From assembly GCF_900098745.1 (NCBI RefSeq), contig NZ_FQTT01000010.1, forward strand, positions 200,557 to 264,556: DNA of 64,000 bases. The letters run 5' to 3'. Below the pieces are notes generated by a model. It saw nothing but the letters and a program-made list of their open reading frames with translations. It was not told where the DNA came from and did not search any database. Shown in pieces: positions 1 through 64,000 of this stretch; position 1 is the stretch's first letter, and each line of letters starts with the position of its first letter. Position numbers and translations under genes: made by a program. The stretch comes from Actinomyces glycerinitolerans. GTDB lineage: Bacteria; Actinomycetota; Actinomycetes; Actinomycetales; Actinomycetaceae.

Positions 1-800
1 AAGAACCGCTGTAGGAACAGGAATACAAGAGCGACGGGAAGGACTGCGATGACAGACGCCGCCATGAGGCCTCCCCAATCTATCGAGTTCGCCCCCTTGA
101 ACAGCATGATCGCAGGGGTGATCGTGCGGTAGCGGTCTTGCGAGATAAAGATGTAGCCGAACATGAACTCGTTCCAGGCGTTGATGAACGCATATAGACC
201 GACTGAGATAATGCTGGGGCGCATTATCGGTAGGATCACTCGGCGCAACGCCTGCACCTTTCCACACCCGTCTATCTCCGCAGCCTCCTCCAACGAGATC
301 GGGATCGAGTCGAAAGCACTGGAAAGCATGAACGTGCACATAGGTATCACGAAGGTGGTGTACGCAAGAATCAGCGACACAGGGGACTCGAGCAGCCCCA
401 GGTTCCTCATGGTAATGTACAACGGTACAAGTAACAGGACGCCGGGAATCATCTGCGAGACCAGCATGAAGAAATTGGTGTTCCGCACAGAACGTCTCCG
501 AAAGAACCTGCTGAAGACGTAGCCAGCGAATGTCGCGACAACCAGCGCCAACAGGCACGCGACGGCCGACACGAACAGGCTGTTGCGAATGTATTGCACA
601 AAACCATGGTCGAACAGAACGCTGCGGAAGTTATCCAGCGTTGGACGATCGATTGTCAGACGCGGCACGCGGACGCGAATCTCTTCGCGCGGCTTCAGCG
701 CCGACAGCATCATCCACACGAAGGGGAACACGCTGTATAAGGCCAGAGCCGCCAACAAGACGTAGGAAATTAGATCACCGAGGAGTCGTCGCTTCTTCAT
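1..800 (-). CDS. ABC sugar permease, MalG type (partial, C-terminus outside window)
   Basis: The reverse strand is open from an ATG at 800 to the window edge. The translation starts MKKRRLLGDLISYVLLAALA and continues with several hydrophobic segments and a clear permease EAA loop (EEAAEIDGCGKVQALRRV). This is the MalG/CUT1 inner-membrane permease family, which forms the channel of a sugar importer together with a MalF-type partner. The partner is the gene just upstream, which ends 5 nt before this start, and the binding protein is upstream of that. The C-terminal end (probably a few dozen residues, judging from usual family length) is off the window. No ATPase is seen; many CUT1 systems use a shared MsmK-like ATPase encoded elsewhere. 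The divergent alpha-galactosidase suggests an alpha-galactoside substrate, which is inference. Confidence 0.9.
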   Translation of the reverse strand, partial: MKKRRLLGDLISYVLLAALALYSVFPFVWMMLSALKPREEIRVRVPRLTIDRPTLDNFRSVLFDHGFVQYIRNSLFVSAVACLLALVVATFAGYVFSRFFRRRSVRNTNFFMLVSQMIPGVLLLVPLYITMRNLGLLESPVSLILAYTTFVIPMCTFMLSSAFDSIPISLEEAAEIDGCGKVQALRRVILPIMRPSIISVGLYAFINAWNEFMFGYIFISQDRYRTITPAIMLFKGANSIDWGGLMAASVIAVLPVALVFLFLQRF

Positions 801-805
801 GACAG

Positions 806-1729
806 TCAGCCCACAATCTCCTCACTGAGGTTGCGACGCAACCTATAATAAACGACGAATATGACACTAGTCCCCAACAGCATGACGGTAGAGAGCGCCG
901 AGGCCATTCCGACGTTGAAGTCCTGCATTGAATAACGATATATAAGCAGCGGGAGGGTCATCGTTGCATAGTTGGGTCCACCCTGCGTCATCACCCAGAT
1001 GAAGTCGAAGTTCACCGCGGTCCATATTAAGTGCATGAATACGATGATCAGCGAAGGGGACCGCAATTGAGGGAATGTCACCGACCAGAACGATCTCCAC
1101 GCCGATGCCCCGTCGATTTGCGCGGCCTCCTTGAGCTCCGGGGGGATCGCCTGGAGCGCGGCGAGGAACGTAATAGTGTAGTAAGGGAAACTCCGCCAGA
1201 TATTGACGAAGACTACGGTCGGCATTGCCCAGCTCGGACTGCCGAGGAAGTTCACCGGAGAGTCGCATATACCCACTCGAACTAGAAGTGAGTTGATTAT
1301 TCCGAAGTCAGGATTCAGCATCCATTCCCATGTCATCCCGGCCACGATAATTGGCACCAGCCACGGAATGAAGGTGAGCATCCTGAATATACCTCGCCCT
1401 TTGAGCCGCCGATTGAGGAGTACCGCGGAGCCCAGACCCAGCATGTACTCACCCAGGACGGAGCCGACCGTCCAGATCACTGAGTTCTTGAGCGCCCCCG
1501 TGAAGTGGGGATCCGCGAAGACGTCCGAGTAATTGCGAGTTCCGGCGAATCCGGAGACCGAGGGGTTGACGAGGTTTGAGTAGGAGAATCCATCGATGAG
1601 GACCTTCACGAGCGGATACCCGATGAGTACGGCCAGGAAGATCCAGGCCGGCAGGAGTGCGGCGACCACGAATCTACTGTCTGCTCTTCTCCGGGGACCT
1701 CTGCGCACTCCCGCCTCGCGTTGAGACAT
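806..1729 (-). CDS. ABC sugar permease, MalF/UgpA type
   Basis: This integral membrane permease of a CUT1 sugar importer has a basic N-terminus, about six hydrophobic segments and the EAA loop (KEAAQIDGASAWRSFWSV) before the C-terminal segments. I place the start at the ATG at 1729 (MSQREAGVRRG), because GAAGG lies about 9 nt upstream. An ATG at 1738 is too close to that Shine-Dalgarno, and the longer open frame to 1804 runs into the stop of the binding-protein gene. It sits between the binding protein and the MalG-type permease and is presumably co-transcribed with both. A 7-bp hairpin (1739-1759) covers its Shine-Dalgarno. Family assignment is secure; the substrate is inferred from the neighbouring alpha-galactosidase. 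Confidence 0.9.
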   Translation of the reverse strand: MSQREAGVRRGPRRRADSRFVVAALLPAWIFLAVLIGYPLVKVLIDGFSYSNLVNPSVSGFAGTRNYSDVFADPHFTGALKNSVIWTVGSVLGEYMLGLGSAVLLNRRLKGRGIFRMLTFIPWLVPIIVAGMTWEWMLNPDFGIINSLLVRVGICDSPVNFLGSPSWAMPTVVFVNIWRSFPYYTITFLAALQAIPPELKEAAQIDGASAWRSFWSVTFPQLRSPSLIIVFMHLIWTAVNFDFIWVMTQGGPNYATMTLPLLIYRYSMQDFNVGMASALSTVMLLGTSVIFVVYYRLRRNLSEEIVG

Positions 1730-1738
1730 GTGTGTCAT

Positions 1739-1759
1739 CCTTCGCGCCCCTTGCGAAGG
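1739..1759 (-). promoter_or_regulatory. Hairpin sequestering the permease ribosome-binding site
   Basis: On the reverse strand CCTTCGC and GCGAAGG form a perfect 7-bp stem with a 7-nt loop. The 3' arm contains the GAAGG used by the permease starting at 1729. It lies in the 58-nt gap after the binding-protein stop. Such a structure could lower permease translation relative to the binding protein; the effect is inference. Confidence 0.45.
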
Positions 1760-1787
1760 CGGTTTCCTGCGGTCATGTGCCGGAGCC

Positions 1788-3062
1788 CTAAGCGGGAGCG
1801 TCACCGGACCGCTCCAATGAAGCGTTGATCTCTTGCGACAGCCAGGTCGCGGTCTCCCGGGAGGACTTCCCCTCCTGGAGCACCATGGCCAGTGCGTCGA
1901 TCATGTTCTGCGTCACTCCGGACAGGGTGATCGGTGGATAGGTGACGCCGGTGTCGAGGAGTGCTGAGAAGTCCCTGCTCCATTTCGTGTCGGTGGATAC
2001 ACCAGACAGGGCCGATCGGTCGGGAAATGCTGCCGTCTGCCACTCGGTGGAAGCGAACGCCTGCGCCAGCTGCGTCGCACCGTCGAGTACCTTCGATGTT
2101 GCCATGACCATCAGCGGTTTCGCCTCGATATAAGTCGCGGGCCGGCCATCCGCGGGATATGGAATCGGATGGACCGATACATCTTTCATCGTGTCAGGAT
2201 TGGACGACTCGCGCTCGGCAAGCCAGTTCCCGGTAACGTACGTGGCGTTCAAGCCAGTGGCGAAGTTCTCGTCGGTCTCCTCCCAACCGTAGGTGGCCGA
2301 GTTGGGGGAGGCGGCGCCGGTTTCGATCAAGGAGGCGTAGAAGTCGAATACCTTGGCGGCCCGGTCCAGCTCGTCGGAGTCGTCGGACCACGTGTTGCGG
2401 TATCCGCCGCCCTCCTGCTCCACAGCAACGGCTAGATCGTACTGCGCAAGGTATACAAGGAGTTCCTGGGGCGCGCGCACACCGGTTCCCGCCACCCCGT
2501 AGAAGGAGGATCCGGTGGCCTGCTCGACGCTCTTGCCAGTTCCCAGGACCGCATCCCACGTCTCGGGGACCGCGACCCCCGCCTGCGTCAGCAGATCGTC
2601 GTGAACGAGATAGGCGCGGGCCGTGGTTTCGTAGGGGAAGCCGATGATCTTGCCGTCAACCGTCATGGCGGATTTGACCGCCTCGCTGACCTTGTCCCCA
2701 TCCGCCCAGGCGTCCCAGGCAGCTGTGAGGTCAGCAAGGATTCCGAGCTTTTGGAATTCGCCGACATACTCGGGAAGCCCCCACACGACATCTGGAAGGT
2801 TATTACCCGCGGCCGAGGCGATAAGCTTCTCGTGCAGCATATCGTAGGTGAAGTTCGTCTGATTGACCTTGAAGCCGCTCGACTCTTCAAACTTCTTGAT
2901 CTGTTCCTGACTCGCCGTCGCTGTATCGGCACCCTCGGTCCAAGCGGTCCACAGCTCGATGGTCTTCGTGCCGCTTCCTGCCCCCCTGTCGCCGCAGGCG
3001 GCCAAAAGGATGGGAGCTATCGCTGTACCACCAGCCAGCTTCAGAACGGTCCTTCGCTTCAT
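1788..3062 (-). CDS. Sugar ABC transporter substrate-binding lipoprotein
   Basis: This is an extracytoplasmic solute-binding protein (family 1, MalE/UgpB-like) of 424 residues. The N-terminus MKRRTVLKLAGGTAIAPILL is followed by a lipobox ending in Cys (LAAC), and the paired Arg resembles a Tat-type lipoprotein signal. The mature part carries family-typical stretches such as IELWTAWTEG and NLPDVVWGLPEYVGEF. I chose the ATG at 3062 because GGAGG lies 5 nt upstream and a signal peptide follows directly; the longer open frame upstream codes for an implausible Arg-rich sequence. It heads the cluster binding protein, MalF-type permease, MalG-type permease, and is divergent from the alpha-galactosidase. 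The ligand is therefore probably an alpha-galactoside such as raffinose or melibiose (inference). Confidence 0.9.
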   Translation of the reverse strand: MKRRTVLKLAGGTAIAPILLAACGDRGAGSGTKTIELWTAWTEGADTATASQEQIKKFEESSGFKVNQTNFTYDMLHEKLIASAAGNNLPDVVWGLPEYVGEFQKLGILADLTAAWDAWADGDKVSEAVKSAMTVDGKIIGFPYETTARAYLVHDDLLTQAGVAVPETWDAVLGTGKSVEQATGSSFYGVAGTGVRAPQELLVYLAQYDLAVAVEQEGGGYRNTWSDDSDELDRAAKVFDFYASLIETGAASPNSATYGWEETDENFATGLNATYVTGNWLAERESSNPDTMKDVSVHPIPYPADGRPATYIEAKPLMVMATSKVLDGATQLAQAFASTEWQTAAFPDRSALSGVSTDTKWSRDFSALLDTGVTYPPITLSGVTQNMIDALAMVLQEGKSSRETATWLSQEINASLERSGDAPA

Positions 3063-3158
3063 GGGAACCTCCAAGCGCTCGTCATTGAACAACTGATTGC
3101 GCCTCGAGCAGCCTCGCCCGTGGCGTGTGGCGAGCGGAGTGGCCCCGTCGCCACCGAG

Positions 3159-3174
3159 TGATGAACGTTCATCA
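3159..3174. promoter_or_regulatory. Perfect 16-bp palindromic operator
   Basis: TGATGAACGTTCATCA is a perfect inverted repeat centred on CG, the form expected for a LacI-family operator. It lies about 100 nt upstream of the binding-protein start. No regulator gene is adjacent inside the window; it may lie beyond the left edge. Confidence 0.6.
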
Positions 3175-3317
3175 TTTATAGCGCAGCTTACGCTGACAGT
3201 CAACCAGCTAGCGCACCGCGCGCTCCGAGGAGGCTCCACGCCTCGGCGGAGATGGCGGGCGCTCACCGTCCACCACTGGCCGACGGCACGCTTGCATCTC
3301 AAGGTCGCGCAAGGGAA

Positions 3318-3336
3318 GATTAATACGTTTATCATT
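3318..3336. promoter_or_regulatory. Second operator-like site, related to the 3159 palindrome
   Basis: The sequence around ACGTTTATCATT matches the right half of the first palindrome (ACGTTCATCAT) with one change, and its left half is a weaker TTAAT arm. It lies about 55-70 nt upstream of the alpha-galactosidase start, so the two sites could govern both divergent transcripts. Confidence 0.4.
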
Positions 3337-3390
3337 CACGCCGCCTCTCCGCTCGGAAGCGGCGACGCCATTCACCAAGGAGGTTGAGAG

Positions 3391-5541
3391 ATGGCACAGT
3401 TCTCCTGGGGGGAACCCCCTGCTGAGCTCTTCTTCGATTATGGAGCCGACCGTCCGGTCCGCGTCAGCAGTTCACCTGTACTTCATGCGGAGGAAAGACT
3501 CGCGCCCCAAGCCATGGTCGAGATCCTCGCGGTCGGGGAGGGGCGGGCTCTGACGAGCACCCGTTCGCATCGGGGGGCATTGTCGGAACGTTTGCGGTTC
3601 GTCTCCAGGCACGAACTCGAGTATGAGTCGCGAGAGGCTGCTGGAGATACTCCCGGAGCGGGTCGGGAGCACGTGAAGGCCCGTACCCTGGAGATCGTTC
3701 AGCAAGACCCTCTGTCGGGCGCCGTCGTCACCACCACATTCACGCGCTACGACAGCCTCGCCGCATGGCGCGTCAGCACCAAGATCCGGAATGACGGCGA
3801 TCGCCCCATCTCGCTGCAGATGATCTCCTCCATTGCACTAGACGGATTGACCGGATTCCTGGGCCCTGCACACACGACCGAGGTCTGGACGGCACGCAGC
3901 GAGTGGTGCGGGGAGAGCCGTTGGGCCGCAACCCCCCTCCAGGGCACGGCCTCGCTGGTTGACATTCATTCCCACCTGCACGGCCAGTCTCACAGAGGCA
4001 CATATGCGCTGCAAGGCAGCTCGACGTGGTCCTCCGGGGACTACGTCCCGGTCGCGGCTCTGACCAACACCGACACGCGCCGCAGCGTCGTATGGCAGCT
4101 GGAGGTGAACGGTCCCTGGCGCTGGGAGATCAACCCGCAGCTCGAACGCGCCGACTGGATCACCCTCGTACTTCAGGGCCCGGACGATCTTCATCACTCC
4201 TGGATGAAAGTACTCGCGGCGGGAGAGGAATTCGAAACCATACCGGTCTCGTTGGCGTTCAGCGATGATGGCCTCGACGCCGCAGTGGGTGAGCTCACGC
4301 GTCATCGCCGCGCATCGCATCTGCCAACTTCCGCCGACATCCACCGCCCTCTCGTTTTCAACGACTATATGAACGCACTGATGGGCGACCCGACGACGGA
4401 TAAACTGCTGCCTCTCGTCGATGCGGCCGCCAACGCGGGTGCGCAGTACTTCTGCATAGACGCCGGGTGGTACGACGACGACGGCTACTGGTGGGACTCG
4501 GTCGGCGAATGGTTCCCGTCTACCAAGCGCTTCGGGAAGGAGGGCTTAACCGGCGTTCTGGACTACATTCGCGGTCAGGGGCTCAAACCTGGACTCTGGA
4601 TTGAGCCCGAGGTGATCGGTGTGAGGTCCGCGCTCGCACGCACCCTCCCGGAGGACGCGTTCATGCATCGGGGTGGCAGACGCATCGTTGAGCACGGGCG
4701 CCATCTAATCGACTTCCGCTCCAAAAACGCGCAGGATCACTTGGCACGGACCTTCGATCGGCTGATCAACGACTACGGAGTCTCCTACTTCAAGTGGGAT
4801 TACAACGTGACTCCGGGTAGCGGGCCGGATACCAAGTCGAGCAGTCCGGGAGAGGCACTGCTGGACCACGCCCGCGCGCACCTGGCCTGGTTCGAGGAAC
4901 TGCGCCGGGAGCATCCGGGAGTGATATTCGAGGCCTGCTCGTCGGGGGCGCAGCGTATGGATCAGGCGATCCTTGCACGCTACGACCTTCAGTCGACCAG
5001 TGACCAGCAGGACTACCGGCTCTACCCCACGATCGCTGCCGCCGCACCCATGGCCATGATTCCCGAACAAGCTGGAAACTGGGCCTATCCCCAACCCGGC
5101 ATGACACTGGAGCAGGTGGCCTTCACCATGGTGACGGGACTTTCGGGCAGGCTCTACCTGTCAGGAAGGCTTGATCAACTCAGCGCCGACCAGACAGCTC
5201 TCGTGCATGAGGCGACGGCACTATACCCAAGCGTTATAGCCCACCAGTCGGTATCGGTTCCTCGCTGGCCTATTGGACTGCCGGAATGGAACGCGCCCGT
5301 CGTGGTCCTCGCCACCGATTCCGGCGCCGAGATCCTGTTGTACGTATGGAAGCGACACTCAACCATCGCCGGCACCACCATCCCTCTGCCGCAGCACATA
5401 GGTGAGTCACTCGACCCGCAAGTCATCTACCCGACGACACTGGAGCCTTGGCGGGTCACATGGCTTCCGCGGGTAGGTTGTTTAGACATCGACTTCGAGT
5501 CGGCCGGAGAAAGCGCGCGAGTCATCCGCCTACATAAGTGA
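3391..5541 (+). CDS. Alpha-galactosidase, GH36
   Basis: The 716-residue enzyme should hydrolyse terminal alpha-1,6-galactose from raffinose-family sugars or melibiose in the cytoplasm (no signal peptide). It has an N-terminal beta-rich domain, then a TIM barrel with GH36 landmarks: YFCIDAGWY, GLWIEPEVIG, YFKWDYN (nucleophile Asp about residue 470), FEACSSGAQRMD and STSDQQD (acid/base Asp about residue 538). Length fits the family (about 700-740). The ATG at 3391 follows AAGGAGG at good spacing. It is divergent from the sugar importer at 1-3062, which probably supplies its substrate. A strong hairpin terminator follows the stop. The usual SDN is SDQ here (TSDQQD), a conservative change next to the catalytic Asp. 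Confidence 0.93.
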   Translation: MAQFSWGEPPAELFFDYGADRPVRVSSSPVLHAEERLAPQAMVEILAVGEGRALTSTRSHRGALSERLRFVSRHELEYESREAAGDTPGAGREHVKARTLEIVQQDPLSGAVVTTTFTRYDSLAAWRVSTKIRNDGDRPISLQMISSIALDGLTGFLGPAHTTEVWTARSEWCGESRWAATPLQGTASLVDIHSHLHGQSHRGTYALQGSSTWSSGDYVPVAALTNTDTRRSVVWQLEVNGPWRWEINPQLERADWITLVLQGPDDLHHSWMKVLAAGEEFETIPVSLAFSDDGLDAAVGELTRHRRASHLPTSADIHRPLVFNDYMNALMGDPTTDKLLPLVDAAANAGAQYFCIDAGWYDDDGYWWDSVGEWFPSTKRFGKEGLTGVLDYIRGQGLKPGLWIEPEVIGVRSALARTLPEDAFMHRGGRRIVEHGRHLIDFRSKNAQDHLARTFDRLINDYGVSYFKWDYNVTPGSGPDTKSSSPGEALLDHARAHLAWFEELRREHPGVIFEACSSGAQRMDQAILARYDLQSTSDQQDYRLYPTIAAAAPMAMIPEQAGNWAYPQPGMTLEQVAFTMVTGLSGRLYLSGRLDQLSADQTALVHEATALYPSVIAHQSVSVPRWPIGLPEWNAPVVVLATDSGAEILLYVWKRHSTIAGTTIPLPQHIGESLDPQVIYPTTLEPWRVTWLPRVGCLDIDFESAGESARVIRLHK

Positions 5542-5551
5542 CTCGGAAAAG

Positions 5552-5588
5552 CTGGGGCGAGTCGGCACCGATGTCCGACTCGCCCCAG
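5552..5588. terminator. Bidirectional terminator between alpha-galactosidase and alpha-xylosidase
   Basis: A perfect 14-bp stem (5552-5565 with 5575-5588, arms CTGGGGCGAGTCGG and complement) encloses a 9-nt loop. It lies exactly in the 54-nt gap between two convergent genes, so it can end both transcripts. Confidence 0.85.
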
Positions 5589-5595
5589 AGTGGCC

Positions 5596-7884
5596 TCAGC
5601 CGAAACGCAACTCGGCCACGCCCCCGTCGGCCCGCACGCACGTCCCGCCGGCCTCCAGCCGCCACGGCCCGCGAGCGCCGTCGGCCCGCGCGGTGATCAC
5701 GCCGTCGCGGCGGGCGACGTGGAAGGCGACCGCCGCGCAGTCGTCGTGCGCAGGCACCACCACCTCACGTTCGTCGCCGTCGACCAGGCCGAAGCAGCGC
5801 AGGGTGAGGTCGGCGGCCCAGTCGTCCTCCGGCCATTCCACCCGTCCCGTCACGGGCAGTACACTCCCCTGCCGCACGTACAGCGGCAGGGTGTCCAGGC
5901 CGTGGCGCTCGCGCACCCACCGCGGCCCAGCCACCGTCGTCCCATCCCACCAGGAGGTCCAGGTGCCTTCGGGCAGGTAGACCTCCACCTCGCCGTCGGC
6001 GTCCATCACGGGCGCCACCAGTAGGGCCTCCCCGAGCATGTACTGGGTGTCGATGTCCCTGGCCCCGGGGTCGTCGGGGAACTCCAGGAACATGGGCCGC
6101 ATCATCGGCGCCCCCGTGGCGTGCGCCTGCTCCGCCAGCCGGTACAGGTAGGGCATGAGCGACAGGCGCAGGCGGATGAACCGGCGGGCCACCTCGACCG
6201 CCTCGGCGTCGAAGGCCCAGGGCACGCGCACCGAGTTCGAGCCGTGCAGCCGGGCATGGGAGGACAGCAGTCCGAAGGCCAGCCAGCGCTTGAACACGCC
6301 CGGGTCGGGGGTGCCCTCGAAACCGCCGATGTCGTGGCTCCAATAGGCGAAGCCGGAGGCGCACAGGGACAAGCCGCCGCGCAGCGTCTCCCCCATGGAG
6401 GCGTAGGTGGACTCGTTGTCGCCGCCCCAGTGCACGGGGAACTGCTGTCCACCCGCCGTGGCCGAGCGGGCGAACAGGACCGCCTCCCCCTGGCCGCGCC
6501 GCTCGCGCAGCAGTTCGAAGACGGTGCGGTTGTACAGCTGTGTGTAGTAGTTGTGCATCTTCTCCGGGTCGGAGCCGTCATGCCAGGCGATGCCCCGTAC
6601 CGGGATCCGCTCCCCGAAGTCGGTCTTGAAGCAGTCCACACCCATGTCCAGCAGCACCTGGAGTTTCTCCCGGTACCAGGCGACGGCGTCGGGGTTGGTG
6701 AAGTCGACCAGGGCCATGCCCGCCTGCCACAGATCGGTCTGCCACACATCACCGTCGGTGGTGCGCACCAGATATCCGCGCGTGGCACCCTCATCGAACA
6801 ATGCCGAGCGCTGGGCGATATAGGGGTTGATCCACACGCATACGCGCAGGCCGCGGTCCTTGATACGCTCCAGCATGCCGGCCGGGTCGGGGAAGGTCGC
6901 GGGGTCCCACACGAAGTCGCACCAGTGAAAGCCACGCATCCAGAAGGTGTCGAAGTGGAACACGCTCAGCGGCAGGCCCCGCTGCTCCATGCCGTCGATG
7001 AATGACATGACGGTCTGTTCGTCGTAGTCGGTGGTGAAAGAGGTGGTCAGCCACAGTCCGAAGGACCAGGTGGGCACCATCGGGGCGCGGCCGGTCAGCG
7101 CCGTGTACCGCCGCAGCACGTCCTTCGGGGTGGGCCCATCGATCACGTAGTAGGTCAGGCGCTCGCCCTCCACCGAGAACTGGACGCGGGTGGTGATCTC
7201 ACTGCCGACTTCGAATGACACTCCGCCGGCCTCGGCGACGAACACCCCGTAGCCGGCGCTGGAGAGGTAGAAGGGGATGTTCTTGTAGGCCTGCTCGGAG
7301 GCGGTGCCGCCGTCCTCGTTCCAGATGTCCACGCTCTGGCCGTTTTTGGTGAAGGCGCCGAAGCGCTCCCCCAGCCCGTAGACCCGCTCCCCCGGGCGCA
7401 GGGAGAGCTGTTCGCGCATGTAGCGGGTCCCGTCCGGCCCGACGACGTGGGCGACGGCGCGCGGCAGACTTGCCGTGAGCGGGCGTCCGGCGGAACTGAA
7501 GGCAGCCGTCCAGTCCTCCCCCTCCCGCAGGGTCACGGCCAGCGCGCCGGCCCGCAGGGTGACGCCGCCCGCCGCCTGCTCGACCTCGCCCCGATAGTCC
7601 TCCGTCGTAGCTACCGCGAAATGCGGCCCGCGGTCACGCACGCCGCGGTGGTTGACCAGTTCCACCTTGATGATGCCGTCGGCGACGGCGGTGAAGGTCG
7701 CCGACAGCAACGCCACGTTCAAGGTGTCGCCACGGCCGGAGACCGGGCGGACCGGGGCGTATGCGTGAACAGTGCTGCCGGTGTCGCCGCAGTGGGCGGC
7801 GCCGACGGATAGGTCGAGCAGACCGCGGGCCTTTTCCACGGTGTAACCGGGACGGTCGAGCCAATAGCCGTTGGAGAACTTCAT
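5596..7884 (-). CDS. yicI: Alpha-xylosidase, GH31 (YicI type)
   Basis: This 762-residue glycoside hydrolase removes alpha-linked xylose, for example from isoprimeverose or xyloglucan fragments. The family signature is strong: an N-terminal beta domain, a barrel with FKTDFGERIP (nucleophile Asp about residue 422) and the following HDGSDPEKMHNYY, and FARSATAGGQQFPVHWGGDN with the acid/base Asp about residue 489. The KTDFGERIP form is characteristic of the E. coli YicI subgroup rather than alpha-glucosidases. No signal peptide is present, so it is cytoplasmic. The ATG at 7884 follows AAAGGA. It is the last gene of the run LacI, binding protein, permease, permease, hydrolase, which suggests import and cytoplasmic cleavage of an alpha-xyloside. 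A few GH31 relatives act on other alpha-glycosides. Confidence 0.92.
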   Translation of the reverse strand: MKFSNGYWLDRPGYTVEKARGLLDLSVGAAHCGDTGSTVHAYAPVRPVSGRGDTLNVALLSATFTAVADGIIKVELVNHRGVRDRGPHFAVATTEDYRGEVEQAAGGVTLRAGALAVTLREGEDWTAAFSSAGRPLTASLPRAVAHVVGPDGTRYMREQLSLRPGERVYGLGERFGAFTKNGQSVDIWNEDGGTASEQAYKNIPFYLSSAGYGVFVAEAGGVSFEVGSEITTRVQFSVEGERLTYYVIDGPTPKDVLRRYTALTGRAPMVPTWSFGLWLTTSFTTDYDEQTVMSFIDGMEQRGLPLSVFHFDTFWMRGFHWCDFVWDPATFPDPAGMLERIKDRGLRVCVWINPYIAQRSALFDEGATRGYLVRTTDGDVWQTDLWQAGMALVDFTNPDAVAWYREKLQVLLDMGVDCFKTDFGERIPVRGIAWHDGSDPEKMHNYYTQLYNRTVFELLRERRGQGEAVLFARSATAGGQQFPVHWGGDNESTYASMGETLRGGLSLCASGFAYWSHDIGGFEGTPDPGVFKRWLAFGLLSSHARLHGSNSVRVPWAFDAEAVEVARRFIRLRLSLMPYLYRLAEQAHATGAPMMRPMFLEFPDDPGARDIDTQYMLGEALLVAPVMDADGEVEVYLPEGTWTSWWDGTTVAGPRWVRERHGLDTLPLYVRQGSVLPVTGRVEWPEDDWAADLTLRCFGLVDGDEREVVVPAHDDCAAVAFHVARRDGVITARADGARGPWRLEAGGTCVRADGGVAELRFG

Positions 7885-7914
7885 GGGGGTCCTTTGCTGA
7901 TTGATCTGCTTGCG

Positions 7915-8847
7915 CTACTTAACCGCGCCGGCGGTGACGCCGCGGGTCAGGGTGCGCTGGAAGAAGAGGAAGAACAGGAAGGTCGGAATCAGCGAGACGA
8001 GGGCGCCGGCGTTGAGGGTGGGCACGTCGAGCATGCGGTCACCCTGCAGGCTGGACAGGGCGATCGGCACGGTCTGGTTGTCATTGCTGGTGAGCATGAC
8101 CAGCGGAATGAAGAACTCGTTCCACGTCCAGATGAAGAAGAAGATCGCGAGCACGCTCATGGTGGGGCGGACGATCGGGTAGACCACCCGCCACAGGATC
8201 TGCCAGCGGCCGGCGCCGTCGAGCTCGGCCGCCTCCAGCAGGGCGCGTGGGAAGGTGCCGAGCACGGAGGAGAGCAGGTAGGTGCCGAAGGCCGACTGGA
8301 TGACGGTGAAGATGATGACGATCGACCACGGGTTGTCGGTGAGCCCGGTCTTCTGCGCCATGGTGAACAGGGGGTAGATCAGCCCCTCCTGCGGGAGCAT
8401 ATTGGCGATCATGAACACGGCCACGATCCAGGCGCGCCCCCGCACCCGGCCCACGCCGATGGCGTAGGCGTTCAGCAGGGAAAGCAACGTACCGGCCACG
8501 GCTACCAGCGCCGAGGTCCAGATGGAGTTCCACAGCTTGACGGGGAAGTTGACTCGCTGCCAGAAGTAGGCCAGACCGTCGATGTAGATCTGCTTCGGCA
8601 GGGACAGCGGGCTGCCGCCGGAGTAGTCGGCCGGAGATTTGAAGGCGTTGATGACCATCAACAGGAACGGGGCCACCATGAGCAGCGCGAACAGGCCGAC
8701 GACGGCGAGCACGATCCAGCGTCCGGCGCCCCGATGGAAGCGGTCCTTCCTGCGAGTGGCCGTGCCCGGTTTCGGCGCCGGGGCGCGTTTGGTTGTGCCC
8801 GCCGCGCGAGTGGCCACAGATGCTGAGCTGAGGACGGTGTCGGACAT
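7915..8847 (-). CDS. ABC sugar permease, MalG type
   Basis: This inner-membrane CUT1 permease has a cytoplasmic basic/Ala-Pro-rich N-terminus (about residues 1-45), six hydrophobic segments and the EAA loop (LEAAELDGAGRWQILWRV). The start is the ATG at 8847 (MSDTVLSS), preceded by AGGAGGG and 1 nt after the stop of the MalF-type permease; the open frame to 8868 would overlap that gene. It ends 30 nt before the alpha-xylosidase start, so it is in the same operon. The probable substrate is an alpha-xyloside oligosaccharide, from the adjacent YicI-type hydrolase (inference). Confidence 0.9.
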   Translation of the reverse strand: MSDTVLSSASVATRAAGTTKRAPAPKPGTATRRKDRFHRGAGRWIVLAVVGLFALLMVAPFLLMVINAFKSPADYSGGSPLSLPKQIYIDGLAYFWQRVNFPVKLWNSIWTSALVAVAGTLLSLLNAYAIGVGRVRGRAWIVAVFMIANMLPQEGLIYPLFTMAQKTGLTDNPWSIVIIFTVIQSAFGTYLLSSVLGTFPRALLEAAELDGAGRWQILWRVVYPIVRPTMSVLAIFFFIWTWNEFFIPLVMLTSNDNQTVPIALSSLQGDRMLDVPTLNAGALVSLIPTFLFFLFFQRTLTRGVTAGAVK

Positions 8848-8848
8848 G

Positions 8849-9781
8849 TCAGCGTCCCTCCTCCTCACGCCGGGCGCTGCGGTTCTGGAAGACCTGGATG
8901 ACGCCGGCGATGACGATAATGACGATTGTGAGCACGGTTGAGATGGCGGCGCCGTAGCCGACCTTCGACTTGTCGAAGAAGTTCAGGTAGGAGTAGTAGC
9001 TCGGCACCAGGGTGGAGCTCTCCGGACCGCCACGGGTGAGCACGTAGATGGGCGCGAACACCTTCAGCGCCGCGATGGTGCAGGTGAGCACGATCACGAA
9101 GGTCTCCGGCCGGATCTGCGGCACGGTGATGGCGCGGAAGCGCGCGAACCAGCCCGCGCCGTCGAGCTCGGCCGCCTCGTACAACTCCGGGTCCACCCGC
9201 TGCAGGGCGGACATGAAGATGACGGTCGGGTAGCCGATCTGGATCCAGATGAGCACGAACATGACCGAGCCCAACGCCGTCGAGGTGGAACCCAGCCAGT
9301 TGGGCGGGTCGGTGACACCCAGGCCGCGCAGAATCGTGTTGACCGCACCCGTCTGGGAGTTGAGGATCCAGTTCCACACGATGCCGGCCACGGAGATCGG
9401 CAGGATCTGCGGCAGGTAGTACATGGCGCGCAGCGTCGCGGCGGTACGAGAGCCGAAGTGCTTGCCGATGTAGTCGAACAGGACGGCAGCCAGCACCAGC
9501 CCGATGAGCGTCGGGATGATGACCATGGCCACGATCATCGACAACGAGTTGCGGAAGGACGCCCAGAACTTCGCGTCATCCAGCAGTTGGGCATAATTGT
9601 CCAGCCCGATGAACCGCATCGGCGACATGCCGCCCTTCCAGCTGTTGAGCGAGTACCAGACGTTGAGAGCCAGCGGCACCAGAATGATGATGGTGAAGCA
9701 GACCGCTCCCGGAATGAGGTAGGGCAGGTAGGCCAGACTCCGCGACCTGCGGCGCGAGGGCCGTTCGGTTCGGGCGCGCAC
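8849..9781 (-). CDS. ABC sugar permease, MalF type
   Basis: This 310-residue permease is the partner of the MalG-type protein just downstream. It has a short basic N-terminus (RPSRRRSRSLAYLPYL), six hydrophobic segments and the EAA loop (YEAAELDGAGWFARFRAI). The start is a GTG at 9781, 2 nt after the binding-protein stop; coupling by stop/start proximity is likely. The next start is 1 nt beyond its own stop. No ATPase gene is in the cluster, as is common for CUT1 importers that share an MsmK/MalK-type ATPase. Confidence 0.9.
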   Translation of the reverse strand: MRARTERPSRRRSRSLAYLPYLIPGAVCFTIIILVPLALNVWYSLNSWKGGMSPMRFIGLDNYAQLLDDAKFWASFRNSLSMIVAMVIIPTLIGLVLAAVLFDYIGKHFGSRTAATLRAMYYLPQILPISVAGIVWNWILNSQTGAVNTILRGLGVTDPPNWLGSTSTALGSVMFVLIWIQIGYPTVIFMSALQRVDPELYEAAELDGAGWFARFRAITVPQIRPETFVIVLTCTIAALKVFAPIYVLTRGGPESSTLVPSYYSYLNFFDKSKVGYGAAISTVLTIVIIVIAGVIQVFQNRSARREEEGR

Positions 9782-9783
9782 GG

Positions 9784-11100
9784 TCAGCCCTCAATGCCCA
9801 TATCGGCCTTGCCCTCGTCATATGCGGAGCGCAGGTCGGCAAGAACCTCGTCACCGGTCTTGGAACCGTTGATGAGGGACTGCATGGCGGAGACGATCTG
9901 GTCGTAGAAGCCCGCCACCGGCCAGTCCGGGTAGAAGGCCAGGCCGTCCTGCTCGTTGATCCGAGCGAAGTTGTCGGTCATGGTGCGGGTCTTCTCGTCC
10001 TCAATGGTGGAGGGGTCGCCACTCACCGGCAGCCCGCCCTTCTCGCCGAGGATCGCCTGGACCTCATCGGACAGGGTGATGTCGATGAAGTCGTAGGCGA
10101 GTTCCTTGTTCTTGGCATTGGTCGGCACCACCCACAGGTTCCCGGAGGAGCCCGGGAACAGTTCCGTGCCCGGGAAGAGGAACTGGTCCCAGTTCTTGTC
10201 GGCCATGTCCCCGACGATCCGCCCGAACCACCAGGAGCCGGAGACGAACATGGGATAGCTGCCGTTGATGAAGGCGGTGCCGGCGTCCTCGGCGGTCAGG
10301 CCGGCGGAGTCGGCGGCGACGTACCCCTTGTCGATCCATTCCACGAGCTTGTCGGTTCCGGCCTTGATCGGGTCGGCGGTCCAGTCGACGTCGCCTTCGA
10401 AGAGCTGGTAGGCGTTGACGAAGGAACGGTCGGCGTGGGCGAGAACCAACTGGTACCAGAGCTGCCCCATGGGGTACTCCGAGCCGGCCTCGGCCAGCGG
10501 GATCTGCCCGGCGGCGACGAAGGCGTCACATACGGCCTCGAACTCCTCCAGGGTGGTCGGCACACTGAGCCCCTGGGCGTCGAACATGTCCTGGTTGTAG
10601 TAGACGAACACGTACTCGCCGTAGTTGGGGACCCCGTACCAGTCGCCGTCGCCCATGAGCCCGTCCTCACTGTAGCGGGCCGTGGTCTGCAACGAGGCCG
10701 CGAGCTTGGCGTCCCAGCCGCGTTCGGTCGCCTGCTCGGTCAGCGGCTCAATGAGTCCCTGGGAGGCGAGCTGTCCGGAGGTTGAGTTGCCCTTGTTGTA
10801 CTCCATGATGTCCGGGACGTCGTCTCCGGTCAGCACGATCTTGGCGTTCTTCTGCAGCTGCTCGAAGGTCTGATCCTCGATTTTGACGGTGACCTCGGGG
10901 TGCTGCTCCTTGAAGATCTCGATCGCACGGGCCCAGGCCTGTCCCATGGCGGAGTCGTCGGACTCGTAGTCCCAGATGGTGAAGGTGTCCGATCCCGCTC
11001 CGGATGACCCGGAGGAGCCGCAAGCGGACAGTGTCGGGCCGAGCAGGCCGGTGGCGGCCGCGGCGGCCAGGAGAGCGTTGAAGTTCCTGCGCTTCATCAT
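9784..11100 (-). CDS. Sugar ABC transporter substrate-binding lipoprotein
   Basis: This is a family 1 extracellular solute-binding protein of 438 residues. The signal peptide MMKRRNFNALLAAAAATGLL ends in a lipobox (LSAC), followed by a Gly/Ser linker. The mature domain has typical family features (FTIWDYESDDSAMGQAW, GLPVSGDPSTIEDEKTRTM). ATG codons at 11100 and 11097 are both possible, with GAGGAAAC upstream. It is 100 nt downstream of a LacI regulator gene and 2 nt upstream of the permease, so it belongs to the alpha-xyloside cluster ending in the GH31 enzyme. Ligand identity is inferred from that context. Confidence 0.9.
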   Translation of the reverse strand: MMKRRNFNALLAAAAATGLLGPTLSACGSSGSSGAGSDTFTIWDYESDDSAMGQAWARAIEIFKEQHPEVTVKIEDQTFEQLQKNAKIVLTGDDVPDIMEYNKGNSTSGQLASQGLIEPLTEQATERGWDAKLAASLQTTARYSEDGLMGDGDWYGVPNYGEYVFVYYNQDMFDAQGLSVPTTLEEFEAVCDAFVAAGQIPLAEAGSEYPMGQLWYQLVLAHADRSFVNAYQLFEGDVDWTADPIKAGTDKLVEWIDKGYVAADSAGLTAEDAGTAFINGSYPMFVSGSWWFGRIVGDMADKNWDQFLFPGTELFPGSSGNLWVVPTNAKNKELAYDFIDITLSDEVQAILGEKGGLPVSGDPSTIEDEKTRTMTDNFARINEQDGLAFYPDWPVAGFYDQIVSAMQSLINGSKTGDEVLADLRSAYDEGKADMGIEG

Positions 11101-11200
11101 GATGTTTCCTCTTCATTGAGTGCGGGCACTCCGCTGGGGAGTGGTGATGGGGCCCGACGCCGGTGGGCGCCGGGAGATTGTGGGTTTCAGCGGGCTGTAT

Positions 11201-12265
11201 TCAGCTGCTGCTCTTCTCGCGCGGATGGTTGCCTTCCAGGTCGGCTCCCGGGGCGGGGCCGAGACTCTCGCCCTCGACCACCGAGCACGTCACCAGCTGG
11301 TGGCAGTCGGCCGGGTCGAGGTGCTCGTCGAGGATGGCCAGCAGGGCGCGAGCGGCGAAGGCGCCCATGCGCTCGCCGGGCGCATGCGTCGTCGTCAGTG
11401 CGGGGGTTGTCATGGCACCGAGCGTCGGGGAGGAGACCGCGCCGACCACGGAGATATCCCGGGGAACCCTTAGTCCTTGCGCCTGCAGTCCGGCGAGCAG
11501 TCCGAGGGCGGCCATGTCATTCATGACCACCACCCCGGTGGGAGGTTCCTCCAGTGCGGCCAGTTCGCGGGCAAGCGCCTGGCCCGCCTGGGGACTGGCG
11601 TCGCAGTGGAAGGCGAGCGGCTCCAACGCACGGTTGTTCATCGCCCGCAGGTATCCCTGTCGTCCCCTTACCGCCGGCCCATAGCCCGTCTCCGCCTGGG
11701 ATGCAGGACGTCCAATGAAGGCGATGCGGCGGTGGCCGAGGCAATACAGCTCGCCGACGGCGTCGTCGACGGTGCGCTCGAAGTCGATATCTACGTATGC
11801 CAGGCCCGTAGGATCGGCGGTGCGTCCAACCATGACGAATGGCAGCCGGGCACGTTTGAGTGCGGCGACTCGCGGATCGTCCACCTCCACTTCGACGAGC
11901 AGCACGCCGTCGGCCTTGCCCTGCCGCACCAGCGCCACCAACTCCGCGCCCGCCTCGGTCTCCTCCAACGGCCAGACGGCAAGGCTGTAGCCGTGGCGGG
12001 CGGCCTCGTGCTGAGCACCACGGACGATCTCGAAAACCGTCTCACCCATCGCGGTGTCGAAGCGCGGAAAGGTCATGGCCAAGGTGTGGGAACGGTGGCT
12101 GGCGAGCCCGCGCGCCATGGCGTTCGGCTGGTAGTTGAGTTCCTCCATTGCAGCACGGACGCGCCGGGCGGTCTCCGGAGCCACCGGACGCGCACCAGAA
12201 AGGGTGTAGGAGACGGTTGACACGGCAACGTTGGCCCGTCGGGCCACATCCTGCATGGTCGTCAT
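11201..12265 (-). CDS. LacI-family transcriptional regulator (alpha-xyloside cluster)
   Basis: The protein has an N-terminal LacI helix-turn-helix (MTTMQDVARRANVAVSTVSY, then PETARRVRAAMEELNYQPN hinge) and a periplasmic-binding-protein-like sensor domain. I use the ATG at 12265, because AGGAGG lies 5 nt upstream and the HTH follows directly; the frame continues to 12400 but that stretch looks non-coding. Length is then 354 residues, usual for LacI. It is the first gene of the run leading to binding protein, permeases and the GH31 alpha-xylosidase. Two TCGAAGCG-type palindromes upstream (12410-12436) are probable operators, so it is likely autoregulated and controls the cluster. The inducer is unknown. 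Confidence 0.9.
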   Translation of the reverse strand: MTTMQDVARRANVAVSTVSYTLSGARPVAPETARRVRAAMEELNYQPNAMARGLASHRSHTLAMTFPRFDTAMGETVFEIVRGAQHEAARHGYSLAVWPLEETEAGAELVALVRQGKADGVLLVEVEVDDPRVAALKRARLPFVMVGRTADPTGLAYVDIDFERTVDDAVGELYCLGHRRIAFIGRPASQAETGYGPAVRGRQGYLRAMNNRALEPLAFHCDASPQAGQALARELAALEEPPTGVVVMNDMAALGLLAGLQAQGLRVPRDISVVGAVSSPTLGAMTTPALTTTHAPGERMGAFAARALLAILDEHLDPADCHQLVTCSVVEGESLGPAPGADLEGNHPREKSSS

Positions 12266-12607
12266 GCCTGCCTCCTCGATCCGATCGGCGTATCCGCGTC
12301 CCGGCGCTGTCCTTGCCGCGCACAGGCAGCACCGGAAGCACCCCGGCCGCTGCCCGACCTGCGCCCGCGAACCACTACGCGCGTCGGATCTCGTTGACAT
12401 TCCAACGTTCGAAGCGTTTCGTCGAAGCGCTTCGAATAGTGTGCAACGCGCCCTCGGCCGGGGTCAACGCGACGGCGAAAAGATCGAAATTTCGATGTCT
12501 GGCACTTCACCCCTGCGGCGGTCCCGGGAACACCACCTCGCCCGTCCTCCACGGCCGCCGCTGGGGAGAATCTGCAGCAGTCGTGTCGGCTGACTTAGCA
12601 TTGGGCC
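12266..12607. promoter_or_regulatory. Divergent promoter region between LacI and SorC regulators
   Basis: This 342-nt spacer has no credible gene. Besides the LacI operators at 12410-12436 I see no clear conserved promoter hexamers. The SorC gene starts at the right end with a GTG and no strong Shine-Dalgarno. Confidence 0.55.
12410..12436. promoter_or_regulatory. Tandem LacI-type operators
   Basis: TCGAAGCGCTTCGA (12423-12436) is a perfect 14-bp palindrome with the CG centre typical of LacI operators. A near copy, TCGAAGCGTTTCGT (12410-12423), abuts it. They lie about 145-170 nt upstream of the LacI start at 12265, consistent with autoregulation. Confidence 0.7.
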
Positions 12608-13564
12608 GTGGGCCAGGACAGCACGCGGGGCGATGTCGAACTGCTGCTGAGGGTGGCGCGCATGTACTACGAGCAGCACCTCACCCAGGCGGACATCGCC
12701 CGCGAGATCGGCTATTCACGCCCCAGCGTCTCGCGGCTACTCAATCGCGCCCGTGAACAGGGGATCGTGCAAGTCACCATCTCCCACCCGCTCGAACACA
12801 TCTTGTCGGTGGAGAAGCGCCTGCGCGAGAGACTGCCACTCAAGGCGGTCCGGGTCGCCGAGGTCAACGGGACCGATGTGATCGGCGCCGTCGGACAAGC
12901 CGCCGCCGAACTGCTGGTCGACTCGGTCGCGAACGGACAGGTAGTCGCCGTCGGCAACGGACGCTCCATACAGGCCGCCGCCCAGCGCATCCCGCAAATA
13001 CCGCGAGTGGACTGCACAATCGTTCAGCTACTCGGTTCGATTCCAGGCGGCCTGCCCTCCTGGGGCCGCGACGCGCCGACCATTTGCACCCGCATTGCCA
13101 GCCAGCTTGGCGCCAAGGTGTCCCGCATGCCGGTTCCATTGATCGTGGACGATCCCTCGCTGTTGCGGCCGCTCATGCGCGAGGAGAAGGTGGCCACCAC
13201 GCTGGCTTTGGCTGCGCGCGCCGACGTGGCGCTCGTAGGCGTGGCCGGAGTGGAGGCGAAGGGCGCGGGTAACATCCTGGCCGAGTACCTCACCCCGGAC
13301 GTACGTGAGGCCATTCGCGCGGGTGGCGCAGTGGGACACATCCTCGATCACCATTACGACGCCTACGGCAATCCCGTTCCCACGCCGCTGACCCCGCGCA
13401 CACTGGCGCTGCCCCTGGATGAGTTGCGGCGCATCCCACTGGTCATCGGGGCGGCCGGCGGTGAGGACAAGGTGGAGGCGATTGTCGGAGCAGTGCGCGG
13501 CGGCATCCTGAGCGCGCTGGCCACCGACTACCAGACCGCCCTGTCAATCCTCGACATGCTCTGA
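12608..13564 (+). CDS. SorC-family (sugar-binding) transcriptional regulator
   Basis: The 318-residue protein has an N-terminal helix-turn-helix (LTQADIAREIGYSRPSVSRL, about residues 24-45) and a long C-terminal sugar-phosphate-binding domain of the SorC/DeoR effector type (IGAVGQAAAELLVDSVANGQ, LPLDELRRIPLVIGAAGG). The start is a GTG at 12608. SorC proteins are usually repressors released by a phosphorylated sugar. No catabolic gene follows on this strand. The nearest plausible target is the PTS-aldolase-DhaKL cluster at 15.8-20.4 kb, whose upstream region carries TGAACA-nn-TGTTCA sites; that link is inference. Confidence 0.9.
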   Translation: MGQDSTRGDVELLLRVARMYYEQHLTQADIAREIGYSRPSVSRLLNRAREQGIVQVTISHPLEHILSVEKRLRERLPLKAVRVAEVNGTDVIGAVGQAAAELLVDSVANGQVVAVGNGRSIQAAAQRIPQIPRVDCTIVQLLGSIPGGLPSWGRDAPTICTRIASQLGAKVSRMPVPLIVDDPSLLRPLMREEKVATTLALAARADVALVGVAGVEAKGAGNILAEYLTPDVREAIRAGGAVGHILDHHYDAYGNPVPTPLTPRTLALPLDELRRIPLVIGAAGGEDKVEAIVGAVRGGILSALATDYQTALSILDML

Positions 13565-13688
13565 ACCGGAGGCCACCCGCGTACCGGGCCGGGAGGGATC
13601 AGAGCAAGTATGCGGTTGGGCGTTGCCGGGACTGAGTCATCTCACATCGCAAGCCATCGGTGCCAGCGCATGTTCACCGATCACCGCA

Positions 13689-14639
13689 CTAATCCGTATC
13701 CACCTGTGGAACCGCTGCGCGCTTACGGTGGTAGAGCAGGTAGGCACCTACGCGGGCGCGCAGGCTCGGGCGCACCTCGTGCGGCCAGCGACGGGCGACG
13801 TAGGAGATGGCGTCGTCCACTTCGAGCCGCTGCGTGGAATTGCCGACGCGTACCCATAGTTCGGTGCCACCATTGCCCTTCGGGCCCTTGAGGTACACGG
13901 GGACGGGCGAAGGCGGCACCGTCACCCGGCACACCTCGCCGGCCCCGTCAGCGGCCGACGCAAAGTCCAGGCGCGGCAGCGCCGCGGCGTTTGTACCCAG
14001 CCGCACTCGCCACAGGCTGCGTAGGAACAGCTCGAAGCGGTCGGCGTCGGGCTGGCGCAGAGTGGCGTAGTCCGGGGCCAGGCCAATCAGGCGCCCGTCG
14101 TCGTCGACGCCCAGCAGCAGGGTGCCTCCCCGGGAGTTGAGGAAGGCGGCCACGGTCTTGGCCACCACCGTTTCCATGGCATCGTCGCGCTTGCCGGTGT
14201 GCATGTTCACGCGGGCGGAGGACTTCAGCTCCAGCCGTTCCGACTCACCCCGCCGGGCCACCTCGGCGATCGGGTCCAGCGGCGGCTCATGCTGGATGCG
14301 GGTTATGACCAGCGCGGTTATTCCCACGACGATTACCGCGACTACGACGGCCGAGGCCAGCATCCGCGGCGCCCACAGATAGTCCTCGTTGAACAGCCAG
14401 GCGCCGCCGGCGAACCCGGCCCACAGGCCGATCAGGGCAGTGAGGGTGGCCGTGGAGGTAGAGATCTGGGCTCGACGCCGTACCAGGTGAGAGGCGAAGC
14501 GACCGGCCAGATAGGCGACCAGCAGCGCCACCGGCTGAATGAGGACGGCGAACAGTAGCACCGGGCTGCGCGGTGCCGGCGGGAGGGCGGTGGCGTTTAG
14601 CGGCAGGACACTAAGCAGGCCTGTGAACGAGACGGGCAT
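13689..14639 (-). CDS. Membrane protein with Schlafen AlbA_2 domain
   Basis: The 316-residue protein has about four hydrophobic segments in residues 1-110 (for example VLLFAVLIQPVALLVAYLAG and VVVAVIVVGITALVI). Then comes an AlbA_2 module: ESERLELKSSARVN, a METVVAKTVAAFLNSRGG helix, and GGTLLLGVDDDGRLIGLAPDY. AlbA_2/Slf domains occur in putative DNA- or RNA-binding regulators and helicases, usually in soluble proteins; fusion to a membrane anchor is less common. It is 25 nt downstream of the aldo/keto reductase stop on the same strand and convergent with the SorC regulator. Function unknown. Domain call is good, role is not. Confidence 0.75.
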   Translation of the reverse strand: MPVSFTGLLSVLPLNATALPPAPRSPVLLFAVLIQPVALLVAYLAGRFASHLVRRRAQISTSTATLTALIGLWAGFAGGAWLFNEDYLWAPRMLASAVVVAVIVVGITALVITRIQHEPPLDPIAEVARRGESERLELKSSARVNMHTGKRDDAMETVVAKTVAAFLNSRGGTLLLGVDDDGRLIGLAPDYATLRQPDADRFELFLRSLWRVRLGTNAAALPRLDFASAADGAGEVCRVTVPPSPVPVYLKGPKGNGGTELWVRVGNSTQRLEVDDAISYVARRWPHEVRPSLRARVGAYLLYHRKRAAVPQVDTD

Positions 14640-14664
14640 AGTGCCTCAGCGTAGGGCAGTACCT

Positions 14665-15723
14665 TCAGCCGCAATCCCGCAGGTGCCGAGCCAACAACGT
14701 CAGGTCGGCCGGGCTCAACCGGTCCGCGGCGTTCAGGTGGTGCCAGAACGGGTAGGGCAGCCCGGTTGCGCTGACCTGTTCCAGCCGCTCCATCTCCTCA
14801 GCTGTGAGCGCCAAGTCAACCGCACCGAGGTTCTGCCGCAACTGTTGCTCATTGCGCGCCCCTACGATCACCGAGGTGACCGCCGGCTTGGCCAGGACGT
14901 AGGCAAGGGCCACCTGACTCGGTGCGACACCGTGCCCGTCGGCGATCGCCACGAGTTCCTCGACGATGTCGTAGAGGACCTCGACGTCATACACCGGCGG
15001 CTCATTCCAGCCCTCAACGTGGCGGCTGCCGGCGGGCGCGTCGACTCCGCGACGGTACTTGCCGGTCAACAGCCCGCCGGCCAGCGGGCTCCACACCAGG
15101 ATGCCTATACCCTGGTCCACCGCGGCGGGCACGATCTCATGCTCGATATCCCGGGTCTGCACGGAGTAGTGCACCTGGTTGCTGACGAACGGGGTCAGGC
15201 CGTGACGGTCGGCGGTCCACAGGGATTTCATCATGTGCCAGGCCGCATAGTTGGAGCAGCCGATGTAGCGCACCTTGCCCGCGTGTACCAGATCGTCCAG
15301 AGCGGTAAGCGTCTCCTCCAGGGGCGTGACCCCGTCCCACTCGTGCACCTGGTAGAGGTCGATGTGGTCAGTGCCCAGGCGGCGCAGGCTCGCCTCCACA
15401 CTGCGCATGATGTGATGCCGGGACAGGCCGGCGTCATTGGGACCCTCCCCCATGGGCATCCGCACCTTGGTGGCGATCAGGACGTCGTCGCGCTCCGCGC
15501 CGAGCGCCCTGCCGAGGATCTCCTCGGAAAGTCCGGCGGAGTACATGTCGGCGGTGTCGAAGAGGTTCACTCCGGCGTCGCGCGCTATGTCGATTTGCCG
15601 ACGCGCTCCGTCCACATCAATCTGCCCCACGGTACGCGCAAACCCGGTACCACCAAAGCCCATGGTGCCCAAGGTGATGGTCGAGACCCGTAGGCCGCTT
15701 TTGCCCAGCTGTCTGTATTCCAT
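14665..15723 (-). CDS. Aldo/keto reductase
   Basis: This 352-residue NADPH-dependent oxidoreductase of the AKR superfamily keeps the catalytic tetrad: Asp56 and Tyr61 (NLFDTADMYSAG), Lys86 (IATKV) and His127 (YQVHEWD). The N-terminal MEYRQLGKSGLRVSTITLGT is the usual AKR opening, and the C-terminal NADPH-binding stretch is present (SVIVGARNEQQLRQNL). Length fits the family. It lies 75 nt downstream of dhaL, but a strong hairpin (15743-15790) lies in that gap, so it is probably a separate transcript. A role in reducing an aldehyde released by the neighbouring aldolase is possible but unproven. Confidence 0.9.
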   Translation of the reverse strand: MEYRQLGKSGLRVSTITLGTMGFGGTGFARTVGQIDVDGARRQIDIARDAGVNLFDTADMYSAGLSEEILGRALGAERDDVLIATKVRMPMGEGPNDAGLSRHHIMRSVEASLRRLGTDHIDLYQVHEWDGVTPLEETLTALDDLVHAGKVRYIGCSNYAAWHMMKSLWTADRHGLTPFVSNQVHYSVQTRDIEHEIVPAAVDQGIGILVWSPLAGGLLTGKYRRGVDAPAGSRHVEGWNEPPVYDVEVLYDIVEELVAIADGHGVAPSQVALAYVLAKPAVTSVIVGARNEQQLRQNLGAVDLALTAEEMERLEQVSATGLPYPFWHHLNAADRLSPADLTLLARHLRDCG

Positions 15724-15742
15724 GACACATACGGTACGAGCC

Positions 15743-15790
15743 GATCTGCGGGGACGGAAGGGCTTTCTGTGCCTCCCGCCCCCGCAGATC
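15743..15790 (-). terminator. Terminator after dhaL
   Basis: An 11-bp perfect stem (GATCTGCGGGG at 15743-15753 with its complement at 15780-15790) encloses an imperfect inner stem (GGAAGG with CCTCCC). It starts 8 nt past the dhaL stop and ends 19 nt before the reductase start. Confidence 0.75.
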
Positions 15791-15798
15791 CGCGGTCC

Positions 15799-16437
15799 TC
15801 AGACCGCCCAGGCGGCCAGCCCCTCGAAGATGAGGCGGCCGACGACGGAGCCGCCGTCGAGCACCCCGATGCTGCGGGAAGCTGAGTAGGCGGCGCGTCC
15901 GTGCACGGCCTCCATCTCCCGGGTGGACTCCGAACCCTGGGCGGCCGCCTCGGCAGCGCGTCGCAAAAGCTCCGTCAACGCGGCTCCGCCCCCGTCGACG
16001 GCGCCGGCGCCCTCCACGAGGGCCGTCGCCCCGGGCGCGAGCGCATCCAGGATGGTTTTCTCCCCCGGCTTTGACTCGGCCTTTTCCATAATGGCCTCCA
16101 CGCCCGCCTGCACGGCCTGCGCGGCGGTAACAACGTTGGTCTCAGTCTTTCCGCGCAGCGTCCGCGCCATACCCATCATCCCGAAGCTGAGGATGGTTCC
16201 CAATGACGACGGCGCCGCACTGTTGAACGCCTTGGCCGCCCCGCGCAGTAGCTGTCCGAGATCGGCCTGTTCCTGGGTGGCAAGGTATTCGGCGAGCGCC
16301 TTGAAGCCGTCATCCATGGAGATGCCCAGATCACCATCTCCGTTAACCTGATCCAGGGAGACCAGATAGTCACGATTCTCGGCCATCAGGGCGCTGATTT
16401 CACCGACGATTGCCGCAAGTGATTCACGGTTCAGCAT
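15799..16437 (-). CDS. dhaL: Dihydroxyacetone kinase subunit DhaL-like
   Basis: The protein has 212 residues, all-alpha, and belongs to the nucleotide-binding L subunit family of dihydroxyacetone kinases. The Mg-ADP/ATP-binding motif is NGDGDLGISM (residues 32-41), and SSLGTILSFGMMGMA follows. PTS-dependent DhaL proteins normally have GDxDHG; here the His is Leu37, closer to ATP-dependent or tetrulose-kinase types (inference from family patterns). The ATG at 16437 follows GTGAGG; a GTG at 16449 is possible but overlaps dhaK. It lies 8 nt after the dhaK stop, so the two are translated together. No DhaM phosphotransferase subunit is in the window. The true substrate may be another ketose rather than dihydroxyacetone. 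Confidence 0.88.
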   Translation of the reverse strand: MLNRESLAAIVGEISALMAENRDYLVSLDQVNGDGDLGISMDDGFKALAEYLATQEQADLGQLLRGAAKAFNSAAPSSLGTILSFGMMGMARTLRGKTETNVVTAAQAVQAGVEAIMEKAESKPGEKTILDALAPGATALVEGAGAVDGGGAALTELLRRAAEAAAQGSESTREMEAVHGRAAYSASRSIGVLDGGSVVGRLIFEGLAAWAV

Positions 16438-16445
16438 TTTGACCC

Positions 16446-17453
16446 TCACTTGTTCGCGTTGGTGTAGAAGGGCGTGGCGGCCGGAGCGCGCAGCAATTCC
16501 TTCAGTTCTGCGTCAAGCTTGAAAACTGACACCGACAGACCGGCCATCTCCATCGACGTGGCGAACTCGCCCACGTGCGGCATCACCACCGCGACTCCGC
16601 GTTCGGCCAGCCGCGCGTGCACGGAGCGGTACACGATGAGCTGTTCCTCCAGCGGGGTGCCGCCCAGACCGTTGATCATCACCGAAACCTCGTCCCCGGC
16701 ATTCAGCGGCATGTCCGCCTCGATGGTCTCAAGGATGAGGCGAGCGATCTCGTCTGCGGTCATCATGGGACGCACTTCGATGCCGGCCTCCCCGTGGATG
16801 CCCATGCCGATCTCGATCTGCCCCTCCTCAATGGTGAAGGTCGGTTGCCCGACCTTGGGGACAATGCACGGGGACAGCGCCACGCCCATGGTACGGATGT
16901 TGTCCAGGGCACGAGCCGTGACAGCGGTGACCTCGTCAAGCGTCATCATCCGTTCGGCCGCTGCCCCGGCGATCTTGAACGCGTAGACCAGCCCGGCCAC
17001 GCCCCGGCGCTTGTCGGCGCGATCCTTCGGGGAACTGGCGACGTCGTCGCGACCGAGCAGCTGGCGGGTCTCGATGTCGTCGAACTCGACATCCTCGCAG
17101 GCCATGCGGAAATTGAAGACATCGCCGTTGTAGTTTCCGTACAGGCACAGGACGCCGGCGCCACGGTCACAGGCGCGGATCATGTCGGCCATCTTCTCGG
17201 CGGCCGGTGAGGCGAAGACCTCGCCGACGGCGCATCCGTCAAGCATTCCCTGCCCGACGTAGCCGAGGAACAGAGGCAGGTGGCCGCTGCCCCCGGCCGT
17301 TACAATGCCTACCTTGCCCTCCGGTGCCGGGTAGCGTGAGACGAGCACTCGGAAGTCGCCGTCGAGCAGACCCACGCGGTCGCCGTATGCCGCTTCGATG
17401 CCCTCCATCGTGTCGCGGACGAAGGTGTCCGCACTGTTGAGAATCTTCTTCAT
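16446..17453 (-). CDS. dhaK: Dihydroxyacetone kinase subunit DhaK-like
   Basis: This 335-residue kinase subunit binds the ketone substrate covalently through a His. Landmarks: AGGSGHLPLFLGYVGQG (His58), NYNGDVFNF (Asp111), and GIHGEAGIEV with His220, the equivalent of the hemiaminal-forming His. I use the ATG at 17453 (MKKILNSADT) with GGGAGAG upstream; the frame to 17525 overlaps the aldolase gene and does not look coding. It is 29 nt after the aldolase stop and 8 nt before dhaL. Expected reaction: phosphorylation of dihydroxyacetone or a related ketose such as erythrulose. Context with a galactitol-type PTS and a class II aldolase points to a sugar or sugar-alcohol pathway. Confidence 0.9.
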   Translation of the reverse strand: MKKILNSADTFVRDTMEGIEAAYGDRVGLLDGDFRVLVSRYPAPEGKVGIVTAGGSGHLPLFLGYVGQGMLDGCAVGEVFASPAAEKMADMIRACDRGAGVLCLYGNYNGDVFNFRMACEDVEFDDIETRQLLGRDDVASSPKDRADKRRGVAGLVYAFKIAGAAAERMMTLDEVTAVTARALDNIRTMGVALSPCIVPKVGQPTFTIEEGQIEIGMGIHGEAGIEVRPMMTADEIARLILETIEADMPLNAGDEVSVMINGLGGTPLEEQLIVYRSVHARLAERGVAVVMPHVGEFATSMEMAGLSVSVFKLDAELKELLRAPAATPFYTNANK

Positions 17454-17482
17454 CGTTCTCTCCCAGAGTTCTACAGGTCGGT

Positions 17483-18154
17483 TCAGTGCTGGTTGGGGAA
17501 GGTGATCTCCGACGGATACGCCCACTTCTGGAGTTCTTCGGTGGCGAAGGGCTCGGGCTCGACGCCGCGGTTCGCCGTGAGCGCGTGGTGGTAGAGCTCG
17601 GCGAGCTCCTCGATGTATGCGGCCTTGAGGTAGGCCTCGTAGAGATTGCGGGAGTCGACGGCGACGGTGCCGTGCTTCTCCAGCAGCACGCAGTCCGCCT
17701 CACGCACCGCCTGACGCACCGAGGCGGCCAGCTCGGGCGTGCCGGGGCGGCCGTATGGGGCCACGGGGATGCGCGCCCGGCTCAGTCCCAGGTTGGCGAC
17801 CTCGTAGACAATGGCGGGGATCGGCTTGTTCAGCAGCGCGAACGAGGTGGCGTAGACCGAGTGCGTGTGCACAATGGCGGCCACCTCGGGACGCTCCTTG
17901 TATATCTCCAGGTGCATGAGCACCTCACTGGTCGGTCGCAGGCCGGACTCGTTCTCGACGACGTGGGCATCGAGGTCCATGACCACCACGTCACGCGGGG
18001 TCATCAAATCGCGGTCCAGGCTGGTGGGCGAGGCGACCAGCAGACCGGTCTCGGAGTCTCGGATGGAGAAGTTGCCGGACTTGTGCTTGCACAGCCCGTC
18101 GTGCTGCGCCCGCTTGGCGATCTCGCATAGTTCCTTCTTCAGGGTTTCAAGCAT
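17483..18154 (-). CDS. Class II aldolase/adducin family protein (fuculose-P aldolase-like)
   Basis: This 223-residue zinc enzyme is of the L-fuculose-1-phosphate aldolase / L-ribulose-5-phosphate 4-epimerase family. Zn ligands fit His96 and His98 (IVHTHS) and His161 (LLEKHG), with the catalytic acid Glu77 in PTSEVLMH. SGNFSIRD near residue 26 and PYGRPGTPELA are also typical. Expected reaction: cleavage or epimerisation of a ketose phosphate, often giving DHAP. It follows the PTS EIIC gene by 100 nt (with a perfect hairpin between) and precedes dhaK by 29 nt. The exact substrate cannot be read from sequence. Confidence 0.88.
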   Translation of the reverse strand: MLETLKKELCEIAKRAQHDGLCKHKSGNFSIRDSETGLLVASPTSLDRDLMTPRDVVVMDLDAHVVENESGLRPTSEVLMHLEIYKERPEVAAIVHTHSVYATSFALLNKPIPAIVYEVANLGLSRARIPVAPYGRPGTPELAASVRQAVREADCVLLEKHGTVAVDSRNLYEAYLKAAYIEELAELYHHALTANRGVEPEPFATEELQKWAYPSEITFPNQH

Positions 18155-18205
18155 GGGTATGTCCTACTTTCTGGTTTCATTGGATTCTTTGGTGTTCATC
18201 GGGGC

Positions 18206-18240
18206 CGTGACGACGGCGGGGGGGGACCGCCGTCGTCACG
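18206..18240 (-). terminator. Perfect hairpin between PTS EIIC and the aldolase gene
   Basis: CGTGACGACGGCGG (18206-18219) pairs perfectly with 18227-18240 around a 7-nt loop, 14 nt past the EIIC stop. No T-run follows on the reverse strand, so it may be an attenuator or an RNA-stabilising element that sets different levels for transporter and enzyme genes. Confidence 0.7.
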
Positions 18241-18254
18241 TGGAGTCAGCCGCC

Positions 18255-19631
18255 TCAGGCGGCGGCACCGGCCTCCGCGGCGGCCGCGCGCGCCTCGTTG
18301 CGCTCCTTGATCAGACTGCGCGAGTACAGGACGAAGCAGATCAGCCAGACCACGAAGATGAGCAGCGGAATGAAGTTCCCGTCGAGGAACTGCATGAGGT
18401 GGGACAGCGCATAAGTGAAGATCGGCGCGTCGATGGAGGAGTTGGAGATCATCTGCCCGGCGGACAGCTCCACAGCCTTGGTGGAGTTGGCCAACTCGGT
18501 CATGAATGGGGCGAAGGCGGTGCCCGCCCACAGGAACACGGGTGCGAAGATCGTGCACTGGATGAGCATCCGGATGATGTTCCCCTTGCTGGCGAAGTAG
18601 GCCGCCACCGCGATGCAGATGTTGATGATGCCGGCGAAGGGGAGGATGCCGTTGCCGGGGAGGAAGAACGCGTATGCCAGGGTCACCGGGATGGTCCAGA
18701 TGACGGCAATCCAGATTTCGTTGGCGCCACCGAGGAAGGGCCAGTCGAGTCCGACGAACAGCTGGCGGTCGTTGAAGCGCTTCTGCATGTACTCGGAGAT
18801 GGCGTTCGAGATCGGCTCGAGTGCCTGCATGAAGTACTTGGAGATGACCGGGAACAGGGTCAGCGCCGTCGCGGCCTGAATGCCGAGCGTCAAAATGGCG
18901 GCCACGTCGAAGCGGGCCAGAATGCCGAACAGGATGCCGAGGATGAACCCCAGGACGTGGTTCTCGGCGAAAATACCGAGCTTGTCGCGCAGGTCGGCGG
19001 CGTTGAACGAGCGGTCGAGTCCGGGGATCTTGCGCAGCAGCCAGTCGATCGGGTACATCGGGGCAGCCAGGAACACCATGCGGTGGGTAATCGTCACCCC
19101 CGGGATACCGGACATGGTTTCGACCCGATGCTGGTGGAAGTCGGCCGTTTTCAGCTCAAAGACCACCTGAATGGCCGCGATGACGAAGGCCAGCCACACC
19201 ATTCCCGTGATGTAGTAGACGGCGACGGCGGTGAAGATCTTGCCCCACACGTTCCACAGGTCCGCGTTGAAGGTCTCGGTCTGCTTGAACAGGATCAGCG
19301 CAATGTTGATGCCGATCACCAGTGGGAACATGAGGAAGGCGTACGGCCACGACCAGGAAATCGTGGACATCGTCGTCCACCCGCCGTCGGTGATGGGCAG
19401 ATCCACACCGATCGTGTCCGACATGGCCTGAGCGGCCGGCGTGATGGCCTCGGTCATGTAACTGATGAGCATGGTCATGCCGGAGAAGGCCACACCCAGG
19501 GTGATGCCCGCAGAGATGGCGTCCTTGATCTTCATCCGGACGATCAGCCCGGCGATGATGATAATGATCGGGACGAAGATGGCGGCCCCGAGCGACAGCA
19601 GGAAGTTGACGGAGCTCTGAAGGACTTGCAT
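18255..19631 (-). CDS. PTS galactitol-family transporter, EIIC component
   Basis: This 458-residue, multi-spanning membrane permease of the Gat family phosphotransferase system imports a polyol or sugar and passes it the phosphate from EIIB. Typical features are the N-terminal hydrophobic block (LSLGAAIFVPIIIIIAGLIV), the conserved MFPLVIGINIALILF and ETFNADLWNVWG, and many further hydrophobic helices. It starts 1 nt after the EIIB stop. With EIIA and EIIB upstream it forms a complete EII complex. Gat-family members transport galactitol, D-arabitol, xylitol and others, so the substrate is open; the following class II aldolase and DhaKL argue for a substrate that ends in triose phosphates. Confidence 0.9.
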   Translation of the reverse strand: MQVLQSSVNFLLSLGAAIFVPIIIIIAGLIVRMKIKDAISAGITLGVAFSGMTMLISYMTEAITPAAQAMSDTIGVDLPITDGGWTTMSTISWSWPYAFLMFPLVIGINIALILFKQTETFNADLWNVWGKIFTAVAVYYITGMVWLAFVIAAIQVVFELKTADFHQHRVETMSGIPGVTITHRMVFLAAPMYPIDWLLRKIPGLDRSFNAADLRDKLGIFAENHVLGFILGILFGILARFDVAAILTLGIQAATALTLFPVISKYFMQALEPISNAISEYMQKRFNDRQLFVGLDWPFLGGANEIWIAVIWTIPVTLAYAFFLPGNGILPFAGIINICIAVAAYFASKGNIIRMLIQCTIFAPVFLWAGTAFAPFMTELANSTKAVELSAGQMISNSSIDAPIFTYALSHLMQFLDGNFIPLLIFVVWLICFVLYSRSLIKERNEARAAAAEAGAAA

Positions 19632-19632
19632 G

Positions 19633-19926
19633 TCAGTTGCTCCCGGAGGCCTTGATGGCCTCGATCAGCTTGGCCAGCTCCTGATCCTGCCCCATGCCGG
19701 TGAGGAACGCGATCCCGTTGATGACGGGCACGGAGCGCGGCTTGTTCTCCCGCACGATGGTGATGTAGGCGGCGGCGTCGGTCAGGTGGCGGTCGACGGA
19801 CTTGAGGTCGACGGCCTGGACGTCGGCGTCGACCCTCGCCTCCTTCAGCAGACGGTTGACCTTGCTGGCCACGGTCTGGGAGGTGGCGACGCCACTGCCG
19901 CAGGCGACGATTACTTTCGCAGTCAT
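19633..19926 (-). CDS. PTS galactitol-family EIIB component
   Basis: This is a small cytoplasmic phosphocarrier of 97 residues. The phosphorylation site is Cys9 in VIVACGSGVATS, the standard P-loop-like EIIB motif. It accepts phosphate from EIIA and gives it to the sugar bound by EIIC. The ATG at 19926 is followed directly by MTAKVIVACG, and length matches GatB. It sits 49 nt after the EIIA stop and 1 nt before EIIC. Confidence 0.92.
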   Translation of the reverse strand: MTAKVIVACGSGVATSQTVASKVNRLLKEARVDADVQAVDLKSVDRHLTDAAAYITIVRENKPRSVPVINGIAFLTGMGQDQELAKLIEAIKASGSN

Positions 19927-19975
19927 GATGACTTCTCCTTGTGGATGGGTGGGTATGGGTATGGGAACGCCCGAT

Positions 19976-20449
19976 TCACGCGGCCTCGAGGCCTGACATG
20001 TCGGAAAGCACCCGGTAGTACTCGTCCGGGCTCTGTGCCTCGCTCAGCCGTTCCATGAAGACCGGGTCCTGGAAGGCCTGCAGCATGATTTGCAGTACCT
20101 CCACGTGGCGGTCCTCCTGTACGAAGCCGAGGACGAAGATGAAGCGCACCGGATGGATGACGTCGTCGTTACCCATCTCCCGCCAGTCAATCGGCCTGGC
20201 CAGGCGCACCGATGCGATGAAGGGCTTGACGATGTGTTCGACGTCGGAGTGGGGGATCGCAACCGCCTCCGGCGAGGTCGGGAGCGCCGTCGGATACTTG
20301 CGTTCTCGCTCTGCCAGCGCCTCGCAGAAGGAATCCTTGATGTAGCCCGCGCGCAGGAGCTCCGCCGAGATCCGGTCGAAGAAGTCCTCCTGGTCCTTCA
20401 CCTCCCAGTCGAGGCGAACCAGGTCGCGTTTGAGCAGATCCAGCCGCAT
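19976..20449 (-). CDS. PTS EIIA component (fructose/mannitol/galactitol type)
   Basis: This 157-residue EIIA_2-family phosphocarrier has the active-site His67 in EAVAIPHSDVEHI, the hallmark of this class; FIFVLGFVQEDRHVEVL follows. I choose the ATG at 20449 (MRLDLLKRDL), because AAGGAG lies about 9 nt upstream and length then matches the family; the frame runs on to 20611 without a convincing protein. It is the first gene of the run EIIA, EIIB, EIIC, aldolase, dhaK, dhaL. Two TGAACA-type palindromes lie about 100 and 210 nt upstream. Confidence 0.9.
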   Translation of the reverse strand: MRLDLLKRDLVRLDWEVKDQEDFFDRISAELLRAGYIKDSFCEALAERERKYPTALPTSPEAVAIPHSDVEHIVKPFIASVRLARPIDWREMGNDDVIHPVRFIFVLGFVQEDRHVEVLQIMLQAFQDPVFMERLSEAQSPDEYYRVLSDMSGLEAA

Positions 20450-20552
20450 GTCTGCCATCTCCTTGAGTCTCGTCATCGAGTACCAGAGCCCGGACACGGT
20501 CCGGACACCCCGGAAAATAGCGCGGCAGCCCACCAACGAACAGAAGTCACGT

Positions 20553-20564
20553 GAACATATGTTC
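20553..20564. promoter_or_regulatory. Operator-like palindrome 1 upstream of PTS EIIA
   Basis: GAACATATGTTC is a perfect 12-bp palindrome about 104 nt upstream of the EIIA start. It shares the GAACAT-nTGTTC core with the site at 20661-20674, so both probably bind one regulator, perhaps the SorC protein at 12.6 kb. Confidence 0.6.
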
Positions 20565-20660
20565 GCCAAATGAACCACCGACCCCTCCGGGAGGAGCCTG
20601 CGACGCCCCATATTCGAGCGATTCTTCGGCCTTTACCCTGGCATCTTCCACAGGACACAA

Positions 20661-20674
20661 TGAACATCTGTTCA
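20661..20674. promoter_or_regulatory. Operator-like palindrome 2 upstream of PTS EIIA
   Basis: TGAACATCTGTTCA has perfect 6-bp arms around a 2-nt centre. It is about 108 bp (roughly ten helical turns) from the first site, which would allow looping by a multimeric repressor such as a SorC tetramer (inference). Confidence 0.6.
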
Positions 20675-21087
20675 GCATCTCAAGGTGGGCGTAGCCCGGT
20701 TCCGCCAATTCGAAGCCAGTCGGGACGGCGAATGCGGGGAAGGACAGCCTTCCGCTGTCTCCGGGGTATCGATCCCCGGGTCACGGGTACAGGTCGGCGG
20801 CGTCGTGGCGGTTCAGGACGTGACAGCGACGCGGCCCGGCACTCGGGCGCGAGAAGACGTATCCGGGGCATGAGGACGTAGCCGAAGTGGCCGGGCCGTC
20901 GCCTGGAACATGAGAACGTCTTCATTGTTGTCGACGTCGTCCGCCCGCGTTGTTGACACGTCGACGGCGCCAAGTCGCAGCGCGGGCGCTCTACGACCGC
21001 GCACCGGGGTGCGTCGCTCTGCCACGGCCATATACAACGGCCGGTGATGCGGAGGTACCCGCGCCGCAGCAGAATGCACGCCTCCGC

Positions 21088-21188
21088 CCCTGTAGCGCCC
21101 CAACAGATCGAGCAGGACGCCACCAAGCGGATGTCGCGTTCCTCGATGGCGCCCTGTAGCGCCCCAACAGATCGAGCAGGACGCCACC
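21088..21188. repeat. 37-bp direct repeat, two copies
   Basis: An identical 37-bp sequence beginning CCCTGTAGCGCCCCAACAG and ending GACGCCACC occurs at 21088-21124 and 21152-21188, period 64 bp. AAGCGGA also recurs after each copy. Two copies only; no cas genes. Origin unknown. Confidence 0.85.
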
Positions 21189-21223
21189 CGCGGGTCCCAG
21201 AAACCGTATCCCCAAGCGGAAAA

Positions 21224-21273
21224 GCTCCTACGGAGGTCCGCCGACGCCATTGTCGACGGACCTCCGAAGGAGC
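21224..21273 (-). terminator. Terminator after the sugar isomerase/epimerase gene
   Basis: 17-nt arms (21224-21240 and 21257-21273) pair with a single mismatch; the core is CGGAGGTCCG. It lies 7 nt past the stop at 21280. Confidence 0.8.
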
Positions 21274-21279
21274 GCGGTG

Positions 21280-22236
21280 TCAGGCGCTCATCGAACGAAC
21301 CGCGTCCTCGCGCTCACGGAAGTAGCCCACCGTGTCATGCACGAGTCGATCGAGCGCCGGAACGTCGGGCACACCATTGCGAGCGGGATACGGCCCCGCA
21401 CCAGGACCGAGGGGCTCAGGGGTCATGAACCTGCCCTCGGAGTTGGCCCCAACAAGATACGCAGCCATAATGACCGCATCCAGGTCGAGCGAACCGTCAC
21501 CCAATGCACGCCTATTCGAATCGGCAAGGTGCAAGTTGACCAGCCTGTCCCCCGCCTCGAGTATCGCCTTCGGGATGTACTGCTCCTCCACCTGCATGTG
21601 ATACACGTCTCCATTGATGCACTGGACACCAGGCGAATCAACCGCGCCAATGTAGTCCAAAGCATCTGCGACCGTATGCACGATCGAGGTCTCCGCGGAC
21701 CGAATGGGTTCGATCGCAGCCTTGACCCCCTGCTCGCTGAACACGTGCGCGACTCGTTTAAGAGCCAACACCGAGCGTTCAAATTCATACGCGTCGTAGG
21801 CGTCGGCTCGCCCAACGGAGGCCGGAACCACTAGCAAGTAATAGCCACCCATTGCATGCGTGAACTCAACTTCCCGCTCAATATAATCGAGCGCGGCCTG
21901 CTGACAAACGGGGCGATTCGAAGACAAGTCATTGTCATCCGAAAACATGCCACAGACCCCTGAGGTCTGCAGCCCGTACTGACGGAGAACCGCACGAGTC
22001 TCTTCGACCTCATACCCCAGAGAAGGTCCATAATGATTTCCGTGAAGCTCGATGTACGTAACGCCATTGGACGCCAGTCTCTCGGCGGAACGCTCGAGCT
22101 CCTCCAGCCCGAATCCCCAGTTCGACCACGACAAATTCAGCCTGGGCTCGAACCGTTCGGGGTCCGCCCGCTTCGCCGCGAGATACTGCTCGACAAGCTC
22201 GCGCTTCCAGCGATCAACATTCTGCTCCGACAACAT
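21280..22236 (-). CDS. Sugar phosphate isomerase/epimerase (TIM barrel)
   Basis: The 318-residue protein is of the xylose isomerase-like TIM barrel family (AP endonuclease 2 superfamily, as in tagatose 3-epimerases, IolE and IolI). The metal site is visible as Glu176 (AAIEPIRS), Asp210 (NGDVYHM), His236 (LHLADSN) and Glu274 (MTPEPLG). The barrel start shows NLSWSNWGFGLEELERSAER and YIELHGNHYG. Expected role: isomerise or epimerise a ketose brought in by the adjacent CUT2 importer. It is downstream of the LacI regulator on the same strand with a 55-nt gap and followed by a terminator. Substrate cannot be assigned from sequence. Confidence 0.87.
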   Translation of the reverse strand: MLSEQNVDRWKRELVEQYLAAKRADPERFEPRLNLSWSNWGFGLEELERSAERLASNGVTYIELHGNHYGPSLGYEVEETRAVLRQYGLQTSGVCGMFSDDNDLSSNRPVCQQAALDYIEREVEFTHAMGGYYLLVVPASVGRADAYDAYEFERSVLALKRVAHVFSEQGVKAAIEPIRSAETSIVHTVADALDYIGAVDSPGVQCINGDVYHMQVEEQYIPKAILEAGDRLVNLHLADSNRRALGDGSLDLDAVIMAAYLVGANSEGRFMTPEPLGPGAGPYPARNGVPDVPALDRLVHDTVGYFREREDAVRSMSA

Positions 22237-22291
22237 CTACACAACTCCTAACTCGATCGAAAAACACCACACATGAAACCTGAATCGACCA

Positions 22292-23308
22292 CTACGCTGA
22301 CTGCCGCACGATGAGCTCCGCATCAAAAGTGCGGCCCGACACCGCCCCCTCCCCATTCAAGAAGTCACCTATCTCCCGAGCAATGTACTCGCAAATGCCC
22401 GCAATCGGCTGTCGTATCGTGGTGAGCGGAACACCCAGCACAGACGCATACGGCACGTCGTCGAAACCGGACACACATACGTCGCGACCAACCGTCAGGC
22501 CGGCATCCGTGACAGCCTTTGAAACACCCATGGCGAGGTGGTCATTAAGACAAACGAAAGCATCCGGCCACAACGCGCTCGGACGAGACATGACGTGCCG
22601 CGCAACCTCGTAGCCGCCATCCCAGGTGGGACCGGAGGCCCACTGAACATCGACGTCCTCCACACGCATGCCGCGAGCCACAAGCTCGTCCGAGAAGCCG
22701 CGCCAGCGGTCCTTGTGCTGAGTCGCCTGTACCGGCTCGTTCACGAAGCTGAACCTGCGCAGGCCGCGCCCCCAAAGGTGACCTGCCACCTTCCGCATGC
22801 CGTCGTAATCGTTGATGCCGACCGACGGGAAGCCCGGGCGCTCGCTACGCTGCGCCATCAACACCACTGGAACACCGCGGTCACGTAGCCGAGACAAGTC
22901 ATCCCAGCAGGCGCCGGTGGAGCACACGATCACGGCGTCGACGCCGGCCCGTTCCATGTTGCGAAGTACCCGGCTCTCAATCTCCGCGACCTGATCGGTT
23001 TCCGCCAGCACCATGGAACAGCCAAGATTCTCGAACAAACGACTCAATTGATGGGCAGCCTCGGCGAAGAACGGGTTGGAAATATCGAAGAAGACCACAC
23101 CGATCATGGACGAGCGTCCCAGGCTGAGTGCGCGGGCCGTAGGATCTGGGCTGAAACCGCTCTCCTCCAATACACTCTCCACACGCCTGCGCAATCCATC
23201 CGAAACCCGCTCCGGGTGGTTGATTACGTTTGAGACCGTACCGACCGAGACGCCCGCGAGCCTCGCCACCTCCCGGATCTTCAGCCTTCCGCCACGCACC
23301 GTGCCCAA
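22292..23308 (-). CDS. LacI-family transcriptional regulator (CUT2 importer)
   Basis: This 338-residue regulator has an N-terminal HTH (KIREVARLAGVSVGTVSNVI, about residues 10-29), a hinge (VSDGLRRRVESVLEESGFSPD) and a sugar-binding sensor domain with the usual IGVVFFDISNPFFAE strand. The start is uncertain: a TTG at 23308 or a GTG at 23299, both just after the permease stop at 23315. It lies in the CUT2 cluster, between permease and isomerase genes. The near-perfect palindrome at 28105-28120 upstream of the binding-protein gene is a probable operator. Confidence 0.9.
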   Translation of the reverse strand: MGTVRGGRLKIREVARLAGVSVGTVSNVINHPERVSDGLRRRVESVLEESGFSPDPTARALSLGRSSMIGVVFFDISNPFFAEAAHQLSRLFENLGCSMVLAETDQVAEIESRVLRNMERAGVDAVIVCSTGACWDDLSRLRDRGVPVVLMAQRSERPGFPSVGINDYDGMRKVAGHLWGRGLRRFSFVNEPVQATQHKDRWRGFSDELVARGMRVEDVDVQWASGPTWDGGYEVARHVMSRPSALWPDAFVCLNDHLAMGVSKAVTDAGLTVGRDVCVSGFDDVPYASVLGVPLTTIRQPIAGICEYIAREIGDFLNGEGAVSGRTFDAELIVRQSA

Positions 23309-23314
23309 CTCTGA

Positions 23315-24379
23315 TCAGCTCCGTAGTTGATACCGGCGCGCCGCGTAACTATTCACCAGGATGGAACAAATAAGTACGGCGCCGAGGGCGAGCAGTTGCG
23401 ACCTCGACCCGGCGGAACCCTCCATCGAAATAAGCAGTCCTGCGTTCAGCCACGTGATCAGCACCGCCGCCATGACGACGCCGCTCACTCTGCCGAATCC
23501 CCCCTGGATCAACACACCGCCGAGCGCCGCTATCGTGATGGCGGTCAGCGCCATGCCGTTACCCGCGGTACCCGCATCCGGCCTCGCCGAGGCGTACTGA
23601 GCGACATTGACTACCGCGGCAAGGCCACACAGCAGGCCCGATACCATATAGGACGAACCTCGAATTGCGCGCACATTCTGAGCCGCATAGCGCGCCGCCG
23701 TCGCGTTGGTTCCAACGGCCAAGAGAGACCGCCCCCACGTCATGCGGTCCAGCAGCAGCCATGAAATAAGCACGCTTGGAACCAGTATCGTGAGTACCTG
23801 CGTCGGGATCATGAGGCCGAACAACGCGACGCGTCCGGTGAGAACACCGTTTGCCGCCGTGATCTTGTCGCCGGAGATCGGTGCAGACCCTGAGACCACC
23901 ATGGCGATTGAGGCGTAAGCGTATTGCGTCGCCAGAGTGGCAATAAGCGGGGGGAATTTGAGATACCCTACGAGCACGCCATTGACTGCTCCCAACAGAC
24001 CGCCCGCGACTACCGTGCATACTACCGCCGGCACGAGCGGGACTCCCACATTCTGTATCAAGTGGCCGAAGAGCATTCCGGCCAATGACACGATAGCGCC
24101 AACCGAAAGATCGATGCCCGAGTACCCGGAGATAATGACGAACATCTCGGCCAGCGCCAGAAGCGCGACGGGAACCAGCGATTGTAGGGACGACGCCATA
24201 TAGGCGGCGTCGAAGTCTGCGAATAGATAGCCCCCTCTTCCCAGCGCCGAGAACATGATGACCAGCAGGACCGTGAGCAGCGCGAGCGCCGCGGTCCTCT
24301 CGGTCAGGAGAACGCGCAGAACTCGTGCAGGCACAGACTCGCGTTCCTCGAATACACCGTCCGTAGCAGGCACTGTCAT
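23315..24379 (-). CDS. CUT2 sugar ABC permease (RbsC/RhaQ-like)
   Basis: This 354-residue membrane permease of the branched CUT2 family has about ten hydrophobic segments and the family-typical ISGYSGIDLSVGAIVSLAGM and LGGVLIQGGFGRVSGVVMAAVL. The ATG at 24379 overlaps the previous stop by 4 nt, showing translational coupling. It works as a heterodimer with the permease at 24376-25392 and with the double ATPase upstream. The substrate is probably a monosaccharide; Rha-type systems use two permeases like this, while Rbs systems use one. Confidence 0.9.
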   Translation of the reverse strand: MTVPATDGVFEERESVPARVLRVLLTERTAALALLTVLLVIMFSALGRGGYLFADFDAAYMASSLQSLVPVALLALAEMFVIISGYSGIDLSVGAIVSLAGMLFGHLIQNVGVPLVPAVVCTVVAGGLLGAVNGVLVGYLKFPPLIATLATQYAYASIAMVVSGSAPISGDKITAANGVLTGRVALFGLMIPTQVLTILVPSVLISWLLLDRMTWGRSLLAVGTNATAARYAAQNVRAIRGSSYMVSGLLCGLAAVVNVAQYASARPDAGTAGNGMALTAITIAALGGVLIQGGFGRVSGVVMAAVLITWLNAGLLISMEGSAGSRSQLLALGAVLICSILVNSYAARRYQLRS

Positions 24380-25392
24380 GACCTGGCCCTCCTCGCCTGA
24401 CGCAGTAGATCCACGCCCACCGCGATTAGTATGATGATGCCGACAAATAGTTGCGTAATCTCAGTCGGCAGGTGAAGGTGGATGACCGCCGCCTGAACAC
24501 TTCCGACCAATACGGCGCCCAACAATGTTCCCAGTACCGTTCCGCGTCCCCCGATGACGGAAGTTCCGCCGATAACGCACGCCGCGATCACCGACATCTC
24601 CATCCCGATACCGACATTCTGCTGGATAAGACCTCCGCTGCCGACCGACACGACAGCAGCCAGCCCTACCATGGCGCCGCAGAACACGTACAACATGAAT
24701 ATGCGACGCCTGACCTTAACGCCTGCAAGCCGAGCGGCGTCGGCGTCATTGCCAATCGCGTATATGTGGCGGCCAGTCGCCCAGTGTCTCATGTACACCC
24801 ATACGATCGCGGTCAGTACGATCGCAAGCCACATCGCGTTGGGCAACCCCAGAAAGCGTGCACGCGAGATACTCCCGCCCAAAAAGCCGAGAGTGCCCGG
24901 GACGCCGGCGACCTGAGTTTCACCGAACACCTGCAGCGCTACATAGCGAAAAACGTTCAGCGTGCCGAACGTGCACACCATCGCCGGAACTCGTCCGAAC
25001 GCTATGAGAGTGGCATTGACGACGCCCAACGCGCTGCCGACCAGCAGCGCCACCGCAATCGCGACAGGAGCATTGATATCGAAGTCACGTATGAGCTTTG
25101 ATACCACCACCATCACTACCGCGAGGCCGGATCCAACCGACACGTCGATACCGGCGGCACACATGATCGGCGTCATAGCGATGCCTATGAGAGCAATCGG
25201 CGCGACCGTGTAGAAGATCGCAAATACGCTGGACGGCTCGACGAAGGTCGGCGTCGTCACTCCCATGACCAGCCACAGCAGCGCAATCACGACGACGAGA
25301 ACCATTTCCTGGCCCTCGATCAAAGGCCGGCGTCCCCGGCGCCTGGGCCATCGTGCCGCACCAACACTCCGACCAGTTGCTGACGGACTCAT
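24376..25392 (-). CDS. CUT2 sugar ABC permease (RbsC/RhaP-like)
   Basis: This 338-residue partner permease has a basic N-terminus (RWPRRRGRRPL), then about ten hydrophobic segments with MCAAGIDVSVGSGLAV and CVIGGTSVIGGRGTVLGTLLG, which are conserved in RbsC-like permeases. The ATG at 25392 overlaps the ATPase stop by 4 nt (ATGA). It is followed by a second, different permease, so the importer is of the two-permease kind (RhaPQ, LsrCD). Confidence 0.9.
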   Translation of the reverse strand: MSPSATGRSVGAARWPRRRGRRPLIEGQEMVLVVVIALLWLVMGVTTPTFVEPSSVFAIFYTVAPIALIGIAMTPIMCAAGIDVSVGSGLAVVMVVVSKLIRDFDINAPVAIAVALLVGSALGVVNATLIAFGRVPAMVCTFGTLNVFRYVALQVFGETQVAGVPGTLGFLGGSISRARFLGLPNAMWLAIVLTAIVWVYMRHWATGRHIYAIGNDADAARLAGVKVRRRIFMLYVFCGAMVGLAAVVSVGSGGLIQQNVGIGMEMSVIAACVIGGTSVIGGRGTVLGTLLGAVLVGSVQAAVIHLHLPTEITQLFVGIIILIAVGVDLLRQARRARS

Positions 25393-26930
25393 CTCGCGCC
25401 CTCGCTCTCAAGCTCTCCCGATGCGGCGCTCAGCAAGGTGACTGCAGACACGTCGCCATTTAACTCGGCCGATATCTCACCATGTCTCATAACGAGGATC
25501 CGGTCCGCCAGGAAACGGATCTCGTCCAAATCGGTTGAGAACACTATTGCCGAATGCCCCTCGGCCGCGTGATCCAGGATCAACTGGTGTATTTCAGACT
25601 TTGCGCCTACATCCACGCCCTGAGTGGGCTCCTCGGCCAGCAGGATGTCGGGCACCTCTACCAGTTGACGCCCCATAACGACCTTCTGTTGATTACCGCC
25701 GGACAATGCGCCTACCGGAGTCGAGGGACCCGGCGCCTTAATACCCAACCTGCGAATCAGATCGCCCGTCGTTCTCCGCTCGTGTCGGTCATCGAATATG
25801 CCCAGGCGGGAGAAGAACGGCAGGTGACTGGCGGAGACATTGAAGGCGAGGCTCTTGGGCTGAAACACGCCCTGCAGTTTCCGGTTTCTGGGGAGCATGG
25901 CCAGGCCCAGTCGCATGGCACTCCGTGGTGAACGTATCCGCACCAGTTCGCCTTTGACCCTGATATCGCCGCCGTCGGGGGGAGTAACACCGAAGAGAAC
26001 GCGCGCAAGCTCCGTCGTGCCCGAACCAATGAGGCCGTACACACCGACGATTTCGCCTCGATGCAGCTGAAAGCTGACATTGTCGAGCCGTTTTCCCTGC
26101 GCGAGGGATGAGACTTCTAGCACGACGTCGTCGGTCGCGGCACTGCGCCTGTCTGAACGATCGGCGATCTCGAACTTGTCGCCCACCATGGCCTGCGCGA
26201 TCTTGGCCGGAGACATCTCCTCGGTGGCGTAAGTCCCAATGACGGAACCGTCACGCATTACGGTGATCCTATCGGTGATGCGCCCCAACTCGTCCAATCT
26301 GTGCGATATATATATCACGCCTATGCCTTCGTCGCGCAGGCCCCTGATAATATCGAATAGGCGCTCGATCTCCGTATTCGTTAGGATGGCCGACGGCTCA
26401 TCCAGGATGAGCAGGCGGACGTCCACTGCGAATGCCTTCGCTATGGATACCAACTGCTGCTCCCCTACGGGAAGATCTCCAACCCGACTGTGCATGATTT
26501 CGGGGTCCAGCTTCAGGCGACTCAGTAGCCTTTCGACTGTCTTTTGCTGACTCGTCCAGTCGACCCGGCCCATACGGGTCTCCTCGCGGCCTAGGAATAT
26601 GTTTTCGGCCACGGACAGGTCGGCAAACAGCTCTGGCTCCTGATACACCGGCGACACTCCTGCGGCGAGCGCGGACTGCGTATCCCCTAGAACGATCGGT
26701 TGCCCATGTATTAGCACGGCGCCCCGGTCCGGGGTCTCGGCCCCGCTGATCATTTTTATCAGGGTAGACTTCCCCGCTCCGTTCTCACCAACCAGTCCGT
26801 GTACCTCGCCGGCACGAACAGACCAGTTGACGTTCCGAAGCGCATGAACGCCGCCGTAACGCTTGTCGACTCCCCGAACCTCCAGTATTTGCTCTTCGGA
26901 AGGCATGTCTTCACTTCCAGTCTTCGGCAT
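25389..26930 (-). CDS. CUT2 sugar ABC ATPase with two nucleotide-binding domains
   Basis: The 513-residue protein carries two ABC domains in tandem. Domain 1 has Walker A GENGAGKST, a signature LPVGEQQLVSIAKAFA and Walker B LLILDEPSA. Domain 2 has a degenerate Walker A (GLIGSGTTELARVLFG), the signature LSGGNQQKV and Walker B ILLAEEPTQGVDVG, the usual asymmetric pattern of RbsA/RhaT/LsrA. I choose the ATG at 26930 with a G-rich Shine-Dalgarno; an ATG at 26906 (MPSEEQILEV) is also possible. The frame to 27158 overlaps the binding-protein gene and is not coding. It provides energy to the two downstream permeases. Confidence 0.93.
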   Translation of the reverse strand: MPKTGSEDMPSEEQILEVRGVDKRYGGVHALRNVNWSVRAGEVHGLVGENGAGKSTLIKMISGAETPDRGAVLIHGQPIVLGDTQSALAAGVSPVYQEPELFADLSVAENIFLGREETRMGRVDWTSQQKTVERLLSRLKLDPEIMHSRVGDLPVGEQQLVSIAKAFAVDVRLLILDEPSAILTNTEIERLFDIIRGLRDEGIGVIYISHRLDELGRITDRITVMRDGSVIGTYATEEMSPAKIAQAMVGDKFEIADRSDRRSAATDDVVLEVSSLAQGKRLDNVSFQLHRGEIVGVYGLIGSGTTELARVLFGVTPPDGGDIRVKGELVRIRSPRSAMRLGLAMLPRNRKLQGVFQPKSLAFNVSASHLPFFSRLGIFDDRHERRTTGDLIRRLGIKAPGPSTPVGALSGGNQQKVVMGRQLVEVPDILLAEEPTQGVDVGAKSEIHQLILDHAAEGHSAIVFSTDLDEIRFLADRILVMRHGEISAELNGDVSAVTLLSAASGELESEGAR

Positions 26931-26949
26931 ATTCGCCCCCCCATGCTCC

Positions 26950-26988
26950 CCATGGTGTGCGCGACCGTGGCGACCGCGCACACCATGG
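26950..26988 (-). promoter_or_regulatory. Intercistronic hairpin between binding protein and ATPase genes
   Basis: A perfect 14-bp stem (CCATGGTGTGCGCG at 26950-26963 with 26975-26988) and an 11-nt loop lie between the binding-protein stop (27002) and ATPase start (26930). Hairpins here are common after binding-protein genes and keep that part of the mRNA more abundant. Confidence 0.75.
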
Positions 26989-27001
26989 TTCACGAAGCGA
27001 G

Positions 27002-28036
27002 TCAGTAGTCGTAGTCCCCCGCGTTCTCCTCGGTCAGAATCAAAGGTTCTCCCATGACCAGTGTCTGCGACGCCTCGTCGTACGTCACGCCGGGAATCCT
27101 GCCCACGTCCTGAGTTGCTTCGAAGGACTCGCCCTGTGCCAGCTTCCAGCCGGCCCATGCCGTCAGATATCCGAGGTTCTCAACGTCCCACAGCACCGAT
27201 GAGCTTGCCGAACCGTCCTCTAGGTACGGCAGCATGGCCTGCGGCGTTCCAACGCCAACCGTGGCGATCTCACCCGTCTTGCCAGACTCCTGTACCGCCT
27301 GCGCAACCCCGGGTGCGGACGTTGTACAGACCCCGACCAGTCCCTTGAGGTCCGGATATGCGTTGATAAGGTTCTTGGCCATGGTGACGGCCTTCGCTTG
27401 GTCCTCATCGGCATAGACGGTGTCGACAATCTCCATGTCTGGATAGTCGGTGGCGGCCTTGTCCTTGAACACCTCGATCCACGCGTTGAGGTTGGCCGCG
27501 GTCTGGCCGCACGACACGATCGCGATCTGCCCCTCTCCGTCAATCGGCTCCGCCATTTGTTCCAGCAGTGCCGTGCCAATAGCCTCCTCCGTGGCTTGAG
27601 TCACGAATACTTCGCGCGAAGACGACGAGGCGTCCGTGTCCGCCGTTCCGACCTTTATTCCTTGGTCTTGGGCCTCGGTGATCAAGGGCGCCATGGAGTC
27701 GGGGTCGTTGGGCGCAATCAGCAGCGCGTCCACCTTCTGCTGCATCAAAGAACGAACAACTTCGCTCTGCGCGGCGGGATCAGCCGTGTTCGGTCCTGAA
27801 TAGACCCAGTTGAAGCCGAATTCCTCGGCGGCGTCGGCGCCGCCGGTATTCATGGCCTCGAAGAAGGGAATACCCTGGATCTTAGGCACGAATGCAACGG
27901 AAACCGATGTTCCGTCGGCTGTGCCGCCGCCGGCTCCGCTCGACGAGCCTCCGCCGTTACCGCCGGCGCAACCTGCGACTGCCAGCGCGAGGCATGTGGC
28001 GCCTGCCGCCGCTGCCATACCTAGACGATGTTTCAT
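27002..28036 (-). CDS. CUT2 sugar-binding lipoprotein (RhaS/LsrB-like)
   Basis: The 344-residue periplasmic-binding-type lipoprotein has the signal MKHRLGMAAAAGATCLALAV and lipobox VAGC, then a Gly/Ser linker. The mature part VSVAFVPKIQGIPFFEAMNT and VDALLIAPNDPDSMAPLI is typical of the RbsB/RhaS/LsrB group. I choose the ATG at 28036 with GGAGGACAG upstream. It is the first gene of the importer cluster (binding protein, ATPase, two permeases, LacI, isomerase). The sugar could be rhamnose-like or another monosaccharide; an AI-2 role is less likely because lsrK, lsrF and lsrG-like genes are absent from the window. Confidence 0.9.
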   Translation of the reverse strand: MKHRLGMAAAAGATCLALAVAGCAGGNGGGSSSGAGGGTADGTSVSVAFVPKIQGIPFFEAMNTGGADAAEEFGFNWVYSGPNTADPAAQSEVVRSLMQQKVDALLIAPNDPDSMAPLITEAQDQGIKVGTADTDASSSSREVFVTQATEEAIGTALLEQMAEPIDGEGQIAIVSCGQTAANLNAWIEVFKDKAATDYPDMEIVDTVYADEDQAKAVTMAKNLINAYPDLKGLVGVCTTSAPGVAQAVQESGKTGEIATVGVGTPQAMLPYLEDGSASSSVLWDVENLGYLTAWAGWKLAQGESFEATQDVGRIPGVTYDEASQTLVMGEPLILTEENAGDYDY

Positions 28037-28459
28037 GTCTGTCCTCCATCGCCACGTTCCCACAAGCTCCCCGATGAGCATGCGACTGGCTGCACCGATC
28101 CCTCTTTGGACCGGTTCAAAAGTGTGGCGTGATCCAGTGTGCACCAGGAGACACGGACGTGTCAACAGGTCACTTCGCGAGCATCGCCCCGGCGAGGTTT
28201 GTCTGATCGTGATACATTCAACTGGTGCGGATCCGACGGCCGCCGTTCAGGAGCAACCTCCCGCGCTCATGCCGCAAATCGGCGCAGCACGAACGGCGAC
28301 TCCAGGGACGGCACCTGCACCGATGTGCAGCAGCACGTCTTGCTAGCCCGCCCCGCCAACGGGGATGATGCGTTTAGCGACTCCGGCGGACACACCACCG
28401 GCCGGGCGAAAACCAATCACAGCGCCTGTCGCACAGACAACCGACAAAGGAGTTAGTCC
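28037..28459. promoter_or_regulatory. Divergent region between the CUT2 importer and transketolase
   Basis: This 423-nt spacer has no credible gene. The left part carries a LacI-type operator (28105-28120). The right end carries the transketolase Shine-Dalgarno (AAAGGAG). I see nothing else convincing. Confidence 0.6.
28105..28120. promoter_or_regulatory. LacI-type operator upstream of the CUT2 binding-protein gene
   Basis: TTTGGACCGGTTCAAA is a 16-bp palindrome with one mismatched pair and a CG centre. It lies about 70-85 nt upstream of the binding-protein ATG, where it could repress the importer operon through the LacI protein at 22292-23308. Confidence 0.65.
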
Positions 28460-30544
28460 ATGACCACCGAGCCCCTCGCGCTCACCGACCTCGACCTCAA
28501 GGCCATCAACGTCGCCAAGGCGCTGGCCGCCGACGCCGTGGAGGCGGCGGGCTCCGGTCACCCCGGCACTGCGATCTCGTTGGCGCCCGTGGCACACCTG
28601 CTCTACCAGCACGAACTGCGCCACGACCCGTCCGACCCGAACTGGCTCGGCCGCGACCGCTTCGTCCTGTCCGCCGGGCATGCCTCCCTGTTGCAGTACT
28701 GCCAGCTGTTCCTGACCGGCTACGACATCCCGGTGGAGGGGTTCACCCACTTCCGCTCCTCCGCCGGCCTGCCCGGACACCCCGAGTACGGGCACACCCC
28801 CGGCATCGAGACCACCACCGGTCCGCTGGGCGCAGGCTTCTCCAACGCCGTCGGACTGGCCATGGCGGCCCGCCGCGAGCACGGCCTGTTCGAGCCCGAT
28901 GCCGCCGACGGCACCTCCCTGTTCGACCACTTCGTCTACACGATCATGGGCGACGGCTGTATGCAGGAGGGCGTCGCCTCCGAGGCCGCCTCCCTGGCCG
29001 GCACCCTGCAGCTGGGCAACCTGATCGCCATCTACGACGACAACGACATCTCCATCGAGGGCGACACCGACATCTCCTTCACCGAAGATCCCTCCGCCCG
29101 TTTCGAGGCCTACGGCTGGCAGGTGCTCGACGTCGACTGGAAGGCCGGCGGCACCTACCACGAGGACCTGCAGGCCCTGCACGAGGCGCTGGTGACCGCC
29201 CGCGCCGAGACCAAGCGGCCCACCATGATCCGCCTGCACACGATCATCGCCTGGCCCTCCCCCACCAAGCAAGGGTCGGAGTCCTCCCACGGCGCCAAGC
29301 TCGGCGCCGAGGAGCTGGCCGGGCTGAAGACCGCCCTGGGCCTGGACCCGCAGGCTACCTTCCAGCTGCCCGACGACGTCGTCGCCTTCACCCGCTCGCA
29401 CGCCGCCGAGCGCGCCGCGGCCGCCCGCGCCGACTGGGACGCCCGCCTGGCCGCCTGGCAGCAGAACTCCCCCGAGCAGGCCGCCCTGTTGGAGCGCCTG
29501 CGCGCCGGCAAGCTGGATGAGGGTCTGGACGCCGCACTGCCGGTGTGGGAGGTCGGGGAGGCCCTGGCCACCCGCGCCGCTTCCGGCAAGACACTGACGG
29601 CCCTGGCGCCGGTCGCCCCGGAGCTGTGGGGCGGGTCGGCCGACCTGGCCGGCTCGAACAACACCACCATGGCCGGTGAGCCCTCCTTCCTGCCCGCCGA
29701 CCTGGCCCAGGCCGACGGCGATGGCCCTTACGGGCGCACGCTGCACTTCGGCATCCGTGAACACGCCATGGGCGGGATCCTCAACGGCATCGCCCTGGAC
29801 CGCCTGACCCGCCCGTACGGCGGCACCTTCATGGTGTTCTCCGACTACATGCGTCCCGCCGTGCGCCTGGCGGCGCTGATGGGCCTGGGCTCCATCTTCG
29901 TCTGGACGCACGACTCCATCGGCGTGGGCGAGGACGGCCCCACCCACCAGCCGATCGAGCACCTGGCCGCGCTGCGCGCCATCCCCGGACTCGCCGTCGT
30001 CCGTCCCGCCGACGCCAATGAGACGGCAGCCGCCTGGGCGGAGATCCTGCGCCGCCCGGAGGGCCCGGCCGGAATCGTGCTGTCTCGGCAGAACCTGACC
30101 GTGCACGCCGACGCCGAGACCGCCCGCGCCGGCGTCGGCCGTGGCGCCTACGTGCTGGCCGAGGCCACCGACGCCGCCGGCGCCGAGGTCGCCCCCGCGG
30201 CGATCCTGATCGCCACCGGCTCCGAGGTGGGCGTCGCCATGGACGCCCGCGAGGTGCTGCAGGCCGAGGGCACGCCCACCCGCGTGGTCTCCGCCCCCTG
30301 CCTGGAGTGGTTCGCCCAGCAGGACGAGGCCTACCGGGCCTCGGTGCTGCCCGAGGCGGGCGTGCGGGTCTCGGTGGAGGCGGGCATTGCCATGGGTTGG
30401 CGTGAGGTGGTCGGCGCAGACGGTGAGATCGTCTCCCTGGACCACTTCGGCGCCTCTGCGCCCGGCGCGCAGCTGTTCGAGGAGTATGGCTTCACCGGCG
30501 AGGCGGTGGCGGCGCGGGTACGCGACGCCCTGGCTCGCGCCTGA
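28460..30544 (+). CDS. tkt: Transketolase
   Basis: This 694-residue thiamine-diphosphate enzyme of the pentose phosphate pathway moves two-carbon units between ketose and aldose phosphates in the cytoplasm. The sequence has the N-terminal AGSGHPGTAISLAP, the ThDP motif GDGCMQEGVASEAASLAGTL and the later GLGSIFVWTHDSIGVGEDGPTHQP with catalytic residues, plus a C-terminal domain. Length matches bacterial transketolases. The ATG at 28460 follows AAAGGAG. No transaldolase or zwf gene follows, unlike many actinobacterial tkt operons; the next features are non-coding repeats. It could serve pentose use together with the neighbouring sugar clusters. Confidence 0.96.
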   Translation: MTTEPLALTDLDLKAINVAKALAADAVEAAGSGHPGTAISLAPVAHLLYQHELRHDPSDPNWLGRDRFVLSAGHASLLQYCQLFLTGYDIPVEGFTHFRSSAGLPGHPEYGHTPGIETTTGPLGAGFSNAVGLAMAARREHGLFEPDAADGTSLFDHFVYTIMGDGCMQEGVASEAASLAGTLQLGNLIAIYDDNDISIEGDTDISFTEDPSARFEAYGWQVLDVDWKAGGTYHEDLQALHEALVTARAETKRPTMIRLHTIIAWPSPTKQGSESSHGAKLGAEELAGLKTALGLDPQATFQLPDDVVAFTRSHAAERAAAARADWDARLAAWQQNSPEQAALLERLRAGKLDEGLDAALPVWEVGEALATRAASGKTLTALAPVAPELWGGSADLAGSNNTTMAGEPSFLPADLAQADGDGPYGRTLHFGIREHAMGGILNGIALDRLTRPYGGTFMVFSDYMRPAVRLAALMGLGSIFVWTHDSIGVGEDGPTHQPIEHLAALRAIPGLAVVRPADANETAAAWAEILRRPEGPAGIVLSRQNLTVHADAETARAGVGRGAYVLAEATDAAGAEVAPAAILIATGSEVGVAMDAREVLQAEGTPTRVVSAPCLEWFAQQDEAYRASVLPEAGVRVSVEAGIAMGWREVVGADGEIVSLDHFGASAPGAQLFEEYGFTGEAVAARVRDALARA

Positions 30545-30569
30545 CGAACCACTCCCTCACTTCGCTGAG

Positions 30570-30607
30570 GCGCGGGCGGACGACCTTTGCCGGCGGTTCG
30601 CCCGCGC
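30570..30607 (+). terminator. Terminator candidate 1 after transketolase
   Basis: 9-bp perfect outer stem (GCGCGGGCG with CGCCCGCGC), loop 20 nt, 26 nt past the tkt stop. Confidence 0.55.
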
Positions 30608-30626
30608 TTGACGAACGTCCGCCATG

Positions 30627-30669
30627 GCGTGGGTGAGCCACCTGCCTCAGCCGGTGCGCTCGCCCACGC
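30627..30669 (+). terminator. Terminator candidate 2 after transketolase
   Basis: 12-nt arms (GCGTGGGTGAGC with GCTCGCCCACGC) pair with one G-T; loop 19 nt. Confidence 0.5.
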
Positions 30670-30727
30670 CCGTTCGGCATGTCTACCCACCCGGTCTCGA
30701 CGCTCCCGCTCAAGACGCACCGGGCCG

Positions 30728-30857
30728 CATTCCACGACCCCCGGCGTTGTTCCACGACCTTGGTGTACGTTGCACGACCCCGGGGTGGTCGTGGAAAGCA
30801 CACCGAGGTCGTGCAGTGCGGCCCGAGGTCGTGAAATGCGGCCCGAGGTCGTGCACT
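30728..30857. repeat. 20-bp-period array with central inversion (CACGACC family)
   Basis: Three CACGACC cores start at 30733, 30753 and 30773, exactly 20 bp apart. They are followed by four inverted cores, GGTCGTG, starting at 30787, 30807, 30827 and 30847, also 20 bp apart. The flanks are partly conserved (TGCGGCCCGA). The array lies in the 773-nt gene-free stretch between tkt and the iron-transport ATPase, which holds nothing else but hairpins and a second array. Confidence 0.85.
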
Positions 30858-31061
30858 GCGACCCCCGACCGCGGAACGCGCCGGGCACCGCCGGTGTGCC
30901 CGCACCTAGGTCGTGTTGTGTGAGTCGTTTGTGCCGGTGGGTCGGTGCTGGCGATGTGGGTGGTGGTCTGGTAGCGGATGGCGAGTTCGTCGTATCTGGT
31001 GGCTACGGCGCCCCAGCTTGAGTGGGCTGTGTGCGCCCGTCGAAGGGGGCGAGTGGGTCTT

Positions 31062-31268
31062 GCACCGCCCCGGTTGGACCGCCCACGCCCCGGTTGGACC
31101 GCCCACGCCCCGGTTGGACCGCCCACGCCCCGGTTGGACCGCCCACGCCCCGGTTGGACCGCCCACGCCCCGGTTGGACCGCCCACGCCCCGTTGGACCG
31201 CTGTAACCGGCGGCTACGGCGGTCCAACGGGGGAACAGGGGTCCAACCGGGGGAACAGCGGTCCAACT
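31062..31268. repeat. 20-bp-period array with central inversion (GGTTGGACC family)
   Basis: Seven tandem copies of the unit GCCCACGCCCCGGTTGGACC lie at 31062-31199 (five perfect 20-mers at 31081-31180, a variant first copy and a last copy one base short). They are followed by three inverted copies (GGTCCAACcGGGGGAACAG type) at 31221-31268, also with a 20-21 bp period. No spacers, no cas genes. Confidence 0.9.
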
Positions 31269-31317
31269 GACCGGCTCAAAAACCACACACCGCCACCCAA
31301 GCACTTACACAACAGAC

Positions 31318-32070
31318 CTAGTAGCAGGCGAGCGGCCCCGATGGGCCCTCGATCACCTGGATGGGGGTGCCGAAGACGGCGGTGAGCACGTCGTCGCGCA
31401 TGATCTCCGCCGGCGGGCCGAAGCGAAACACGCTCCCGTCCTTCAGGGCGCAGATGCGGTCGGCGTAGCGGGCCGCGAAGTTGATGTCGTGCAGCACGAT
31501 CAGCACGGTGCGGCCGAATTCCTTCGCGGCGCGCTCCAGGTGGTTCATCATCTCCACGCTGTGGGCGATGTCGAGGTTGTTCAGGGGCTCGTCCAGCAGC
31601 ACGTAGTCGGTCTCCTGGCACAGCACCATGGCCACGTAGGCGCGCTGCCGCTGCCCGCCGGACAGCTCATCCAGGTGACGCCCCTCCAAGTCGCCCAGAG
31701 CGAAGAAGTCGATGTAGCGGGAGATGATGCGCTCGTCGTCGGCCGTGAGCCGCCCGTGGGAATAGGGGAAGCGCCCGAAGCCCACCAGTTGACGCACGGT
31801 GAGCCGGGTGATGAAGTGGTTCTCCTGCCGCAGGATGGACAGCACCCGGGCCAGGTCCGCCGACTTGGTGGAGGACACATCCAGCCCGGCCACACGCACG
31901 GCGCCCTCGTCAATGCCCAGCAGCCGCCCCACCATGGTCAGCAGGGTGGACTTGCCCGCCCCGTTGGGGCCGATGAAGGCGGTGATCCCGCCGGCGGGCA
32001 GCTCCAGGCTGACCGGCCCGATGACAACCTCGGGGTTGTAGACCTTGCGCACCCGGTCCAGTTCGATCAC
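31318..32070 (-). CDS. Siderophore-iron ABC transporter ATPase
   Basis: The 250-residue ATPase of a FecCDE/YclP-type importer has Walker A GPNGAGKST, Q-loop region SILRQENHF, signature LSGGQRQRAYVAMVL, Walker B YVLLDEPLNNLD and the His switch VLIVLHDINFA. The start is a GTG at 32070, with AAGGGG upstream and a 4-nt overlap with the permease stop. The open frame continues far upstream (to 33021) only because the overlapping permease gene is GC-rich; that part is not coding. It is the last gene of the iron operon. Confidence 0.94.
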   Translation of the reverse strand: MIELDRVRKVYNPEVVIGPVSLELPAGGITAFIGPNGAGKSTLLTMVGRLLGIDEGAVRVAGLDVSSTKSADLARVLSILRQENHFITRLTVRQLVGFGRFPYSHGRLTADDERIISRYIDFFALGDLEGRHLDELSGGQRQRAYVAMVLCQETDYVLLDEPLNNLDIAHSVEMMNHLERAAKEFGRTVLIVLHDINFAARYADRICALKDGSVFRFGPPAEIMRDDVLTAVFGTPIQVIEGPSGPLACY

Positions 32071-33194
32071 AGGCGCCCCTTTCTGAGCACGACGACGAGG
32101 AACACCGAGCCGCCCACCAGCTCGATGATGATGGAGACGACGCCCTGGGCGTAGAACATGTGCCGCATGACGAAGTAGGCGCCCGTGAGCACGAGCAGTC
32201 CCAGGCTGGCAGCCATGGGGAACAGGTAGCGGTGGTCGTAGGTGCCCGACAGCTGGTAGGACAGGGTCGCCACCAGGAAGCCGAGGAAGGTCATGGGGCC
32301 GACCAGCGCCGTCGAAGTGGCCATGAGCACCGAGACCAGCACCAACACGGCGATGGTGGCGCGGGTGTGGTTCAGCCCCAGAGTGGTGGCGGTGTCCCGC
32401 CCCAGGGCGAGCACATTGAGCCGGCGCGAGTACGCCAGCAGTGCGGCACTCGCCACCACCGCCAGGGGGATGGCGATCGGGTAGTAGTCGGGGTCGGCAT
32501 TGGCGATGGAGCCGAACAGTCGGGCGGAGAGCAGGTCGAACTCGCTGGGCGTGAGCAGGCGCTGCATGAAGGTGGTCAGGCTCCCCAGGGCCGAGCCGAT
32601 CACGACGCCGATCAGCAGCATCGAGTACAGGTTGCGCGCGCCGCCGGTCAGCAGCCAGGAGTACAGCAGCAGGGACAGCCCCACCATGAGCGCCAGCCGC
32701 AGGGCGAACATGGACGCAGTACGGGTGGCGGCCAGGCCGGTGGCCCCGAAGAAGAAAATGGTGGCGGTCTGGATGGTCCGGTACAGGGACTCGAATCCCA
32801 TGAGCGACGGCGTGATGATGCGGTTGCCGGTTGCGGTCTGGAAGGCGACGGTGGCCATGGCCTGGCATACGGCCACCACGATCATGGCGACTACGGCGTC
32901 CAGGCGCCGCTGGGCGATGAGCCAGAAGCCGCGGCTGCCCGGTTCCATCGGGTTCTTCCACACCAGCAGGCCGACGGCGAAGCAGACCGCCAGGCCGGTG
33001 ACCGCCAGGTAGGTCAGCCACCAGCGACGGCGGGCAGCCGGGTTAGGGAAGGCGCCGGAGCGGCGGACGACGGCGGGACTGCGCGTGGCCGCGTCGGCGT
33101 CGGTGGGGGCGCCCGGCGTCGTGCCGGCGCTGCGGGTGGTCGGGCCGACGTCGGGGCGGCCCGCGGTCGGCGCGGCGGAAGCTCCGAGACTCAT
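32067..33194 (-). CDS. Siderophore-iron ABC permease (FecCD family), second subunit
   Basis: The 375-residue permease has an unusual N-terminal cytoplasmic extension of about 55 residues rich in Ala, Thr, Pro and Gly, then about nine to ten hydrophobic helices. Family features: NRIITPSLMGFESLYRTIQT, MLLIGVVIGSALGS, LGRDTATTLGLNHTR and VGPMTFLGFLVATLS. The ATG at 33194 is 2 nt before the stop of the preceding permease. It pairs with that permease and the ATPase. The closest well-known architecture is YclNOPQ/FatBCDE (catecholate or petrobactin-type uptake); the siderophore is not known. Confidence 0.92.
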   Translation of the reverse strand: MSLGASAAPTAGRPDVGPTTRSAGTTPGAPTDADAATRSPAVVRRSGAFPNPAARRRWWLTYLAVTGLAVCFAVGLLVWKNPMEPGSRGFWLIAQRRLDAVVAMIVVAVCQAMATVAFQTATGNRIITPSLMGFESLYRTIQTATIFFFGATGLAATRTASMFALRLALMVGLSLLLYSWLLTGGARNLYSMLLIGVVIGSALGSLTTFMQRLLTPSEFDLLSARLFGSIANADPDYYPIAIPLAVVASAALLAYSRRLNVLALGRDTATTLGLNHTRATIAVLVLVSVLMATSTALVGPMTFLGFLVATLSYQLSGTYDHRYLFPMAASLGLLVLTGAYFVMRHMFYAQGVVSIIIELVGGSVFLVVVLRKGRL

Positions 33195-33196
33195 GC

Positions 33197-34216
33197 TCAG
33201 CCCTTCCCGGTTTGGCGGATGATCAGGGCGATGAACACCGCGGCCCCCACCAGGCCGAGAATCACGGACACCGGTATCTCGAAGGGGGCGATGACGGTAC
33301 GAGCGAGCAGGTCGCAGGCGGTGATCAAGCCGATCCCCACCAAGCACACCCAGGGCAGGTTGGAGCGCAGGTCGTCCCCACGGCGCATGGACACCAGGTT
33401 GGGGACGATCAACCCCAGGAAGGGCAGCGAGCCGACCACCACGGTGACGGTGCCCGTGGCCACGGCCACCAGCCCGGTGCCGATCAGCACCGTGCGCCGG
33501 TAGTCGACGCCGATGTTCGTGGCGACGTCCTCCCCCAGGCCAACGGCGGTCAGGTGGTCGGCGTAGTAGAAGATCGCCGCCACGACCGCCACCACGATCC
33601 ACATCACCTCGTACTGGCCCCGGTACACCGACGTGAAGCTGCCCTGGAACCACACGCCCAGGGATTGCAGCATGTCGGTCTGAAGCGCGAAGAAGGTAGA
33701 CACCGCGCTGACCACCGCCCCCAGCATCATGCCGATGATCGGCACCAGCAGCGAGGAGCGCAGGGAGACCCGGCGCAGCAGCAGGAAGAACACCATGGTG
33801 CCGATGAATGAGGCGGTGACGGCGCCGGCCATTCGCCCCAACACGCTGGCGCGCGGGAAGACCACCATCACCGTCAACAGGCCCAGGCCGGCCCATTCGG
33901 TGGTGCCGGTGGTGGTCGGCTCCACGAATCGGTTCTGGGTGATCAGCTGCATGACCAGGCCGGACATGCTCATGGCGGCCCCGGCCAAAACCAGCGCGAG
34001 CGTGCGGGGGACGCGGACGTTGCGGAACATCTCCCAGCCGTCCGCGTGGGACAGGATGGAGTACTGGCCGGTAGCCAGGCTTAGGCCCAGCAGGGCCAGT
34101 ACCGCCAGCAGCCCGACCGCGAGCCCCCGGCTGACCAGGGGCTCGCGGGTGCGGGCGGCGGTATCGGTCGCGTCACTGGGCGGCGCGCCCGACCTTGAGA
34201 GCTGCCGGGTGCTCAG
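33197..34216 (-). CDS. Siderophore-iron ABC permease (FecCD family), first subunit, probable CTG start
   Basis: The ATG at 34030 would begin at MFRNVRVPRTL and lose the first transmembrane helix. The frame stays open for 62 more codons upstream and encodes RGLAVGLLAVLALLGLSLAT, a normal first helix, plus the FecCD-typical W..FRNVRVPR. No ATG, GTG or TTG occurs in this stretch. The best start is the CTG at 34216, which overlaps the binding-protein stop (CTGA) and has AAGGGG 7 nt upstream. That gives 339 residues, the usual length. Other landmarks: LVMQLITQNRFVEPTTTGTTEW and GSLPFLGLIVPNLV. Confidence 0.88.
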   Translation of the reverse strand: MSTRQLSRSGAPPSDATDTAARTREPLVSRGLAVGLLAVLALLGLSLATGQYSILSHADGWEMFRNVRVPRTLALVLAGAAMSMSGLVMQLITQNRFVEPTTTGTTEWAGLGLLTVMVVFPRASVLGRMAGAVTASFIGTMVFFLLLRRVSLRSSLLVPIIGMMLGAVVSAVSTFFALQTDMLQSLGVWFQGSFTSVYRGQYEVMWIVVAVVAAIFYYADHLTAVGLGEDVATNIGVDYRRTVLIGTGLVAVATGTVTVVVGSLPFLGLIVPNLVSMRRGDDLRSNLPWVCLVGIGLITACDLLARTVIAPFEIPVSVILGLVGAAVFIALIIRQTGKG

Positions 34217-35226
34217 TTCTGTGCCCCTTCGAAGGCATCGGCAATCGAGTTGAGGATCTCGGTGTAGGTGATGATCGACTCGTTGGTGTAGGTGTCATCC
34301 GGGGCGTAGACGATCTGCCCGGAGGTCACCGCCGTGACATTCTGCAGCGCGGCGTTGCCCGCGATCACATCCGCGGCGGGCGTGTAATTCGGGTCGTCCG
34401 CAGTGATGGCGGCGTCGCGGTCCATTACGAAGATCCAGTCCGGGTTGGACTCGGCGATCTGCTCCACGGAGACGTCGTCGCCCTGGTGGTCATCGGTGGA
34501 GCCCTCTACCTCGAGGGCGGGCTCCAGCTCAAGCAGGTCGAACAGCGGCCCCCAGGTGCGTCCGGTGGTGGGCCCGGAGTAGCCGATCTCTCCGCCGGAG
34601 ACGATCACGGCCATGACCGTGGAGGAGCCGTCGTAGGCGTTCTTGGCGCGCTCCAGGGCGTCCTCGAAGTCGGCGATGAGCTGATCGGCCTCGGCCTCCT
34701 TGCCGAACACCTGCCCCAGGTCGGTCACCTGGCGCTCGAGTTCGGCGTCTAAGGGCTCACCGTCGCGGGGCTCGAGGTCGAGTAGGGCGGCATCGGGGGT
34801 CAGTTCGGCGATCGAGTCATACTGGTCGGAGAAGCGCTGGCCGACGATCACCAGATCGGGGTCGGCCGCAGCCAGGGCCTCCAGGTCGGGCTCACGGTGG
34901 TTGCCGATGTCGGCGACGTCGTCGCCGTCGTATGCGGTCACGGTGGAGGGCATGACCCCCTTGGGCACGGCGACCAGCGGCACATCCCAGTCGGCGAGGA
35001 CCTCGAAGGTGCGGTTGTCGGTGGAGGCCGCCCGCTGGACGGGCAAGGACACCTCGACGCTGCCGTGATTGTCCTCGATGGTGACCGAGGATGCCTGGGA
35101 CACGGAGGTAGAGGCGGCGTCTGAGGCCGCGGAGGTGGACGCGGAATCGGTACTGCCGGAGCAGCCGGCGAGGGCGAGGCTCACGGTCGCCGACAGCGCC
35201 AGGAGCGCAGGGAGTTTGCGAGACAT
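34213..35226 (-). CDS. Siderophore-binding lipoprotein (FatB/YclQ-like)
   Basis: The 337-residue periplasmic-binding protein of the FecB/TroA fold has a signal MSRKLPALLALSATVSLALA and lipobox LAGC, then a Ser/Ala/Thr linker. Typical features are VTIEDNHGSVEVSLPVQR, PDLVIVGQRF and a long linking helix (EADQLIADFEDALERAKNA). It captures a ferric siderophore at the outer face of the membrane. It is the first gene of the iron operon, with overlapping DtxR/IdeR-like boxes 76-109 nt upstream. Its stop overlaps the CTG proposed as start of the permease. Confidence 0.92.
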   Translation of the reverse strand: MSRKLPALLALSATVSLALAGCSGSTDSASTSAASDAASTSVSQASSVTIEDNHGSVEVSLPVQRAASTDNRTFEVLADWDVPLVAVPKGVMPSTVTAYDGDDVADIGNHREPDLEALAAADPDLVIVGQRFSDQYDSIAELTPDAALLDLEPRDGEPLDAELERQVTDLGQVFGKEAEADQLIADFEDALERAKNAYDGSSTVMAVIVSGGEIGYSGPTTGRTWGPLFDLLELEPALEVEGSTDDHQGDDVSVEQIAESNPDWIFVMDRDAAITADDPNYTPAADVIAGNAALQNVTAVTSGQIVYAPDDTYTNESIITYTEILNSIADAFEGAQN

Positions 35227-35301
35227 GTCTTCCTTCAGGATGGTAGGGCTCGCGCGGCACGGTCCACGCGAGAGGCACAGGCTTCCGCCAACCCACTGAA
35301 C

Positions 35302-35335
35302 TTAGGTCAGGTTCACCTATGTATGGCTAACCTAT
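35302..35335. promoter_or_regulatory. Two overlapping DtxR/IdeR-like iron boxes
   Basis: TTAGGTCAGGTTCACCTAT (35302-35320) matches the DtxR/IdeR consensus TTAGGTTAGGCTAACCTAA at 15 of 19 positions, and CTATGTATGGCTAACCTAT (35317-35335) at 14 of 19. They share 4 bases. They lie just upstream of the siderophore operon, so iron repression is expected. Confidence 0.85.
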
Positions 35336-35371
35336 GTCGCCGTGGAGGCGAACGGCAAGCCCTATCTCGCC

Positions 35372-35430
35372 CCGAGGCCGCTCGAAGCAACCGCCGAGGT
35401 CGGTGGAAGTTACATCCCGAGGTCGGTTGA
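35372..35430. repeat. Short GAGGTCGG direct repeats
   Basis: CGAGGCCG, CGAGGTCGG and CGAGGTCGG start at about 35373, 35395 and 35418 (22-23 bp apart), between the iron boxes and the stop of the next binding-protein gene. They resemble the GAGGTCGTG units of the 30.7 kb array. Confidence 0.4.
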
Positions 35431-35447
35431 TGTGGCGGCGTGCCGGT

Positions 35448-36665
35448 TCACGACGCCGAGGCCGAAGCGCCGGCACTCGCAGTGGCACTCGGCGACGCCG
35501 TTGCGGCGCCCCGGCTCGCCTCGACGGCGGCGACGATGTCGGGCACGTGGTTCTCGCAGCACCACGGCAGTGACAGCGGGGAGGCCGCCGCCAGGCTCAT
35601 GGCGGCGACCTCGTCGGCGACGAACAGGGCCGTGCCGTTGGCGACGGCCGGAATCTTCTCCAACTGGGGGTCCGCCTTGACGGCGTCCACGGCGCCGTCG
35701 CCGCCCACCTGAGCCCACAACAGGTCGGCTTCCAACTCCTCGGCCTCGCTGAGCGGATAGTTCGCGGCGACCGCTCCCGCGGCCCCCTCCGCCGCCTGGG
35801 CTGCAGGCGCGAGGGTCAGGCCCAGTTGGCGCAGCACCTGCGAGCGCGTATCGACCTCGGTGTACACGGTGATGGAGGGGCCGCTCGCATCTAGCGCGAC
35901 CGCCGCGTAGGTGGCACCGGACAGAGCCGGATTCAAGGTACGAGCGGTGGTCAGCACATCGGTGGTGGTATTGACCAGGGCCTCGGCGGCGGCGGAGCGC
36001 CCCAGCGCCCTGCCGACGGCGACGGTCACCGCCTCCCAGGAGGCCTCGTAGGCGGAGGCATCGGCCGGGTAGGCCAGGGTCGGAGCGACGGCGGACAGGC
36101 GCGCGTATTCGTCTTCACTCATGCCCGAGTGCACACCGAGGATCAGGTCGGGTTCAAGCGCAGCGACCGCGTCAACGTCGACATCTTCCGCCGCGGCGTA
36201 CAGGGTGGGCGCGGCGACGGTGTCCCAGCCGGCGCCCAGCGCTTCGAGTCCTGCGGTGGTCCAGGGGTAGGCCTCCTCGCCGTCGGCGTCCGCAGCGACG
36301 GCGGGCATACCCAGGGGGACCACGCCTAGGGAGATGACCACATCGGCGTCGACGGTGGAGATGGCCACGATGCGAGTCGGCTCGGCCGCAATCGTGGTGG
36401 AGCCATAGGTGTGGGCAATGGTAATGGGGAAGGATTCGGTGGCTCCCTGTGAGGCGTTGCCCGCGGCGGCGGATGGCCCCGCCGTGCTGCTGCCGCCGGA
36501 GGCGCAGGCCGCCAGCAGTACGGCGGCACCCGCGGCGGCGGCACCTGCCAGGAGGGTGCGGCGGCTCAGGCGGCAGGCACCGGTGCGGGCGGCGGAACTG
36601 GCGCGACGCCGCTCGGTGCCGCGGGCGAGGTCGGTAGAACCGGCAGAATCGGCGGAATCGGCCAA
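35448..36665 (-). CDS. Siderophore-binding lipoprotein (FepB/FecB-like), Tat-type signal
   Basis: The 405-residue binding protein has a twin-arginine-type signal (RLSRRTLLAGAAAAGAAVLL) and a lipobox LAAC. The mature protein has HTYGSTTIAAEPTRIVAIST, PDLILGVHSGMSEDEYARLS and APTLAYPADASAYEASWEAV, typical of FepB/FhuD-like iron-siderophore proteins. The C-terminus ends in a 20-residue Ala/Ser-rich tail (ATASPSATASAGASASAS), probably unstructured. The first 30 residues precede the Tat motif, so a later start is possible, but no better codon with a Shine-Dalgarno is evident. No permease is directly linked; it may use the adjacent permease/ATPase set or one elsewhere. Confidence 0.88.
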   Translation of the reverse strand: MADSADSAGSTDLARGTERRRASSAARTGACRLSRRTLLAGAAAAGAAVLLAACASGGSSTAGPSAAAGNASQGATESFPITIAHTYGSTTIAAEPTRIVAISTVDADVVISLGVVPLGMPAVAADADGEEAYPWTTAGLEALGAGWDTVAAPTLYAAAEDVDVDAVAALEPDLILGVHSGMSEDEYARLSAVAPTLAYPADASAYEASWEAVTVAVGRALGRSAAAEALVNTTTDVLTTARTLNPALSGATYAAVALDASGPSITVYTEVDTRSQVLRQLGLTLAPAAQAAEGAAGAVAANYPLSEAEELEADLLWAQVGGDGAVDAVKADPQLEKIPAVANGTALFVADEVAAMSLAAASPLSLPWCCENHVPDIVAAVEASRGAATASPSATASAGASASAS

Positions 36666-37260
36666 AGACGTTCTTCCCTTCGGTCACGGCCCCGGCACCG
36701 GGCGCCCGGGCCTCGGTCGAGGGCATTTTCCTATGCGAGGAGGCCGTGCGGCAAGGTTGCTCGCGGCTCACGGCGACCAAGCAATCTCCACATGTCCGCA
36801 CGCCCGGATAGTGGCACCGGGAGTGGCAGCGGCCGGTTGAACGGCGTTGTTCGAGCTCCCGTCGTGGGTCTGCACACTCGAGAAGTAAACGCCAGGGCGG
36901 GATCCGCATGATAGTGCGGATTTGGCTTGCAGACCGAGTGTCATGACACTGCTCCTGTGTGCAGCGAATGGCTCGTTGCACACTGGAGCAGTGTCACCGG
37001 ACTCTGCCGGAGAAGTGATTTCCGCTTATTTCCAAGGGAAAACGGGATTCAGCCAGGTCTGCTCGGGCGGCTCTTGCGTGCGGACCGACTCTGGAGCGCC
37101 GGCATGCAGCGTGGGCTGCGACCGACGCCGCCCACCACATCCTCAAACCGTAAGAGCCTGATAACGAATCACACACTTCCCGCGTGCCCCCACCCCTTGT
37201 CCCGTCTGACACCGCAGCGAAATACTGGACGAGCCCTTACCCCGACCCAGGAGCTGCCTC
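36666..37260. other. Intergenic region upstream of both FepB-like and membrane-protein genes
   Basis: 595 nt without a credible gene between two divergent genes. It must hold both promoters. The notable content is a palindrome and a long hairpin at 36937-36996. I see no iron box here matching the one at 35.3 kb. Confidence 0.55.
36937..36996. repeat. AGTGTCATGACACT palindrome merged with a 24-nt-arm hairpin
   Basis: AGTGTCATGACACT (36937-36950) is a perfect 14-bp palindrome. Overlapping it, 24-nt arms at 36944-36967 and 36973-36996 pair at 22 of 24 positions around a 5-nt loop. The core TGACACTGCTCC is present in both arms. No T-run follows. It is in a divergent spacer where no gene ends, so it is not an ordinary terminator. 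Confidence 0.8.
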
Positions 37261-37899
37261 ATGGCCAAGAAAAGCGATAAGAACGAGCCCACGCCCCACT
37301 CCAAGTTCCACTGGCTGCTCATCACCCTGGCGGTCATCCTGGGCATACCAGGCGTGATCGGGATCTACGTGTGGATCTCCAGCCACGTCGAGGGATCGGT
37401 GCGCATTCCCGTGATCCTGCTGATCTTCCCGCTATTGCTCTTCATCGCCATTGCAGGCGTCATCGACGACGCCATCCTGGCGAAGGCCCCACGGCTGGTG
37501 CGGAACCAGGACCGGTACCTGCTGGCCCAGAAGCTTGGACACGACCCCATCACCGGGGCGCCCCTCAACGTCGGCGGCTACGCCCCGACACAGGGCAACG
37601 GCATCCCCGGCACAGCAGCGTACGGTCCCGGCCCGCAGCCACTGGGCCAGGCGGGCAGGACACCCCAGTACGGCTACGGGCAGGTTCAGGCCACCCAGAC
37701 CTTGCAGGGATACGGTCAGATGCCGGCGGGTTCACAGCCCACCACGCCGGGTTACGGATACGCCCAGACCACGTCGGCACAGCCGAGCTCCCAGGGGTAC
37801 GTGGACCAGGGGCGTCAGGGTCAGGGATATGGGCAGTCCACGCCCCAGGGACAGCCGGAGGCGTATGGCTCCTACGGCTACGGCGCCCCCACGGCGTAG
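37261..37899 (+). CDS. Small membrane protein with Gln/Gly/Tyr-rich tail
   Basis: The 212-residue protein has a short charged N-terminus (MAKKSDKNEPTPHSKFHWLL), two hydrophobic segments (about residues 17-38 and 47-68), then a conserved-looking patch LVRNQDRYLLAQKLGHDPIT and a long low-complexity C-terminus rich in Gln, Gly, Tyr, Pro and Thr. The next gene (38014) encodes a shorter paralogue with the same layout. No known domain is recognised. The tail could be extracellular or a cytoplasmic disordered region. Function unknown. It is well supported as a gene by the paralogue. Confidence 0.8.
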   Translation: MAKKSDKNEPTPHSKFHWLLITLAVILGIPGVIGIYVWISSHVEGSVRIPVILLIFPLLLFIAIAGVIDDAILAKAPRLVRNQDRYLLAQKLGHDPITGAPLNVGGYAPTQGNGIPGTAAYGPGPQPLGQAGRTPQYGYGQVQATQTLQGYGQMPAGSQPTTPGYGYAQTTSAQPSSQGYVDQGRQGQGYGQSTPQGQPEAYGSYGYGAPTA

Positions 37900-38013
37900 G
37901 TAACACGGACCCACGCAGACGGGTAGTAGTCCCCAGTCGACGCCATTGCCGCGTGACAAGATCGAGACCAATACTGGAGCGGTAACGACACCATCAACTA
38001 CAGGAGTGTCCTC

Positions 38014-38514
38014 ATGGCCATCACGCAGCGCAATGAATCCGTTCCCCATTCCAAGTACTACTGGGCCCTGATCGCGGCGGCGATCGTGATTGGCGTCGTG
38101 GGCATCTACGTCATCCTCGGCGTGCTCGTCGGATACCTAGGATTCAAATTCGGTCTTCGCGCCCTGGCGATCGCTCTGATGTTCTTCACCATCGGTGCTG
38201 CGCGGGCAATAGACGAGAAGATTCTCGCCAACTCTCCGCACCTGGTGCGCCCAAAGGACCGCCAGCTGCTCGCCGAACGGCTCGGGCGCGATCCCCTCAC
38301 CGGCATCCCGCTCGCCGCCGGGAACGATCCGGCCTCGGGTTACGGGCAGGCCCAGGGGCACGGACCCGTGCCGGCCTACGGCCAGGTCCCGAGCTACAAC
38401 CAGGTGCTGGCACCCGGCCAGCCCATGCCGCCCGCTCAACCCACAGCGTCCACGCAGACACAGCCCTCCGCGCACGGATACGGCGTCGGCGGGTACGGAC
38501 CGACGGCGTCCTGA
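38014..38514 (+). CDS. Small membrane protein, paralogue of 37261
   Basis: The 166-residue paralogue of the preceding gene has VPHSKYYWALI at the N-terminus, two hydrophobic segments, and the shared patch PHLVRPKDRQLLAERLGRDPLTGIPL. It also has a Gln/Pro/Gly/Tyr-rich tail, shorter than its neighbour. The two genes are 114 nt apart, same strand, and precede radA by 43 nt. Both are probably membrane-anchored with a flexible tail. Function unknown; tandem duplication with divergence is the best explanation. Confidence 0.8.
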   Translation: MAITQRNESVPHSKYYWALIAAAIVIGVVGIYVILGVLVGYLGFKFGLRALAIALMFFTIGAARAIDEKILANSPHLVRPKDRQLLAERLGRDPLTGIPLAAGNDPASGYGQAQGHGPVPAYGQVPSYNQVLAPGQPMPPAQPTASTQTQPSAHGYGVGGYGPTAS

Positions 38515-38557
38515 AGCCGCCCGAATTCATGTCGGGGGCTCCCGGTAGCCTGCCGCC

Positions 38558-39979
38558 ATGGCCACCACGAAGACAGCGAAGGCACACACCGCCTACGTGT
38601 GCACCGAGTGCGGCTGGTCCAGCCCCAAGTGGCTCGGTCAGTGTCGCGAGTGCCGCGCCTGGGGCACGTTGGAGGAGTTCGTAGAGTCGGCCCCGGGTGG
38701 AATCGGTTCTCCCGGACGCGTCCCCATGTCGGCGGCGCCGATTCGCCCCGCCGTCGCCGCGCGCCCCATCGCGGAAGTCAGCGCGGAGGAGGCCCGCGCC
38801 CGCCCCACCGGGGTGGGCGAGTTGGACCGGGTTCTGGGCGGCGGCGTCGTGCCTGGGGCAGTGGTGCTGCTGGCAGGAGAGCCAGGCGTCGGCAAGTCCA
38901 CGCTGCTGCTGGATGTCGCCGCGAAGGCGGCCGCGGCCTCCCGTGAGCGCGGACAGGGGCCGGTGCTGTATGTGACCGGGGAGGAGTCGGCCAGCCAGGT
39001 GCGGCTGCGCGCCGAGCGCATCGACGCCATCGACCCGGCGCTGCTGCTCGCCGCCGAGACCGAGCTGGGCGCGCTCCTCGGGCACGTGCAGGACGTCTCC
39101 CCGTCCCTGCTGATTGTGGACTCGATCCAGACCATCGCCTCCGCGCAGGTCGAGGGTGGCGCAGGTGGCATCACCCAGGTGCGGGCGGTGGCGAGCGCCC
39201 TCATCCAGGTGGCCAAGGAGCGGGCCATCCCGGTGCTGCTGGTAGGACACGTAACTAAGGACGGCGGTATTGCGGGGCCGCGCGTACTGGAACACCTGGT
39301 GGACGTCGTCTGCCAGTTCGAGGGAGACCGGCATGCGCGGCTGCGGCTGCTGCGGGCGGTGAAGAACCGCTATGGCCCCACCGATGAGGTCGGCTGTTTC
39401 GACCTGGGCGAGCGCGGCATTGTCGGCCTGGCCGACCCCTCGGGTCTGTTCCTGTCGGCGGCGCGCAGCGAGGTGCCGGGCACGTGCGCCACCGTGACGC
39501 TGGAGGGGCGCCGCCCCATGCCGGTGGAGATTCAGGCGCTGGTGGCCGGGACCGCCGCCGGCTCACCGCGGCGCACCACCTCCGGGGTGGACCACTCCCG
39601 GGTGGCGATGGCGCTGGCGGTGCTGGCGGCCCGGCTGCGCGTGGATACCTCCACCACCGATGTGTACGTATCCACCGTGGGCGGGGCGCGGGCGGTGGAG
39701 CCGGCCACGGACCTGGCGGTGGCGATCGCCGTGGTCTCCGCCGCGCAGAACCTGCCCACTCCCCCCGGCTTGGTGGCCTTCGGGGAGGTGGGCCTGACCG
39801 GGGAGGTGCGGGCGACGGTGGGTGTGCAGCGGCGTCTGGCGGAGGCGGCGCGTCTCGGCTTCGACCGGGCCATCGTGCCGTTGGCCGGCTCTAAGGAGTT
39901 GCGCGGCGTCGACGGCATGCGCGTGCTGCCGGTTGCGCACCTGAGCGAAGCCATCGGCGCGGCCCTGCCCCGCGGCTGA
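38558..39979 (+). CDS. radA: DNA repair protein RadA
   Basis: The 473-residue RecA-related helicase acts on branched recombination intermediates. It has an N-terminal C4 zinc finger (YVCTECGWSSPKWLGQCREC), Walker A GEPGVGKST, Walker B LLIVDSIQT, the RadA motif KNRYGPTDEVGCF (usual form KNRFG), and a C-terminal Lon-protease-like domain (GLTGEVRATVGVQRRLAEAARLGF). Length fits the family. The ATG at 38558 is followed directly by the zinc finger. It is followed by disA, the order seen in many actinobacteria and firmicutes. Confidence 0.96.
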   Translation: MATTKTAKAHTAYVCTECGWSSPKWLGQCRECRAWGTLEEFVESAPGGIGSPGRVPMSAAPIRPAVAARPIAEVSAEEARARPTGVGELDRVLGGGVVPGAVVLLAGEPGVGKSTLLLDVAAKAAAASRERGQGPVLYVTGEESASQVRLRAERIDAIDPALLLAAETELGALLGHVQDVSPSLLIVDSIQTIASAQVEGGAGGITQVRAVASALIQVAKERAIPVLLVGHVTKDGGIAGPRVLEHLVDVVCQFEGDRHARLRLLRAVKNRYGPTDEVGCFDLGERGIVGLADPSGLFLSAARSEVPGTCATVTLEGRRPMPVEIQALVAGTAAGSPRRTTSGVDHSRVAMALAVLAARLRVDTSTTDVYVSTVGGARAVEPATDLAVAIAVVSAAQNLPTPPGLVAFGEVGLTGEVRATVGVQRRLAEAARLGFDRAIVPLAGSKELRGVDGMRVLPVAHLSEAIGAALPRG

Positions 39980-40143
39980 TCCCCGGCGGCTTCGGCGCGT
40001 ACAGACCACCCGCCAAACGCGGGTGGGCGGGTAAGGCGCGATCTGTTTCACGGCGGTCGGCCGCCCCGGGCGGTTAGCATGATGCGGCATCGGTCCGAGG
40101 CCCGCGCCAGTCGGCGCGCTCGGACCACCCCCAGGAGAGACCC

Positions 40144-41214
40144 ATGACCGAAAACCCCGTCAACCTGCTGCGCGAGACCCTCGCACTCGTCGCCCCCGGC
40201 ACCGTTCTGCGCGACGGTCTGGAGCGCATTCTGCGCGGGCGCACCGGGGCGATCATCGTGCTCGGCTTCGACGAGACGGTGGAGGCGATCTCCTCGGGCG
40301 GTTTTCGGCTCGACGTCGAGTTGACCGCGGCGCGGCTGCGGGAGCTGGCCAAAATGGACGGGGCCGTGATCGTGGACCGGGCCAACAACCGCATCCGGCG
40401 CGCCAACGTGCAGCTGTTGCCCAACGCCTCCATCGAGACCGCCGAGGCCGGCATGCGTCACCGCACCGCCGAGCGCGTGGCGCGGCAGACCGGGCACCCG
40501 GTGATCTCGGTGAGCCAGTCCATGCGGATCATCTCCCTGTACGTGGACGGGCGTCGGCACGTGATCGAGCCGAGCGAGGCGATTCTGGCGCGCGCCAACC
40601 AGGCGCTGGCCACGCTGGAGCGCTACAAGGCGCGCCTGGACAAGATCTCCGGCGGCCTGGATGCCCTGGAGATCGAGGACCTGGTGACGGTACGCGACGT
40701 CACCGCCGTGCTGCAGCTGTTGGAGATGGTCAGTCGCATCGCCTCCGACATCGACGGCTACGTGGTCGAGCTCGGCACCGATGGGCGGCTGCTCGCCCTA
40801 CAGGTGGAGGAGCTGACCCGCGGGCTCATGGCCGAGCGCGACTTCCTGCTGACCGACTACCTCCCGCAGGGACTGGACACCGCCACGGTGGACGCACGCC
40901 TGAAGTGGGTGGGCTCCCCCGCCCTGCTGGACCTGGCCATGGTTGCCCGCGCAATGGGCCTCGGCGGCGCCGACGGCCAAGACCTGGACGCGTCGGTCTC
41001 ACCGCGTGGGCTGCGGATCCTGTCCAAGATCCCGCGGCTGCCACTGGTGACGGCGCGCGCGGTGGTGGATAACTGGGGCTCCTTGCAGGCGGTGCTCGCG
41101 GCGACGGTGGAGGAGCTGGAGGCCGTCGACGGCGTCGGCGCGCGCCAGGCACGTACCCTGCGCGACGGTCTGTCGCGCCTGGCGGAGGTGTCCATCGCCG
41201 ACCGGTACGCGTGA
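40144..41214 (+). CDS. disA: DNA integrity scanning diadenylate cyclase DisA
   Basis: The 356-residue enzyme makes cyclic di-AMP from two ATP and scans DNA for branched structures. Catalytic motifs are DGA (residues 72-74, KMDGAVIV) and RHRTAE (105-110). A middle helical spine follows, and a C-terminal helix-hairpin-helix DNA-binding domain (AVDGVGARQARTLRDGL). Length is normal. The ATG at 40144 follows AGGAGAG. Its place after radA suggests a common role in genome integrity signalling. Confidence 0.97.
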   Translation: MTENPVNLLRETLALVAPGTVLRDGLERILRGRTGAIIVLGFDETVEAISSGGFRLDVELTAARLRELAKMDGAVIVDRANNRIRRANVQLLPNASIETAEAGMRHRTAERVARQTGHPVISVSQSMRIISLYVDGRRHVIEPSEAILARANQALATLERYKARLDKISGGLDALEIEDLVTVRDVTAVLQLLEMVSRIASDIDGYVVELGTDGRLLALQVEELTRGLMAERDFLLTDYLPQGLDTATVDARLKWVGSPALLDLAMVARAMGLGGADGQDLDASVSPRGLRILSKIPRLPLVTARAVVDNWGSLQAVLAATVEELEAVDGVGARQARTLRDGLSRLAEVSIADRYA

Positions 41215-41260
41215 GGGCGGTGCTGTGAGCGCGGGACAGGGCCGCCGATGCTAAGCTGAG

Positions 41261-41276
41261 ACCGTTTGGAAACGGT
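41261..41276. promoter_or_regulatory. Short palindrome before the EspC-like gene
   Basis: ACCGTTTGGAAACGGT has perfect 7-bp arms around GG. It lies about 65-80 nt upstream of the GTG at 41339 and could be an operator. Weak evidence. Confidence 0.35.
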
Positions 41277-41338
41277 TTGTTCGCGCTGTGCGGCACACTT
41301 GTCAACGGTTCGGGTGGGCATCCAGGGAAGGTGTTGAA

Positions 41339-41719
41339 GTGGTACTGCGGGTTGTGCCGGAGGAGCTCGCCGCCGCTCGAGCGCGCCTGGATGACCGCCG
41401 CCATGCGTTGTCCCAGTTCCATTTGGACTCAGGCGGTGAGGGCTTATTCGGTTCTGCCGTGCTCGCATCGGCTGCAGCCCGGTTTGCTGCTCACCACGAG
41501 CAGCAGGCAGAGCGTACGGCGGCGCGGGCGAATGCGGACGCAGACGGGTTGCTGGCCGCGCAGCAGGGGTACGCGAGCACCGACGACGACGCTGCCGACG
41601 GCGCGCATCGGCTCGCAGCATCGGCCAGTGGGCTGCGCAATCTTGGTGGCTCGGCTGCGGGCGGTGCCGTCGCCGGAGCCAGGGCTAAGACCGTCACCTA
41701 CCACGGCCTGACCGGCTAG
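41339..41719 (+). CDS. EspC-like small type VII secretion protein
   Basis: The small helical protein (126 residues from the GTG at 41339) begins VVLRVVPEELAAARARLDDR and has two Ala-rich amphipathic helices separated by a Gly-rich turn, like EspC/DUF2580 partners of T7SS substrates. A YxxxD export-type motif is present (QGYASTDDD). The GTG follows GGGAAGG at 7 nt. The frame begins earlier (41288), but that part is not coding-like. It lies at the edge of the T7SS island, followed by two membrane-anchored paralogues. Family assignment is moderate; the location strongly supports a T7SS role. Confidence 0.65.
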   Translation: MVLRVVPEELAAARARLDDRRHALSQFHLDSGGEGLFGSAVLASAAARFAAHHEQQAERTAARANADADGLLAAQQGYASTDDDAADGAHRLAASASGLRNLGGSAAGGAVAGARAKTVTYHGLTG

Positions 41720-41764
41720 ACCACGGCGCGAGAATATCGACGACTCCAGGGGAAGAAGTGCGGC

Positions 41765-42247
41765 GTGAAATCAGCGGCTGACGAGGAGTACGTCGCCTCA
41801 GTGGCTCCGCCGAGGCGACGACGCGTACGGCGCGTCCTTACCGGCTGCCTCCTGGTCGCACTGCTGGCCACGGCAGGCTTCGGGGGTTGGCTGTGGTGGA
41901 CCAGGCCACCGGTACGGGAGGTGCCGCTGCCCGACGGTGTTGAGGCCGGGCATGTCTGGTATATCGGCACGAGCGTTTGGCCAGCAAGTACCGAAGCGGG
42001 CATGTTGAGAGAAGGACCCCTGCGCTCGGAGAACCATGAGTGGATCGGGTCTTTGGAGTGGGACCGCAGTGACGGGGTCGTGGAGATATTCGAACTGCGC
42101 CTGGGGGAAAGCGTGCACATCGACGGCCTGGGAACCGTGACGCTACTGCGGGTCCACCCCGAACCATTGCTCCCAGACTACCGGGACGGAGCCTGGACTT
42201 ACGCTGTTAATGTCACTCTCGACCCCGGGGTAGAGATAATGTGGTGA
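41765..42247 (+). CDS. Membrane-anchored protein, first of a tandem pair (candidate immunity)
   Basis: The 160-residue protein has a basic stretch (APPRRRRVRRVL), one transmembrane helix (about residues 25-45, ending GWLWWTRPPVREVPLP), and an extracytoplasmic domain of about 110 residues with EGPLRSENHEWIGSLEW, ELRLGESVHIDGLGTVTLL and YRDGAWTYAVNVTLDPGVEI. The start is a GTG at 41765 after GGGGAAG. The next gene is a clear paralogue. The pair is convergent with the calpain-type effector gene and beside an EspC-like gene. Immunity to that effector, or a role in the envelope, is inference. No known domain. Confidence 0.75.
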   Translation: MKSAADEEYVASVAPPRRRRVRRVLTGCLLVALLATAGFGGWLWWTRPPVREVPLPDGVEAGHVWYIGTSVWPASTEAGMLREGPLRSENHEWIGSLEWDRSDGVVEIFELRLGESVHIDGLGTVTLLRVHPEPLLPDYRDGAWTYAVNVTLDPGVEIMW

Positions 42248-42394
42248 TAGTTCGCGCATATACGACTCTGCTCATGGTATTTCTTCGCCGATGTCGCTGC
42301 GGAACTACATGGATCAGGACCTGTTACCCGTACGTAAGTCAGCGTAGGATTGTCACCATCTGGTTACCCGTGATGGGCAAGGAGGGTGTTGGCA

Positions 42395-42973
42395 GTGGCA
42401 TCAGCAATCGCCGACGGCGGGGGGTCCGGCGCTCGGTCCGAGGTGCCCTCAGCTGGAGCGGACACGAAAGCAGAATCCGTCGGCTACGGTGCCGTGAGTC
42501 CATCAGGTGGAGACATCTCCTTAGTCTCGCCGCGCCGACGCCTCATGCGGAATGTCCTGCGAGGGTTCCTTGCGGTTGTGCTGGTGGTGATGGGAGGCAT
42601 TTCCGGTTGGCTGTGGTGGACCAGACCGCCAGTACGGGAGGTGCCGTTGCCCGATGAGCTTGCCGCCAAGGACGGAACCTACGCACGGATTCATACGAGT
42701 ATCGAACCGGTAGAGACCGCAGCAGGCGGGTTGCAAGTGGGGCCGTTGCGCTCGGAGGGACATGAATGGATCGGCACGCTGCTATGGCGTCACAATGACG
42801 GCGTCCAAGAACCCATTGAACTACGACTAGGAGAAACCACCCACATCGACGGACTGGGCACAGTCACCTTGTTCGCCGTTAACCCAAAACCGCTGATCCC
42901 CGACTACCGGACAGGGGGCTGGACCTACAAGGTGTACATCGTCCTCGACCCCGGGGTAGAGGTAATTAGGTGA
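42395..42973 (+). CDS. Membrane-anchored protein, second of a tandem pair (candidate immunity)
   Basis: This paralogue of the preceding gene has a longer cytoplasmic N-terminus, then the same transmembrane helix and WLWWTRPPVREVPLP junction, and the same ectodomain blocks (VGPLRSEGHEWIGTLLW, ELRLGETTHIDGLGTVTLF, YRTGGWTYKVYIVLDPGVEV). The start is either the GTG at 42395 (AAGGAGG at 9 nt) or the GTG at 42386. The stop is 24 nt from the stop of the convergent calpain-type effector gene. The strong conservation of the ectodomain between copies suggests a binding role. Function unknown. Confidence 0.75.
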   Translation: MASAIADGGGSGARSEVPSAGADTKAESVGYGAVSPSGGDISLVSPRRRLMRNVLRGFLAVVLVVMGGISGWLWWTRPPVREVPLPDELAAKDGTYARIHTSIEPVETAAGGLQVGPLRSEGHEWIGTLLWRHNDGVQEPIELRLGETTHIDGLGTVTLFAVNPKPLIPDYRTGGWTYKVYIVLDPGVEVIR

Positions 42974-42996
42974 ACGCTCTCGCGACATGATTCTGG

Positions 42997-44400
42997 TTAT
43001 GGTATTTCTCCACCGATGTCGGTGCGGGCGAAGTATTTCTCGTAGTCCTCGCGGGTGATGCGGATAATGCCGTCGTCTCCGGCGTCGGAGCCGTTCGCCA
43101 GGTTGTTGTGTGCCCAGGGGTTGCGCAGGGTCACGTACTTATCGTCGATCGCGATCACCGTGTAGGCGTGGCCTTCGGCGATCTGGTAGTCGCCAGACCT
43201 GTCGTGGGTGTCGATCGCGGCGTCCGGGTGCTGCCTGTCGGCGGCGCGGGCGTCGGTGTTGGCGGTCGCATCCGAGGCCGTGTTGCCGTCACCGAAGTCA
43301 CCTCCTGCCGTAGTTGCAACGACCGGCCTACCATCCTTCACCGCCTGTTCGATCTGAGACCACTCCTCATCGGTGTACTCATGATCTTCACGCACCGCCC
43401 CCAGGAACCCCGAGGTGCCTCTGGTGTCAACTACTGGCGGGCCGTACTGCCCGGAGATCGCCCGCATCGCATCAGCTGGCCTCCCGTTCGGGAGGTTGTG
43501 GTCGCCCAGGTATTGGCCGTAGGCGCGCTCGTACACGCTCATCAGGTTCGGCCCCCGCCGCCCACCACCCAGATCATCACCCTGGTTACCGTCGGTGTAG
43601 TAGTCGGTGACCTTGATCTCCTCCGGAAAGCCGAAGAAGTTGTGCAGGGTGACGATGAACGCCTGATCCTCCTCACTCCACCGCACATGATCCCGCAGAA
43701 ACTGCTCCCCCTCCTCCGACTGCGAATACGCGTCCAAAGTCGCCAGAAAGTAACAGTCGCCGATCTTGTACTGGTCCACTGGGTCCCAGTCCGAGGAGCC
43801 GTCCGCCTGCTGCCGCAACCGCCTTATGTCCTCATCACTGAACTTGGTCTTGCTCCCAGTGCCGTCATCGTCCTTGCCCTTACCCGCACCGACACCGCCG
43901 CCCCCATGCGCGCCCACACCAGCAGCCCCCGAACCAACTCGCGAGCTAGCACCTACACCAACGGCATTCAGGGCCGCGGCAGTTTGCATGGCCGCGATAC
44001 TCACCCGGGCACGGATACCCACGGCCGCACCCGCGGCCGCATACCGCACCCCCGCCACCAGCACCGCCGGCGCCCCAGCGTCCACGGCCTCCAACAGCGC
44101 CGCACCGACCAGGGCGCGCAGCCGCTCCAACGCCTCCTTCGCCTCAGCCAGCACCTGGGCGTAAGCCTCCAAACGGCTGGCCCCGTCCAGCAGACTGGTG
44201 ATCGAGGCATCCAGGTCCGTCTCCAGGCGCCGGGAGGAGGAGCGGAACGCATCCGCGCTCGCCCCCTGCCAGGACGGGACCGCCAGGCGTGAGGACACCA
44301 CCCCACTGGCGGCCTTATCCAGCACCCGGGCCCCGGTCCTCCAGGAGTCCGCCACCGGGAGAGCCCGGGATCTCGCCGACCACGGCGCCCGCAACCGCAT
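42997..44400 (-). CDS. Calpain-like cysteine protease effector with WXG-type N-terminus (5' end probably frameshifted)
   Basis: The 467-residue frame begins with a helical T7SS-like domain: residues 19-80 contain SWRTGARVLDKAASGVV and VPSWQGASADAFRSSSRRLE with a WxG turn. A Gly-rich hinge (residues 150-185) follows, then a peptidase C2 (calpain) core: YKIGDCYFLATLD (Cys216), EGHAYTVIAI (His411) and LRNPWAH (Asn427), the Cys-His-Asn triad. Probably exported by the adjacent T7SS to act as a toxin (inference). The first 18 residues look wrong: a second frame from a GTG at 44416 (after GAGGGG) reads GLSLDAVAGAVVGEIPGSP and would join at VADSWRT if one C of 44357-44359 were removed. This suggests a frameshift or a sequencing error. 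Confidence 0.85.
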   Translation of the reverse strand: MRLRAPWSARSRALPVADSWRTGARVLDKAASGVVSSRLAVPSWQGASADAFRSSSRRLETDLDASITSLLDGASRLEAYAQVLAEAKEALERLRALVGAALLEAVDAGAPAVLVAGVRYAAAGAAVGIRARVSIAAMQTAAALNAVGVGASSRVGSGAAGVGAHGGGGVGAGKGKDDDGTGSKTKFSDEDIRRLRQQADGSSDWDPVDQYKIGDCYFLATLDAYSQSEEGEQFLRDHVRWSEEDQAFIVTLHNFFGFPEEIKVTDYYTDGNQGDDLGGGRRGPNLMSVYERAYGQYLGDHNLPNGRPADAMRAISGQYGPPVVDTRGTSGFLGAVREDHEYTDEEWSQIEQAVKDGRPVVATTAGGDFGDGNTASDATANTDARAADRQHPDAAIDTHDRSGDYQIAEGHAYTVIAIDDKYVTLRNPWAHNNLANGSDAGDDGIIRITREDYEKYFARTDIGGEIP

Positions 44401-44416
44401 CCAGGCTCAAACCCAC

Positions 44417-44644
44417 ACTTACCCCTCACTCGCCAGGTGGTTGGCGCGCCGGTCGCCCGAGACGACACCACAGTTCACAAAACCAAACCGTAACCCCACC
44501 GACACCAAAACACCACCGTCAGCCACGGCACGGACATCAGCAAGACCCCCGCCCGAGAAACCACCCTCACACACCGCACCACCGGATATCGGACAGAAGT
44601 CGATGTGCGGCGTAGGTGCCGACGCAGAGAACGACGCCGCTCCC
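44417..44644 (-). other. Short spacer upstream of the calpain-like gene
   Basis: 228 nt, lower GC and Lys/Thr-codon-like in composition compared with the flanks. It holds the GAGGGG Shine-Dalgarno of the calpain-like gene near 44421-44427. No gene or hairpin seen. Confidence 0.4.
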
Positions 44645-45820
44645 CTACTCGATCACGAAGACGCGGTCCTCGGTGAGGTCCGTTCCGTCCAGTTGGATGC
44701 GTACCCGATAGGTCCCGGCGGTGGCCGCATTTCCGGAGGCGGCCTGGGCCGTCTCCTCGGAGGAGGCTGTTTCAGTTCCTTCGTCCTCCTGCGCGGCCTC
44801 ACCATCCTTCGTAGGCTCCGCGTCGGTGGGCGTCGCCGCGGCATCCTCGGCGGCGGGGGCAGCTGCCGTGGTCGACGCCGTGTCAGCAGGTGTGCATTCC
44901 GACGAGGCCACGTTGCCGTCCCAGGTAATGGTGGCGGACGCAGCGGTGCCGGCCGCGACCAGCAGGCGCCGGCTGGCCGGGTTGGCCGGGCAGGCGGTGG
45001 AGGTCCAAATCGTCTGCTCGCCGGAGGTGATGACGGCGCCGAGCGACTGCGAGCCGACGTCGATCAGGCAGGCCTCGGAGCCGGTGTTGTTCACGGTCAG
45101 GTTCAGCTTCAAGCCCGCGCCGGTGGATACCGTGTCGGGTGAGGTGAAGGTAACATCCAGGTCCGCTGCGGTGCACTCCACCGGGTTGGCGTAGGTGGTG
45201 GCGGTATGCGCGGCGGCCTGGTCGTCTTGGGCACGGATGGTGTTGCGCGCCCAGACGGCTGCCGACAAGACACCGGCAGAAATCCCCGCCAGCAGAGCCA
45301 CGGCGAGCAGCAGCGCCACGAGTCGGCGCAGCCAGTAGCGCGGCCGCCGGGGCCTGGCCTGTCTGCGGCTGGCGGTGGCCCCGCGCCCCCGGGTCTGCCC
45401 ACGTCGATTACCGGCACCCGGTCGCGTCGCAGAGCGGTTGGCGCCGCCACGAGCGCCTCCCCGGTCGGCCGACTGAGCGACGCCGGAGCGCGCCGCCGAA
45501 CGAGCGGTCTGGCCGCGGCCGATACGGGCGGTGCGGGCGGGCCGCCGTCCCGGGCGGCCATCCTGGGTGGTGACGGTGCGCTGCGCGCGGGCCTGGCCGC
45601 GGGGCGCCTGCCGTGAGCGGGATGCGGAGGAAACGCGGGGGCGCGCCGACGACGTCGAGCGGGATGCGCCGCCGCTATCCGAAGCGCCGGAGCGAGAGGT
45701 ACCACCGCGGGCGGAGGCGGAGCGGGAACCGCCAGAACGCGCAGACGACGCCCGACCCCGCGCGCTGCGACCGCGCCCGCCGCCGTGGGAGCCGTCTCCC
45801 GAGTTCCGTCTCTGCGCCAT
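44645..45820 (-). CDS. Membrane protein with Arg/Ser/Gly-rich cytoplasmic region and extracellular domain
   Basis: The 391-residue protein has a 160-residue very basic low-complexity N-terminus (many RG, SR and AR dipeptides), a transmembrane helix (about residues 165-190), and an extracytoplasmic domain of about 130 residues with Cys residues (PVECTAADLDVTFTSPDTVS, GSEACLIDVGSQSLGAVI, STACPANPASRR). It then has an acidic Ala/Glu/Thr linker and a final strand (YRVRIQLDGTDLTEDRVFVI). The middle part resembles DUF4232-type extracellular beta domains. It lies between eccC and the calpain-like effector on the same strand, so it is probably part of the T7SS locus. Function unknown; the basic region could bind nucleic acid, lipid heads or acidic partners. 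Confidence 0.75.
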   Translation of the reverse strand: MAQRRNSGDGSHGGGRGRSARGRASSARSGGSRSASARGGTSRSGASDSGGASRSTSSARPRVSSASRSRQAPRGQARAQRTVTTQDGRPGRRPARTARIGRGQTARSAARSGVAQSADRGGARGGANRSATRPGAGNRRGQTRGRGATASRRQARPRRPRYWLRRLVALLLAVALLAGISAGVLSAAVWARNTIRAQDDQAAAHTATTYANPVECTAADLDVTFTSPDTVSTGAGLKLNLTVNNTGSEACLIDVGSQSLGAVITSGEQTIWTSTACPANPASRRLLVAAGTAASATITWDGNVASSECTPADTASTTAAAPAAEDAAATPTDAEPTKDGEAAQEDEGTETASSEETAQAASGNAATAGTYRVRIQLDGTDLTEDRVFVIE

Positions 45821-46001
45821 GGGGTTGACTGTACCGGCGCCGCGGTCCCGCCCCGGTCAGCGCCCCGCCCAAGACACCCGCCGGCATGCCCAGGCCGGGA
45901 GGCGTGTCGCCACGAGGCGCGAGCCGGGGCTGGCGGGCACGACCGCCTCTGGCAGCGTCCCGGCGATGCGTCACAAGGCGCTAGGCCGGGGGGCTGGCGG
46001 C

Positions 46002-49000
46002 TCACGCCGTCGGCGGGGACCAGGCCAGCTGGACGGACTGGACCGAGTCGCGGGTGATCAGGCTGGCACGCCCGGCCGGCCCCGGCTTGGGACGCTGACG
46101 CCCGAGTAGCGGCCCCTCGTCAGGGTTGCCGGGCAACATGATCCCGGGGGTGGAAAGGTCGTTGAGCGTCTGCACCAAGGGCTCGAACAGGGCCCGACTG
46201 GCCCCGCCCGTGCGCCGAGTCAACACCAGGTGCAGGCCAATGTCCTGCCCCTGGGGCAGCAGGGCCTGGAGCGGCAGCAGTGGGTTCATCTGGCCGGTGG
46301 TCATCAGGTCGTAGTCGTCCACGAGGATGTATACCTCGGGGCCGTTCCACCAGCTGCGGGTGCGCAACTGCTCCGGCGTCACCTCCGGACCGGGCAGGCG
46401 CTGCTTGAGAAACTCCGCCAGATCGGTCATCTCCTTGGCCGCCTGATCGCGCAGGGTCACATACGTGAGCATGAACTCCTCGGGGATGTCGCCGAGCAGG
46501 GAGCGACGCGGGTCGACCGGAAGGATGCGCAGGTCATTCGGGGTGCGATCGCGGGTCAGTTCGGCCATCAGGGCACGCAGGAAGGATGACTTGCCCTTCT
46601 TCGCATCGCCCAGCACGATCAGGTGGGGCTCCTGCCGCATGTCGAGGGTGACGGGCTCCAGGCGGGCCTCGTTGATCCCGATGACGGGGCCATCCTCGGC
46701 GGGCACCAGGGCCTGCAGCTCGGTAAGGTCGATGCGGGTCGGCAGCAGCCGCAGCTTCGGTCCGGGTGCGCCCCGGTAGGCGTCCGCGATGGTGCGGCAC
46801 GCGTGGCCGACGCCTTCGGAGAGCGTGGCGGGATCGTGCTCGCCGTCCACACGCGGGAGCGTAAGCAGCATGTGCCGCCCGGCGGGGTCCAGGCCCCGTC
46901 CGGGGCGGCCGGTCGGCACCGCCTTGGCGGCGGGGCGACTGATCTCGGAATCGGAGGGCTCGCCCAGACGCAGTTCGATCCGGGTACCGAGGGCGTCCTT
47001 GATCGCGGCACGCATCTCCATCCACCTGCCCGCGGATATGACCAGGTGCACGCCAAAAGCGAGCGCCCGCGTCATGATCGCCTGTACACGCTCGGTGATG
47101 TTCTCGAAGTCCGTCTTGAGCACGGACCACCCGTCGATGACGAGGAAGACGTCACCGTAGCCGTCGTCGGCCTGACCGGCCGCGCGCCGGCGCCGATAGG
47201 TTTGGATCGAGTCGATCCGGTTGGCCTTGAAGTAGCGTTCGCGGTCAACCAGCATCGCTTCGATCTCCGCCACGATGCGGGCGATGATGTCGGGGTCGTC
47301 ACGCGTGCCCACGCCGGCCAGATGCGGCAGGTCGAGCATCGTGGAGAAGGTCCCGCCGCCGAGGTCGATCACGTAGAACTGAACCTCGGTGGGTGTATGG
47401 GTCAGCGCCAGGCCCATGAGCAACGATCGTAGAGCGGTGGATTTGCCGGAGAGCGGACCGCCGACGACGCCCACGTGGCCGCCCGCCCCGGACAAGTCCA
47501 CGCTGTACTGGTCGCGCCGCTGCTCCAGCGGCACGTCGGTGATACCCAGCGGTACCACTAGGTCGCCACGAGCTCGCCATGATGGGGAGATCAGTCCGAG
47601 CTCGGGGTCGACCGTCAGGTCGTCGATCAACGAGTCGAAGGTCTCGGGGACGTCCAGCGGCGGCAGCCAGATCCGATGCGCCGGGTTGCCGTGACCGGTC
47701 ATGCGCGCCACGGCGATGTCCATGGTGGACATGTCGGCGTAGGTGGCGTCCTTTGCGGACGTCTCCGGCACCTGCTGCTCCGACGTCGGCTCGGGCTCTG
47801 CGTGCTGTGCCTGTGGCGGCAGCGGGATCTCCTGGGCGGTGAAGGGCAGTACCAGCGGACCGGTGTCACCGCGCCCCGGGCTGCTCGCGGCCGGGAGCTC
47901 CGGCCGCTCCGAGGCGCGTCCGGTGGCCGCGGCGCGCTCCGGCGGCGGCCCTGCCACATAGGCGGCCCGGAACCGGGTCATGGTGCGGGTGTCGCTCTTG
48001 AGGTAGCCGACTCCCGGGTAGGGCGGCAGGTCGTATGCGTCGGTGACGCCCAGGACGGTGCGCGATTCCGAGGCAGAGAAGGTGCGCAGTCCGATTCGGT
48101 AGGACAGGTGGGACTCCAGGCCGTGCAGGCGCCCCTCCTCCAGGCGCTGTGAGGACAGCAGCAGGTGGATCTGCATGGAACGGCCCAGACGGCCGATGGC
48201 GACGAATACCTCGATGAAGTCGGGCTTGGCGGCGAGCAGCTCGGAGAACTCGTCAAGAATGACGAACAGTGCGGGCAGTGGCTCGCCATTGTGCTTGCCC
48301 GCGCGGCGAGCGGCCTCGTAGTCGGAGACATTGGCGTAGTTGCCCGTCTTGAGCAGGATCTCCTGGCGGCGGTTCATCTCCCCGCGCAGCGCTTCCTCCA
48401 TGCGGTCGACCAAACCGAGCTCGTTCTCGAGGTTGGAGATCATGGCGGACACGTGTGGCAGTTCGGACATGCCTGCGAAGGTGGCACCGCCCTTGAAGTC
48501 CACCAGCACGAAGTTGAGCTGGTCGGGCGAGTGCGTCAGCGCGAGCGCCAGGACAAGGGTGCGCAATACTTCTGACTTACCGGATCCGGTTGCCCCCACC
48601 AGCAGCCCGTGGGGGCCCATGCCTCCCTGCGCCGACTCCTTGATGTCCAACACCACGGGAGTGCCCTCGGGCGTGACGCCGAAGGGAACCCGCAGCCGGT
48701 CGTCGCCCAGACGCGGCGTCCAGCACCGCTCCGGATCAATGTCCCGCACGTCTCCCAGGCCCAGCAGGTCCAACAGGTCCGCGGAGCGCTTGGGGTCAGA
48801 GATACCCACGGGGACGGCGGCAGCGTCCTCCCCAACCTCGGTGAACCTGGCCGCCAGACGCCGAGTCACCGCTTCAGCCGCGGTCGGGTCAAGCATGTCC
48901 GCCGCCAGTGGAACGGGGTCCTGGCCGACGACGGCAATCTCCATGGGCACGGTGACCGACGCGTCGGCGTCGCCCGCGGCTCCCGGCTGGGGCGGGTAGA

Positions 49001-50063
49001 GCAGGAGACGCAGCGTCGTCGGAGAGGTCAGCAGTCCCCACTCGGCGGGCAGATCAACAATGGTGACACCGCGTACTCCCGCGGCTGAGCCCAGCGGGGA
49101 GGTATCGGGAAGCCGGCCGCCGTCGACGACGATGATGACGTGGGGCGTGGGCCCCTCGCCAGCACCGGCGGAAAAGGCCCCCCGGTGTTCCAGCCCCTCG
49201 GGAAGCTTGTCCAAGAGCTGGTCGAGGTCGGTGGCGATCAGGCGTGCCGGGCCGACGGCGTCCCTAACCGAGTCGGACCAGGCGTGCGGCGCCCATTTGA
49301 TCCAGTCCCATTCCGGAAGATTCTCCTCGCTGGCGAGTACCGCCACGCGTAACAGGCTCGGAGGCGTCATCGCAAGCAGGTGGGTGAGCAGTGCCCGGGT
49401 GTGTGCGCGCGTGACGCTCCCCTCCCCCACCACCTCCACGCGGGAGAGGTTGCCCAGCGAAACCACCCATGGCACCCCGTCGACCTCCCCGTGGGTAGAC
49501 ACGAACCGAGTCATTGCCGAGAGGCACACCGGGTCCGGCTTGGCCAGCGCATCGAGCTTCTCGGCCTTGAGCTCGGCGGACAACTTCACCGTTCCCCGCC
49601 CCAAACGCACCGCCAGCGGATCATCGGCAGCTTCGCTGCGTTCCCAGACGCGCTGCCCGTACTGGACGAAATAAGGCAGAGAGACCGGGTCGGGGAAGCT
49701 GCGTATGGACTCGGCGCGCTGCTGCCGGGCCGCGTTGCGCACCGTCTCGCGCATTTCCGACAGGTATGCCAGATACTCGCGGCGCTGGTCGGTGACGTTG
49801 CCCCGATGCTGGCGGATCTGCCGGTAGATGTTGGCGGCCACCATCGACAGCATCGCCACCACCATGCCTCCGCCCATGAGCAGCATCCGCGTGTTGGAGC
49901 TGTTGGAGATCGCCATGAACACCATCACGCCCATGGAGCCGGTCAGCGGCAAGACGGAGGCAAGGACGCTGGTGGCGTCCTGCGGGGCGATGGTGTCGGG
50001 CGGGGCCTTGACCTCGATAGTCCCGCCGGCGGGCTCTGGGGACTGATTGTTGTTGGCATTCAT
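46002..50063 (-). CDS. eccC: T7SS ATPase EccC (FtsK/SpoIIIE family)
   Basis: The 1353-residue motor of the ESX secretion system has two transmembrane helices near the N-terminus (LPLTGSMGVMVFMAI and MLLMGGGMVVAMLSMVAANI), then three FtsK-like ATPase domains. Walker A motifs: GATGSGKSE (about residue 490), GGPLSGKST (about 871) and GDAKKGKSS (about 1156). Domain 1 has Walker B VILDEFSEL and DFKGGATF; domain 2 has VIDGW, lacking the usual acidic partner; domain 3 has ILVDDYD. I take the ATG at 50063 (MNANNNQSPE) with GGAAGG upstream; the frame continues to 50534, but that part is Arg-rich and overlaps the divergent eccD. It recruits WXG100 substrates and powers export. Confidence 0.95.
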   Translation of the reverse strand: MNANNNQSPEPAGGTIEVKAPPDTIAPQDATSVLASVLPLTGSMGVMVFMAISNSSNTRMLLMGGGMVVAMLSMVAANIYRQIRQHRGNVTDQRREYLAYLSEMRETVRNAARQQRAESIRSFPDPVSLPYFVQYGQRVWERSEAADDPLAVRLGRGTVKLSAELKAEKLDALAKPDPVCLSAMTRFVSTHGEVDGVPWVVSLGNLSRVEVVGEGSVTRAHTRALLTHLLAMTPPSLLRVAVLASEENLPEWDWIKWAPHAWSDSVRDAVGPARLIATDLDQLLDKLPEGLEHRGAFSAGAGEGPTPHVIIVVDGGRLPDTSPLGSAAGVRGVTIVDLPAEWGLLTSPTTLRLLLYPPQPGAAGDADASVTVPMEIAVVGQDPVPLAADMLDPTAAEAVTRRLAARFTEVGEDAAAVPVGISDPKRSADLLDLLGLGDVRDIDPERCWTPRLGDDRLRVPFGVTPEGTPVVLDIKESAQGGMGPHGLLVGATGSGKSEVLRTLVLALALTHSPDQLNFVLVDFKGGATFAGMSELPHVSAMISNLENELGLVDRMEEALRGEMNRRQEILLKTGNYANVSDYEAARRAGKHNGEPLPALFVILDEFSELLAAKPDFIEVFVAIGRLGRSMQIHLLLSSQRLEEGRLHGLESHLSYRIGLRTFSASESRTVLGVTDAYDLPPYPGVGYLKSDTRTMTRFRAAYVAGPPPERAAATGRASERPELPAASSPGRGDTGPLVLPFTAQEIPLPPQAQHAEPEPTSEQQVPETSAKDATYADMSTMDIAVARMTGHGNPAHRIWLPPLDVPETFDSLIDDLTVDPELGLISPSWRARGDLVVPLGITDVPLEQRRDQYSVDLSGAGGHVGVVGGPLSGKSTALRSLLMGLALTHTPTEVQFYVIDLGGGTFSTMLDLPHLAGVGTRDDPDIIARIVAEIEAMLVDRERYFKANRIDSIQTYRRRRAAGQADDGYGDVFLVIDGWSVLKTDFENITERVQAIMTRALAFGVHLVISAGRWMEMRAAIKDALGTRIELRLGEPSDSEISRPAAKAVPTGRPGRGLDPAGRHMLLTLPRVDGEHDPATLSEGVGHACRTIADAYRGAPGPKLRLLPTRIDLTELQALVPAEDGPVIGINEARLEPVTLDMRQEPHLIVLGDAKKGKSSFLRALMAELTRDRTPNDLRILPVDPRRSLLGDIPEEFMLTYVTLRDQAAKEMTDLAEFLKQRLPGPEVTPEQLRTRSWWNGPEVYILVDDYDLMTTGQMNPLLPLQALLPQGQDIGLHLVLTRRTGGASRALFEPLVQTLNDLSTPGIMLPGNPDEGPLLGRQRPKPGPAGRASLITRDSVQSVQLAWSPPTA

Positions 50064-50282
50064 GGGGTGGGCGGGCACCTTCCGGTCGTGTTCCGGCACC
50101 ATTTGGCGGAGGGCCGCCATCGAGGCAGTTCCGTCCGAGTCTGGGGCCGGCGGCACGGGGCGAGCCTTGCCACAAGGCCCACCCCGTCGCGTCGTTATGC
50201 TATCTGCACCTAGAGTAACCGCGTTAGTAACCTTCCGTCGGGCGGCCCAACGGGCCACCCCATACTCGGAGCAGCGAGGCGT
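50064..50282. promoter_or_regulatory. Divergent promoter region eccC / eccD-like
   Basis: 219-nt spacer between divergent T7SS genes. A relatively A/T-rich patch (about 50195-50235) is the likely promoter. No clear operator seen. Confidence 0.5.
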
Positions 50283-51635
50283 ATGAGCGCAACGGCCATT
50301 CATGTCACCCTCGTCCACGAGGGCGGCGCGGTTGACGTTGCGGCCGCACCGGGCACGAGCGTCGACGAACTGTTGGGATCCCAACGCATTGTTCCGGACG
50401 CTCGTCCGGCGGCCATCGCCACGCCGTCGGGCCTTCCGATCGAGACCGGTGGGTTGATCGGACAGGACGTGGCCGAGGGATCGGTGTTGGTGATCACCGA
50501 TGCAGTGGACACTAACGGCCGGGCGACGACGCATCCGCGTCCAGCGTCCTGGGCGGCAGTACGTCCCCCGTTCTGGCTGGCGGAGGCGACGGCGGTTCTG
50601 CTAGCCGCGCTGATGCTCGCCTTCGTATTTGCCGGGATCCTCACCGGAACATCTGTGCTGTCGCTACCCGTCCGCGTGACGGCCGCTGTGATGTTGCTCG
50701 CGCTGCTAGCGGCGCTCGGGCTGCCACAACGCGCATCCTGTACGCCTACATCGGCGGCACTGTTCACTTTGTCACTTCCGTTGCTGGGTGCGAGCATGAG
50801 TGCCCTGCTAGTTCCTCCCACCAACCCGGACTGGGCGCTGCTGGCGACCCTCGTTGCGCTTTGGGGCGCAGCGGCTACGGCCATGGCACTGTGGCTGCGC
50901 CACAGGGGCCCAAGCGACGCCGTCGCCGCGGCGACCTGGGCCGCTGCGGCGACGGTGGTGACGGTCGGCGCTGCGCTGGGGATCTCGGCCACAACGCTGG
51001 CGCTGTTGACGGCCGCGCTGGCGGCGCTCGGCGGTCTGCTGATTTCAGGGGCCGCCTTGGCCTCGGTGCCGGATCGACAGCTCCTGGACATGACCGGGCA
51101 GAGGGCTGCGGGGCAGTCGGTACGTGCTCCGACGACGGCTCCCCCGGTTCAGGTCACCCGCGCCCGCACCCGGCGCACCGTTGCCGACGCCGAAGCCGTC
51201 TCTGTCGCACTTGAGATCGCCTTGGGCGCTCTGGTCGCAGCGTGCTTACCCGCTGTCACCGGAGTAGCGGTAGGCCACGGAATCGAGGCCTGGGGGGCAC
51301 GGGCAGAGATCATCTTTGCGCTGGCACTGCTCACGCTTCGGCCGCGCACCGCCCGCTCGCACGCTGCCCGCATTATTCCGCGGATGTTCGCATGCATCGC
51401 CATTTGTCTCAGCGCGCTGGTGGCGGCAGCGACGCAAGCGGTTCAACCGTGGGTCGCGGCGGGCGCGGTGCTGGCGATCGGGGGCGCCTTGAGCCTGGTC
51501 GGCGCATTCACCCTGCTCAGACGATCGGCGTGGTGGGGACGCCTAGGCGACGTGTTCGAACGGCTTTCTGCCTTCCTGATACTCCCCACCGCGGTGGTCG
51601 CAGCCGGACTGATAGAAGTGATGAGGCAACTGTGA
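50283..51635 (+). CDS. eccD: EccD-like T7SS membrane protein, copy 1
   Basis: The 450-residue protein has an N-terminal ubiquitin-like domain (about residues 5-80: IHVTLVHEGGAVDVAAAPGT, GLIGQDVAEGSVLVITDAV) and about ten to eleven hydrophobic helices, the layout of EccD, which forms the T7SS membrane channel complex. A basic loop (QVTRARTRRTVADAEAV) separates the two halves. The stop overlaps the GTG of the FHA gene by 4 nt. A second EccD-like gene lies at 54391. Two EccD-like proteins in one locus is unusual; this one is more Ala-rich. Confidence 0.8.
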   Translation: MSATAIHVTLVHEGGAVDVAAAPGTSVDELLGSQRIVPDARPAAIATPSGLPIETGGLIGQDVAEGSVLVITDAVDTNGRATTHPRPASWAAVRPPFWLAEATAVLLAALMLAFVFAGILTGTSVLSLPVRVTAAVMLLALLAALGLPQRASCTPTSAALFTLSLPLLGASMSALLVPPTNPDWALLATLVALWGAAATAMALWLRHRGPSDAVAAATWAAAATVVTVGAALGISATTLALLTAALAALGGLLISGAALASVPDRQLLDMTGQRAAGQSVRAPTTAPPVQVTRARTRRTVADAEAVSVALEIALGALVAACLPAVTGVAVGHGIEAWGARAEIIFALALLTLRPRTARSHAARIIPRMFACIAICLSALVAAATQAVQPWVAAGAVLAIGGALSLVGAFTLLRRSAWWGRLGDVFERLSAFLILPTAVVAAGLIEVMRQL

Positions 51636-53122
51636 GTCAATTCGAGGTAGTCCGCCAGGCACAAACGCCCCAAGTCGAGTCGCCACGGAGGAATCCATCG
51701 CAGGCGGCCCCATCGCGCCCTGATCCGAGCACCGGCCGCCCGCTCAACGTCCCAGAGTCCATCGCGGTCGCGCTCGTCGACGTCCTGCTGGTGCTGGTTC
51801 CCGCAGTGCTGGTACACCTGGTGCTGGACTGGACGGTGCTGGCGTGGATCATCGCCGGAGAAATCGTGGTCGTCATGGCGCTGCTGTTGGCCACGCTCGG
51901 ACGCACCCCGGGCCTGGCCGTCATGTCCGCATCCGCGGCATCCTCGGTGGGAAAGACACCGGGCATCGCTACGGCTCTGGTCCGGGTTCTGCTGACGCCG
52001 CTGCTGCCGATCCAACGCCGCACCCCGAGCGCCACGAGCGGGGGCACCGGTGCCGGGGGGCGGGAGTCGCTGGTCGACTCGATCACCCGAACCAGCACCA
52101 GGACCAGGCGGGCCAGTCGGCAAACGTCCGCGCAGACGGTCAATCTCTACACCGCGCCGCCGGCACAGACACAACCCGCCCCGCCGACACAACCCGCGCA
52201 GGCAGCGAATCTCTACACCGCCCCGCCGACACAACCCGCGCCGCAGGCACAGTCCGCGCCGGAACCCGTAACGTCTTTCGCGCCCATGCCTGCGTCGGCA
52301 CCGGGGCCCGCAGCGGTGCCGGCCGAGCCCGCCCTGCCCGCAGACCCCGCTATCCCTGCACCTGCGTATGGCCAGCAGACATATGGTCGGCAGGCGTATG
52401 GTCGACAGGCCGAATACGGCCCATCACAAGCGTCCGGCCCGGCTCCGACCCCGCCCATCGTCCCGGGCGCTCCGTCCACGGCGGCCTCGTACGCCTCAGC
52501 TACCTCACCGTCGCTGCACTCGCCCGACGCCGCACCGCCTGATGTGCAGTCCACCCCGCCGCGACCGCAGCCCGCTGCGAGTCCTGCTCCGCCTCCGCCT
52601 GCGCAGCTGCCACAGTCCTTCCCGCCCGGCGGCACCGGGACGCCACGCGAATCCGCCCCCGGCCCGGCGCTCGACCCCGCCGCCACCGGTCCGGTTCCCA
52701 CCACGCAGCTACCCACAACTGCGAGTTCAGCCACTGGCACCGCAAACTCGTCCGGCGCCACGTCTCCACCGCTGTACCACATCGTCATTGATTCGACCCG
52801 ATGGCTACCGCTTGAAGGGCAGTGCATCCTCGGACGCGATCCACAGCGACTGGCCGACGACGACGTTCAGCTCCTAGCGCTGGATGCCTCCACGGCCGTC
52901 TCCCGTTCGCACCTGCGCATCGGTGTGGCCGGCGGCGGGCCCTGGGCGGAGGATCTCGGGTCTGCGAACGGCAGCATGATATTGCGGGCGAATGGCACGC
53001 GAGTCCCTCTGGAACCCGGCGTCCGCACACCGCTGGGGCGGGGAGGCGTCGTGGTGCTGGCCGAGCAGGTGCAAGTCACCGTTGAGGCGAGCCGGCGGGC
53101 CAGGCGCGCGCAGAGGTCGTAA
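51632..53122 (+). CDS. FHA-domain protein with membrane segments
   Basis: The 496-residue protein starts at a GTG at 51632 (4-nt overlap with the previous stop). Residues about 35-85 hold two hydrophobic segments (VALVDVLLVLVPAVLVHLVL and LAWIIAGEIVVVMALLLATL), followed by a RDD-like region (LGRTPGLAVMSASA). A long Pro/Ala/Gln/Thr linker (about 160-380) leads to a C-terminal FHA domain (about 395-480) with intact phosphothreonine-binding residues: LGRD (about 400), SRSH (about 424) and GSANGS. FHA proteins in T7SS loci are linked to Ser/Thr kinase signalling. No kinase is in the window. Confidence 0.85.
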   Translation: MSQFEVVRQAQTPQVESPRRNPSQAAPSRPDPSTGRPLNVPESIAVALVDVLLVLVPAVLVHLVLDWTVLAWIIAGEIVVVMALLLATLGRTPGLAVMSASAASSVGKTPGIATALVRVLLTPLLPIQRRTPSATSGGTGAGGRESLVDSITRTSTRTRRASRQTSAQTVNLYTAPPAQTQPAPPTQPAQAANLYTAPPTQPAPQAQSAPEPVTSFAPMPASAPGPAAVPAEPALPADPAIPAPAYGQQTYGRQAYGRQAEYGPSQASGPAPTPPIVPGAPSTAASYASATSPSLHSPDAAPPDVQSTPPRPQPAASPAPPPPAQLPQSFPPGGTGTPRESAPGPALDPAATGPVPTTQLPTTASSATGTANSSGATSPPLYHIVIDSTRWLPLEGQCILGRDPQRLADDDVQLLALDASTAVSRSHLRIGVAGGGPWAEDLGSANGSMILRANGTRVPLEPGVRTPLGRGGVVVLAEQVQVTVEASRRARRAQRS

Positions 53123-53239
53123 CAACGGTCATCGCCATCCCGACGTCGTCCTCCCACGTCCAAACACGACCACCACACAGCGGCCTACCGCTCCGAACCC
53201 CCCCACGCCCACAAACACGAAGAGCCCGACAACCAAGAA

Positions 53240-53286
53240 CGGGCTGGTTCGTCCAGAACTCCAATGGTTCTGGACGAACCAGCCCG
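53240..53286. terminator. Bidirectional terminator, perfect 20-bp stem
   Basis: CGGGCTGGTTCGTCCAGAAC (53240-53259) pairs perfectly with 53267-53286 around a 7-nt loop. It lies between the convergent FHA gene and esx gene, ending 22 nt before the esx stop. Confidence 0.88.
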
Positions 53287-53308
53287 CTGAAAACGGCGGC
53301 AGGTCGGC

Positions 53309-53599
53309 TCAGCCTCCGAAGTTGGCCCGCCCCCGCACGTCGGTAGCGTTGTAGTTCTCCGAGGACGAGGTCACGTGTGCGCCCAGCTGCGCGAGCAGCG
53401 CGTTCATGTCCTGGAGCGACTGGTTCCACTGCGCCTTGGCAGCCGTGTACTGGGCCTGCGCCTCACCACTCCAGTCGGACTGGGTCGGGCGCAGTTCCGC
53501 GTCCATGTCCTCCAGGTCGGAGCTCATCGCCGAGGACGCCTGAGTCAGGGCCTCGGCCGCGGCGGACATCGATCCGTAGTTCACCAGCATGTCGGTCAT
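53309..53599 (-). CDS. WXG100-family T7SS substrate, copy A
   Basis: The 96-residue helical hairpin protein has a W-x-G turn (DWSGEAQ, Trp43-Gly45) and a C-terminal YxxxD export signal (ENYNATD, Tyr83-Asp87). It is a probable secreted ESX substrate and the partner of the protein encoded just upstream, from which it is separated by 53 nt. The ATG is preceded by GGAGAG. Length and layout fit EsxA/EsxB. The pair is between the EccD/FHA and EccD/EccB operons. Confidence 0.93.
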   Translation of the reverse strand: MTDMLVNYGSMSAAAEALTQASSAMSSDLEDMDAELRPTQSDWSGEAQAQYTAAKAQWNQSLQDMNALLAQLGAHVTSSSENYNATDVRGRANFGG

Positions 53600-53652
53600 A
53601 GTTACTCTCCTAAGTCGTAAGCGTGGTGTGAGCTAGCTGTAAGCCTGCGGGA

Positions 53653-53985
53653 TCAGGCCATCATCCCGTGGTAGCCCTGCGAGTTGGCCCCGAGGCTCTG
53701 GGCGTTCGACGCCGTCTCCTCCTCGGTGTTCTGGTAGGCGGCGTCGGTGTTCCGCAGCCCGGACTCGAAATTGCTGAGTACCCGTACGATGCTGCGGGCG
53801 TCCTGCAGCCACTGGTTGGTCGCCGCGGTGAAGGCCGCCCCACCAGTCCCCTTCCAGCCGGGGCTGAGCTCCTGGACGGCGTTCTCCACGTTGCGCAGGA
53901 TGCTCTCCTGCTGGCCGCGATGGGTGGCGACGACGTTTGCGGCATTGGCTAGGGTGCCGCTCCCGGCTGCGAGGTTAGTACTCAT
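53653..53985 (-). CDS. WXG100-family T7SS substrate, copy B
   Basis: The 110-residue helical hairpin protein has a W-x-G turn (GWKGTGG, Trp44-Gly46) and a tail with YxxxE (AYQNTEE, Tyr84-Glu88). It probably forms a heterodimer with the WXG100 protein downstream. Both having an export signal is notable, because normally one partner of the heterodimer carries it. The ATG at 53985 follows AAAGGT. It heads the two-gene transcript, divergent from the second eccD. Confidence 0.92.
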   Translation of the reverse strand: MSTNLAAGSGTLANAANVVATHRGQQESILRNVENAVQELSPGWKGTGGAAFTAATNQWLQDARSIVRVLSNFESGLRNTDAAYQNTEEETASNAQSLGANSQGYHGMMA

Positions 53986-54390
53986 GGTCTGTGACCTTTC
54001 TCAGGTGTGGTGCAGAGTCTGGCGCCGAGCAGAGGACCGCGAGCGCCGTTCCGCCCTCATCCGCTGTGACCGCGGTAACCACCGCGACACATCCCGGAGG
54101 AGGTTCGGTAACGGACCAAGACTAACCCCTCCACACGTTCCGTTGTCTACGGTTTTAACCAATCTCGCACTCAAACACCGCCACCTGCGGTGGGTAGAAA
54201 TACCCATCCCGGCAGAACGGCGGCATTAACGCCGCCGTGACACGGAGGCCCAGATGTGCCACGATGGCACAGTCCTCCCCGTGGCAGGCGGGAGCCGCGT
54301 CCTCCCCGCGCGGCGGCATCGGATGACGTGTCACCGGCGCCGACCTCTTCCGACTTGCCCGCAGGTCGTTCCCGTCGCAGGAGAGTGCCT
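53986..54390. promoter_or_regulatory. Divergent region between esx pair and eccD copy 2
   Basis: 405-nt spacer without a credible gene. Two neighbouring hairpins: TGGGTA-gaaa-TACCCA (54191-54206) and ACGGCGGC-attaac-GCCGCCGT (54217-54238). They may belong to the eccD leader or terminate upstream transcription. Promoters for both sides must be here. Confidence 0.5.
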
Positions 54391-55734
54391 TTGAGCCAGT
54401 CGAGCAGTACCGTACACGGCGTGATGACAGTGCCCGCCACTGTCATATATCGCGGCATCCCGGCCGACGTGTCGCTGCCTGCGAACCTACCCCTGGCAGA
54501 GGTCCTGCCGTCCCTCGCGCAACGCTTGGACGCATTGGAGCCCGACGGGGCGGTCTACGGCATGCGGCTGGTCACGGCAGCCGGCATCGGCCTGGAGGAC
54601 TCGCGGTCCTTGGAGGAGCAACGGGTGGCGGCCGGCAGTGTGCTCACCCTGGAAGTGCGCAACCCGGATGAAGCCGCCCGCTATGACGACCTCGTGGAAG
54701 CGGTGGCGACGGCGGTTGAGCGGCAGGAGGTCGCGTGGCGTCCCGCGGACTCCACCACCATGTCCGTAGTCTCCACCTGTGTGATGTTCTTGGTCGCCGG
54801 AGGGCTGCTGCTGCGGCAGGACGGTCCGGGCCTGTTCGCGCCCGTGGCCGCGGCGACGGCGGCTCTGGTGCTGGTGTTGGCCGCATACGCGCTCAAGCGG
54901 CTCGGCAGGACGCACGGTTGGGCGCTGGTGCTCACCGCGGGAGCGCTGGTCGCCGTCGCGGCCTACACCGGCTACTCGGAAGTGGTCGCCTCACCCAGTG
55001 GCCTGCGCCTGGCGTTTGCCGGCGCAGCCCTGGCGATGACCGTGCTCGCCTGCATCCCGCTGCTCGGCAATGACCGTCCGCTCGTCGCGGGACCGGTGGT
55101 GGCCGGGGTCGCGTTGATCAGCGTCGGGTTCGGAACCGAGCTCGCTCATCAGCCGCTACCACATATGCTGGCGATCGTGTCCGCTTGCGCCGCGGTCCTG
55201 TCTCTGCTTGCGCCGTGGCTGGCGCTTGCCTCCGTGCCGATCGACGTACGCCTGCCCGATCGCATCGACTCGATCAGACCGGAGCCGGACATGGAGGTCG
55301 CGCCGTCCCTTACGGCTCGAGTGATGAACTCTCGCGGCCTGGTGCTATCCACCCGTATCGCCTGCTCGCTGATCGTGTTGCTAAGCGTCCCCTCGCTCAT
55401 GTCCCAGGGCTGGGCCGGCACCGCCCTGGCCACCGCCATCGCCGTCGCCTCGCTGCTGGGCACCCGGGCGGTGCGCTCGCGCGCCGACGTCGTGGCGGGG
55501 ATCGTCGGCGGGATGGGAATCCTGGCGACAGTGGTGGTAACGGTTGCGGTCAGCCGCACCGACCTGGTGGCACCGGTGACAGCTGTCGTTGGTGCCGTCG
55601 GGGTTGTTGTGCTGCTGTTGAATGTGCTCGGTCCGACGTACCGGCCACAGTTGGCCCGCGTCGCCGACGCTGCCGAGATCATCGTGCTGCTGACCATCCT
55701 GCCGCTGGCGGCGTTGGCCTGCGAGGTGTTGTAG
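54391..55734 (+). CDS. eccD: EccD-like T7SS membrane protein, copy 2
   Basis: The 447-residue protein has an N-terminal ubiquitin-like domain (ATVIYRGIPADVSLPANLPL, GSVLTLEVRNPDE) and about eleven hydrophobic helices, with the EccD-type central loop (LPDRIDSIRPEPDMEVAPSL). The start is most likely the TTG at 54391 (AGGAGA about 7 nt upstream); an ATG at 54424 is the alternative. The open frame to 54256 is Arg/Pro-rich and probably untranslated. eccB follows directly at 55735. This copy is closer to canonical EccD in context (eccD-eccB-mycP). Confidence 0.87.
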   Translation: MSQSSSTVHGVMTVPATVIYRGIPADVSLPANLPLAEVLPSLAQRLDALEPDGAVYGMRLVTAAGIGLEDSRSLEEQRVAAGSVLTLEVRNPDEAARYDDLVEAVATAVERQEVAWRPADSTTMSVVSTCVMFLVAGGLLLRQDGPGLFAPVAAATAALVLVLAAYALKRLGRTHGWALVLTAGALVAVAAYTGYSEVVASPSGLRLAFAGAALAMTVLACIPLLGNDRPLVAGPVVAGVALISVGFGTELAHQPLPHMLAIVSACAAVLSLLAPWLALASVPIDVRLPDRIDSIRPEPDMEVAPSLTARVMNSRGLVLSTRIACSLIVLLSVPSLMSQGWAGTALATAIAVASLLGTRAVRSRADVVAGIVGGMGILATVVVTVAVSRTDLVAPVTAVVGAVGVVVLLLNVLGPTYRPQLARVADAAEIIVLLTILPLAALACEVL

Positions 55735-57063
55735 GTGGCTTCGAATAAGGACATCCTGGATGCGCAGCGGTTCAACCGCCGTCGCCTCGTCACCGTATTC
55801 GTCGCCGGCGCCCCCGGGGGCCGCGAGCTTGAGCCCCGCAGCGTGACACGTCCGCTAATCGGTGGTATCGCCTTGTCACTGGTAATCCTGCTGGTGTCTT
55901 GGGTCTCCGGACTGTTCATCAGTTCCCTGCCGGACGGATGGGAGAACAACACCTTGGTGGTGGTCAACGGCGAGGGTGCCCGCTACCTGACGATCAACGG
56001 CCGATTGCGGCCGGTCACCAACCTGGCCAGCGCCATGCTGCTGTCCGAAACCGGTTCGTTCCAGGAAGTCTCCGTTGACGCCTCCGTCCTCGACGGCATT
56101 GAGCGCGGCAGCAAGGTGGGGATCGACGACGCCCCGGAGCACCTGCCCGAGGCCGACCGGCTGGTGGCGGACGGATGGTCGGCCTGCTCGACGGCGGACG
56201 GGACCACCATGACCTACCTGGGCTCCTCCCCCGCCGGCTTGAGCAGCGTGCAGCATGCGCTGGTGTCGGTCGGCGAGACCACCTATCTGGTGGCCGACGG
56301 CGTCAGCCACGAGATCCCTGCCGATCAGCTGAGTACCACGCTGCTGGCGCTGGGGCTGGAATCGGAGCCCGTCGTCGCCGTCGACGCCACCTGGCTCAAC
56401 CTATTCGCGCGTGGCAGCACGCTGGAACCGTTCTCCGTCCCCGGTGCGGGCACCCCCGTGAACGGCCTGTCCGCGGCGATAACCGACCCGGTCGCGGGCA
56501 TGCTGCTGTCGGTTACCGACGCTTCGGGTGCCGAGCGGTACTACGTCGTGCAGCAGGACGGCAGCCTGAGCCGCCTCAGTGAGGTGGCGGTGACCATGTA
56601 CCAACTCGGCGAGGGAGCGGACACTCCGATCCAGGAGGTCGGGGTCTCCGATCTGACGCGTGTATCCACCGGCGGTGGCGCGCCGTCGGACTGGCCCGAG
56701 TCTCTGGACACCGCTCTTTCGGAAGACGACTCCCTATGTGCCGTGCTCGGCGCGAGTTCCACCGGCGATGCGTCACAGACCGCTCTCGCCTCTGCCGACG
56801 CAATCACCACGGGCGGAGTGAGCGTTGCCGGCGGCACGGGGGCACTGGTGCGTTCGGTGTCCGGCGGCACCATGGGACCGGTCTTCCTGATCACCGATGC
56901 GGGCCGTGCTTGGGGCCTGGGCGGGGACCCGAGCGACACGGTGCAGCGGCTGGGGTACACGGAGGAGCAGATCGCCACGGTCCCCTCACCGTGGCTGGCC
57001 CTGTTCCCCACAGGCACTGAGCTCTCCCGAGAAGCGGTCTGGGAGGGGGTCACCGAGGAATGA
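55735..57063 (+). CDS. eccB: T7SS membrane protein EccB
   Basis: The 442-residue protein has a short cytoplasmic N-terminus (DILDAQRFNRRRLVTVFVAG), one transmembrane helix (about residues 42-63), and a large extracytoplasmic domain made of repeats, with YLTINGRLRPVTNLASAMLL and YLVADGVSHEIPADQLSTTL as the characteristic EccB repeat motifs. It starts at a GTG immediately after the eccD stop and overlaps mycP by 4 nt, so eccD-eccB-mycP is one coupled operon. EccB is a core part of the ESX membrane complex. Confidence 0.93.
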   Translation: MASNKDILDAQRFNRRRLVTVFVAGAPGGRELEPRSVTRPLIGGIALSLVILLVSWVSGLFISSLPDGWENNTLVVVNGEGARYLTINGRLRPVTNLASAMLLSETGSFQEVSVDASVLDGIERGSKVGIDDAPEHLPEADRLVADGWSACSTADGTTMTYLGSSPAGLSSVQHALVSVGETTYLVADGVSHEIPADQLSTTLLALGLESEPVVAVDATWLNLFARGSTLEPFSVPGAGTPVNGLSAAITDPVAGMLLSVTDASGAERYYVVQQDGSLSRLSEVAVTMYQLGEGADTPIQEVGVSDLTRVSTGGGAPSDWPESLDTALSEDDSLCAVLGASSTGDASQTALASADAITTGGVSVAGGTGALVRSVSGGTMGPVFLITDAGRAWGLGGDPSDTVQRLGYTEEQIATVPSPWLALFPTGTELSREAVWEGVTEE

Positions 57064-58634
57064 TCCGCACCGGCACTTCCGGCAGGTTCACCGATCTGCG
57101 GCACTCGCACCGGCGCAGGCGCCTGGGCGCAGTGCTCGCCCTGTCCTCAATCGTCGCAGTCGGCTTAGCGGCTGGTTTTCCGGCCGGCGGCATGGCGTCC
57201 GCGGATGAGACGCCCGCGACGGTTCAGACCGACGGCTTCGTAGCCCGCAACACGATTCCCCGCACCGAGAAAACCGCGGAGCCGCAGCCGCAGCCCACCC
57301 CGCAGGCACCAGAAGAGGAGCCGGTCGCCCAGGAGACCACGGAGCCGGAGCCCACGCCAGAGGCCACCGAAGCGGTCGAGCCGACGCCGGACCCCACGCA
57401 CACCACCGCCCCAACCCCGACCACCGCGACCGAGGTCGCCGACTGCGAACGCGGACAAACGGCGCTGGTGCAGACCCCGCCGTCGGTGATCGCACAGATC
57501 GGTGCGGAGCAGGCGTGGACCGTGTCCACCGGGCAGGGCGTGGTCGTCGCCGTCGTCGACTCCGGTGTGGACGCAACCAACCCGCACCTGACCCACGCGC
57601 TCGTCGACGGCGTGGACCTGACCGGAACCGGAGAGGCGACCACGGACGTGGACGGCCTGGGCACCGCCGTCGCCGGGGTGATCAGCGGGCGCGCCGTCTC
57701 CGGGTCAGGACTGACCGGGCTGGCACACGACGCCGCGATCATGCCGGTGCGGGTGCTGACGGACACCTCGGAGGCCGCCGTTGAGGCCGGCACGGGCCCA
57801 CGCGCCGACCAGACCGCGTCGGGCATCGTCTGGGCCGCGGACAACGGAGCCACGATCATCGTGGTGCCGCGCGCGCTGAGCGAGGGCTCCGCAGAGCTGG
57901 CCGCGGCGGTGGAGCATGCAACCGCAGCCGGGGCGCTCGTCGTTGCCTCCACCGGCGACCAGCCGCAGGAGTCATCCGCCGCCAATGCTTCCGCGCAGCC
58001 CACTGCGGATGCCATCGGCACCGCCGGCACGGAAGCTGCCGAGGCGGACTCGACGACCCGTTATCCCGCCGCCTATGAGGGTGTCCTCGGTGTCACCGCC
58101 CTGGACTCCGCGGGGGCGGTTTCCGACGCCGTGCTGCACGGCGACGACGTCGACCTCGCCGTCCCGGCGCAGTCGGTGCTGACCGCATTCTTCGGCGACG
58201 GCGACTGCGTGGTCTCTCAGCAGGCTCCGTCCACGGCCCTGGCCACCGGATACGCGGGCGCCGCGGCGGCCCTGGTGGCGGAGGCTCATGGGACGGAGTC
58301 TCCGGCGGACTGGGCGTACCGACTCACCGTCACCGCCCTGCGCACCTCCCCGGCGGAGCGCAACGCCAACACCGGTTGGGGGCTGGTGGCGCCCTACGCG
58401 GCCATCGAGTTCGTCAACGATGGCACGGCACTCGGACCCGCCAATCCGCGCGGGAGTACCACAAGGGCAACCCCGGCGGTGGCCATGGCCACGCCCCCGT
58501 CCCCCGACCCGGCGCCGGCTCGACGGCGGCGGCTGGCGGCGAGCGTCGGCGCAGTGGGCACCATCGCGCTGATATTGCCCCTGGTGGCGTCCAAGGCGGG
58601 AGGTAGAGCACCGCGAGCCGCGGCACGCAAGTGA
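57060..58634 (+). CDS. mycP: Mycosin-like subtilase MycP with substituted catalytic residues
   Basis: The 524-residue protein has a signal peptide (about residues 20-48), a Pro/Glu/Thr-rich stretch (70-125), a subtilisin-like domain (140-430) and a C-terminal transmembrane anchor (about 490-513) followed by a basic tail. The family is clear (QTPPSVIAQIGAEQAW, GQGVVVAVVDSGVD with Asp167), but the His motif reads DGLGT (Leu200 for His) instead of DGHGT, and the Ser motif reads STALATGY (Ala393 for Ser) instead of GTSxAxxY. The oxyanion Asn region reads STGDQ. It is probably an inactive scaffold. MycP is known to stabilise the ESX membrane complex independently of its protease activity. Confidence 0.9.
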   Translation: MIRTGTSGRFTDLRHSHRRRRLGAVLALSSIVAVGLAAGFPAGGMASADETPATVQTDGFVARNTIPRTEKTAEPQPQPTPQAPEEEPVAQETTEPEPTPEATEAVEPTPDPTHTTAPTPTTATEVADCERGQTALVQTPPSVIAQIGAEQAWTVSTGQGVVVAVVDSGVDATNPHLTHALVDGVDLTGTGEATTDVDGLGTAVAGVISGRAVSGSGLTGLAHDAAIMPVRVLTDTSEAAVEAGTGPRADQTASGIVWAADNGATIIVVPRALSEGSAELAAAVEHATAAGALVVASTGDQPQESSAANASAQPTADAIGTAGTEAAEADSTTRYPAAYEGVLGVTALDSAGAVSDAVLHGDDVDLAVPAQSVLTAFFGDGDCVVSQQAPSTALATGYAGAAAALVAEAHGTESPADWAYRLTVTALRTSPAERNANTGWGLVAPYAAIEFVNDGTALGPANPRGSTTRATPAVAMATPPSPDPAPARRRRLAASVGAVGTIALILPLVASKAGGRAPRAAARK

Positions 58635-58718
58635 AGAACTACCCATGCGTGCACCTGGTAAGTGGCGTTGCAGGTTTGGTATGTTCCATTTCGGTTACAC
58701 GCATGAGGAGGAGTTTCG

Positions 58719-59231
58719 GTGGCCAACGAGATCGATGACGCCGCGTCGCGGGCGCATGCGCATATTGATGGCTGGGTGCGTCAGGCGCAGGAGCGTGCGG
58801 AGGCCTCCCAGCGTCTGGCGAAGCAGGTGGAGTCTTTGCGCGAGACCGAGGTGAGCCGGGATCGGGCTATCAGCGTGACGGTGGATGCGGCCGGCAGGCT
58901 GGTCGATTTGAAGCTGCGCGAGCCGGCAATGGACTTCACGCCCGGCGATCTGGCCGCGGCGATCATGCGGGCGGTCCAGAAGGCGTCCGCGCGTGCGGGC
59001 GAGAAGACGGCCCAAATGGCCGCGGATGTGTGGGGTGAGGACTCGGCGGTTGCACAGCGAGTCCGGCAGGCCTACACCGGCGGCGAGGACGAGGGGGCTT
59101 CGCAGTCGCAGTCGGGGTCGGGCCGGCGGCCTGGGACCGCCCCGCGGGGGGCGGGCCTGATCGACCCGACCGGTTCGTTAGGAAGCTTGCGGCAGGGCGA
59201 TGACGGGCGTGGCTTCAGGGGCGGTTGGTGA
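58719..59231 (+). CDS. YbaB/EbfC-like protein in T7SS locus
   Basis: The 170-residue protein has an N-terminal alpha-helical segment (AHIDGWVRQAQERAEASQRL), then a beta region ISVTVDAAGRLVDLKLREPA and a helix PGDLAAAIMRAVQKASARAG, which is the YbaB/EbfC fold. A flexible Gly/Ser/Arg tail follows. YbaB-like proteins (for example EspL) are common T7SS accessories. The start is a GTG at 58719 after GAGGAGGAG. The stop overlaps the next ATG by 1 nt. It may act as a chaperone-like adaptor; DNA binding is also possible. Confidence 0.82.
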   Translation: MANEIDDAASRAHAHIDGWVRQAQERAEASQRLAKQVESLRETEVSRDRAISVTVDAAGRLVDLKLREPAMDFTPGDLAAAIMRAVQKASARAGEKTAQMAADVWGEDSAVAQRVRQAYTGGEDEGASQSQSGSGRRPGTAPRGAGLIDPTGSLGSLRQGDDGRGFRGGW

Positions 59232-59542
59232 TGGCTGACCTGGAGATCTCCCCGGAGGTGTGGCGCACCCACGCCGGGCACGTCGCCTCGGTAGGCGACG
59301 GACTGGACACCATCGACCAGGCTTCGGACGCCGCCCTGAGCGGCCTGCCCTTCGGGGTGATATGTACGCCGCTGTTCGCCCCGGCCTACGCGATCGCCAA
59401 GCTGGCCTTCGACTCGGGCACCTCCACGCTCAGCGGACAGCTGGACGAGGACGCGCAGACCCTGCGGAGCGTGGCTACCGACTTCGAGGAGACCGATTCT
59501 CAGGCGGCTACCGACGCTAACAACACCTACCCGACGGTCTGA
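59231..59542 (+). CDS. EspC/DUF2580-like T7SS small protein
   Basis: The 103-residue helical protein (MADLEISPEVWRTHAGHVAS) has a central turn with Gly-Leu-Pro and a C-terminal helix ending DFEETDSQAA, where FxxxD stands in place of YxxxD. It resembles EspC-type partners of T7SS effectors, which bind the effector N-terminus. The ATG at 59231 overlaps the previous stop, and the ART effector gene follows 70 nt later. A substrate-specific partner role for that effector is likely but inferred. Confidence 0.75.
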   Translation: MADLEISPEVWRTHAGHVASVGDGLDTIDQASDAALSGLPFGVICTPLFAPAYAIAKLAFDSGTSTLSGQLDEDAQTLRSVATDFEETDSQAATDANNTYPTV

Positions 59543-59612
59543 TCCCCGCCGACCCCACACGCCCGCCGTATCACCTGTTATTCGTAATTAGCTCACCCCC
59601 TGGAGGTCTGTC

Positions 59613-62600
59613 GTGACTGTTGCTAACCCGCTGGTTGCCGCGCAACAGGAGTCGGAGTCGTCATTTTGGGCGGGTACCGGTGTTGGCGAGGACATCTCGG
59701 ATTTGAGCCAGGCCATCGGCGAGGGTTCGTGGGTGCAGGGGAGCCTGGCGGGTGTGGGTCTGGCCGGAGACGTGCTCTTCACCGTCACCAACCCGATCGC
59801 CGCCGGAGTCAGCATCGTCGTCGGCTGGATCATTGAGCATATCTATCCGCTGGATGAGATGCTGGAGCAGCTCACCGGTGACGCGGACGCGGTGATAGCC
59901 GGGTCGCAGACCTGGACGAACATCTCCAACGCTTACACCCAGCAGGCCACGAGCCTGAACGACTACCTCACCGCGGACATGGCCGACCAGGCCGGGCAGA
60001 CCGCGGACGCGTGGAGAACCCGCGCGGGCAAGCTGGCCGGCGGTATGAATGCCATGTCGGCTGCGGCGGCGAACATCGCCAAGGGATTAGAGATCTCCGC
60101 GGCGATCGTGCAGTTCGTCCACGACATGGTGCGCGACGCCATCTCCGAGGCGATCGGCATGTTCTTCGAGGCGGCCGCAGAGGAGATCTTCTCCCTCGGC
60201 CTGGGTACGCCCGCGGTGGTGGCACAGATCGGCACCTGGGTGGCGGACAAGGTCAGCATGCTGGCCTCCAAGGCCAAGGACCTGGTCAACTCCTTCGAGG
60301 CGCTGTCCGAGCTGCTGAAGAAGATCGAGCCGGGCGTCACCAAGCTCATGAACGGCCTGAAGAAGCTCGACCTGTCCGACTGGGCCGAGAGCAAGGGCAC
60401 CCAGGTGGGCCGCGACATCAAGAACCATATGAGCGGCTCCACCCCCAAGCACCACGCCACCACCCTGACCGCAGCCCACACCACCAGCAGCACTTCGGGT
60501 GGCGGAGCCACCAACGCCTCAACCACAACAAACAGCAGCAGCCACTCCACCACCAGTTCCGCCGGCGGCGGCCACAGCACCACCAACACCAGCAGTTCCG
60601 GCGGCGCGGGTAGCCCAGGCAGCGGCTCCGGCGGGTCTGGTACCAGCTACCACGGCATCGACCCCATCCACGGCGACACCACGGGTACAACGTCCTCGTC
60701 TTCAGCTCACAGCTCTACGAGTTCCTCGGCAGGCGCGACGCACACGTCCTCGTCGTCCCCAGCAGCATCGACGTCCTCGACCCCGGCGTCCGCGAGCATG
60801 GCTGATGCCGCTGGTGGTAGCCACACCCGGGCCGGCACCACCACCCCGCAGGCCGACACCCCCGCCACCACCCCGGCGGTCCCGACGACCGATGCCAGCT
60901 ACCACGGCATCGACCCCATCCATGGCGACACCACCAGCACCCCCTCCGCCCACAACACCACACACGCCGACACCACGCGCGCCGACGCCGGAAGTGGCGC
61001 CGACTCCCCGCGTGCAGGCAGCAGTGGCCCGGAGGGCACTCACGCCAGCGGCCCCGAGGCGGACACCGGCCGGACCGAGGCCGGTGCCCCTGACGCCGGG
61101 TCCAGCCGCACAAACGACACCGACACCGGACGCGCCGACTCTGGTAGTGCTCCGGCCGAGGCCGACGGTACCCACACCGGTGACGGCGCCGACGCGGACA
61201 GCTCTCGGCCCGCACAACACGACACCGAGTCTGCCGACCGTGATGCCCAAACCACGCCCGCACGCACCGACGCCGACCAGCCCGACCCCACCGCCCGCGA
61301 CGGGTCCAGCCCGGAGACCGGACAGGACACCGGCCGCTCCGAGCGCCCGGGCCAGCCCACGGGTGAGGGTGCCGGCCCGCACTCCTCGCGCACCGGCAGT
61401 CCCGATGCCGACACCCCGGACGCCAACAACCCGCACTCCGAGCGCGCCCCCGAGACTGACCAGCCCGACACCCAACACGCCAACGACACCGGTGACGGCA
61501 AGACTGGCACCGACAGCGAGCCCGGGAACACCAACCCCAACAACACAAGCACCGACACTCACGGCCGGTCCGACACAGACACCGACACCCACGGCCGGTC
61601 CGATGCTGACGCCGACCCGGGCAGCAACCGGCCCGCCGACCACGACCCGCAGCAGCATCAACCCGATGAGCACGGCAAACAGACTCCCGACGAGCACCCC
61701 AAGGATCCAGAATCGCCGGAGCCCGAGCACCCCAAGGGCCAGGAGCCCGACCCCGAGCGCCCCAAGGGCCAGGAACCCGAATCCGTGTCTGCTCGCAGGG
61801 ACCCGGAAGACAACAACTCCCACTCGAACGCCGCAGCAGCCGAGGCCACAACCCCACACACCAAAACCGACGACACACCCGACCCCACCGGCAACCACAA
61901 GGACACACCCGACACCGACACCACATCCAACCACTCAAACAACGACGGGGATGCCAGCTCCCACGATGCACACGATAGCGAGCCTCCCTCAGACTCCGAC
62001 GGACACGTCCACTTCAACGAAAACGATGTTCCGACACCGCCACAGGAGACTTTTGACACTTCCCGTTACGCGTACAACGATCCAGAGGTTGCCAGGTGGG
62101 CGGATGAGACCTCCGCAGCCACCGGGCTCTCCAGGGACGGAGTCATCGGCACCTATGACTACACGACAAATAACGGGTACAGCACAATGAATCCAGCACT
62201 GCGAGGATCACCCGACGCCCCGCTTACTCCCGAGGTCCAGGCGCGTATCGACAATACGCTCAAGGGCATGGACGAATTGCCCCCCGTTCCAGGGACAACC
62301 TACCGCGGAACCAATCTCCCAGACGACGTTTACCACTCACTTAAGGACGGAGCAAAAGAATACGTCGACCAAGGATTCCTGAGCTCATCGAAGGAGGGCA
62401 ACATAGCCGACACCTTCAAGGGCAACAGCAATAATGCCGTCGTCTTCACCATCGAAGGGCACAGCGGAGTGGACGTCAATCCGTTCTCGGCCCACAAGGG
62501 CGAGGCGGAAATCCTCTTCCGGCCAGGCACCACGTTCAAAGTGACCAAAGCTGAGCTGGGCGCCGATGGTATACTAAGAGTAGAGATGACGGAGGTGTAA
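59613..62600 (+). CDS. T7SS effector with C-terminal ADP-ribosyltransferase domain
   Basis: The 995-residue protein has an N-terminal helical T7SS-type domain (about residues 1-270, with helices such as NAYTQQATSLNDYLTADMA, AWRTRAGKLAGG and hydrophobic stretches). A very long Ser/Thr/Gly/Asp/Pro linker (about 275-790) follows, with a repeated block SYHGIDPIHGDTT. The C-terminus (about 800-995) is an R-S-E class ADP-ribosyltransferase: Arg898 in TYRGTN, the STS-like FLSSSK (Ser924-926), and the catalytic ExE as GEAEILFRPGT (Glu964, Glu966). The ATG or GTG start is at 59613 after CTGGAGG. Likely an exported toxin with ADP-ribosylating activity on an unknown target. The gene after it may give immunity. 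Confidence 0.88.
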   Translation: MTVANPLVAAQQESESSFWAGTGVGEDISDLSQAIGEGSWVQGSLAGVGLAGDVLFTVTNPIAAGVSIVVGWIIEHIYPLDEMLEQLTGDADAVIAGSQTWTNISNAYTQQATSLNDYLTADMADQAGQTADAWRTRAGKLAGGMNAMSAAAANIAKGLEISAAIVQFVHDMVRDAISEAIGMFFEAAAEEIFSLGLGTPAVVAQIGTWVADKVSMLASKAKDLVNSFEALSELLKKIEPGVTKLMNGLKKLDLSDWAESKGTQVGRDIKNHMSGSTPKHHATTLTAAHTTSSTSGGGATNASTTTNSSSHSTTSSAGGGHSTTNTSSSGGAGSPGSGSGGSGTSYHGIDPIHGDTTGTTSSSSAHSSTSSSAGATHTSSSSPAASTSSTPASASMADAAGGSHTRAGTTTPQADTPATTPAVPTTDASYHGIDPIHGDTTSTPSAHNTTHADTTRADAGSGADSPRAGSSGPEGTHASGPEADTGRTEAGAPDAGSSRTNDTDTGRADSGSAPAEADGTHTGDGADADSSRPAQHDTESADRDAQTTPARTDADQPDPTARDGSSPETGQDTGRSERPGQPTGEGAGPHSSRTGSPDADTPDANNPHSERAPETDQPDTQHANDTGDGKTGTDSEPGNTNPNNTSTDTHGRSDTDTDTHGRSDADADPGSNRPADHDPQQHQPDEHGKQTPDEHPKDPESPEPEHPKGQEPDPERPKGQEPESVSARRDPEDNNSHSNAAAAEATTPHTKTDDTPDPTGNHKDTPDTDTTSNHSNNDGDASSHDAHDSEPPSDSDGHVHFNENDVPTPPQETFDTSRYAYNDPEVARWADETSAATGLSRDGVIGTYDYTTNNGYSTMNPALRGSPDAPLTPEVQARIDNTLKGMDELPPVPGTTYRGTNLPDDVYHSLKDGAKEYVDQGFLSSSKEGNIADTFKGNSNNAVVFTIEGHSGVDVNPFSAHKGEAEILFRPGTTFKVTKAELGADGILRVEMTEV
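60645..60934 (+). repeat. 38-bp direct repeat inside the effector linker
   Basis: Two 38-bp copies (60645-60682 and 60897-60934) encode SYHGIDPIHGDTT and differ at one base. They mark an internal duplication in the linker. Confidence 0.75.
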
Positions 62601-62602
62601 GC

Positions 62603-63568
62603 ATGTTTGACCTGATTGGTGATGATGGGGTGCGTCGTCCGTTCACCGGCGATATCCGTGACCTCCGCCCAGGCGTCGTGCAACACCGTTTGCGTATTGA
62701 TCAGGAGGAGGCCACGCGTCTGGGGCTGGGGCAGATCCCCGATGATCTTGAGGACCAGTATTGGGACCGTCGCTGGTACCCCACCTGCCCTGAGGACGGC
62801 ACCATCGACTACGACTGTTTAACCAAAGACGAGTTCTTTGAACGCGACGCGGAGAATCTTCGCCGCAACCGGCTGCGCCACGCACAGTTGCATTACACGG
62901 TCACCGAGGACACACGCGGCAGGACCCGTGTACGCCAGGTCCCGCCGAAAAGGCCCCGCTGGGCGGATGACCCGACGGGGCTGAAGATGCTCCCGCCCAC
63001 CTGCAGCTTCCGGTTGCGTCGGGGCTTTCTGACCAGCATCCGCCTCGACGCCAACCAGCCTGAGCCCGACGTAAACCAGTGGTATGACCGGCTTAACCGT
63101 CAGGAACAGGATGCCTGGATTGTGGGACTGTTCCGTACTGACGCTCCTGAAGGCCAGACCACCTTGGTGTTGGAGTACTACGGGCAGGCATGGGCGGCGG
63201 CCCGCACCGACGGCATCCCCTGGCCCACCGACCTGAACGCCAGTGAACTCAGCATTCCGACGCTGTGGCTGCCCGTGACCCTGACACCGCTGCCCACCAT
63301 CACCAACGACCCGGGCAGCCCAGTATCCATCCCCACATCCGCCGAGCCCGTCGCGGCCCAAGTCGCCACCGACCACGCCTTGTTCGGCCCCTGGTGGAGT
63401 GATGGAGACCCGGTCCTGCCGTACCGGCCCCAGCCATGGATCAAGCCGGCCCCCAACCGTGAACACTACCGACAAGCACTGGGCCACAAAGCCAAGCTCT
63501 CCTACCGGAAGGCACAAGAGCAAAGGGAACAGGAGATGCACCGCAACCAGGAGGACACCAGTCAATGA
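62603..63568 (+). CDS. Unknown protein after the ART effector (candidate immunity)
   Basis: The 321-residue soluble protein (MFDLIGDDGVRRPFTGDIRD) has no signal peptide, no transmembrane helix and no recognised domain. It is Trp-, Pro- and Arg-rich with an even distribution. It begins 2 nt after the ART effector stop and overlaps the next ATG by 4 nt, so the three genes are co-translated. This position is typical of an immunity protein. It is longer than most immunity proteins, and an adaptor or accessory role is also possible. Confidence 0.72.
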   Translation: MFDLIGDDGVRRPFTGDIRDLRPGVVQHRLRIDQEEATRLGLGQIPDDLEDQYWDRRWYPTCPEDGTIDYDCLTKDEFFERDAENLRRNRLRHAQLHYTVTEDTRGRTRVRQVPPKRPRWADDPTGLKMLPPTCSFRLRRGFLTSIRLDANQPEPDVNQWYDRLNRQEQDAWIVGLFRTDAPEGQTTLVLEYYGQAWAAARTDGIPWPTDLNASELSIPTLWLPVTLTPLPTITNDPGSPVSIPTSAEPVAAQVATDHALFGPWWSDGDPVLPYRPQPWIKPAPNREHYRQALGHKAKLSYRKAQEQREQEMHRNQEDTSQ

Positions 63569-64000
63569 GCACGCCCGACCAGCCCGTTCCCGACCAGCCC
63601 ACGCCCGAGGAACGCTTCGAGCGCGCCGTCGCGGGACTGCGCGAGCTGCCGCCCACCGGGGCGGTCACCTTCCGCGGCATCACCAGCCCCTCCGGCACCC
63701 AGCCAGGAGTAGTAGTGCCCCGGGGTATCACCGCCACCAGCCGCGACCTCGTCGTAGCCACCGCGGGCATGACCAGCCCCGGCATCGCCGTCGTCGTCGT
63801 ACATACCGGAAGGGATGTGGGCCCGGTATCGGCCGTGCCCCAGGCCCAGGAGGTGGCCCTGCTTCCCGGAACCGTCTTGTACACCGGCCGCTTCCTCCAG
63901 GTCGCCGGACACACCATCGAACTGATCGAGCAGCTCATGCCCACCGACGACCAGCAGTGGGCCAGCCAGCTCACCAACGACGCCGTCGCCCAACTCATGC
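63565..64000 (+). CDS. ART-like protein, degenerate active site (partial, C-terminus outside window)
   Basis: The start ATG at 63565 overlaps the previous stop (ATGA). The frame runs to the window edge, 145 residues seen. It shows an ART-like pattern: FRG (Arg37), ITATSRD (Thr58-Ser59 in place of STS), and VPQAQEVALLPGT, where Glu96 aligns with the catalytic Glu of the preceding effector but the upstream Glu is Ala94. The spacing to PGT matches the effector. No N-terminal T7SS domain is seen. It could be a second, altered ART, a pseudo-enzyme that protects the cell, or an unrelated protein; the remainder would help. Confidence 0.6.
   Translation, partial: MSTPDQPVPDQPTPEERFERAVAGLRELPPTGAVTFRGITSPSGTQPGVVVPRGITATSRDLVVATAGMTSPGIAVVVVHTGRDVGPVSAVPQAQEVALLPGTVLYTGRFLQVAGHTIELIEQLMPTDDQQWASQLTNDAVAQLM

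What the first reader, a model, noticed from the sequence alone, without database searches (positions are those of the whole stretch)
57060..58634. Mycosin-like protein with catalytic His and Ser replaced
Within a clear subtilase/MycP context (eccD-eccB-mycP operon, DSGVD intact), the His motif is DGLGT (Leu200) and the Ser motif is STALATGY (Ala393 on the ungapped alignment anchored by the Tyr and ALV). The oxyanion region is also changed. Mycosins with one changed residue are studied experimentally as mutants, but a natural ESX locus with a doubly dead mycosin would mean the structural role alone is kept.
Basis: partly seen in the sequence, partly recalled or inferred. Interest (0 to 1): 0.8.

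Follow-up and report, generated by a model that had tools for sequence, protein, structure and literature searches.

The report
Dead protease capping a secretion machine
An Actinomyces genome carries, in its type VII protein-secretion operon, a mycosin protease whose catalytic histidine, oxyanion asparagine and catalytic serine are all replaced while the fold is predicted to be intact, so it likely serves only as a structural cap of the machine; most relatives in its genus lack active-site residues too, and the family tree suggests that this loss happened repeatedly.

Summary
The gene at 57060-58634 (+) is the mycosin (MycP) of an actinobacterial type VII secretion locus. Asp167 is kept, but His200 is Leu, the oxyanion Asn300 is Asp and Ser393 is Ala. 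It is not an error: two further species of the genus (75 and 79% identical) share all three changes, and the domain is under purifying selection (dN/dS 0.14-0.15). It is the only S8 match in its genome. The subtilisin fold is predicted intact. In the genus, 13 of 49 genomes have EccB, the same 13 have this mycosin, and 1 of the 13 keeps D, H, N and S. In the family, 14 of 48 EccB-linked mycosins lack a triad residue. One tree needs at least 7 changes for loss of His or Ser. In four dead mycosins of two other lineages, the only columns lost in all four, out of 84 constrained ones, are six in or next to the active site. Best reading: a pseudoprotease keeping the known complex-stabilising role; that role is inferred. 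Against universality: six genomes of one genus have EccB but no recognisable mycosin beside it.

The parts
57060..58634 (+). mycP: catalytically dead mycosin, 524 aa
   Evidence: only Peptidase_S8 match in the genome
57558..57560 (+). Asp167 codon GAC, catalytic Asp kept (DSGVD)
57657..57659 (+). codon CTG, Leu200 at the catalytic His position (DGLGT)
57873..57875 (+). codon GCG, Ala272 where 98% of the intact rows have Ser; aligns with the subtilisin S1-pocket loop (loop name recalled)
57957..57959 (+). codon GAC, Asp300 at the oxyanion Asn position (STGDQ)
58236..58238 (+). codon GCC, Ala393 at the catalytic Ser position (STALATGY)
57444..57446 (+). Cys129; with Cys383 the only two cysteines; in all intact rows and, gaps aside, in the Actinomyces rows; probable disulfide (inferred)
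58206..58208 (+). Cys383, partner of Cys129 (inferred)
57111..57173 (+). predicted N-terminal helix 18-38 (low confidence), signal peptide or anchor (inferred)
57210..57434 (+). Pro/Glu/Thr-rich low-confidence linker, residues 51-125
58512..58598 (+). predicted C-terminal helix 485-513, membrane anchor (inferred)
55735..57063 (+). eccB, overlaps the mycP start
   Evidence: TIGR03919 188.7 bits
54424..55734 (+). eccD (ORF opens at 54256; start uncertain)
   Evidence: TIGR03920 96.2 bits
46002..50534 (-). eccC ATPase ORF (true start probably lower)
   Evidence: TIGR03924 851.4 and TIGR03925 816.1 bits
53309..53599 (-). WXG100 protein (esx), 96 aa
   Evidence: PF06013 53.8 bits
53653..53985 (-). 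WXG100 protein (esx), 110 aa
   Evidence: PF06013 48.0 bits
50283..51635 (+). second, divergent EccD-like protein
   Evidence: PF19053 23.5 bits, below its cut-off of 30; a similar protein in 13 of 13 genus loci

Best explanation
This is the mycosin of an Actinomyces type VII secretion system in which the catalytic His, the oxyanion Asn and the catalytic Ser are replaced, so it is predicted to be a pseudoprotease that likely works only as the structural cap holding the EccB ring of the secretion complex together. Shown: the substitutions, their sharing by close relatives, a changed active site in 12 of 13 mycosins of the genus, purifying selection on the domain, and linkage to eccB in all 13. 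Computed: several separate origins on the trees, and an intact subtilisin fold in the predicted structure. Inferred from experiments on other mycosins: the three-fold cap over an EccB chamber (ESX-5 structure) and the independence of secretion from catalysis (active-site mutants of MycP1 and MycP5). On this reading proteolysis is an accessory function that was lost when no substrate needed cutting, and selection now keeps the scaffold.
Against: No assembly or secretion was tested. Six genomes of another genus of the family (g3) have an EccB match but no mycosin beside it, so the cap is not indispensable everywhere. Over the whole gene mycP changes faster than its partners: dN/dS 0.24-0.28 in the window's group against 0.10-0.14 for eccB and about 0.12 for eccC, though like eccD (0.23-0.29). 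The DQDA and SQ groups show weaker constraint even in the domain (0.25-0.45), which would also fit partial decay. Four constrained columns away from the active site (147, 368, 370, 434) changed in the Actinomyces clade, and the window copy itself keeps the usual residues at 297 and 396. The active-site column set for the Fisher test was drawn up after the losses were seen, and three of the four rows form one clade, so the p-values are descriptive. The mycosin contacts with EccB seen in ESX-5 were not mapped here.
Confidence: 0.8

Rival explanations
1. The old active site was remodelled into a new non-catalytic binding or gating site facing the secretion chamber, so the protein does more than hold the complex together.
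For: An acidic residue replaces the oxyanion Asn in 4 of the 5 groups that lost the His (DLDA/DQDA; P0075, P0104 and P0105; P0087; g13 with Glu). In ESX-5 the mycosin active sites face the chamber (PMC8131196, passages).
Against: The residues differ between dead groups (Leu, Gln, Val, Gly, Ser for His; Ala, Thr, Phe, Val, Leu, Gly for Ser), which looks like relaxed constraint. The SQ group has no acidic residue there. A bulky residue in the groove of MycP1 did not block secretion (PMC5082899, passages).
Confidence: 0.12
2. Sequencing error or a decaying pseudogene.
For: Several catalytic positions are changed at once; the whole gene changes faster than eccB and eccC.
Against: Two further species carry the same residues, with synonymous codon differences at positions 200 and 393; open frame, intact gene order, dN/dS 0.14-0.15 in the domain.
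Confidence: 0.02
3. Catalysis persists through residues from other loops, a moved His and Ser.
For: His179 is in all 4 DLDA rows and in none of the 91 intact rows compared.
Against: By alignment it sits just after the NPHL stretch, away from the catalytic motifs. No new His, Ser or Cys in residues 129-465 is shared by the two dead sister groups. The oxyanion Asn and the S1-loop position 272 have changed too. Distances in a model were not measured.
Confidence: 0.03
4. The mycosin keeps only a structural role because another, non-S8 protease does the cutting.
For: Redundancy between proteases was proposed for MycP5 (PMC5082899, passages).
Against: No other S8 match was found in this genome; I know of no substrate needing cleavage here. 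Non-S8 proteases were not searched.
Confidence: 0.05

Closest known systems
Mycosins MycP1, MycP3 and MycP5 of mycobacterial ESX systems
   Same: Subtilisin fold and a place next to eccB/eccD; profile and fold matches. N-terminal extension and C-terminal membrane helix as described for MycP5 (PMC8131196, passages).
   Different: Those have the Asp-His-Ser triad (PMC5156307, passage); here His, oxyanion Asn and Ser are gone by nature.
Laboratory active-site mutants MycP1 S354A and MycP5 S461A (van Winden 2016, PMC5082899, passages)
   Same: Protease-dead (MycP5: predicted dead) mycosin in a working secretion system.
   Different: Engineered, one residue changed; here several positions, fixed in nature in several species.
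CspC pseudoprotease of Clostridioides difficile (PMC6636752, search listing with start of abstract only)
   Same: A protease homologue without activity that has another function (its subtilisin-like family is recalled).
   Different: Germination signalling, not a secretion complex.

Membership tests
T7SS mycosin (MycP) | Match to the mycosin family model | tested here: inconclusive
   TIGR03921 196.6 bits, E 6.3e-58, but under the curated cut-off of 278.75; so are all matches in the genus and family scans and intact relative P0054 (234.6)
T7SS mycosin (MycP) | Subtilisin fold like MycP1 and MycP3 | tested here: met
T7SS mycosin (MycP) | Encoded with eccB, eccC, eccD and WXG100 genes | tested here: met
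   eccA and eccE were not searched
T7SS mycosin (MycP) | Asp-His-Ser triad and oxyanion Asn | tested here: not met
   D kept; H->L, N->D, S->A. It is therefore filed as a pseudo-mycosin, not as an active mycosin protease
T7SS mycosin (MycP) | C-terminal transmembrane anchor | tested here: inconclusive
   predicted helix 485-513 only
T7SS mycosin (MycP) | Stabilises the EccB/EccC/EccD complex | not testable with these tools
   needs a deletion and complex purification
S8 pseudoproteases | S8 fold without a working triad, kept by selection | tested here: met
   fold (predicted), residues, dN/dS; absence of activity itself is not measured

The most novel reading that the evidence does not exclude
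Mycosins of actinomycete type VII secretion systems have repeatedly, at least seven times on our tree, turned from protease into pseudoprotease while staying locked in the secretion operon, so nature has separated the scaffold from the enzyme; in most of the lineages that lost the His an acidic residue took the oxyanion position, which may mark a new non-catalytic site facing the secretion chamber.
Probability: 0.5. Interest if true: 0.78.

Novelty: new variant of a known kind. Interest (0 to 1): 0.7.

Why it matters
Why mycosins keep a protease activity that secretion does not need is an open question in type VII secretion (the commentary PMC5156307, passages, asks for work on the role of the protease domain). 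Natural, selected, protease-dead mycosins would answer half of it: over evolutionary time the scaffold function appears sufficient. They also give matched living and dead mycosins in one bacterial family, with which the purpose of cleavage can be looked for by asking which substrates disappear when catalysis does. I found no report of naturally dead mycosins in eight full-text searches; these cover open-licence papers only, and I read passages of three papers and otherwise only the listings.

Tried and rejected
Sequencing error or pseudogene: rejected by relatives and domain dN/dS. A second mycosin in the genome: one Peptidase_S8 match only. Moved catalytic residues: no candidate conserved in both dead sister groups; model coordinates were not in the Python box, so the triad could not be superposed by distance. 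Distant dN/dS pairs are saturated and were not used; one search lists only pairs with dN under 0.25 and dS 0.1-1.0, drops pairs with identical values, and the pair L079/L080 is not in it. The named-genome scan gave one locus, Actinomyces ruminicola (records very near the window's genome may be left out there). The class scan found mycosins in 150 of 296 genomes, but only 30 best-scoring loci were read, so it gives no frequency. The order scan used a dead protein as query and a strict cut-off (21 of 297 genomes), so it gives none either. The protein search listed 120 of 408 hits, ranked by likeness to a dead query, so its share of dead rows is inflated. Rows dropped: four family-scan genomes (G047, G138, G140, G195) were set aside as non-mycosin subtilases because they score low with my profile and have no EccB match, and the pair L097/L098 (G140, G138) was left out of the intact dN/dS range for that reason; nine loci identical in the kept columns to other rows were dropped from the first tree. 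Both trees are quick searches with SH-aLRT support alone and warn of long branches; no test of single origin was run. Loci L162, L164 and L165 were fetched and not examined. Mapping the MycP5 interface Trp523 onto this protein was not done.

Full report
Observation. Pfam finds Peptidase_S8 at residues 158-441 and NCBIfam finds T7SS_mycosin at 196.6 bits. The score is below the curated cut-off, but so is every match in the genus and family scans and that of an intact relative (P0054, 234.6 bits), so the shortfall is a trait of the lineage rather than of the lost residues. Alignment to 120 proteins and 14 loci, phmmer alignments to thermitase and other subtilisins and a profile alignment to MycP1 agree: Asp167 kept, His200 -> Leu, Asn300 -> Asp, Ser393 -> Ala.

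Locus. The neighbourhood reads eccC (-), a second EccD-like gene, an FHA protein, two WXG100 genes (-), eccD, eccB, mycP, a YbaB-like gene, and a 995-aa protein ending in an ADP-ribosyltransferase domain. Matches to eccC, the EccD-like gene, both esx genes, eccD, eccB and mycP are found in 13 of 13 genus loci in this order (eccC is cut by the region end in L090 and slightly in L082); the FHA protein matches in 11 of 13. The genome is 3.7 Mb in 19 contigs, 100% complete by the tool's estimate, and holds one Peptidase_S8 match, this one. The nearest named genome is Actinomyces ruminicola DSM 27982, 77% identical; its contig has the same length as that of G027 (178,610 bases), so G027 is very probably that species.

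Is it an error? No. Two further genomes of the genus (G027, G024; 79 and 75% identical over the match) carry L, D and A at the same positions with partly different codons. Within residues 135-460, dN/dS (Nei-Gojobori) is 0.150 and 0.139 for the two pairs with the window copy. It is 0.099 and 0.139 for two DHAS/DHAA pairs, 0.050 for the g8 pair (DHDG), 0.253-0.452 for three DQDA pairs and 0.417 for the SQ pair. Intact mycosin pairs range from 0.030 to 0.332. So the window's protein is under clear purifying selection, while the DQDA and SQ groups are looser. Over the whole gene, linker included, the window's group has mycP at 0.24-0.28, eccD at 0.23-0.29, eccB at 0.10-0.14 and eccC at about 0.12: mycP is less constrained than eccB and eccC.

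How common is it? In the genus, 13 of 49 genomes match EccB, and the same 13 match this mycosin. Their states at D/H/N/S are: one intact (G033, in a different clade of the tree); three DLDA; three DQDA; two DHAA; one DHAS; one DHTS; one SQNS; one SQQS. A triad residue is lost in 10 of 13, and the oxyanion Asn alone in 2 of 13. In the family, 54 of 213 genomes match EccB at E 1e-15. Of these, 48 have a mycosin (E up to 1e-45) within about 600 bases of it (coordinates): 29 intact, 14 with a triad residue lost, 5 with only the Asn changed. The triad losses outside the genus are in g8 (Ser -> Gly, two genomes) and g13 (His -> Ser and Ser -> Leu, two genomes). The remaining 6 EccB genomes, all g3, have no such mycosin. 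By profile, five of the six have a partial match in a large protein (open frames of 1,557-2,035 aa), which lies 19-24 kb from eccB in the three where both are on one contig; G052 has a second weak match and G056 has none. In the one g3 locus read in full, eccB is followed by an unrelated gene. Of the 120 listed database proteins, 29 have a change at one of the four positions and 18 at a triad residue. Four dead ones (P0075, P0087, P0104, P0105) lie outside the Actinomyces clade. Of the class loci read, 30 of 30 are intact. Of the order loci read, 19 of 20 are intact, two of them (G164, G168) already in the family count; the 20th is G031, also counted.

How many origins? A tree of 125 rows with the motif columns left out puts the Actinomyces dead forms in one clade of 27 rows (SH-aLRT 100), P0075/P0104/P0105 in another (99), and P0087 as sister of an intact protein (97); it needs at least 4 changes for His, 5 for Ser, 6 for Asn and 1 for Asp. 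A second tree of 90 rows, with the active-site columns masked and family loci added, needs at least 5 for His, 6 for Ser, 9 for Asn, 1 for Asp, and 7 for 'His or Ser lost'. Ser changed at least three times inside the Actinomyces clade alone. Parsimony does not give direction; loss is inferred because the intact state is widespread. Both are quick trees with some long branches.

Mechanism. Established elsewhere: MycP1 is needed for ESX-1 secretion while its catalytic Ser is not; MycP5 S461A restores ESX-5 secretion; loss of the mycosin destabilises the membrane complex (PMC5082899, passages; commentary PMC5156307, passages). In ESX-5 a MycP5 trimer caps a chamber of EccB5 dimers with the active sites facing in, and complexes without it are disordered in the periplasmic part (PMC8131196, passages). 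Inference: the window's protein does the capping without cutting. MycP1 mutants oversecrete, MycP5 mutants do not, so I make no claim on secretion levels here.

Comparison and novelty. It is a mycosin by descent, fold and place, and not an active mycosin protease, because the triad test fails. A protein of known kind in a new natural state, with several origins, is a new variant of a known kind. I found no paper on naturally dead mycosins, with the limit that most subscription papers are not held and that beyond three papers I saw listings only.

Noticed in passing
50283-51635 (+): A second, divergent EccD-like protein: EccD membrane-domain match of 23.5 bits (below the cut-off), and an N-terminal stretch that by eye resembles a ubiquitin-like domain (no family match). 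Similar proteins in 13 of 13 genus loci, so the complex may hold two different EccD chains.
   Followed up: partly
59613-62600 (+) and 62603-63568 (+): 995-aa protein whose C-terminus matches ADP-ribosyltransferase families (PF03496 37.9 bits), followed by a 321-aa gene without family match; a likely secreted toxin-like substrate of the system and a candidate partner.
   Followed up: partly
P0042, P0061, P0066, P0067, P0084, P0111, P0119: Single proteins of 842-906 aa that carry both EccB and S8 domains (7 of 120 listed), all seven with D, H, N and S intact: natural EccB-MycP fusions.
   Followed up: partly
L161 (read), L163 (ORF list only); genomes G051-G056 (g3): EccB match without a mycosin beside it; in L161 eccB, eccD and eccC lie together and the gene after eccB is unrelated: a possible end stage in which the mycosin is gone. 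Five of the six have a partial S8-like match in a large protein elsewhere.
   Followed up: partly
mycosin position 300 (window 57957-57959) and relatives: The oxyanion Asn became Asp or Glu in 4 of 5 groups that lost the catalytic His; the meaning of the repeated acidic change is unknown.
   Followed up: no
58719-59231 (+): YbaB/EbfC-like gene (PF02575 41.2 bits) directly after mycP; a match lies after mycP in 7 of 13 genus loci. An odd neighbour for a secretion operon.
   Followed up: no
G000:C5:245281-247098, C18:19448-20032, C14:30797-31474: Three further EccC-like ATPase genes in the genome, below the EccC cut-off; as the genome has one S8 match only, other type VII-like systems without a mycosin may be present.
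   Followed up: no
L056 (G127): Mycosin next to eccB whose profile match spans one TGA codon; not examined further.
   Followed up: no
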